25,430 nucleotides of DNA from a virus, in the IMG/VR virus record IMGVR_UViG_3300044616_001123, positions 1-25,430 of that record; one strand, written 5' to 3'. Below are positions 1 to 25,430 of this stretch, piece after piece. A program made the position numbers and the translations under genes. The notes beneath the pieces were generated by a model, which had not been told where the DNA came from, searched no databases, and was given only the letters and a program-made list of their open reading frames with translations. Position 1 is the stretch's first letter. Each line of letters starts with the position of its first letter.

Positions 1-1194
1 CTCCCGGAGGGCGCGAGCCCAGCCGCCAAGGCCGTCGCGGGCGTTGCTGGCGGCGTCGCAGGGGCGGTTGCGCCGTCCGTTGCCCTTGGTGCCGCTCGGC
101 GCGTCGTGACGCCGCTGCCCGCTCGCCTGACCGAGGAGGAGCGCCGTCTGGTGCAGGTGGCGCAGCGCGAGGGCGTGGATCTTCCGGTGGGCGCACAGAC
201 CGGCAGCCCAACCGTCAAGCTGGCCGAGAGCGCGTTGGCTCGGCTGCCCGGATCGGCCGGCGCGGCGCAGAACCAGCAGCAACGGATGCGCGAGCAGTTC
301 CAGGGCGCAGTCATGCGGACGACCGGAGAGGCCGCGACCGACGTGCGGCCCGAAACGCTTGACCGCGCTTTCGGGCGCATCGGGCAGCAGTTCGACGATC
401 TGATCGCGCAGACGCCGCAGGTTCGGCTGGATCGCGACTTCTTCCGTGCGGTCGATGACATCGAGCGCGATTACGTCCGCCGCATGGACGTCAATATCCG
501 CCCGCCGGTCACCTCGTACATCGACGAGTTCAATCTGGTGCGGCGCGCGCCAAACGCGGCCATTCCGGGCGACGGCTACCAGAACATTTCGTCCAACCTC
601 AAGCGCATGGCCCGATCGAACCAAAACCCCGAGGCTCGATTTGCGCTGAACCAGCTTGCCAATGCCCTCGACGATGCCGTCGAGCGTCAATTCAGCGGGC
701 CGCTGAGGCAGGAATGGCGCGAGACGCGCCAGCAGTACCGCAATCTGCTCGCCATCGACGATGCCGCCTCGAAGGGAACGGCGCAGGACCGCGCGACCGG
801 CAATCTGCCCTTGGGCGCCTTCCAGCAGGCGGTGCGCGCGCAGGACAAGGCTGGCTTTGGTCGTGGGCGCGGACAGCTCAACGATCTTGCGCGCCTCGGC
901 GGCTTCATTGCGGACAAGATCCCGAGCAGCGGAACGTCGGAGCGCACGCAAATGGCGAACGCGCTTTCGCTCGCTCCAGTTGGCGGCGGCGGCATGATCG
1001 GCATGGCAACCGGCAACCCAATGCTGGGAATGGCTGCCGGCGCAGCTGCGCCGTGGGCTGTCCAGCGCGCGCTGCAATCCGCGCCTGGCCGCGCGTACCT
1101 GACCAACCAGTTGATGGCTGGCCCAACGCCGCTCTCGGGTGACGCGCGCCGCGCCGCCCTCATCAACGCTCTCCAGCAGGGGATCTCTCCATGA
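1..1194 (+). CDS. Putative internal virion / DNA-ejection protein, C-terminal part (cut by left edge)
   Basis: The reading frame is open from the first base, so the start lies outside the window; an in-frame GTG at 106 is not needed as a start. The visible part is 397 residues. It begins with a Gly/Ala/Val-rich hydrophobic stretch, continues as a charged helical segment rich in Arg, Gln and Glu (about 40-300), and ends with a second Gly/Met/Ala-rich hydrophobic stretch followed by AAPWAVQRAL. Large helical proteins with hydrophobic Gly/Ala patches placed just before the tail fibre gene are typical of podovirus ejection or internal virion proteins, which enter the envelope with the DNA. That role is inferred from position and composition; I see no catalytic motif. 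Its TGA overlaps the next ATG (ATGA), so the tail fibre gene is probably translationally coupled to it. Confidence 0.6.
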   Translation, partial: LPEGASPAAKAVAGVAGGVAGAVAPSVALGAARRVVTPLPARLTEEERRLVQVAQREGVDLPVGAQTGSPTVKLAESALARLPGSAGAAQNQQQRMREQFQGAVMRTTGEAATDVRPETLDRAFGRIGQQFDDLIAQTPQVRLDRDFFRAVDDIERDYVRRMDVNIRPPVTSYIDEFNLVRRAPNAAIPGDGYQNISSNLKRMARSNQNPEARFALNQLANALDDAVERQFSGPLRQEWRETRQQYRNLLAIDDAASKGTAQDRATGNLPLGAFQQAVRAQDKAGFGRGRGQLNDLARLGGFIADKIPSSGTSERTQMANALSLAPVGGGGMIGMATGNPMLGMAAGAAAPWAVQRALQSAPGRAYLTNQLMAGPTPLSGDARRAALINALQQGISP

Positions 1195-2453
1195 GCTTCA
1201 ACGGCTCCGGCACCTTCCAGATCAACACCGCAGGCCAGCCGGTCGTTGCGGGCACGGTCATCACGGCCACCGCCTTCAACGCGCTGACCGCCGACCTCGC
1301 GACCGGGCTCTCGACCTGCGTGACGAAGGACGGCCAGACCACGGTGACGGCCAACCTTCCGATGGGCGGCAACAAGCTCACCGGCCTCGGCGCTGGCACC
1401 CTCGGAACCGACAGCGCGCGCCTGTCTCAGGTGCAGGGCGGCATCTCCAGCCTGCTGGGCGTCTCGGGCATCGACACGATCACCGGCTCGGGCTCTCCGC
1501 AGGTGACCACGTACGCCACCGGCCAGATGTTCTGGTTCGTCGCCAGCGGCACGAACACGGGCGCGGCGACGCTGAACATCGACAGCCTCGGGGCCAAGTC
1601 GATCACGCGCGGCACGGCGGCGCTGGCGGCGGGCGACATCATCAGCGGCAGCGTGGTGCTGGTGGTCTACGACGGGACGCATTTCCAGCTCCTGTCGATC
1701 AACAGGTCGATCCAGGTCAACGGCACCATCGCCTCGGCCACCACGACCAACATCGGCGCGGCGAACGCCGAGTACCTCGCGGTCAGCGGCACGACGACGA
1801 TAACCGCGTTCGACACGGTCGTTGCGGGCATCTGCCGGGTGCTGAAGTTCGACGGCATCCTGACCCTCACGCACAACGGCACCTCGCTAATCCTGCCGGG
1901 CTCGGCGTCGATCACGACGGCGGCAAACGATGTCGCGGGCTTCCGGTCGCTGGGCAGCGGGAATTGGCGCTGCGAGTGGTATCAGCGCGCGAGCGGCGCT
2001 GCGGTGGTCAATCCATCCGCCACGACGAGCGTGGCCGGCGTGGTCACGCTCGCCACCGAGGCTGAGGCGCTGACCGGCACCGACACCTCCAAGGTCATCA
2101 CGCCCGAGACCGGCAAGGCGGTGAACACGCGGCTCCAGCAGAACAGCCAGAGCGCCGACTACGGGCTCGTCATCGGCGACGCCGGCAAGCAGATCTTCCA
2201 CCCCAGCGCCGACACGACGGGCCGCACGTTCACGATCCCGGCCAACGGCTCCGTGCCATTCGCGGTCGGCACCGCCGTGACGTTCATCAACCAGAACGGC
2301 GCCGGCACGATCACCATCGCGATCACCACCGACACGATGCGCCTCGCTGGCGACGGTTCGACGGGCTCGCGCACTCTGGCCGCCAACGGCATCGCGACGG
2401 CGGTGAAGGTGACATCGACCGAGTGGCTGATCAGCGGCACGGGGCTGACCTGA
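1191..2453 (+). CDS. Tail fibre protein
   Basis: 420 residues, starting at the ATG that overlaps the upstream stop by four bases. The N-terminus (about 1-85) has the pattern common in phage fibres: GTFQINTAGQPVVAGT, then FNALTADLATGLSTC, then LPMGGNKLTGLG, a likely virion-attachment region. The rest is rich in Thr, Ser, Gly, Ala and Val with repeating beta-strand-like segments, as expected for a trimeric beta-structured shaft. Near residues 280-310 the segment LATEAEALTGTDTSKVITPE matches a motif repeated in many tail fibres. No chaperone or peptidase domain is recognised at the C-terminus. The role is host-surface recognition. Its TGA shares one base with the ATG of the following adhesion-type gene, suggesting co-translation of two receptor-binding components. 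Confidence 0.8.
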   Translation: MSFNGSGTFQINTAGQPVVAGTVITATAFNALTADLATGLSTCVTKDGQTTVTANLPMGGNKLTGLGAGTLGTDSARLSQVQGGISSLLGVSGIDTITGSGSPQVTTYATGQMFWFVASGTNTGAATLNIDSLGAKSITRGTAALAAGDIISGSVVLVVYDGTHFQLLSINRSIQVNGTIASATTTNIGAANAEYLAVSGTTTITAFDTVVAGICRVLKFDGILTLTHNGTSLILPGSASITTAANDVAGFRSLGSGNWRCEWYQRASGAAVVNPSATTSVAGVVTLATEAEALTGTDTSKVITPETGKAVNTRLQQNSQSADYGLVIGDAGKQIFHPSADTTGRTFTIPANGSVPFAVGTAVTFINQNGAGTITIAITTDTMRLAGDGSTGSRTLAANGIATAVKVTSTEWLISGTGLT

Positions 2454-4024
2454 TGTCGGCGATTCACCAAGTCCTGCTCGCTGGCGGCGGCGCGAACTAC
2501 CAGATCGCCAACTCGCTGCGCTTTCGGGCGGCGAACAGCGCCTATCTCAGCAGGACGTTTGGTTCACCGACTAGCTCGACTGTCTGGACGTTCTCGGCAT
2601 GGTGCAAGCGAGGCACCCTTGGATCGACGTCGTATCTCCTCGGGGCGAGCACGACGACGAACTTCGGTTTCAACTCATCCAATCAGCTCGTGCTGACCCT
2701 CAATGGCACGACGGCCTGCACCTCGACTGCGGTGTTCCGCGATCCGTCTGCATGGATGCACATCGTGTATCAGCAGAACGGAAGCGCGCAGACGATCTAC
2801 GTCAACAACGCATCGGTCGCTACCGGAACGACCGCCGCTGCGATCTTCAACACGGCCATCGCGCATCAGGTCGGCGCGGCCAATACGACCAACTTCTTTG
2901 ACGGCCACCTCGCTAACGTCTACTGGATCGACGGCCAAGCCCTGACACCCTCCAGCTTCGGCCAGACCGAGCCAACGACCGGCGTATGGGTGCCAAAAGC
3001 GTATTCTGGCACGTTCGGGGCCAACGGCTTCTTCCTCGAGTTCAAGGACGCCGCCTCCACCACGACCATCGGCTACGACACCTCTGGCAACAGCAACAAC
3101 TTCACGACGAGCGGCATCTCGGTGACGGCTGGAGCGACATTCGACCAGATGACCGACACGCCGACGAACAACTATTGCGTCCTAAGCCAGATCAACAAAT
3201 CGACTTCGGGCGGGACCGTCAAGAATGCTGGCCTCACTTGGAATTCCGGTGGGGGCGGCGCTACTTTCTATCTGGTGCAAAGCACGTTCGTGCTTTCAGG
3301 GAAGTGCTATTGGGAATTCGTCGTCCCAGCTTCCATTACATTCCCGCGCCCCGGAATCATGCGGGCCGATCAATCTCCTCCATTAAGCGGAGCTTCTTAT
3401 TGGCCTGGAGGAGGCTCTGGTCCGGCCAACAGCGTCGGATATGTATGCAATGATGGAGATATCTACGTCGGAGGAGTTGCCGTTGTTACAGGCGCGACTC
3501 CGTCCGCTGGAGACATCATCATGTTCGCGTTTGACGCTGCGAGCGGCGAACTTTGGGTTGGTCGTAACGGAACGTGGCTCAACTCCGGTGATCCAGCCGC
3601 TGGGACTGGAGAAGTCACGACGGTCTCGCTTTCCTATAGTTGGGTGGCAACGGTGTGCGATGCTTCTACGCAGGACGCGGATATCAATTTCGGCCAGCGC
3701 GCCTTCAGCTACACCCCGCCCAGCGGCTTCAAGGCGCTCTCTACTGCCAACATCACCAGCACCGCAGTCTCCACCAGCGGCTCGTTCACCGGCAACGCAG
3801 CGGCGGATGGGCCTTTCGTGTGGACGAACGGCAACCCCGCGACGCTGACGATCAACGGCAATGGGGTGACCTTCGGGACCGATGCCGACAAGACTGCCGG
3901 TGGGTTCAAGCTGCGTACCGCTTCCGCAAGCTACAACGCGAGCGGCTCCAACACCTGGACGGCGACTGCTGGAAAGCGGTTCGTGCAGTCGAAGAAGCCC
4001 AACAACGCGCAGGTGAACCCATGA
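2453..4024 (+). CDS. Tail adhesion protein with LamG-like and SPRY-like domains
   Basis: 523 residues from the ATG at 2453, which overlaps the upstream stop (TGATG). An in-frame ATG 30 bases earlier lies inside the fibre gene and is unlikely. Residues about 20-190 look like a concanavalin/LamG jelly roll: SLRFRAANSAYLSRTF, FSAWCKRG, WMHIVYQQNG, IYVNNASVATG, GHLANVYWIDGQALTP. Residues about 280-430 look like a B30.2/SPRY domain: YWEFVV, GYVCNDGDIYVGG, AFDAASGELWVGRNGTWL, then INFGQRAFSYTPPSGFKAL. Both folds often bind glycans or protein ligands, so this is probably a virion-surface receptor-binding protein. The SPRY-like part has visibly lower G+C and less biased codons than its surroundings (101 of 180 bases are G or C at 3361-3540), suggesting recent exchange of the module. 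Confidence 0.75.
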   Translation: MSAIHQVLLAGGGANYQIANSLRFRAANSAYLSRTFGSPTSSTVWTFSAWCKRGTLGSTSYLLGASTTTNFGFNSSNQLVLTLNGTTACTSTAVFRDPSAWMHIVYQQNGSAQTIYVNNASVATGTTAAAIFNTAIAHQVGAANTTNFFDGHLANVYWIDGQALTPSSFGQTEPTTGVWVPKAYSGTFGANGFFLEFKDAASTTTIGYDTSGNSNNFTTSGISVTAGATFDQMTDTPTNNYCVLSQINKSTSGGTVKNAGLTWNSGGGGATFYLVQSTFVLSGKCYWEFVVPASITFPRPGIMRADQSPPLSGASYWPGGGSGPANSVGYVCNDGDIYVGGVAVVTGATPSAGDIIMFAFDAASGELWVGRNGTWLNSGDPAAGTGEVTTVSLSYSWVATVCDASTQDADINFGQRAFSYTPPSGFKALSTANITSTAVSTSGSFTGNAAADGPFVWTNGNPATLTINGNGVTFGTDADKTAGGFKLRTASASYNASGSNTWTATAGKRFVQSKKPNNAQVNP

Positions 4025-4500
4025 TCGGTTGGCTCCTGTATGCGGCATGGTGCGCGTTCTGCTGGCGGCTGCGCGGCGGGATGATCAGCCAGATCACGCT
4101 CCAGCGGTTCGGCTATGCGCTCTCGACGGGCGAGACAAGGATGGCTTGCGCGTTCCTCATGGCGCTGCCGCTTGCCATCTTCAATCCGTGGCTCCTATCG
4201 GTCGCTCCTGCGGCCTTCGCCGCTATGACCCTCGGTTACTTCGACAAGTCGATGGGGCTCGAGGAACCGGGCCGCGACCATGCGTTCCTCGCGCTCTGGG
4301 GCGTCGCGGTGGTGGCGATCATGTTGGTGCCGATCGCGATCCTGCATCGCTCTCCGTTGATGCTGGCCTTCTCGGCTCCCGGCCTGCTGGTCGCCGCGGC
4401 CTACGACATCAACAAGCGGTTCGGCGGTCGCTGGACCGAGCGCGCCGAGTGGATGACGGGCGCGATCTTCGGAGGCATCCTGTGGGCAGCGGCGTCGTGA
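4021..4500 (+). CDS. Multi-pass membrane protein of the lysis region, unknown function
   Basis: 159 residues from the ATG at 4021, which overlaps the upstream stop by four bases (ATGA). It is strongly hydrophobic, with candidate membrane segments near residues 1-16, 40-72, 92-112, 112-130 and 143-158, separated by short charged loops (GETRM, DKSMGLEEPGRDH, NKRFGGRWTERAEW). It sits directly before a coiled-coil/TM protein, a holin and an endolysin, so a part in lysis or envelope modification is plausible. It does not resemble the short holin classes in size, and I do not recognise the family. A holin or antiholin role is only a positional inference. Confidence 0.6.
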   Translation: MIGWLLYAAWCAFCWRLRGGMISQITLQRFGYALSTGETRMACAFLMALPLAIFNPWLLSVAPAAFAAMTLGYFDKSMGLEEPGRDHAFLALWGVAVVAIMLVPIAILHRSPLMLAFSAPGLLVAAAYDINKRFGGRWTERAEWMTGAIFGGILWAAAS

Positions 4501-4503
4501 ACG

Positions 4504-4863
4504 ATGTCGGACCTGGAGGACGAGAAGTGGCGGGTCGGAGCGACATGGCCCAGCCCCGAGGCGCGGCGGCCCGCCGTCTCCTCGCATACCCTACCTGACC
4601 CCATCGCGCCGCCGAGGAGGACTGCCGTGCAAGAACAAGCCCTGTTGGATCACGCGCAGCAGATCGGTGCGCTGAAGTCCGAGGTCGCTCACATGACCGA
4701 CCGCATCGAGGACATGGACAAGAAGCTCGACCAGATCATCGCGGCAGCGAACATGGGCAAGGGCGCGTGGCTCGCGGCGGTGAAGGCCGGCGGCATCATC
4801 GCGACGCTCGGGGCTGGCGCCGCGTGGCTCTGGGGCCACCTTCAGACCTTCATGCATCGTTGA
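4504..4863 (+). CDS. Small coiled-coil protein with one C-terminal TM segment (XhlA-like arrangement)
   Basis: 119 residues from ATG 4504. A charged helix (about 42-78, QEQALLDHAQQIGALKSEV then DRIEDMDKKLDQII) is followed by one hydrophobic segment (about 88-110, WLAAVKAGGIIATLGAGAAW). This order resembles XhlA-type membrane proteins that work beside a holin. Start choice is uncertain. A GTG at 4627 is preceded by GAGGAGG with six bases of spacing, a far better ribosome site than any before 4504, and would give 78 residues without the Pro-rich front. The front region still shows G/C-biased third positions, so two forms are possible. The gene lies between a membrane protein and the holin, with ten bases to the holin start, fitting a lysis accessory role. 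Confidence 0.65.
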   Translation: MSDLEDEKWRVGATWPSPEARRPAVSSHTLPDPIAPPRRTAVQEQALLDHAQQIGALKSEVAHMTDRIEDMDKKLDQIIAAANMGKGAWLAAVKAGGIIATLGAGAAWLWGHLQTFMHR

Positions 4864-4873
4864 GGAGACCGAC

Positions 4874-5281
4874 ATGGCACCCCTGCTCGCCGCCCTGCTG
4901 CCGATCTTCGGGTCGGTGATCGACAAGGTCATCCCCGACAAGGCCGCCGCCGAGAAGGCGAAGCTCGAGGCGCAGGCGCAGCTCGTCGCCGCCGCCACTC
5001 AGGGCGCGCTCGCGCAACTCGAGGTCAACAAAGTCGAGGCCGCCCACCAGAGCGTGTTTGTCGCGGGATGGCGACCGGCGATCGGCTGGGTGTGTGCGGC
5101 CGCGCTGGCCTACAGCTACATGCTCGTCCCGCTCGTCGGCTTCACGCTCGCCCTGCTCGGGCAGCCCGTGCCGCGCTGGCCGGTGCTGGACAACAATCTC
5201 TGGGAACTCATGTTTGGCATGCTCGGCATGGGCGCGCTGCGGTCGTGGGACAAGGCGCAGGAGCGCAAGGGTGGCGCTTGA
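4874..5281 (+). CDS. Holin, three-TM GTA-type family
   Basis: 135 residues; the ATG follows a GAGGAGACCGAC ribosome site. The N-terminus is a hydrophobic helix (MAPLLAALLPIFGSVIDKVI) followed by a charged Ala/Glu/Lys helix. Then comes the family-typical stretch FVAGWRPAIGWVCAAALAYS, a further hydrophobic segment, and a C-terminal LWELMFGMLGMGALRSWDKA. This matches the holin of gene transfer agents and related alphaproteobacterial phages (three-TM superfamily, PF11351 type). Known role: it makes lesions in the inner membrane so that the endolysin reaches the cell wall. The endolysin begins inside the last codons of this gene, so the pair is coupled. No Rz/Rz1-type spanin gene is recognised nearby. 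Confidence 0.85.
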   Translation: MAPLLAALLPIFGSVIDKVIPDKAAAEKAKLEAQAQLVAAATQGALAQLEVNKVEAAHQSVFVAGWRPAIGWVCAAALAYSYMLVPLVGFTLALLGQPVPRWPVLDNNLWELMFGMLGMGALRSWDKAQERKGGA

Positions 5282-5786
5282 GAACTGGGGCGAGGCCTTC
5301 CGCGCGCTGCTGCGCCACGAAGGCGGCTTCGTCAATCATCCCCGCGACCCAGGCGGCATGACCAACCTGGGCGTGACGCGGCGCGTCTGGGAGGAATGGA
5401 CGAGCCATCCCGCGAACGAGGCCGACATGCGCGGCCTGACGCCGGGCATGGTCGAGCCGCTCTACCGCGAGCGCTACTGGCGCAAGGTTCGCGGCGATGA
5501 GCTCCCAGCGGGCGTCGATCTCGCGGTCTTCGACTGCGCGGTCAACAGCGGTCCGGGGCGCGCGGCGATGCTGTTGCAGCAGGCGATCGGCGTCTGGCCG
5601 GATGGCGTGATCGGGCCGAAGACGATGGCGGCGATCAAGGCGGCGGATGCGAAGGCGACCGTGGATCGGTTCTGCGACCTGCGGCTGGCGTTCCTGCGCG
5701 GCCTGCCGACATGGCCGACGTTCGGGAAAGGTTGGGAGCGGCGCGTCGAGGATGTGCGGCGGCAGGCGAAGGCGATGGCGGGCTGA
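5271..5786 (+). CDS. Endolysin, glycoside hydrolase family 108 with peptidoglycan-binding domain
   Basis: 171 residues from GTG 5271, chosen because AGGAG lies seven bases upstream and the first residues VALENWGEAFRALLRHEGGF begin the known domain; it overlaps the holin end by 11 bases. Residue E17 within RHEGGF is the catalytic Glu of the GH108 lysozyme-like family, and VNHPRDPGGMTNLGVT is its standard continuation. The C-terminal part (about 85-165) has DLAVFDCAVNSGPGRAAMLL and WPDGVIGPKTMAAI, typical of the partner peptidoglycan-binding domain. The length fits the family. It cleaves the glycan backbone of peptidoglycan after holin release. No signal peptide is seen, so export depends on the holin. 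The gene ends ten bases from a convergent leftward gene. Confidence 0.92.
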   Translation: MALENWGEAFRALLRHEGGFVNHPRDPGGMTNLGVTRRVWEEWTSHPANEADMRGLTPGMVEPLYRERYWRKVRGDELPAGVDLAVFDCAVNSGPGRAAMLLQQAIGVWPDGVIGPKTMAAIKAADAKATVDRFCDLRLAFLRGLPTWPTFGKGWERRVEDVRRQAKAMAG

Positions 5787-5796
5787 CGCGCGATCG

Positions 5797-6342
5797 CTAC
5801 TCGCAAGAGTAGATCTGCTCCGACCGCCGCAGCGGCAGCCATCGCGGCACGGTCGTGAAGGACTTGTCGCGAAACAGGACGCGGTTGGTTGGCTGGATGG
5901 TCAGGCGACCGCCATCGGTTCGCAAGAACATGAACTCCTTCGCCTGCGCCGGCGCGTGTGTGTAGGCGTCTCCTACCGGGATGGCCGTGAACAGGTATTC
6001 CGCGCCGAGCTCGGCGTCTGCCGCGCGCACGATCGCGCCGAGGCCGTCGAGGTAGTCGTAGGTGTGCAGGGAGAACTGCGAGCCATAGCAGTCCCATTCC
6101 TGCGCGTCCTTGATCGTCCACGGATCGGGATCGCTGCAGAAAGCCAGCGCGTGCGGCGGAAGGTCTCGGTAAACCGCGCCGCACTCAAGCAGCACCGTGC
6201 AGCCCCATGCGCGGCCAGGATGACTGTGCAGACCAAACCAGACCGCAGGGAACCATTCGTCGTCACCGAAGCCGATGAAGGCACCGCAGACCGAAACGTA
6301 TTGATGGCGTGGCAGGCTGCCGCTGGCGGTGAAGAGCGTCAT
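5797..6342 (-). CDS. Conserved-looking phage protein of unknown function, distal gene of the early leftward operon
   Basis: 181 residues, rich in aromatic residues, Cys, Gly and Asp. Notable segments are YVSVCGAFIGFGDDEWFPAV, GLHSHPGRAWGCTVLLECGA, AQEWDCYGSQFS, EYLFTAIPVGDAYTH and LTIQPTNRVLF. It looks like a folded cytosolic globular protein, without TM segment, signal peptide or known catalytic motif. It is the last gene of the leftward operon and starts within the stop of the 28-residue peptide (ATGA). I recall similar proteins in other phages without assigned function. Its end faces the endolysin end across ten bases with no evident terminator between them. Confidence 0.7.
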   Translation of the reverse strand: MTLFTASGSLPRHQYVSVCGAFIGFGDDEWFPAVWFGLHSHPGRAWGCTVLLECGAVYRDLPPHALAFCSDPDPWTIKDAQEWDCYGSQFSLHTYDYLDGLGAIVRAADAELGAEYLFTAIPVGDAYTHAPAQAKEFMFLRTDGGRLTIQPTNRVLFRDKSFTTVPRWLPLRRSEQIYSCE

Positions 6343-6425
6343 GGCAGCGCCATCGTGATCGTGATGGCCCAGAGGGCGACGTAGGACGCGACCGCGACGA
6401 CGGCGGCGATGGTGTGGGGGGTCAC
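6339..6425 (-). CDS. 28-residue single-TM peptide
   Basis: Starts with GTG at 6425, overlapping the upstream stop as GTGA, with GGAGG seven bases before it; stops at TGA 6341-6339, inside the start of the next gene. After VTPHT the peptide is one hydrophobic run (IAAVVAVASYVALWAITITM) ending ALP, long enough to span a membrane once. A good ribosome site and start/stop overlaps on both sides support translation. The function is unknown; such peptides can be envelope effectors or simply linkers that keep ribosomes on the message. It is below the usual size cut-off of gene finders. Confidence 0.55.
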   Translation of the reverse strand: MTPHTIAAVVAVASYVALWAITITMALP

Positions 6426-6658
6426 GGCTTGGCCTCCAGCGCGGCGCGGGCAGCGGCTTCGATGTGCGGCGGCACGGAATTGCCTGTCTGGTGCGCGTGG
6501 ACGTAGACCGCCAAGGGCTCGCGCAGCACCTCGACGCGGGCGCGGAGGCGCTCGATCTCGGCGGCGGCTTCCTCTGCCGCCAAAGATGCGGCAGGCACTT
6601 CTAGCCCTGACGCAATCAGCGGTGACCATGCTCGCAGCCGTTGCACGATATCGCTCAT
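6422..6658 (-). CDS. Small helical protein, unknown function
   Basis: 78 residues, with start inside the upstream stop (ATGA) and GGAGG seven bases upstream. It opens MSDIVQRLRAW, has a Glu/Ala/Arg-rich heptad-like helix (about 25-50, AAEEAAAEIERLRARVEVLR), then a segment with HAHQTGNSVPPH and a second Ala-rich helix. This resembles the many short coiled-coil early proteins of phages, often annotated only as hypothetical. It probably dimerises; the target is unknown. Confidence 0.65.
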   Translation of the reverse strand: MSDIVQRLRAWSPLIASGLEVPAASLAAEEAAAEIERLRARVEVLREPLAVYVHAHQTGNSVPPHIEAAARAALEAKP

Positions 6659-6819
6659 CGTCCATCCTCCATTTCAACGACCGCCATCCCGGCGGCCTCG
6701 ATTGCGTTGACCGCCCGAATCAGGAACGCCAGCCGATGCTGATCGACCGGGCAGTCGGGGTCTGGCGCGTATTGGTAGAGCCGCCGGAACGCGCGGCGGG
6801 CGATTTCGTCGGGGGTCAT
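6655..6819 (-). CDS. 54-residue helical protein, unknown function
   Basis: Starts at the ATG that overlaps the stop of the methyltransferase-like gene, with GGAGG eight bases upstream, and ends inside the start of the next gene. The sequence opens MTPDEIARRAFRRLYQYAPD and contains CPVDQHRLAFLIRAVNAIEA, suggesting two or three helices. It is not recognised. The ribosome site, coupling and coding-like third positions support a real gene; a longer upstream extension in this frame would only mirror the methyltransferase-like gene. Confidence 0.6.
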   Translation of the reverse strand: MTPDEIARRAFRRLYQYAPDPDCPVDQHRLAFLIRAVNAIEAAGMAVVEMEDGR

Positions 6820-7442
6820 GCTGCCGACCTCCACGCATGCTCGGTCCATTGCTCGGCCATCGCCGCAGCGATGCCGGGATAGAAGCGCGAGCGTTCCTTC
6901 CAGCGCGTCGGGCTCGGCGGCATCCGATGGACGCGCTGCTCGCGGCCCTCGACGACGTTGGTCGGGCGCAGCGGCGGCAGGCCACGCAGCCAGAGACAGG
7001 TGCGCTTCGTCTCGCCGTGGCCGAACTGCCAGGGCTGCACCGACTGCGCCGGCTCCGCGTAGTTCTCGATCAGCCGCTTGGCATGTCCGTGCATCACCGG
7101 GTTCTCGACCGCAACGCGCGGGATCGGCGCGTTCCAGAACGCGCTGAAAAGCGCCGCGCCCTCGCGCAGCTCGAGCTCCATCTGCCCGGCGGTCTTGCCT
7201 GGCGGCGGCGTGTGCAACCACCTGACGCCGCTGTTGCACAGGCGGGTGCATGGCGGATGCGCCACCATCAGCAGATCCCAGCCGTCATGCAGCAGGTCGC
7301 GCGCGTCGCCACGGATGTGGCGGTTGCTGCCGTCCTCGCTCGGCAGCAAGTCGCACGACCAGGCGTCGCAACCGCGCGCAAGGAACGCGCGGCGCACGAC
7401 GCCCGAATACTCGCAAGCCACGAGGACGCGCAGAGGGGTCAT
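6816..7442 (-). CDS. Cytosine-C5-methyltransferase-like protein (divergent)
   Basis: 208 residues from ATG 7442, which overlaps the upstream stop by four bases; the frame remains open further upstream, but that region is coding in other frames. Residues 5-20 (RVLVACEYSGVVRRAF) resemble the SAM-binding motif of C5 cytosine methyltransferases, CDLLPSE (30-36) follows like motif II, HPPCT (62-66) stands where motif IV has its PPC catalytic loop, and ENP (113-115) replaces the ENV of motif VI. The C-terminus GHGETKRTCLWL, LPPLRPTNVVEG and HRMPPSPTRWKERSRFYPGI is typical of a widespread phage family. A full target-recognition domain is missing: the protein is about half the usual length. It may methylate phage DNA or a nucleotide; the substrate is unproven. 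Confidence 0.75.
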   Translation of the reverse strand: MTPLRVLVACEYSGVVRRAFLARGCDAWSCDLLPSEDGSNRHIRGDARDLLHDGWDLLMVAHPPCTRLCNSGVRWLHTPPPGKTAGQMELELREGAALFSAFWNAPIPRVAVENPVMHGHAKRLIENYAEPAQSVQPWQFGHGETKRTCLWLRGLPPLRPTNVVEGREQRVHRMPPSPTRWKERSRFYPGIAAAMAEQWTEHAWRSAA

Positions 7443-7600
7443 CGCAACCCCGCCAGCGCAATCACCACCGCTCCCGTCACGACGCCGAGCACGGCGAAGG
7501 CGAACCAGTAGACCGCAGTTCCCTGCCACCGCCGATCCTCCTCCATCCAAGCCAGCGCATCCCTGCTGGCCTGGACGCGGCGCTCCTGTTCTTCGGTCAT
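7439..7600 (-). CDS. 53-residue single-TM protein
   Basis: Starts at ATG 7600, overlapping the recT stop by four bases, and ends overlapping the methyltransferase-like start. The N-terminal half is a charged helix (MTEEQERRVQASRDALAWME); the C-terminal half (about 30-50) is one hydrophobic segment containing AVLGVVTGAVVIALAG. It is probably an inner-membrane protein with its N-terminal helix in the cytosol. The family is not recognised. It could be a lysis or exclusion accessory, but its place among early recombination genes argues against lysis. Confidence 0.6.
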   Translation of the reverse strand: MTEEQERRVQASRDALAWMEEDRRWQGTAVYWFAFAVLGVVTGAVVIALAGLR

Positions 7601-8541
7601 CCCGCCACCTCGGCCACCCGGCGGCGGCTCTCCTCCATGATGCGCTCATGCGCCTCGACGCTCGCGGCGCTGATGTCATCGAGGTTGCCGCGCTGCGAGA
7701 GCATCACGCGGTCGATGTCCTTGACGCTCGCCGCCTTGCGGATCGCCGCGACGATGGCGCGGGCGCGCTCGGCCAGCTCGGGCGTGAGGGTTGCGCCGGT
7801 CGGGGCCTCTGGTGAGGAGGCTGCGGAGGGGGAAGGCTCCGCATCCGACGCGGCCGGCGCGATGTTGTCGGCCTCTTGTTCGGTGGCATCGAGGAGGGCG
7901 TCCATCGCGGCGCTGACGGCGGCGAGGGGGGTGGAGGGCGGGGGCGTGATGTCGCGCATGGTCACGCTCGACGGCGCGGCGAGGTCGTCGTCGGCGTGGA
8001 TGCCCAGCACGGCCTCGGGCATGTAGCGCCGCGCCCACTCGCGCGCGCCACGATAGGCCAGCATCTGGTCGGTGTTCTTCTTCCACTGCTCGTTGCTGGT
8101 CTTCCATCCGCCGACCGTGCCGACGACCGCGCGCGGCGCGAGGTCACCGATCAGCTTGCCCAGCACCGTGACCTGGCGCTGGTCGCCAATGCCGCTGTAT
8201 TGGTAGTCGAGGCTGCCCTGCAGCTTGCCCGAGGCGTTCACGACGGCGGCGATCAGCTTGCCCTCGTAGCCGAGCTTGCCGCTCAGCACGTAGGTGTGCT
8301 GCGCGACGGCGAACGGGTCCATGCGCCAGCGGAAGGCCTGCGCCGCGACGAGGAAACAATCGCCCAGCTTGCCCTCGCCGCGCAGATGCGCGGGCGCGAG
8401 CGAGGCGCTCGACATCAGCTTCGCGACGCGCTGGAGCTGGCCGAAGATGTCGCTGTCGAGGTAGACGGCGACGGGGTCCGAGAAGTCCACGGCGACGGCG
8501 CGCGGCGCGGTGGCGGTCGGAAGGTTCGTGACGTTGGTCAT
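7597..8541 (-). CDS. recT: RecT-family single-strand annealing protein
   Basis: 314 residues from ATG 8541, which overlaps the nuclease stop by four bases and has AAGG upstream. Residues about 30-190 carry the RecT family pattern: FGQLQRVAKLMSSASLAPAH, GDCFLVAAQAFRWRMDPFAV, AQHTYVLSGKLGYEGKLIAA, YSGIGDQRQVTV and EWARRYMPEAVLGI. The C-terminal third is an Ala/Pro/Ser/Glu-rich linker followed by a short helical domain (ELAERARAIVAAIRKA). Known role: it binds ssDNA made by a partner exonuclease and anneals complementary strands for phage recombination and concatemer formation. The nuclease gene directly upstream is the expected partner. Confidence 0.92.
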   Translation of the reverse strand: MTNVTNLPTATAPRAVAVDFSDPVAVYLDSDIFGQLQRVAKLMSSASLAPAHLRGEGKLGDCFLVAAQAFRWRMDPFAVAQHTYVLSGKLGYEGKLIAAVVNASGKLQGSLDYQYSGIGDQRQVTVLGKLIGDLAPRAVVGTVGGWKTSNEQWKKNTDQMLAYRGAREWARRYMPEAVLGIHADDDLAAPSSVTMRDITPPPSTPLAAVSAAMDALLDATEQEADNIAPAASDAEPSPSAASSPEAPTGATLTPELAERARAIVAAIRKAASVKDIDRVMLSQRGNLDDISAASVEAHERIMEESRRRVAEVAG

Positions 8542-9407
8542 TGCGCGTATCCCTTCTGAATGCTGGTTGCGATTTCGTTGGCGGCCCACTGCGGCAGGCC
8601 GATTTCGACTACACCCGTGGTGTAACCCGGCCAGTTGTTCTGCGCAACGCTTTTCGCGAAGCGGCGCAGGATCTGGCGCAGCTGCTGGTCGGCGGCGCTC
8701 GCGGCGTCGGCGGACAGGGCCGCGACGTAGCCGAGGTGGGGCTCGTCGTTGCCGACCACCATGAACGCATGGGTCGGGCGCTGGATGCCGAGCGTCGAGG
8801 CGACCAGCCGGAACATCGCATCCCCGAGGTCGTACCTGAGATTGGCGGCGGTCTTGCGCCAGGAGTTCGGCGCGGGCGACGCGGTGGTCTTGAGGTTCAC
8901 CGCCAGCCCGGCGCGCGAGATGTAGAGGTCGGGCCGGCACAGCAGCGTGAGCCCGGTCTCCTCGTCGCGCGCGACCATCGTCACCTCGGCGCGACCGCCG
9001 GCCTCGAGCAAGCGGCGGGCGTCGGCGTTCCGCATGAGGCCCTCGCGCATCCCGACGATCCGCATGTGGTCGCTGAAGGAGACGATCTGTCGGTCGCCCT
9101 GCGCCTCGCGCCACGCCTTGCCCTCGCGCGTCGCGAAGGACAGGCCGTCCGGCTTGACCGCAAACCGCTGGTGGAAGGCCTCGGCGCCCTCCAGGATGTA
9201 GCAATGCGCGGCGGTGCCAAGCGCCATCGACGCGCTCGGATCGCGGTGGAAGCGGGCCGGATTGCCGCGCCAGAAGGCGTGGGCGTGGGCCGGGCATTCG
9301 GTCTCGTATGCGACGAGGTCCGATCCGCTGACCGCCGGGGCCGCGAAGGCCTCGGCGCTCAGGTACGCCTCGAACGAGACGTCGTTGTGGATGCCGTCGT
9401 TGATCAC
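8538..9407 (-). CDS. RecE-like PD-(D/E)XK exonuclease (DUF3799-type)
   Basis: 289 residues from GTG 9407, preceded by GAGGGAG, with the GTG overlapping the upstream stop (GTGA). The GTAAH motif (64-68) inside SMALGTAAHCYILEGAEAFH and the CRPDLYI segment (P159, D160) identify the PD-(D/E)XK nuclease fold used by RecE and related phage exonucleases. The third motif reads VNLKTT (N171-L-K173), where the family normally has Asp or Glu before x-Lys; codon 171 is AAC. The conserved Gln of the following helix also seems missing (YDLGDAMFRL). The partner recT follows immediately. Expected role: 5'-3' resection of dsDNA ends to feed RecT. Activity is uncertain given the residue change. Confidence 0.82.
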   Translation of the reverse strand: MINDGIHNDVSFEAYLSAEAFAAPAVSGSDLVAYETECPAHAHAFWRGNPARFHRDPSASMALGTAAHCYILEGAEAFHQRFAVKPDGLSFATREGKAWREAQGDRQIVSFSDHMRIVGMREGLMRNADARRLLEAGGRAEVTMVARDEETGLTLLCRPDLYISRAGLAVNLKTTASPAPNSWRKTAANLRYDLGDAMFRLVASTLGIQRPTHAFMVVGNDEPHLGYVAALSADAASAADQQLRQILRRFAKSVAQNNWPGYTTGVVEIGLPQWAANEIATSIQKGYAQ

Positions 9408-9550
9408 TTTTCGATCTCCCTCTTCATCTGGCGGTGGACCCAGCCGCGCAGGGCGGCGAGGCGGGACTGTTTCTTGCCGCGCGGCGCGTGGGCCGCGCGC
9501 TTGATCATGCTGCGGTAGACCCGCAGCAGCTTGCGCTTCTCGCTGGTCAT
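9404..9550 (-). CDS. 48-residue basic protein
   Basis: Starts at ATG 9550 after GGAGGG with spacing near six, overlaps the previous stop (ATGA) and ends inside the GTG of the nuclease gene (GTGA). Very basic: MTSEKRKLLRVYRSMIKRAA, then PRGKKQSRLAALRGW and HRQMKREIEK. High Lys/Arg content suggests nucleic-acid binding, but no fold is recognised. Position directly before the recE/recT-like pair could mean a recombination accessory; that is inference only. Confidence 0.55.
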   Translation of the reverse strand: MTSEKRKLLRVYRSMIKRAAHAPRGKKQSRLAALRGWVHRQMKREIEK

Positions 9551-9726
9551 CGGTGGCCCTCCAGCTTGGCAAGCTCGCGCTCCAGCTCCGCGATGCGCTG
9601 ATGCGCGAGCAGGTAGTCGAGCGTCTCGGGATCGAGGTCGCGGGCCAGCTCGACCCGCAACTGGATGCGAGCGCGCAGGACGCCGGGCGTCTGCGGGATC
9701 GCCGGGGCGGCGGGGAAGCGCTTCAT
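9547..9726 (-). CDS. 59-residue helical protein
   Basis: Starts at ATG 9726, overlapping the stop of the 21-residue peptide, and ends in the start of the 48-residue gene. After MKRFPAAPAIPQTPGVLRAR comes an amphipathic helix with RVELARDLDPETLDYLL and a final heptad-like ELERELAKLEGH. It is a probable small coiled-coil protein. The function is unknown; coding support is from coupled start/stop overlaps and G/C-biased third positions. Confidence 0.5.
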   Translation of the reverse strand: MKRFPAAPAIPQTPGVLRARIQLRVELARDLDPETLDYLLAHQRIAELERELAKLEGHR

Positions 9727-9788
9727 GCCAGCACCATGATCGCGGCCAGGACGAGGCCCATGAGGGCGTTGATCCAGAGGGGGGACAT
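9723..9788 (-). CDS. 21-residue hydrophobic micro-peptide
   Basis: Starts at ATG 9788 sharing one base with the upstream stop (TGATG), and its TGA overlaps the next ATG (ATGA). After MSPLW the sequence INALMGLVLAAIMVLA is a single hydrophobic helix, enough to cross a membrane. A run of G residues lies a few bases upstream as a possible ribosome site. It may be a functional membrane peptide or a coupling spacer. Confidence is limited by size. Confidence 0.42.
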   Translation of the reverse strand: MSPLWINALMGLVLAAIMVLA

Positions 9789-10087
9789 CAGCGGTCCCCC
9801 CTGAGCCAATCGGGGTAGTCGCCGTCGAAGGGCTCGGCGGGCGTCGCGTCGTCGCGGATGAAGCGCTCGGTCGGGATCGTCAGGCGCTCGACGAGGATCT
9901 CGGCGGTGTAGAGGATGTCGCGCAACTCGCTCTCGGAGATGGCGGCGCAGCGGTAGTGTTGCGCGTTGATCTCCTCGACCTCCTTGGCGACCGCGTTCAG
10001 GATCTCCCAGACCTGATCGCAGGTGCGGCGGCGAAGCAGCGCGAGGTCGGCGAGGCTGCGCTCGGCGTTTTCGACGTCGATCATCAT
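9788..10087 (-). CDS. 99-residue helical early protein
   Basis: Begins with two consecutive ATG codons (10087 and 10084) after GGAGGAG upstream; I take the first. It is a long charged helix (MIDVENAERSLADLALLRRR, then VWEILNAVAKEVEEINAQHY), a second helix (SESELRDILYTAEILVERLT) and an acidic/aromatic tail DGDYPDWLRGDR. No known domain. It is the second gene of the leftward operon, five bases after the first, so it is expressed early. Acidic early proteins can bind host regulators, but nothing here identifies a target. Confidence 0.65.
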   Translation of the reverse strand: MMIDVENAERSLADLALLRRRTCDQVWEILNAVAKEVEEINAQHYRCAAISESELRDILYTAEILVERLTIPTERFIRDDATPAEPFDGDYPDWLRGDR

Positions 10088-10092
10088 GGCCC

Positions 10093-10395
10093 TCACTCCT
10101 CCAGCGCGGCCTGAAGCGCGTCGCGCGCCTCGAAGGTGAACTCGCCGATCAGCGTGTCGGCGTTGAGCAGGGCGTCGCGCCAGTTGCGCTTGGCCTGCGC
10201 GTCCTGCGCGTCGGTGAAGCCCGAGGGCTCCTGCCACTCGGCCTCGGTGACCTCGCGCAGCTCCTCCAGCGCGGCGACGATCTTGTTCATCGCCTGCGTC
10301 TCGGCGCGCTTGAGGCGGCGCAGGCTCGCCTCGATGAAGTCGTAGTAGTCGCGCGTGTGCGCGTAGCTCTCGCCGTGATCGTTCTCGTCGCGCAT
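10093..10395 (-). CDS. 100-residue first gene of the leftward early operon
   Basis: ATG 10395 is preceded by CAGGAGGGACAAACG, a strong ribosome site. In-frame codons further upstream run through the promoter region and are unlikely. The protein is acidic and mainly helical: MRDENDHGESYAHTRDYYDF, then ASLRRLKRAETQAMNKIVAA, ELREVTEAEWQEP and FEARDALQAALEE. There is no helix-turn-helix, so it does not look like the repressor expected opposite a Cro-type gene. It lies about 40 bases downstream of the predicted leftward transcription start. Function unknown. Confidence 0.7.
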   Translation of the reverse strand: MRDENDHGESYAHTRDYYDFIEASLRRLKRAETQAMNKIVAALEELREVTEAEWQEPSGFTDAQDAQAKRNWRDALLNADTLIGEFTFEARDALQAALEE

Positions 10396-10416
10396 CGTTT
10401 GTCCCTCCTGGTTTCT

Positions 10417-10434
10417 GCCCCGCACCACCGGGGC
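10417..10434 (-). promoter_or_regulatory. Short hairpin in the leader of the leftward operon
   Basis: On the leftward message GCCCC and GGGGC arms pair around an eight-base loop, placed between the predicted transcription start and the ribosome site. It may protect the 5' end or tune translation; it lacks a U-run, so it is not a terminator. Confidence 0.35.
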
Positions 10435-10441
10435 AAGGCGA

Positions 10442-10469
10442 AACATACACCGTCGGTGACCGGCTGCAA
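10442..10469 (-). promoter_or_regulatory. Leftward early promoter with operator in its spacer
   Basis: Read on the minus strand: -35 TTGCAG, 16 bases, -10 TATGTT, a fair sigma70-type match. The spacer holds the perfect palindrome CACCGACGGTG (10448-10458), so a protein bound there would block RNA polymerase. It would drive the 13-gene recombination operon. Confidence 0.6.
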
Positions 10470-10492
10470 GCGCTTTCCGCGAAATTGTGTGC

Positions 10493-10519
10493 TTGACCTC
10501 TACACCGCGCGTGTAGTAG
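10493..10519 (+). promoter_or_regulatory. Rightward promoter of the cro-like gene with overlapping operator
   Basis: TTGACC at 10493-10498 is a good -35. TAGTAG at 10514-10519 is a weak -10 with a short 15-base spacer. Between them lies CTACAC-CGCGC-GTGTAG (10500-10516), a 17-base palindrome. Transcription would begin only a few bases before the ATG at 10529, giving a nearly leaderless message; no Shine-Dalgarno sequence is visible there. Confidence 0.5.
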
Positions 10520-10528
10520 CCGTCGCGG

Positions 10529-10732
10529 ATGACCCTGACCGACTTCATCGCCGCTCTCGGCGGCACCTACGCCACCGCCCGCGCGTTCTCCACGACGCCG
10601 CAGGCCATCTCCAACTGGAAGCGCCGCCAGCGGCTGCCCGCCGCGCGGCAACTCGAGGCCTTCCGCATCGCGCGCGCCAAGCGCCTCGCGTTCGACCCGG
10701 TCGCCGCGACGCGCCGCGGGGCCCGGCGATGA
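10529..10732 (+). CDS. Cro-like helix-turn-helix regulator
   Basis: 67 residues. The segment TARAFSTTPQAISNWKRRQR (about 16-35) is a Cro/YdaS-type helix-turn-helix: a first helix from FIAALGGTYATARAF, a turn at STTP, and the recognition helix QAISNWKRR. Basic C-terminal residues follow (ARAKRL, RRGARR). It would bind the two palindromes in the adjacent divergent control region and switch between leftward and rightward transcription. It starts the rightward replication operon and overlaps the next gene by ATGA, as lambda cro precedes O. No Shine-Dalgarno sequence is seen, so initiation may be leaderless. No CI-like repressor with an oligomerisation domain is found in the window. Confidence 0.78.
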   Translation: MTLTDFIAALGGTYATARAFSTTPQAISNWKRRQRLPAARQLEAFRIARAKRLAFDPVAATRRGARR

Positions 10733-11466
10733 AGCGCGATACCGCGATCGAGCGCGTGTCCAACGCGCTGCGGGCCGAGGGCGGGCGCGCTTCGACGCAG
10801 CGGCTGTGCGAAGTGCTGGCTAGCATGGACAGGGGGTTGGTGTTGATGGCCCTCGCGCACTTGAAGCGCCGCGAGCTGGTAGACAGCGACTACGCTCCGC
10901 GCAAGCAGCCCGAGTGCGGCTGGACCTACTGGTTCACGCCCGCGAAGAAGGTGCATCGCGGCAGCCGTTTCAAGGCGGCGGTGTCGAGCGGCTACACGCG
11001 GCTCGTCGTCGAGTACCTTGACGCGGCTGGCGGCGAGGCGCCGATCGACGCATGGCTCGCGTGGAGCGCGCAGATCACGCATCGGGTGCGGCTGCACTCG
11101 GGCGTCCACAGCCTGCGGCGGCGCGGGCTAATCGAGGTCGGCAAGGCGCGCGTTCGGCTGACCGACACGGGCCGGCAGGCGCTCGCGCTCGGTCGCACCG
11201 TCGCTCCCATAGCGCCGACCATCGCGGATTTCGAGGACATCGCCGAGCCCGAGACGCGCTCGACCGATCCCGAGGCCTGCGTTGCGCGCGCCGAGAAGCT
11301 CTGGCCGAAGTTGATGCGCGGCAGGCGCTACGAGGACGTCCCGGCGCACCTCATCCGCCCGCAGAGCGTGCTGCGATGGACGCCGCCGCTGCAAGAGCGG
11401 TCGATGACCGGGTCGAGCGGGGCGATGCTGGCTGAGAGCCGCGATGCGACGGGAGGGAAGCCGTGA
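10729..11466 (+). CDS. Winged-helix DNA-binding protein, unknown role
   Basis: 245 residues from ATG 10729 (ATGA overlap). Two winged-helix-like units are visible. Residues about 5-55 (AIERVSNALRAEGG, TQRLCEVLASMDRGLVLMAL, AHLKRRELVDS) and about 85-145 (YTRLVVEYLDAAGGEAPIDA, GVHSLRRRGLIEVGKARVRL followed by TDTGRQAL) both have the helix-helix-wing pattern. The acidic/Pro-rich C-terminus contains LWPKLMRGRRYEDVPAHLI. Position second in the rightward operon suggests a transcription regulator or replication accessory protein. The family is not named with certainty. Confidence 0.65.
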   Translation: MKRDTAIERVSNALRAEGGRASTQRLCEVLASMDRGLVLMALAHLKRRELVDSDYAPRKQPECGWTYWFTPAKKVHRGSRFKAAVSSGYTRLVVEYLDAAGGEAPIDAWLAWSAQITHRVRLHSGVHSLRRRGLIEVGKARVRLTDTGRQALALGRTVAPIAPTIADFEDIAEPETRSTDPEACVARAEKLWPKLMRGRRYEDVPAHLIRPQSVLRWTPPLQERSMTGSSGAMLAESRDATGGKP

Positions 11467-12299
11467 GGAACAATCCGTTCTTTTTGAAGGGTCCGGCAGT
11501 TGTCTCGTTCAGCGGCGGCAGGACGTCCGCCTACATGCTCTGGCGTATCGTCCAAGCGCATGGCGGCGAGCTGCCGAGCGACGTCCTGGTCATCTTCGCC
11601 AACACCGGCAAGGAGATGCCGCAGACGCTCGATTTCGTGCGCGATTGCGGCGAGCGATGGGGCGTGCCGATCATGTGGGTCGAGTACGCCGACCACGACG
11701 AGGTCGCGCAGCGGTGGCGCATCACCAGCTACGCCGACGCCAGCCGCGCGGGCGAGCCGTTCGCGGCGCTGATCCGGCGCAAGAAGATGCTGCCCAACGT
11801 CGTCGCCAGGTTCTGCACGGCCGACCTCAAGATCCGCGCCATGCACCGCATGTTGAAGGCGACGCTGGGCTGGGACGAGTGGACCGAGGCTGTCGGCCTG
11901 CGCGCGGACGAAATGCACAGGGTTGCGCGCATCAAGGCGTCCAACGAAGGCAATCGGTATGTTGTCTGCCCGCTCGCGACCGCAGGGATCACGAAGCGCG
12001 ACGTCGCGGCGTTCTGGGAGCGGCAGAACTTCGATTTGCAGCTACCCAACATCAACGGCCGCACACCGCACGGGAACTGCGACCTGTGCTTCCTCAAGCC
12101 GATCGCCACCGTGCGCGCCATCATGCGCGACATTCCAGGATCCGCTGACTGGTGGGTTCAGCAGGAAAAGGCAACCGGAGCGCGTTGGCGCAATGATTGG
12201 CCTCCATACGCCAAGATTGCCGCCAATGTCGAGGCTAGCGCAGACCTGTTCGCAGAAGAGGGCAGGGCCACTGAATGCTTCTGCAATGGTGATACATGA
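11463..12299 (+). CDS. PP-loop (PAPS-reductase-like) protein
   Basis: 278 residues from GTG 11463, overlapping the upstream stop (GTGA) and preceded by GGAGGGAAGCC. SFSGGRTSAYM contains the PP-loop SGGRTS (17-22), FANTGKEMPQTL (45-56) and the GLRADE segment (145-150) complete the adenine-nucleotide pyrophosphatase fold shared with PAPS reductases, DndC and thiolation enzymes. Cysteines at 118 (FCTADLK), 206 and 209 (NCDLC) and 272 and 274 could bind a metal or Fe-S cluster. Such genes are frequent in phages; proposed roles include sulfur metabolism or nucleic-acid modification, none certain. No other Dnd gene is present, so DNA phosphorothioation is not supported. Confidence 0.82.
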   Translation: MRNNPFFLKGPAVVSFSGGRTSAYMLWRIVQAHGGELPSDVLVIFANTGKEMPQTLDFVRDCGERWGVPIMWVEYADHDEVAQRWRITSYADASRAGEPFAALIRRKKMLPNVVARFCTADLKIRAMHRMLKATLGWDEWTEAVGLRADEMHRVARIKASNEGNRYVVCPLATAGITKRDVAAFWERQNFDLQLPNINGRTPHGNCDLCFLKPIATVRAIMRDIPGSADWWVQQEKATGARWRNDWPPYAKIAANVEASADLFAEEGRATECFCNGDT

Positions 12300-12667
12300 A
12301 GCGGACATGGCGCGGCACCATCCTGGGCGAGCCTGCCAGCAAGGCCAACTCGCGCCGCATCGTGCGGCTTGGGTCGAAACTGCGGGTGATCAAGTCGGAG
12401 AAGGGCCTTGCGTACATCGAGGCGGTTGCGCGTCAGGTGCCGGAACTGCCGGCGCAGGAGCAGCTACTGGAGCCGATTTGCATGACCGCTCACATCTACT
12501 ACGCCTCGCGCAGGCCGGATCTTGACCCGAGCCTCATTCTCGACGCGCTGCAGGGCCGCGTCTACCGCAACGACCGCGCGGTGCGCGAAATGCACCTGTA
12601 TCACCACCTCGACCGGGACAATCCCCGCGCCGAGATCCTTCTGGAGGAGATGACCGATGACGAATGA
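12296..12667 (+). CDS. rusA: RusA-like Holliday junction resolvase
   Basis: 123 residues, start overlapping the upstream stop (ATGA). The N-terminus RGTILGEPASKANSRRIV and the core RRPDLDPSLILDALQGRVYR with NDRAVREMHLYH match the RusA fold: the DLD pair and the later Asp (R-N-D-R) supply the metal-binding acids. The Lys expected a few residues after the first Asp pair in the E. coli enzyme is absent because the DPSLILDAL variant is shorter. The length is normal. Known role: cuts four-way junctions made during RecT-mediated recombination and clears branches before packaging. Confidence 0.85.
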   Translation: MKRTWRGTILGEPASKANSRRIVRLGSKLRVIKSEKGLAYIEAVARQVPELPAQEQLLEPICMTAHIYYASRRPDLDPSLILDALQGRVYRNDRAVREMHLYHHLDRDNPRAEILLEEMTDDE

Positions 12668-12905
12668 CGACCTGACGCGCTACGCCGAGCGCCTGACCCG
12701 CCTGATCGACGCCGCCAACGAGGTGCGCGACGACCTCAAGGAACTAAAGGTCGAGATCAAGTCGGCGGGCTACGACCCGGAGGCGCTGCTGCGCGTCGTG
12801 CAGCTGTGGCGCGACGAGCGCAAGCGGGCGCGCGAGCAGGAGCGGCTGCAGGCGGTGACGCTCTACGCCGACCGGCTGGGCGTCCAGCTCGACCTCGGGA
12901 TCTAG
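12657..12905 (+). CDS. GapR/DUF2312-like protein
   Basis: 82 residues, start overlapping the resolvase end by 11 bases with GGAGGAG upstream. The sequence is helical: LTRYAERLTRLIDAANEVRD, DLKELKVEIKSAGYDPEALL, RVVQLWRDERKRAREQERLQ, then TLYADRLGVQLDL. Helix 1, the DDLKE...AEIK-type stretch, the G-[YF]-D-x-x-AL turn and the R-rich helix match DUF2312, whose best-known member is GapR, an alphaproteobacterial nucleoid protein that tracks overtwisted DNA at replication forks. A phage copy next to the replication genes could aid phage replication or compete with host GapR. It supports an alphaproteobacterial host. Confidence 0.75.
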   Translation: MTNDDLTRYAERLTRLIDAANEVRDDLKELKVEIKSAGYDPEALLRVVQLWRDERKRAREQERLQAVTLYADRLGVQLDLGI

Positions 12906-12955
12906 GAACAGGCCAGGCCCTCCCTTGCCGTGGCCGGCGGGCCGCGGAACCTAAA

Positions 12956-13019
12956 AGCGATCCAGCGGGCTCTGCCCGTCAACCGGTCCCTGGCCGGTGC
13001 GTTTACCGGATGGATCGCT
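12956..13019 (+). promoter_or_regulatory. Structured RNA candidate: three-way junction in the leader of the 23-residue peptide
   Basis: Nine-base arms AGCGATCCA (12956-12964) and TGGATCGCT (13011-13019) enclose two hairpins: CGGGC-TCT-GCCCG (12966-12978) and ACCGG-n7-CCGGT (12982-12998). A second ACCGG at 13005-13009 can pair with the same CCGGT instead, giving two exclusive folds. A further hairpin precedes it (GGCCC 12916-12920 with GGGCC 12939-12943, enclosing GCCG/CGGC). The 143-base gap 12906-13048 thus holds dense RNA structure 30 bases before a start codon. No known riboswitch or tRNA signature is recognised. Confidence 0.5.
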
Positions 13020-13048
13020 CCCGCCACTCAACCCAAACGGAGGAAGCA

Positions 13049-13120
13049 ATGGTTCTCGGATGGCAGGATTTTGTGATCATCGGCATCATCGTCTGGGCGC
13101 TGCTGGACGGCAGGAGGTGA
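13049..13120 (+). CDS. 23-residue single-TM peptide
   Basis: ATG 13049 follows GGAGGAAGCA, a strong ribosome site, and the TGA shares a base with the next ATG. The peptide MVLGWQDFVIIGIIVWALLD ends GRR: one hydrophobic helix with a basic cytosolic end. Its strong ribosome site and its own structured leader argue that it is a real product, not a spacer. Function unknown. The end of this gene also carries the AGGAGG that serves the next gene. Confidence 0.6.
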   Translation: MVLGWQDFVIIGIIVWALLDGRR

Positions 13121-13956
13121 TGATGGCAGGACGACCAGATAGCTGGATGCCGCTGTACGTCGCGGACTACCTCGCGGACACGGCGCATCTGACCGCCGCC
13201 CAGAGCGGCGCCTACCTCCACCTCATCATGGCCTACTGGCGAGCCGGCGGGCCGCTGCGCCTGAGCGACGACGCGCTCGCTCGCGCGGCCAGGATGACGC
13301 CTGACGAGTGGATCGAGAACCGTGACGCGGTGCTTGCGTTCTTCGCGGTCTCGTCCGGTCAGATCCGTCATGGCCGGATCGATCACGAACTGGCCGAGGC
13401 CGCCCGCCTCTACGACGCCCGAAAGCGGCGCACCGAGGCCGCGACCGCCGCGAGGGCTGCGCGCAACGTAACGGACAACGTAACGATGAACGTAACGTCC
13501 GACGTAACGACCAACGTAACGTACACACAACCACAACCACAACCACAACCACCCTTTCCTTCGGAAAGAACCAGTTCTGAGAAACCGGTTCTGGGGGGTG
13601 CAGGGGGGAAGCGCGCAGAGCGCGCCGATCGAGGAACCCGCCTGCCCGACAATTGGTTGCCTTCGGAGGATGACCGGGCCTTCGCCGGCAGCCTCGGCGT
13701 CGCGGTCGAGCGCGAGGCGGCGTCGTTCAGGGATTACTGGCACGCGAAGCCCGGCGCGGACGGGCGGAAAACGAACTGGTCGGCAACCTGGCGCAACTGG
13801 GTGCGCCGCACGAGCGAACGGAGGACGACGAATGGCACAGGATCTCGCACGGGCAACGGTTTTCTCGCAGTCGCTCGGGAGTTGGCTTCAGAGGGCCGAG
13901 ACCGAGACGCCGGGCTCGCAGCTTTCGATCCCCCCGAGCGTCCGGGCCGAGGCTGA
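13120..13956 (+). CDS. YdaU/DUF1376-type replication initiator-like protein
   Basis: 278 residues from ATG 13120, or 277 from the adjacent ATG 13123, which has better spacing (five bases) from AGGAGG. Residues about 8-90 form the DUF1376 (YdaU) domain: WMPLYVADYLADTAHLTAAQ, SGAYLHLIMAYWRAGGPL, DDALARAARMTPDEW. A low-complexity linker (about 115-145) consists of repeats x-N-V-T and then QPQPQPQPP, encoded by iteron-like DNA. The C-terminal part has LPDNWLPSEDDRAFAGSLGV and FRDYWHAKPGADG followed by TNWSATWRNWVRR, the usual end of such proteins. The last 40 or so residues overlap the next gene in another frame and may be incidental. By position it replaces lambda O. Confidence 0.78.
   Translation: MMAGRPDSWMPLYVADYLADTAHLTAAQSGAYLHLIMAYWRAGGPLRLSDDALARAARMTPDEWIENRDAVLAFFAVSSGQIRHGRIDHELAEAARLYDARKRRTEAATAARAARNVTDNVTMNVTSDVTTNVTYTQPQPQPQPPFPSERTSSEKPVLGGAGGKRAERADRGTRLPDNWLPSEDDRAFAGSLGVAVEREAASFRDYWHAKPGADGRKTNWSATWRNWVRRTSERRTTNGTGSRTGNGFLAVARELASEGRDRDAGLAAFDPPERPGRG
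13465..13550 (+). repeat. Intragenic iteron-like array, candidate replication origin
   Basis: Five repeats of AACGTAACG with strict 12-base spacing start at 13465, 13477, 13489, 13501 (first base G) and 13513. They are followed by four ACAACC hexamers at 13527-13550, a strand-asymmetric A/C stretch of lower G+C. The array lies inside the DUF1376 gene, as lambda iterons lie inside O. The repeats encode x-N-V-T units and a Gln-Pro tract. Confidence 0.6.
13554..13595 (+). repeat. Hairpin and direct repeats beside the iteron array
   Basis: CTTTCC-TTC-GGAAAG (13554-13568) is a perfect six-base hairpin. It is followed by two near-identical 13-base units, AACCAGTTCTGAG (13569-13581) and AACCGGTTCTGGG (13583-13595), each with a palindromic core. 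Together with the iterons they resemble origin architecture. Confidence 0.5.
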
Positions 13957-14467
13957 ACGCGCCCTGCAGGCCGTCGAGGACGCGCTGCAGCCCGCTCCGC
14001 AGGCGACGGTCGAGCGGTGGCTCGGCGCGCTCGGGACGCTCGTCGCGGGCCAGCTCAGCGCCGAGGACGCCAGGACGCGGATCGCGGCTTACGCGGCGAT
14101 GCTGAACTATCCGCGCCATGCCTACACCCGGTCGAGCCTCGACGCGGCGGCGCGGTCCTGCAAGTGGTTTCCCTCGTATGCCGAGGTCTGCCAGCTCCTC
14201 GACGCCGAGGTCGCGGCCGCGCACCGCCAGCGGCACCTCCTGCGGCGGGCGATCGCGGCGCCGGTCGAGGGCGACAGGCCGGTGGGGCGGTACTCGGCAA
14301 TGACCGACGCCCAGAGGGCGGAATTCGACGCGGCGATGGCGAAGTTCCGGTCGAGGTTCGCCTCGGATGCTTCCAGAAGCGCCGAGGATGGCGCAGGAGC
14401 GCCGGAAGGGGTTCGGGAGTCAGCGCGACCCACCTGTTCCCCTTCCGCTCTTCCTGAGCGATCCTAG
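13832..14467 (+). CDS. Replication protein, helicase-loader-like (lambda P position)
   Basis: 211 residues from ATG 13832, with GGAGG about ten bases upstream; it overlaps the end of the initiator gene by 125 bases in another frame. An N-terminal helical part (MAQDLARATVFSQSLGSWLQ) leads to ERWLGALGTLVAGQLSAEDA and IAAYAAMLNYPRHAYTRSSL, then CKWFPSYAEVCQLLDAEV, a W-F-P-S-x-x-E pattern seen in several phage helicase loaders. The C-terminus (after about 170) is Ser/Pro/Ala-rich and probably disordered. Gene order after an O-like initiator supports the role; no Walker motif is present, so it is not a DnaC-type ATPase. The function is an inference. Confidence 0.6.
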   Translation: MAQDLARATVFSQSLGSWLQRAETETPGSQLSIPPSVRAEAERALQAVEDALQPAPQATVERWLGALGTLVAGQLSAEDARTRIAAYAAMLNYPRHAYTRSSLDAAARSCKWFPSYAEVCQLLDAEVAAAHRQRHLLRRAIAAPVEGDRPVGRYSAMTDAQRAEFDAAMAKFRSRFASDASRSAEDGAGAPEGVRESARPTCSPSALPERS

Positions 14468-14472
14468 GAAGA
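14449..14472 (+). terminator. Weak inverted repeat at the end of the replication operon
   Basis: TCTTCCT (14449-14455) and AGGAAGA (14466-14472) can pair around ten bases spanning the stop codon of the helicase-loader-like gene. The stem is A/T-G mixed and no clear T-run follows, so termination is doubtful. Confidence 0.22.
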
Positions 14473-14527
14473 AATAAGCGTTTCGGGTCGGAGGTGCGCC
14501 GGGGTATGGGCGTGAACGCAGGGCGAT

Positions 14528-14562
14528 ATGCGGTTGACGCATGGCGCGGCGCGGGGCATGAT
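14528..14562 (+). promoter_or_regulatory. Promoter of the packaging/late operon with overlapping operator-like palindrome
   Basis: TTGACG (14534-14539), 17 bases, CATGAT (14557-14562) is the best sigma70-type promoter in the window. A palindrome ATGCG-GTTGA-CGCAT (14528-14542) covers the -35. Downstream, GCATG/CATGC (14556-14573) and ATCGC/GCGAT (14586-14600) are further inverted repeats before the terminase gene, so this 141-base gap may also hold the packaging-initiation site. Confidence 0.55.
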
Positions 14563-14608
14563 TTGGGCCATGCAGACCATGCCTGATCGCGATTTGCGAT
14601 AATCTGCC

Positions 14609-14887
14609 ATGGCGAAGGGCAAGAAAACCGGCGGCGGATCAAGGGCCGGGCGACCGAACCGCTCGACCGCGAACGCCCGCGAGGCCATTGCCGCGTTCGT
14701 CGAGCAACAGACGCCGCGCCTCGGCCATTTGCTCGAGCGCATCGAGGCCGAGGAAGGCCCGCTGGCTGCGTTTCGGTGCATCCAAGACCTGGTCGAGTAC
14801 CACGTGCCGAAGCTCGCGCGCACCGAGGTAACCGGCCCTGAGGGCGGCCCGCAGGTGATCCGCTACGAGTGGGGCGAGCCGGAATGA
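14609..14887 (+). CDS. Putative terminase small subunit
   Basis: 92 residues from ATG 14609; no strong ribosome site is seen. The basic, Gly-rich front AKGKKTGGGSRAGRPNRSTA is a likely DNA-contacting tail, followed by helices NAREAIAAFVEQQTPRLGHL and IEAEEGPLAAFRCIQDLVEY, and then HVPKLARTEVTGPEGG, a tail common in small proteins directly before terL. It overlaps terL by four bases (ATGA). Expected role: recognises the phage packaging site and recruits the large subunit. It is shorter than many small terminases, so the call relies on position and the G-R-P-N pattern. Confidence 0.65.
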   Translation: MAKGKKTGGGSRAGRPNRSTANAREAIAAFVEQQTPRLGHLLERIEAEEGPLAAFRCIQDLVEYHVPKLARTEVTGPEGGPQVIRYEWGEPE

Positions 14888-16233
14888 GCGAGCCGCGCGT
14901 GCTGACGGTTCGGATGCCCTACAAGCCGCGCAAGGCGTTCATGGCCTTCCATCGCCGCACGCAACGCTGGGCCTGCCTCGTCGCTCACCGCCGCGCAGGC
15001 AAGACGGTCGCGGCGGTCAACGACCTGATCCGAGCCGCGATCACCGCGCAGCGGCCGCACGCGCACTACGCTTACGTTGCGCCATATCGCTCGCAGGCCA
15101 AGTCCGTCGCGTGGGACTACCTCAAGCGCTTCGCCGCGCCCGCTACCGCTGGCGTCAACGAGGCCGAGCTGCTGCTCACGACGCACACAGGCGCGAAGAT
15201 CCAGCTGTTCGGCGCGGACAACGCCGACGCGATGCGAGGGCTCGGCTTCGACGGCGTCTACCTCGACGAGTACGGCGACTTCCGCCCGAGCGTCTGGGGC
15301 AACGTCATCCGGCCGACGCTCTCGGACAGAGCTGGCTGGGCCACGATCGGCGGAACGCCGAAGGGAAGAAACCAGTTCTACGAGGCCTTCGACGCCGCGC
15401 AGCGATCGCCGGATTGGTTCTGCCTGAAGCTGCCGGCCAGCGCCTCGGGCATCCTGCCGCCGACCGAATTGCATGCGCTCCGCGCGCAGCTGACGCAGGA
15501 TCAGTACGACCAGGAGTACGAGTGCTCGTTCGAAGCGGCCATATTGGGGGCGTTCTACGGCGTCGAGATGCGCGAGGCCTCGGACGCGGGCCGCATCGGG
15601 CGCGTCCCGCACGATCCCGATCGCCCGGTGTTCACGGCGTGGGACATCGGCTACCGCGACGACACGGCGATCTGGTTCTATCAGGTCGCTGGCGGCGAGA
15701 TCCACGTGCTGGACTACCACGCCAGCAGCGGCTCGACCGTCGCGGATCTAGCCGAGGTCGTCGCAGGCAAGCCGTTCCGCTACGCCCGCCACCACCTTCC
15801 GCACGACGCGCGCGCCAAGACGTTGGCGAGCGGCGGCCGCAGCGTGGTCGAGCAGCTCGCGGCGCTGCTGGGTGGCATCGGCAAGTTCACGATCGTCGCG
15901 GACCTCGGGGTGCAGGACGGCATCCAAGCCGCGCGCCTGGTCCTGCCACGCTGTTGGTTCGATGCCGAGCGCTGCCGCGAGGGCATCGAGGCCCTGCGCC
16001 AGTACCAGCGCGAGTACGACGAGGACAAGCGCGCCTTCCGCGCGACGCCTAGGCACGATTGGACCTCGCATCCGGCTGACGCTTTCCGTATGCTAGCCGT
16101 CGCGTGGCGCGAAGAGGCGCCCGTCGAGCCGCCTCGGGCCGACCGCCCGTTGCTCGTCGGTGCGACCAATGCCGCCACCTTGAACGACATGTGGGCCGCG
16201 CACGAAACGCGCAGCAGGAGCGCCAGGATATGA
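14884..16233 (+). CDS. terL: Terminase large subunit
   Basis: 449 residues from ATG 14884. The ATPase domain has a variant Walker A HRRAGKT (35-41), Walker B VYLDEYGDF (125-133) with D128 and E129, and the coupling motif GGTPKG (156-161). The nuclease domain has AWDIGYRDDTAIWF (252-265) with D253 as first metal ligand and HPADAFRML (396-404) with D399 as a late acid. Length and motif order match phage terminases; it pumps DNA into the prohead and cuts the concatemer. No intein or frameshift. It is followed without a gap by the DUF5856-like gene. Confidence 0.95.
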   Translation: MSEPRVLTVRMPYKPRKAFMAFHRRTQRWACLVAHRRAGKTVAAVNDLIRAAITAQRPHAHYAYVAPYRSQAKSVAWDYLKRFAAPATAGVNEAELLLTTHTGAKIQLFGADNADAMRGLGFDGVYLDEYGDFRPSVWGNVIRPTLSDRAGWATIGGTPKGRNQFYEAFDAAQRSPDWFCLKLPASASGILPPTELHALRAQLTQDQYDQEYECSFEAAILGAFYGVEMREASDAGRIGRVPHDPDRPVFTAWDIGYRDDTAIWFYQVAGGEIHVLDYHASSGSTVADLAEVVAGKPFRYARHHLPHDARAKTLASGGRSVVEQLAALLGGIGKFTIVADLGVQDGIQAARLVLPRCWFDAERCREGIEALRQYQREYDEDKRAFRATPRHDWTSHPADAFRMLAVAWREEAPVEPPRADRPLLVGATNAATLNDMWAAHETRSRSARI

Positions 16234-16622
16234 GCGAGGGCACCGAGTACCACGCCGCGATGGGCGAGTTCGCAGGCCACATGATCTGCACCGCCATCGC
16301 CGCGCACTTCATGCACTGGTCCACCTCAAGCTATGCCGCGCACAAGGCGGTGGGCGAGTACTACGAGGCGATCCCCGGCCTCGTGGATACCGTCGTCGAG
16401 GCCTATCAGGGCTGCTACGGCCTCGTCGGCAAGTTCGTCGCCCGCATGGACAACCCGCGCGGCAAGGGCGCTGAGGCGATGGTCTCGTACTTCGAGGACC
16501 AGAAGGCCTACGTCGAGAAGGCGCGCAAGAAGCTGCCCGAGCGCAGCGAGCTGCAGAACGAGATCGACACCATCGCGTCGCTGATCGACGCGACGATCTA
16601 CAAGCTCCGTTTCCTGTCCTGA
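16230..16622 (+). CDS. DUF5856-like, ferritin/Dps-like helical protein
   Basis: 130 residues, start in the terL stop (ATGA). It is predicted all-helical: FAGHMICTAIAAHFMHWSTS, SYAAHKAVGEYYEAIPGLVD, VVEAYQGCYGLVGKFVARMD, then ELQNEIDTIASLIDATIYKL. The spacing of HxxHW-type and E/H residues (H at HFMHW, H and E in AAHKAVGEYYE, E in VVEAYQG) recalls the four-helix ferritin-like fold of Dps, where such residues bind iron. Phage proteins of this type are known as DUF5856; no function is proven. A role in protecting or organising DNA is speculative. Confidence 0.7.
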   Translation: MSEGTEYHAAMGEFAGHMICTAIAAHFMHWSTSSYAAHKAVGEYYEAIPGLVDTVVEAYQGCYGLVGKFVARMDNPRGKGAEAMVSYFEDQKAYVEKARKKLPERSELQNEIDTIASLIDATIYKLRFLS

Positions 16623-16632
16623 GGAGGCCCAG

Positions 16633-16938
16633 ATGGCCGGCGTCAGCTACCCCTACCGCTACCAGTACGAGACCGTCGCGGTCTCGCAATCGAACCAAGT
16701 TCTCGGCGGCACGGGCGCGGCGGGCGACTACCTGCACCGCCTCGTCGTCGCCGTCGCGACCGCCGCGACCTCGACGGTCTCGGTGATCGACGGCTCGACC
16801 ACGATCCTGTCGATACCCGCAAACACGCCCATCGGCGTCTACGACGTGGACATCGAAGCGGCGGCGGTGACCGGCCCGTGGAAGATCACGACCGGCGCGG
16901 GCGTCACAGTCCTCGCCGTCGGCATCTTCTCGGCGTGA
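16633..16938 (+). CDS. Small beta-rich virion protein, putative head decoration
   Basis: 101 residues with ribosome site GAGGAGGCCCAG before ATG. Composition is beta-like (Thr, Val, Ala, Gly): YPYRYQYETVAVSQSNQVLG, GDYLHRLVVAVATAATSTVS, VIDGSTTILSIPANTPIGVY, WKITTGAGVTVLAVGIFSA. It has one compact beta domain, no TM or catalytic motif. Similar small proteins occur beside head genes in podoviruses; decoration or head completion is inferred from position. Confidence 0.6.
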   Translation: MAGVSYPYRYQYETVAVSQSNQVLGGTGAAGDYLHRLVVAVATAATSTVSVIDGSTTILSIPANTPIGVYDVDIEAAAVTGPWKITTGAGVTVLAVGIFSA

Positions 16939-16942
16939 TGCC

Positions 16943-17101
16943 ATGAACAAGGCTGGCCTCTACGCCAACATCCTCGCCAAGCAGGAGAGGATCAAGGCTG
17001 GCTCCGGCGAGAGGATGAAGCGCCCCGGCGAGAAGGGAAGGCCGAGCGAGGCCGACTTCAAACAGGCCGCGAAGACCGCGAAGCCGGAGAAAAAGCGATG
17101 A
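16943..17101 (+). CDS. 52-residue Lys-rich phage protein
   Basis: Starts four bases after the previous stop and ends overlapping the next start (ATGA). Sequence opens MNKAGLYANILAKQERIKAG and ends with a Lys/Ala-rich tail (KQAAKTAKPEKKR). The pattern NKAGLYANIxAKxxRIKAGS followed by MxxPGxKG recurs in phages beside the next gene's family. It is basic and probably disordered. Role unknown, perhaps DNA or capsid binding. Confidence 0.65.
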   Translation: MNKAGLYANILAKQERIKAGSGERMKRPGEKGRPSEADFKQAAKTAKPEKKR

Positions 17102-17391
17102 GCAGCCCGGCTTGGCAGCGCAAGGAAGGCCAGAACCCCAAGGGCGGGCTCAACGAGAAGGGCCGCGCGTCCTACAAGGCCGAGACCGGCGGCACGCTCA
17201 AGGCTCCCGTGAAGTCCGGCGACAACCCGCGCCGCGCCAGCTTCCTCGCTCGCATGGGCAACATGCCCGGCCCGATGGAGAAGAACGGCAAGCCGACCCG
17301 CCTCGCCCTGGCGCTGCGCGCATGGGGCGCGTCGAGCAAGGAAGACGCCAAGTCCAAGGCCCGCGCCATCAGCGCGCGCAACAAGGAGTGA
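17098..17391 (+). CDS. DUF6321-like phage protein
   Basis: 97 residues. MSSPAWQRKEGQNPKGGLNE begins a pattern seen in DUF6321 proteins: W-x-R-K-E-G-x-N-P-x-G-G-L-N, KGRASYKAETGGTLKAPV, RRASFLARMGNMPGPM, KPTRLALALRAWG, and a basic helix at the end. It usually follows the small Lys-rich protein in phages, as here. Known family, no established function; highly basic, so DNA-binding in the head is possible. Confidence 0.75.
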   Translation: MSSPAWQRKEGQNPKGGLNEKGRASYKAETGGTLKAPVKSGDNPRRASFLARMGNMPGPMEKNGKPTRLALALRAWGASSKEDAKSKARAISARNKE

Positions 17392-18002
17392 TGCCGATGG
17401 CAATGAGCCGCGACGAGCAGGACGCATTCGACCGCCGCATGGCGGGCATCATGGACCCGATGCTGCGCCCCGAAGGCACCGCCGGAGGCCCGGTGCGGTC
17501 CTACTCGCTCGACGACATCCGCCGCTTCCTCGGCTTCGGTAACCGCCCGGCGATGTCGCCCGCCGAGGCTGCGGACGCCGCGCAGATGTACGAGCGGCTG
17601 CCCAATCCCGCCCTGCCTCCGACGCCGCCCGGCGGCTACGACGCCCCGTCGCCGTCGATCCCGTACATGCCCTCAACCGACCCGCGCGGCGCTGCGGCCC
17701 CGATCCCGCCGCCGCCGCGTCCTGCTGCGCCCGCAAGGCCGCGCCTGCCTGTCATGGCGGGAATGCCGAGCGAGGCAGACATGCAGTTCCAGCCCGCGCG
17801 CATCGACACATTCGGTGGCCTGTCGCCCGCGGACATGGCGGCGATGGCTGCGCCCGCGCCCGTGCCGTCCCCTGTGATGGACCCAATCGGCCCGCCGCCG
17901 GCCCGGCCGATCGCCGCGCGCGGCCGCCCGTCGCCTGCCGATCTTGCTCGGGCGTTGCGCGAGTCCGACGAGCGGTTCGCGCGTAGCACCGCGCAGCGAT
18001 GA
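17391..18002 (+). CDS. Pro/Ala/Met-rich protein, possibly virion-associated
   Basis: 203 residues from ATG 17391, sharing a base with the upstream stop. In-frame Met codons at residues 3 and 5 could also serve. The first 60 residues are helical (SRDEQDAFDRRMAGIMDPML, SLDDIRRFLGFG, SPAEAADAAQMYERL). The rest is mostly Pro-rich and disordered (GAAAPIPPPPRPAAPARPRL), with a final short helix PADLARALRESDERFAR. Not recognised. Likely a flexible head or assembly protein given its place between packaging and portal genes. Confidence 0.55.
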   Translation: MPMAMSRDEQDAFDRRMAGIMDPMLRPEGTAGGPVRSYSLDDIRRFLGFGNRPAMSPAEAADAAQMYERLPNPALPPTPPGGYDAPSPSIPYMPSTDPRGAAAPIPPPPRPAAPARPRLPVMAGMPSEADMQFQPARIDTFGGLSPADMAAMAAPAPVPSPVMDPIGPPPARPIAARGRPSPADLARALRESDERFARSTAQR

Positions 18003-18598
18003 TCACCATCGCCACCGTCCTGCGCTCGGGCGGCGAGTACGAGCCCCGGCACGTCGTCGCGCTCCGCGACATGTGTCGGCGGTTCGTTCCCATGCACCGC
18101 TTCATCTGCCTGACGGACAAGCCCAACGCGCTGCCGCTGGAGACGATCGAGCTTCTCCACGACTGGCCGGGCTGGTGGTCGAAGATGGAGATCTTCCGGC
18201 TGCGCGGGCCGGTGCTGTACCTCGACCTCGACACCGTGATCGTGCGCGACATCTCGCCGGTCATCGAGCTGGCGGGCGACGACGAGTTCGTCATTCTGCG
18301 CGACTTCTACCGGGGCCGGATGAACAAGGCCGCGATGCAGTCGAGCATGATGCTGTGGTCGGGCGACATGAGCCGCCTCTACCGCGCCTTTCGCGAGGAA
18401 CAGCGCTTCTACCTCGGCGGCGACCAGGAGTGGCTTGAGCAGCACCTCGACATCGCGCCCGCCTACTGGCAGGACATCTGCCCGCGCTCGATCAGCAGCT
18501 TCAAGGCCAGCCCGCGCTCGGCCTCGGAGCGCATCATCATCTTCCACGGCCACCCGCGCCCGTGGGAACAGGACGAGGTCAAGTATGCAGCGGCGTGA
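17999..18598 (+). CDS. Glycosyltransferase-like protein (GT-A fold)
   Basis: 199 residues, ATGA overlap with the upstream gene. MITIATVLRSGGEYEPRHVV opens like nucleotide-sugar transferases; FICLTDKP (35-42) and the D-x-D motif in VLYLDLDTVI (D76, D78) are the sugar-nucleotide and metal site. WPGWWSKMEIF and QSSMMLWSGD plus GGDQEWLEQH continue the GT8/GT32-like pattern, ending with IIIFHGHPRPW. Cytosolic, no TM. It probably moves a sugar to a phage or host acceptor. The next gene, an FkbM-type methyltransferase, overlaps it by 14 bases, so the two likely act together. Such a pair in a head operon is unusual. Confidence 0.8.
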   Translation: MITIATVLRSGGEYEPRHVVALRDMCRRFVPMHRFICLTDKPNALPLETIELLHDWPGWWSKMEIFRLRGPVLYLDLDTVIVRDISPVIELAGDDEFVILRDFYRGRMNKAAMQSSMMLWSGDMSRLYRAFREEQRFYLGGDQEWLEQHLDIAPAYWQDICPRSISSFKASPRSASERIIIFHGHPRPWEQDEVKYAAA

Positions 18599-19220
18599 AG
18601 GCTGGCATGTCCCTGACGCCGATCAGGTGGCGCTGGAGATCATCCTCGCGGAGGTGGGCGACCTCGACACCGACATCCTGCCGCTGACCTCGGGCCGTCG
18701 CACGGTCGTGCAGGCGGGCGGCAACATCGGCATCTGGCCGGTCGCGCTGGCCGGGCATTTCGACAAGGTGCTGACGGTCGAGCCCGACGAGGAGAACCAC
18801 GCGGCGCTGCTGCTGAACCTCGACGAGCGGCTCAAGGGCGCCGACCGGGCGAAGGTCTCGGCCTATCGCGGCGCGTTCGGCGCGTCGGCTGGCACGGGCG
18901 CAATGGACAGGTTCGATCGCCACAACATCGGCGCGCATCGCGTGAAGAACGGCGCCGAGTTCTCGATCATGCGGATCGACAGCTTCGACATCGATGACTG
19001 CGACCTGCTCTGCCTCGACGTCGAGGGCTACGAGCATTTCGCGGTGCAGGGCGCGAAGGAGACGATCTTCCGCTCCTGGCCGACCATCGTGCTCGAGTTG
19101 AAGGGCCTTGGCGAGCGGTACGGCGCGACCGACGTTGACACCATCACCATGCTGGCCGATTGGGGCTACATGATCGCGGGCCATGTGCATCGCGACGTCA
19201 TCTTCCGAAGGAGGCCGTGA
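18585..19220 (+). CDS. FkbM-family SAM-dependent methyltransferase
   Basis: 211 residues from ATG 18585. Motif I VVQAGGNIGIWP (41-52) with E67 of VLTVEPDEENHAALLLNLDE as the ribose-binding acid, and the FkbM signature LDVEGYEHFAVQGA (144-157), identify the family. The end (TIVLELKGLGERYG, DTITMLADWGYMI) matches as well. FkbM enzymes commonly O-methylate sugars or related hydroxyls, which fits the adjacent glycosyltransferase. No TM or target domain. Its stop shares a base with the portal ATG, so it is co-expressed with late genes. Confidence 0.85.
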   Translation: MQRREGWHVPDADQVALEIILAEVGDLDTDILPLTSGRRTVVQAGGNIGIWPVALAGHFDKVLTVEPDEENHAALLLNLDERLKGADRAKVSAYRGAFGASAGTGAMDRFDRHNIGAHRVKNGAEFSIMRIDSFDIDDCDLLCLDVEGYEHFAVQGAKETIFRSWPTIVLELKGLGERYGATDVDTITMLADWGYMIAGHVHRDVIFRRRP

Positions 19221-21469
19221 TGGCCGACGTCCAGCCGACCGGCGTGCAGAAGTTCCTGCAGGCGATCTCGACCTACGAGACCGAATTCACCCGCTGGGAG
19301 AAGCGCTGCACCAAGATCATCAAGCGCTACCGCGACGACACGCGCACGCAGTCGGGCAACGAGACGGTCAAGTTCAACATCTTCTGGTCGAACGTCCAGA
19401 CGCTGATCCCGGCGGTCTACGCCAAGCTGCCGAAGGCCTCGGCCAAGCGGCGCTTCGGCGACCGCGACCAGATCGGGCGCGTGGCGGCGCAGCTGATCGA
19501 GCGCGCGCTGGACTACGAGATCGAGCACTACCCCGACTTTCGCGCCACGATGAAGTACGCCGTCGAGGACCGCTTCCTCGGCGGGCGCGGCGTCGCGTGG
19601 GTCCGCTACGAGCCGCATGTCCGCGCGCAGGAATTGGCGCTGCCCGAGGATGGCGCGCAGGTCACCGAGGACGTTGACGAGGACGGCAACCTCCCCGAGG
19701 GCGCGGAGATGCCCGAGGAGATCGAGTACGAGTGCGCCCCGGTGGACTACGTCCACTGGAAGGACTTCGGCCACTCCTCGGCCAGGACATGGGAAGAGGT
19801 CACGCAGGTCTGGCGCTGGGTCTACATGACCCGCGAGGCGCTGGTGGAGCGCTTCGGCGAGGACATGGGCCGGAAGATCCCGCTCGACAGCGGCCCCGAC
19901 AACCTCGACGGCCCGAACCGCAAGCGCGAAGGCACGCGCGCGAAGATCTGCGAGCTGTGGTGCAAGGAGACCCAGAAGGTCTACTGGCTGCACAAGGGCA
20001 TGGGTCAGTTCGTGGACGAGCGCGACGACCCGCTCGGGCTGGAAGGGTTCTATCCCTGCCCGAAGCCGCTGTACGCGACCACGACCTCGGACAACCTCGT
20101 TCCGGTGCCCGACTTCCTGCTGTATCAGGATCAGGCCAACGAACTCGACATCCTGTCCGATCGCATCGACGGGCTGGTCAAGGCGCTGCGGATGCGCGGC
20201 GTCTACGATGCCTCGCAGCCCGCGCTCCAGCGTCTGCTGACCGAGGGCGACAACAACACGCTGATCCCGGTCGATAAGTGGATGGCGTTCGGCGAAAAGG
20301 GCGGCCTGAAGGGCAGCATCGACCTCCTGCCGCTCGACACCCTCGCGCAGGCGCTGATCCAATGCTACGGCGCGCGCGAGCAGATCAAGTCGCAGATCTA
20401 CGAGATCACCGGCATCTCCGACATCATCCGAGGCCAGACCGCCGCGAGCGAGACGGCGACCGCGCAGCAGATCAAGGGCCAGTACGCCGGCCTGCGGCTG
20501 CGGTCGATGCAAGAGGAGGTGGCGCTGTTCGCCTCCGAACTGATCCGCCTCAAGGCGCAGATCATCGCGACCAAGTTCCAGCCGCAGACGGTCCTCGCCT
20601 ACGCGGCGGCGCAACAGATGTCGCCCGAGGACCAGCAGCTGATCCCCCAGGCGCTGCAGGTGCTGGCCGACAAGCCGCTGCGGAACTTCCGCATCGAGGT
20701 CGCGTCCGACAGCCTCGTCCAGATCGACGAGCAGCAGAACAAGCAGGACCGGCTGGAGTTCGTGCAGGCCTATGGCGGCTTCCTCGAGCGCGCGCTGCCG
20801 GTCGTGCAGCAAGCCCCGCAGGCCGCCGGCATCGTCATCGAGCTGATGAAGTACGGGATCGGCGCGTTCAAGCAGGCCGAACCGCTGGAAGGCACCCTCG
20901 ATCGGATGCTGGAGGAGATCACCGCCCAGCAGCAGGCGCAGGCCGCCGCGCCGCCGCAGCCCGATTCCGAGCAGATGAAGATGCAGGCCGACACCGCCAT
21001 CGCGCAGCAGAAGGCCCAATTCGACGCGCAGATGATGCAGGCCAAGCTGCAGGCCGACATGCAGATCGAGCAAATGAAGGCGCAGGCCGCGGCCGCGCTT
21101 GAAGAGCAGCGTCAGCGCTTCGAGGCCGCGCTCAAGAGCGAGGAGCTGGCCCAGAAGGTCGCGCTGGAGCAGGAGAAGGCCCGTCTCGACGCCGAGACCA
21201 AGATCATGGTCGCGCGCATCGGCGTCAGCGGCGTGGACACGCCCGGCCTCAATATCGTGAGCGAGGCCAGCAACCGCCTCGCCACCGGCATGTCCGAGGA
21301 CGTCCGCTCCATGATCCAGCAGATGGTGCAGGACAGCATGGCGCGCGACGAGCGCATGATGGCGATGATGCAGGCGCTGATGCAGTCGATGGGCGCGCCC
21401 AAGCGGATCGTGCGCGGGCCTGACGGGCGCGCGATGGGCGTCGAGGTCGTGACGATGGGGAATGCGTGA
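19220..21469 (+). CDS. Portal protein
   Basis: 749 residues from ATG 19220 (GGAGG six bases before; a GTG one codon earlier is less likely). The N-terminal two thirds are a portal core: FLQAISTYETEFTRWEKRCT, FNIFWSNVQTLIPAVYAKLP, DFRATMKYAVEDRFLGGRGV, then VDYVHWKDFGHSSARTWEEV, VPDFLLYQDQANELDILSDR and ITGISDIIRGQTAASETATA. The last 200 residues are a Gln/Ala/Met-rich coiled coil (EEITAQQQAQ, KMQADTAIAQQKAQFDAQMM, EQMKAQAAAALEEQRQRFEA), resembling the long helical barrel of podovirus portals. It forms the dodecameric DNA channel at one capsid vertex and docks the terminase. Confidence 0.9.
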   Translation: MADVQPTGVQKFLQAISTYETEFTRWEKRCTKIIKRYRDDTRTQSGNETVKFNIFWSNVQTLIPAVYAKLPKASAKRRFGDRDQIGRVAAQLIERALDYEIEHYPDFRATMKYAVEDRFLGGRGVAWVRYEPHVRAQELALPEDGAQVTEDVDEDGNLPEGAEMPEEIEYECAPVDYVHWKDFGHSSARTWEEVTQVWRWVYMTREALVERFGEDMGRKIPLDSGPDNLDGPNRKREGTRAKICELWCKETQKVYWLHKGMGQFVDERDDPLGLEGFYPCPKPLYATTTSDNLVPVPDFLLYQDQANELDILSDRIDGLVKALRMRGVYDASQPALQRLLTEGDNNTLIPVDKWMAFGEKGGLKGSIDLLPLDTLAQALIQCYGAREQIKSQIYEITGISDIIRGQTAASETATAQQIKGQYAGLRLRSMQEEVALFASELIRLKAQIIATKFQPQTVLAYAAAQQMSPEDQQLIPQALQVLADKPLRNFRIEVASDSLVQIDEQQNKQDRLEFVQAYGGFLERALPVVQQAPQAAGIVIELMKYGIGAFKQAEPLEGTLDRMLEEITAQQQAQAAAPPQPDSEQMKMQADTAIAQQKAQFDAQMMQAKLQADMQIEQMKAQAAAALEEQRQRFEAALKSEELAQKVALEQEKARLDAETKIMVARIGVSGVDTPGLNIVSEASNRLATGMSEDVRSMIQQMVQDSMARDERMMAMMQALMQSMGAPKRIVRGPDGRAMGVEVVTMGNA

Positions 21470-21771
21470 TGCGCCAGCCCGCGATGGAATGGCGGCCCGC
21501 GATGGACTGCTGGCTGCTCCGCACCGAGACGCCGCTCTCCGCTCGCCATGTCGCCGCCTGCAAGGCCTTCATGCTCAAGATCCAGGCGGCCCGGCGCATC
21601 GGGCTGATGCCGGGCGATGTGCGCGACGACCTCGACGCGAGCGTCCGCGCGCTGAACGAGAACCGCATCCAGCAATGGGCCGCCGGTCCCGGCATGGACG
21701 GGCGCGGCGAGATCACCGTTTTCGGGGCCACGACCGGCACCGGCAAGACCTTCATGGACATGGGAGCCTGA
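21469..21771 (+). CDS. 100-residue phage protein, unknown function
   Basis: ATG 21469 shares a base with the portal stop; a GTG one codon earlier is less likely. Sequence opens MRQPAMEWRPAMDCWLLRTE and has a helical middle (HVAACKAFMLKIQAARRIGL, RDDLDASVRALNENRIQQW) and a Gly-rich end. The final GATTGTGKTFMDM looks like a P-loop but sits at the extreme C-terminus without the rest of an ATPase. Location after portal suggests a head-related part. Not recognised. Confidence 0.6.
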   Translation: MRQPAMEWRPAMDCWLLRTETPLSARHVAACKAFMLKIQAARRIGLMPGDVRDDLDASVRALNENRIQQWAAGPGMDGRGEITVFGATTGTGKTFMDMGA

Positions 21772-21772
21772 C

Positions 21773-22294
21773 ATGGCAGCGACTTGGCGAGCGACCTCTG
21801 GCGCGGTGGCGTATGCCAACGCGAAGGACATGCTCAACGTTTTCAACGGCACCGGATCGACGCGCATCATCCGCGCCTACAGGGCCTACTGGTTCAACAA
21901 CGGCACCGCAGCGGTGACCGGCGTGATCACGACGGCCCAGTGCCGCCGCATCACGGCAGCGTCCGCAGGCACCGCTGTGACGCCCGTGAAGCACGACACC
22001 AACTCGTCGGCGCTAAACGCCAACACGACCTGTGGCACCAACCAGACGGTCACCGGCAGCGACATCTTCCGCCGCTTCCTCTTCGTCAACGAGGAGCCGG
22101 TGGTGGCTGGCACGACGCAGGCCAACTGGCTGACGCTGATCCCGTTCGCGGAGGTCTGGAACGCTGGCTACTCCGACACGAACGTGGAGCCTATCGTCTG
22201 CCGCGCGACGCAGGGCTTCGAGCTGTTCCACTCGGGCTCGTCCGCTGTCGGCACCGCCGATCTCGAAATCGAGTTCACTGACGCTGCGTCGTGA
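21773..22294 (+). CDS. Virion protein with one copy of a repeated beta domain
   Basis: 173 residues after ribosome site GGGAGCCTGAC. Beta-rich: MLNVFNGTGSTRIIRAYRAY, FNNGTAAVTGVITTAQCRRI, AVTPVKHDTNSSAL, NVEPIVCRATQGFELFHSGS. The segments FNGTGSTRIIR, T-x-V-x-P-V-K-H-D-T-x-S and VEPIV-x-R-x-x-x-G recur in the 413-residue protein two genes downstream. This suggests a structural protein, perhaps a head or tail fibre or decoration. Role unassigned. Confidence 0.65.
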   Translation: MAATWRATSGAVAYANAKDMLNVFNGTGSTRIIRAYRAYWFNNGTAAVTGVITTAQCRRITAASAGTAVTPVKHDTNSSALNANTTCGTNQTVTGSDIFRRFLFVNEEPVVAGTTQANWLTLIPFAEVWNAGYSDTNVEPIVCRATQGFELFHSGSSAVGTADLEIEFTDAAS

Positions 22295-22297
22295 GCC

Positions 22298-22477
22298 ATG
22301 AAGACGCTGCGCCACAAGGCTTGCCTGCATGAGTGGGAGGTGGAGGAGTCCTTCGCCTCCCGCGTGGAGAACGACATCAACGGGGGGCTTGGCCCGGCGT
22401 CGCCGCCCATCGTCTGCCCTGGGTGCAAGGTGCCGTCGCGATATAGCGAATTCGTCGTCGTGACGCCCGATGCCTGA
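22298..22477 (+). CDS. 59-residue zinc-ribbon-like protein
   Basis: ATG 22298, three bases after the previous stop; ends eight bases into the next gene. It has C-x-H (ACLHEW, residues 8-13) and C-P-G-C (about 40-43), a CH...CxxC set able to hold one zinc ion. Sequence: MKTLRHKACLHEWEVEESFA then SPPIVCPGCKVPSRYSEFVV. Both overlap and cysteine pattern support a real gene. Function unknown; small zinc-binding proteins occur among phage virion genes. Confidence 0.6.
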   Translation: MKTLRHKACLHEWEVEESFASRVENDINGGLGPASPPIVCPGCKVPSRYSEFVVVTPDA

Positions 22478-23711
22478 GACCTTCCTCGTCTACCAGCGCG
22501 CAGTCGATGTGCGTCCGCTTGAGGACGGGCTGTTCGCCCTCTTCAACGACGAGGAATCGGACTCGCGCCGGTACTACGAGTTGGTTAATCTCAGGCTCTC
22601 GCCCGTCGCGCCGACAAGCAACGCGCAGGGCAGCTCGGGTCGCGCGGGCGCTCTTGCCCTTTATCGCACCACGGCAAGCAGCGGTGGTGACGCCGTCGCG
22701 CCCATCAAGCACGACACCGCATCCGCCAGCCTGCCCTCTCAGGTGACGTTCACCACCAACCCCGACAGCGTCACGACCTCGGGCATCGCCCTCAAGCGCA
22801 TGGCTGACGCACCGACGTATTTCGCGGCCATTGGTGGCACGGGCCTTTCGTCGCGGCAGTTCAGCGGCGGCTTGGCAACGTGGAAGCACGACGCATTCGC
22901 GACGCTTGGCGACTTCGGTGCAAGCGTCAATGTGGAGCCAATCGTCCTCCGCGAGGGCGAGGGAGTTGCCGTCACGCAGACAGAGTATGGCGTTCCGCAC
23001 AGCATGATCGTGGCGATGTTCGTCACCAACACCGCGACGGGCGCGACCTACACCTACCGCAGCGTGGACGTTGCCACCGATGCCCTGATTGACGGCCCCC
23101 TCGTCAGCCTGTTCAACGCTTCGGGCAGCGGCGTCGTGCTGGCTGTGCGCGTGGCGTTCATCCCGCTGGACGGAGAGAGCCACGCCACCACCTCGCTTAC
23201 TCTTACCGTGCCAGCCATCAACCTTCGAATCGCGCGCATCTTTGGCCTCGACACCTCGGCGGAAGCGGCGAACATCATCAAGCCCGACACCACCGTCTCG
23301 ACGCCAGCGTCCATGCGCGCCGTCGTCGGCCCGTTCCGCTCGCGTCTTGAGGGGGCGTGGCAATGGGACTGGCCCTACACCCACGGCGCGACGATCAGCA
23401 TCGCCCAGCAGCAGAACGCTGGCGTGTTCCGGCGCAACCCTGCCATGAAGGTGTTCGGCGCCATCGGGCAGTCTCTCAACGGCATCCAGCTCGACGGGCT
23501 TGCTGACATCGACATCTTCACCGCCGAGCCGGGCAGCGGGATCATCGTGCGGCCAGGAGAGGGCGTGGGCCTCTTGGCCGGGACCGCCGGACTTCTGTCG
23601 AACAGCACCTTCATCAACTACAACATCGAAGCCACGATCCTCCACTACCCGCCGCCCTCGGCCCCGGCTGGCGGGAACACTTACTCCCGCTCCCGCGTCG
23701 TGAACAGGTGA
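22470..23711 (+). CDS. Virion protein with two tandem copies of the repeated beta domain
   Basis: 413 residues. The first half has DGLFALFNDEESDSRRYYEL, AVAPIKHDTASASL and NVEPIVLREGEGVAV; the second has DGPLVSLFNASGSGVVLAVR and GSGIIVRPGEGVGLL. Each half ends with a segment in which hydrophobic beta strands alternate (VPHSMIVAMFVTNTATG; STFINYNIEATILHY). These match each other and the single-domain protein at 21773-22294. A Pro-rich tail follows (PPPSAPAGG). It is probably a structural protein from domain duplication, a decoration or fibre component; no enzymatic motif. Confidence 0.65.
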   Translation: MPETFLVYQRAVDVRPLEDGLFALFNDEESDSRRYYELVNLRLSPVAPTSNAQGSSGRAGALALYRTTASSGGDAVAPIKHDTASASLPSQVTFTTNPDSVTTSGIALKRMADAPTYFAAIGGTGLSSRQFSGGLATWKHDAFATLGDFGASVNVEPIVLREGEGVAVTQTEYGVPHSMIVAMFVTNTATGATYTYRSVDVATDALIDGPLVSLFNASGSGVVLAVRVAFIPLDGESHATTSLTLTVPAINLRIARIFGLDTSAEAANIIKPDTTVSTPASMRAVVGPFRSRLEGAWQWDWPYTHGATISIAQQQNAGVFRRNPAMKVFGAIGQSLNGIQLDGLADIDIFTAEPGSGIIVRPGEGVGLLAGTAGLLSNSTFINYNIEATILHYPPPSAPAGGNTYSRSRVVNR

Positions 23712-23715
23712 TGCC

Positions 23716-24258
23716 ATGCTGAAGCAGTCCACGGCGCGCAACCTGATGGTGCTGATGACCAGCAGCACCGACCACATCACGGGCGCGACCGGCCTGACGC
23801 TCACGATCACCGCCAGCAAGGATGGCGCTGCCTTCGCGTCAATCACCCCGACCGTGACCGAGCTTGGCGACGGCTGGTATTCGCTGGCCCTGACCACGGC
23901 GCACACCGACACGCTGGGCGACTTCGTCGTTCATGTCACGGCCTCGGGCGCGGACCCAACCGATGTGCGCGAAGAGGTCTTCTCCTCGCTGCCGGGCGAT
24001 GCGGTCACGGTCTCGTCGCTGGCAAGCAACTCGATCACCGCCGCGTCCATCGCCACCGATGCGGTCACCGAGATCCAGAGCGGGCTGGCGACCTCGTCGG
24101 CGCTCTCGACGGTCGATGGCAACGTGTCGGCCATCAAGGCCAAGACCGACAGCCTCGCCTTCACGGTCGCCGGTCAGGTGGACGCCAACATCCAGTACGT
24201 CAATGACATTCAGGTCAAGGGTACCGGCACCACCGCTGATCCGTGGAACCCCGTGTGA
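23716..24258 (+). CDS. Beta-rich virion protein
   Basis: 180 residues, start four bases after the previous stop. MLKQSTARNLMVLMTSSTDH, ATGLTLTITASKDGAAFASI, GDGWYSLALTTAHTDTLGDF and VVHVTASGADPTDVREEVFS form an Ig-like sandwich seen in many phage structural proteins. Then comes a Ser/Thr/Ala-rich helical stem (SLASNSITAASIATDAVTEI) and AGQVDANIQYVNDIQVKGTG followed by DPWNPV. It probably decorates the head or connects to tail fibres. Its stop shares a base with the next ATG. Confidence 0.6.
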   Translation: MLKQSTARNLMVLMTSSTDHITGATGLTLTITASKDGAAFASITPTVTELGDGWYSLALTTAHTDTLGDFVVHVTASGADPTDVREEVFSSLPGDAVTVSSLASNSITAASIATDAVTEIQSGLATSSALSTVDGNVSAIKAKTDSLAFTVAGQVDANIQYVNDIQVKGTGTTADPWNPV

Positions 24259-24650
24259 TGTTCGCAAGCTGGGGCGACAGCTGGGGCGCGTCGTGGTCCG
24301 ACTCCTGGGGCTATGGCGTCATTCCGCCGCCGGTCGTCGTCGATGACACGCACGACGGCGACTACCTCCGCAAGAAGCTCAAGCGCGAGCGCGAGGAGGT
24401 CGAGGCGCGTCGGCGCCGGGTGCTGGAACTCTACGAGCGGATCGTGGAGGGGCTGGAGCCTGCGCCCGAGGAAGTCGAGCAGGCTGTCTCGGCAGCCATC
24501 GAAGCGGTCGGCGTGGAGACGCGCGCCGACATCATCGAGGCCCCGTCGATCGATCTGGGGCGCATTCTGGCAGGCCTGGAGCGTGCGCTGGACCTCCAGC
24601 GGCGTCTCGCGCTCGAGGCCGACGACGAGGAGGTGATGTTGCTGCTATGA
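24258..24650 (+). CDS. Small phage protein with W/S/G-rich N-terminus and helical body
   Basis: 130 residues from ATG 24258 (TGATG). Opens MFASWGDSWGASWSDSWGYG, an aromatic/Ser/Gly repeat common at the front of small phage structural proteins, then a basic coiled coil (KKLKREREEVEARRRRVLEL) and acidic helices (EGLEPAPEEVEQAVSAAIEA, LGRILAGLERALDLQRRLAL). Not recognised; its occurrence near portal and scaffold suggests a virion or assembly role. Confidence 0.6.
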   Translation: MFASWGDSWGASWSDSWGYGVIPPPVVVDDTHDGDYLRKKLKREREEVEARRRRVLELYERIVEGLEPAPEEVEQAVSAAIEAVGVETRADIIEAPSIDLGRILAGLERALDLQRRLALEADDEEVMLLL

Positions 24651-24976
24651 GGACGCGATACGTCTGGCGCGACGGGGAGATGATCGAGATCGCCATCGCG
24701 CACCCCGGCGCCGAAGCCAAGATCCAGATCGTCCCCGACATCGGCGGCTACAAGTCGATGGCGGACGGGTCGTGGATCAGCAGCCGCTCGCAGCATCGCG
24801 AGCATCTGAAACGCCACAACTGTTTCGAGGTCGGCAACGAGATGCCGAAGCCTCGCGAGATCACAGCGCCGAGCCGCGAGCAGCGCATCAAGCGCCTGCG
24901 CGAGCAGCTGTGGAACATGACCGACAAGCAGGCGGACAAGATCCTGGCCGAGCTGCGGTCGCAACCCCGGAGATGA
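24647..24976 (+). CDS. 109-residue phage protein between portal and scaffold genes
   Basis: Overlaps the previous stop (ATGA). Sequence: YVWRDGEMIEIA, then VPDIGGYKSMADGSWISSRS, QHREHLKRHNCFEVGNEMPK, and a basic helix EQRIKRLREQLWNMTDKQAD. The order I-x-P-D-I-x-x-Y-x-S..DG..I-x-S-R-x-x-H-R-x-x-L-K-x-x-x-C is repeated in small proteins found beside scaffold genes of other podoviruses. Function unknown. Confidence 0.65.
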   Translation: MRTRYVWRDGEMIEIAIAHPGAEAKIQIVPDIGGYKSMADGSWISSRSQHREHLKRHNCFEVGNEMPKPREITAPSREQRIKRLREQLWNMTDKQADKILAELRSQPRR

Positions 24977-24977
24977 G

Positions 24978-25430
24978 ATGAGCGAGATCCAGAAGGTCGA
25001 TAGCGACAGCCGCAAGGAACTGCTGGCCGAGCAGTTCTCCAAGATCGAGGCCGAGGTTGCCGCCGCGCCGCCCGAGGCCGCCCCCGAGGCCGAGCCCGAG
25101 CCCGCCGCCGAAGGCCGCGCCCGCGACGCCTCGGGCCGGTTCGCCCGTGCCGATGGTGCGCCCGCCCCGAAGGCGGCGCCCGCCGGGCCGCAGGGGACCG
25201 CCGCCGAGGCCGCCGAGGCCGCAGAGGCCGCCGAGGAGCCCGTCTGGAAGCGCCCGCCGCAGTCGTGGAAGAAGGAATTCCACGACGCGTGGCTCAAGGC
25301 CGATCCGCGCCTGCAGGAATACGCCTACCAGCGCGAGGAGCAGATGCGCGCGGGCATCGAGCCGATCCGCGCCAAGGCCGAGTTCGCGGATCGCATGAAC
25401 GAGGCCATCGCGCCCTACATGGACACGATC
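24978..25430 (+). CDS. Scaffold-like head assembly protein, N-terminal 151 residues (cut by right edge)
   Basis: ATG 24978 follows the previous stop by one base; the frame stays open to the window end. MSEIQKVDSDSRKELLAEQF is a helix, then an Ala/Pro/Glu-rich disordered stretch (about 28-90), then VWKRPPQSWKKEFHDAWLKA and LQEYAYQREEQMRAGIEPIR. The W-K-x-P-P-x-S-W-K-K-E and QRE-x-Q-M-x-x-G-I motifs occur in phage scaffold-type proteins preceding the major capsid gene. It would guide prohead assembly and be removed later. The major capsid protein is expected right of the window. Confidence 0.72.
   Translation, partial: MSEIQKVDSDSRKELLAEQFSKIEAEVAAAPPEAAPEAEPEPAAEGRARDASGRFARADGAPAPKAAPAGPQGTAAEAAEAAEAAEEPVWKRPPQSWKKEFHDAWLKADPRLQEYAYQREEQMRAGIEPIRAKAEFADRMNEAIAPYMDTI

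Follow-up and report, generated by a model that had tools for sequence, protein, structure and literature searches.

Why should the middle of a phage gene carry the same short palindrome five times at exact steps of 12 bp, and could such a stretch be the origin at which the product of that gene acts? The question is raised by positions 1 to 25,430 of the IMG/VR record IMGVR_UViG_3300044616_001123, a stretch of 25,430 nt that we refer to as the window. The gene concerned encodes a DUF1376 protein, which Pfam still labels as a protein of unknown function, and an initial annotation of the sequence took the repeated units to be an iteron array and a candidate phage origin.

Two well-described systems have a layout of this kind. 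In phage lambda, according to the accessible part of the source, dyad-symmetric iterons lie inside gene O with a high-AT region on one side, and the O protein has an N-terminal DNA-binding part and a C-terminal P-binding part (PMC6022878). In the plasmid pSK41, the available text describes four Rep boxes placed centrally in rep that are bound by the winged-helix N-terminal domain of a RepA_N protein, and an encoded central linker that can be deleted (PMC5703833). An earlier report of an origin in DUF1376 genes was not found in the literature searched, from which subscription papers were mostly missing. One paper on a mycobacteriophage weighs the possibility that the origin lies within repA or upstream of it and, in its accessible portion, gives repeats as absent from the regions checked (PMC7157519).

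The initiator gene and its neighbours

The DUF1376 gene lies at 13,120–13,956 on the plus strand and encodes 278 amino acids, with an ATG at 13,120 (or 13,123) placed 3′ of a GGAGG. Its product scores 77.8 bits against PF07120, over the curated Pfam cut-off of 30.1, and its PHROG matches are to primosomal and replication initiation families (best 3.8e-38). The PF07120 match covers 13,144–13,395 (plus strand) and is predicted from an AlphaFold2 model to be a winged-helix DNA-binding domain. A DnaT-like C-terminal region follows at 13,639–13,833 (plus strand); its match to PF17948 (E 0.0012) reaches 19 bits and falls under the Pfam cut-off of 25, and profile matches to primosomal protein 1/DnaT in the PDB are weak (E 0.17–0.86). 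This region is presumed to make the helicase or primosome contact. No match to a RepA_N or lambda O family was found for the initiator in Pfam at E 0.01, where it matched only DUF1376 and, weakly, DnaT, and a sequence search of the protein against solved structures returned no matches.

The gene order in the window is RusA-like, GapR-like, DUF1376 initiator and large terminase. The RusA-like resolvase gene of this cluster is at 12,296–12,667 (plus strand; PF05866, phrog_140), and the GapR-like DNA-binding gene, 5′ of the initiator gene, is at 12,657–12,905 (plus strand; PF10073, 3.4e-10). A DUF2312 gene stands immediately 5′ of the DUF1376 gene in ppBeUSDA76-2, and in phiAX1 a UPF0335 gene stands one gene ahead of it; we take PF10073 GapR-like, DUF2312 and UPF0335 to be names for one family. 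The DUF1376 gene is overlapped at its 3′ end by an open frame at 13,598–14,467, which could be the next replication gene if it starts near 13,833; at E 0.01 neither Pfam nor PHROG gives a match for it.

The array and the DNA beside it

The array occupies 13,465–13,521 on the plus strand, 345 bp into the coding sequence, past the DNA-binding domain and within the interdomain linker. Its five units start at exact 12-bp steps (13,465, 13,477, 13,489, 13,501 and 13,513), as the initial annotation had described; four of them are AACGTAACG and the fourth, at 13,501, is GACGTAACG. All five share CGTAACG, a 7-bp palindrome with 3-bp arms around a 1-bp centre, which starts at 13,467, 13,479, 13,491, 13,503 and 13,515 and is read in frame 0 as NVT. 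The common core of the array is the palindrome CGTNACG and not AACGTAACG.

Directly 3′ of the iterons is a strand-asymmetric tandem repeat of CACAAC (13,526–13,552, plus strand; 4.5 copies by TRF), which holds the four ACAACC hexamers noted earlier at 13,527, 13,533, 13,539 and 13,545, and then the perfect hairpin CTTTCC-TTC-GGAAAG with its 6-bp stem (13,554–13,568, plus strand). The fixed codon choice also stands: valine is GTA in five of five cases in the array and in none of eight in the rest of the gene, and GTA makes up 5 of 225 valine codons in the ten window ORFs taken as genes. The one part of that first description that did not hold is a pair of 13-base direct repeats, since exact repeats of 11 to 15 bases within 13,465–13,595 are confined to the CACAAC run and past 13,555 no pair of 13-mers turned up at up to one mismatch.

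Nowhere else in the window do three or more like palindromes follow one another at 11- or 12-bp steps, and CGT is the sole half-site that forms such an array. Five of the six copies of CGTWACG in the window are inside it, and none of 200 single-base shuffles of the window yielded three CGTNACG at 12-bp steps. At its 3′ end the array extends into the 70-bp stretch that has the lowest GC content in the window (13,517–13,586, plus strand; GC 0.47), which is a candidate DNA unwinding element. Cumulative GC skew, which the initial annotation had put forward as a check, has no minimum at the array, only a weak maximum near 14.5 kb, and lends the origin no support.

Palindrome pairs in the linkers of DUF1376 genes

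To compare the window with its relatives, DUF1376 genes were fetched by N-terminal peptide patterns only, and linker DNA played no part in their choice. Each of four scans yielded 519 to 589 confirmed relatives, from which the best 80 loci were retained; because of this cut, the share of genes with arrays is not an unbiased estimate for DUF1376 genes as a whole. Genes with fewer than 140 amino acids past the domain start, or with a domain match starting late in the profile, were dropped. Set 1 comprised 159 genes, which gave 103 dereplicated representatives including the window. From the 155 genes of set 2, 30 that resembled set 1 were removed, and dereplication of the others left 54 new representatives. 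As to the search alignments, rows from the motif scan described below make up four of ten in A1 (the window counted) and five of five in A2, while A4 and A5 were built mostly from set 1 subfamilies with arrays already seen. A collection scan with the single domain of the window gave six loci, which stand outside the counts; the unmasked stretch of one of them (L097) is one row of A1.

The linker was defined as codons 85–185 past the domain start, and a like pair as two sites of the form XYZ-N-Z′Y′X′ that have the same half-site and lie a distance d apart. The null was given by synonymous-codon shuffles, in which the protein and its codon counts are kept. Set 1 linkers hold 46 like pairs at 12 bp (null mean 3.7) and 25 at 11 bp (1.4), with a further 15, 12 and 26 at 22, 23 and 24 bp (1.0, 0.7 and 2.6). 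In set 2, 24 genes have linker pairs at 11 bp, 36 in all (null 1.6); three pairs lie at 12 bp (0.3) and 19 at 22 bp (0.4), and neither set has a single linker pair at 10 or 13 bp. Outside the linker, set 1 has three pairs at 11 bp and four at 12 bp in the domain (null 0.2 and 0.7) and two and one in the C-terminus, and the domain part of set 2 has eight at 11 bp (0.2). Of the 103 genes in set 1, 37 have a pair at 11 or 12 bp (null 4.4, maximum 9), as do 26 of the 54 in set 2 (null 2.0, maximum 5); since the representatives share ancestry, these are not independent events. At 9, 10, 13 or 14 bp no gene of either set has a pair, and at 8 or 15 bp three genes of set 1 and one of set 2 have one.

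The initiator genes, 128 kb in all, hold 45 arrays of at least three sites, spread over 44 of the 157 genes, against two in 940 kb of DNA elsewhere at the same loci. The excess is largest for the form found in the window, 3-bp arms with a 1-bp gap (71 pairs against 4.9). Among the remaining gaps between 0 and 8 the counts range from 2 to 60 pairs; the next strongest is a gap of 5 (60 against 4.5), an excess that is expected because neighbouring half-sites in 12-bp arrays produce such pairs. A direct-repeat test that makes no use of palindromes gave p < 0.01 for the linker in 47 of 103 set 1 genes, for the domain in 6 of 103 and for the C-terminus in 0 of 94. The 40 of 103 genes with some half-site in at least three copies are an upper count, because half-sites such as CCG, GCG and CGC are without the 11/12-bp pitch; counts of that kind are probably chance.

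At least one linked pair is present in 80 of the 157 representatives, and the half-site is GCA in 25 of these, GTT in 24, CGT in 10, TGT in 6 and another in 15. Sister subfamilies thus carry arrays of GTT-N-AAC, GCA-N-TGC or TGT-N-ACA, many of them at an 11-bp step. Some genes of the GCA class have a second GCANTGC pair, 11 bp apart, inside the part that codes for the DUF1376 domain, near domain codon 55 and 166–169 bp past the domain start (L148, L156, L350, L363, L364, L367, L387 and L399). No linked palindrome pair is seen in 77 of the 157 genes, about half of the total. Nor was a palindrome array found in YdaU of the E. coli Rac prophage, although Rac is reported, in the accessible part of the source, to have an active origin, oriJ (PMC3945230). 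Among named phages 12 of 129 records were examined and ten have DUF1376 genes. Three of these have a linker palindrome pair (Paracoccus Pkon1, Plectonema Lbo240 and Pseudomonas UFJF_PfDIW6), and the strict palindrome test was negative in the other seven (phiAX1, Rac-SA53, AH02, RHph_N28_2, ppBeUSDA76-2, RHph_TM3_3_3 and phiKX1).

The drop in GC beside the array was surveyed in 65 genes from the four main iteron classes, with GC expressed relative to the gene mean. It is −0.10 in the first 30 bp after the last site and −0.15 at +30 to +60, where 63 of the 65 genes are under their mean; beyond that it is back at the mean. The purine asymmetry, 0.18 directly 3′ of the array, is 0.06–0.08 from 60 bp further on and 0.10–0.12 on the 5′ side. 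The GC-poor stretch beside the array is on this pattern a candidate for an easily melted region.

The same DNA in different reading frames

The repeated NVT and QP residues might instead be a flexible linker that grew by replication slippage, with codons that are alike because the copies are recent. The units of the window are in frame, such linkers are of low complexity and GNVTG repeats are found in other phage proteins, all of which suits that explanation. It can be judged from the reading frame in which related arrays are placed. When viral contigs were scanned for exact matches to two units spaced by 12 bp, 84 stretches were returned, and 22 of the 84 loci have a DUF1376 domain by profile (one of them partial), 11 of the 22 being close kin of the window. 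Among the other DUF1376 loci the array DNA is read as NVT in three (L020, L024 and L039) and as RND, RNV or RNE in three more (L003, L032 and L070), and two genes use both the NVT and the RND-type frame (L044 and L066). The third frame, in which CGTTACG gives STLRS, is limited to L178 and L179, which are the contigs of L048 and L004 and were also found by the motif scan. The comparison of homologues at DNA and protein level that had been proposed at the outset therefore shows that the palindrome and its 11/12-bp pitch are kept, while the amino acids vary with the frame (NVT, RND/RNV or STLRS).

An 11-bp step means that successive copies switch frame within one gene. The sites of the GTT class are spread evenly over the three frames (23, 24 and 22) and more than one frame is used in 24 of 24 genes; in the GCA class this is so in 21 of 25. 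These arrays are beyond the reach of any protein-level repeat.

The remainder of the 84 loci includes GNVTG repeats, non-coding places and other initiators. The GNVTG proteins, which we label tail-fibre-like, provide a control: their 18 loci use all four valine codons and 39 distinct [ND]VT 9-mers, and GTA accounts for 72 of 147 valines, a share that is inflated because the loci were found by AACGTAACG. In the repeats of the window's clade (10 loci, several near-identical) valine is encoded by GTA 42 times, by GTT five times and by no other codon, and outside the repeats GTA accounts for 1 of 94. Judged from these sequences, the array is constrained at the DNA level and not at the protein level, because homologues carry CGT-N-ACG in all three reading frames. 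An explanation by protein repeats was rejected, as the greater part of the signal is lost in synonymous shuffles that preserve the protein, and each step of an 11-bp array shifts the frame; with one DNA motif across three frames and a control that spreads its codons, we consider growth by slippage extremely improbable.

Related arrangements in other initiators

The DUF1376 arrays resemble the lambda origin, as far as its accessible description goes, in having hyphenated-dyad iterons within an initiator gene followed by a GC-poor stretch. They differ in that lambda has four 18-bp inverted repeats, whereas DUF1376 genes have 7-bp palindromes at an 11/12-bp pitch and in several sequence classes, and encode a DUF1376 domain. 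They likewise resemble the pSK41-type RepA_N initiators, on the portion of that account available, in the mid-gene position of the sites, which in pSK41 are bound by a winged-helix N-terminal domain of the kind that is predicted for DUF1376; the latter initiators belong to plasmids instead of phages and have another box sequence.

Further arrangements were found as single cases, given here without statistics, in initiators of the epsilon15 and MAGDWIKMR types and in the mycobacteriophages Bhagsy and JoieB. The linkers of epsilon15 and phiPSA1 read GTCCGC, 11, GTCCGC, 13, GCGGAC, 11, GCGGAC, then an AGAGAAG tract, with extra copies near the gene start. They share with DUF1376 linkers units that are stepped by 11 bp, but these proteins have another N-terminal sequence, and the units are not single palindromes and form an inverted group; none of three epsilon15-type genes (epsilon15, CP2 and phiPSA1) passes the palindrome test. 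Initiator-like proteins of the MAGDWIKMR type (L013, L054, L059, L026 and L038) have VT-rich, iteron-like stretches at two places, one early in the coding sequence and the other in the linker. CGTAACG arrays are found in genes of this type, several of which have an early array and a second in the linker 5′ of AGAGAAG tracts; the two clusters of epsilon15 resemble this layout, and relatives of one such protein are annotated as replication proteins. Gene 68 of Bhagsy has four copies of GGANTCC, at 22, 12 and 11 bp.

In JoieB (L088, 1966–2031) copies of GTAACG, three of them at 12-bp steps, lie just 5′ of the initiator gene, which suggests an origin or an operator upstream of that gene. The second option leads to another reading of the DUF1376 arrays themselves, as an operator or silencer at which the DUF1376 protein or another phage repressor controls the initiator operon, as plasmid iterons also do. 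Palindromes one turn apart would suit any dimeric winged-helix regulator, and the JoieB copies are placed where such a site might be expected. The DUF1376 arrays, however, are mid-gene, in the linkers of very different proteins, with a GC-poor stretch after them, and 107 of the like pairs 11 or 12 bp apart are in linkers against 10 elsewhere in the same genes and none in the flanks examined. A purely regulatory role is on this evidence improbable.

Two kinds of non-coding site also contain the unit. In one phage group two AACGTAACG units 12 bp apart are followed by a conserved GTAATGTTATAATGTTATG-like stretch (L012 near 5989, L043 near 5154, L052 near 852, L057 on the minus strand, and similar loci), a site that may serve the group as an origin or control region of its own. 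Elsewhere in non-coding phage DNA a AACGTAACG pair is followed by a conserved TAAGTTGTTGATT-like sequence (L006 and L069, also L023, L049, L072 and L076).

The DNA-binding domain and the iteron type

The AlphaFold2 model of residues 1–115 has a mean pLDDT of 93.8 and shows winged-helix elements. The initiator entries among its best neighbours in VIA-align are 4pql (Z 6.2), 5kbj (6.1), 4pt7 (6.0) and 4pta (5.7), listed under the labels N-terminal domain of DNA binding protein, Rep-DNA complex, initiator and MDR initiator; we take all four to be RepA of staphylococcal plasmids. The top row is an ORC structure at Z 6.5, and a Z of about 6 is middling and no proof of kinship. Foldseek gave nothing under E 0.001, its best hit being a Crp/Fnr-family regulator at E 0.047. 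DnaD/DnaB initiator domains are not among the best 50 VIA-align entries listed, which excludes nothing.

Iteron type was compared between genes by the identity of their domains and of their C-termini. Genes share an iteron type in 5% of pairs with domain identity under 30%, in 32% at 50–60% and in 98% over 70%. When the C-termini are at least 0.3 identical and the domains under 0.45, the type is shared in 1 of 40 pairs; when the domains are at least 0.5 identical and the C-termini under 0.25, it is shared in 58% of 595 pairs. For 55 of 69 genes the nearest neighbour by domain is of the same type, against 38 of 69 for the nearest neighbour by C-terminus, and the logistic weights for a shared type are 2.54 and −0.09 respectively. 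Close C-termini taken alone (identity of at least 0.4) give a shared type in 0.84 of 115 pairs. The gene pairs in all these comparisons are not independent. As far as sequence comparison goes, the iteron type is tied more closely to the DNA-binding domain of the initiator itself than to the C-terminus; at least in part, this could be simple linkage of neighbouring DNA. No single residue of the recognition helix clearly separates the iteron classes, and clades confound the comparison.

The same result bears on whether the sites are instead bound by a host nucleoid or initiation protein that aids phage replication or recombination. The CGTNACG form is also found in initiators with another N-terminal sequence, which would fit a shared host factor, and nothing specific points to one. 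Iteron types that follow the initiator's own DNA-binding domain argue against it, and we regard a host factor as very improbable.

Discussion

We conclude that the array is very probably the iteron cluster of a phage origin that lies inside the gene for its own initiator, in the layout of lambda O and pSK41 Rep, and is bound by the DUF1376 product. The origin proposed at the start is thus supported by palindromes that are independent of reading frame, by the GC-poor neighbouring DNA, by the predicted winged helix and by an iteron type that tracks this domain. Weighing against it are the genes that have no linked palindrome pair, Rac YdaU among the cases without an array, the GC skew, and the chance that linkage explains the match between domain and iteron type. 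Initiator dimers would line up along one face of the helix, on consecutive CGTAACG palindromes, and would wrap or bend the DNA, after which the CACAAC repeat and the low-GC stretch may melt. The DnaT-like C-terminal region might then recruit a helicase loader or the helicase. The NVT…QPQP peptide would be mostly a by-product of the DNA sequence at that place.

A wider reading, to which we incline with less assurance, is that winged-helix phage initiators in general (DUF1376, the epsilon15 type and DnaT-type actinophage initiators) have as origin an array in the linker at a pitch of one turn and in any frame, and that the DNA-binding domain and its iterons are exchanged as one specificity module. 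The layout of an origin inside an initiator gene is known from lambda O and pSK41; what appears to be new is the use in the DUF1376 family of short palindromic iterons, one turn apart and blind to reading frame.

If the origin is where we place it, DUF1376 would be an origin-binding initiator whose binding site can be read from its own gene, and origins could be placed to the base in many temperate and metagenomic phages. The array would also show plainly, from nature, how a cis-acting site in DNA can be kept across reading frames while coding for a linker. If the domain and its iterons do move as one module, origin and incompatibility type would be readable from sequence for very many uncultured phages, and the linker peptide would be a shadow of the DNA.
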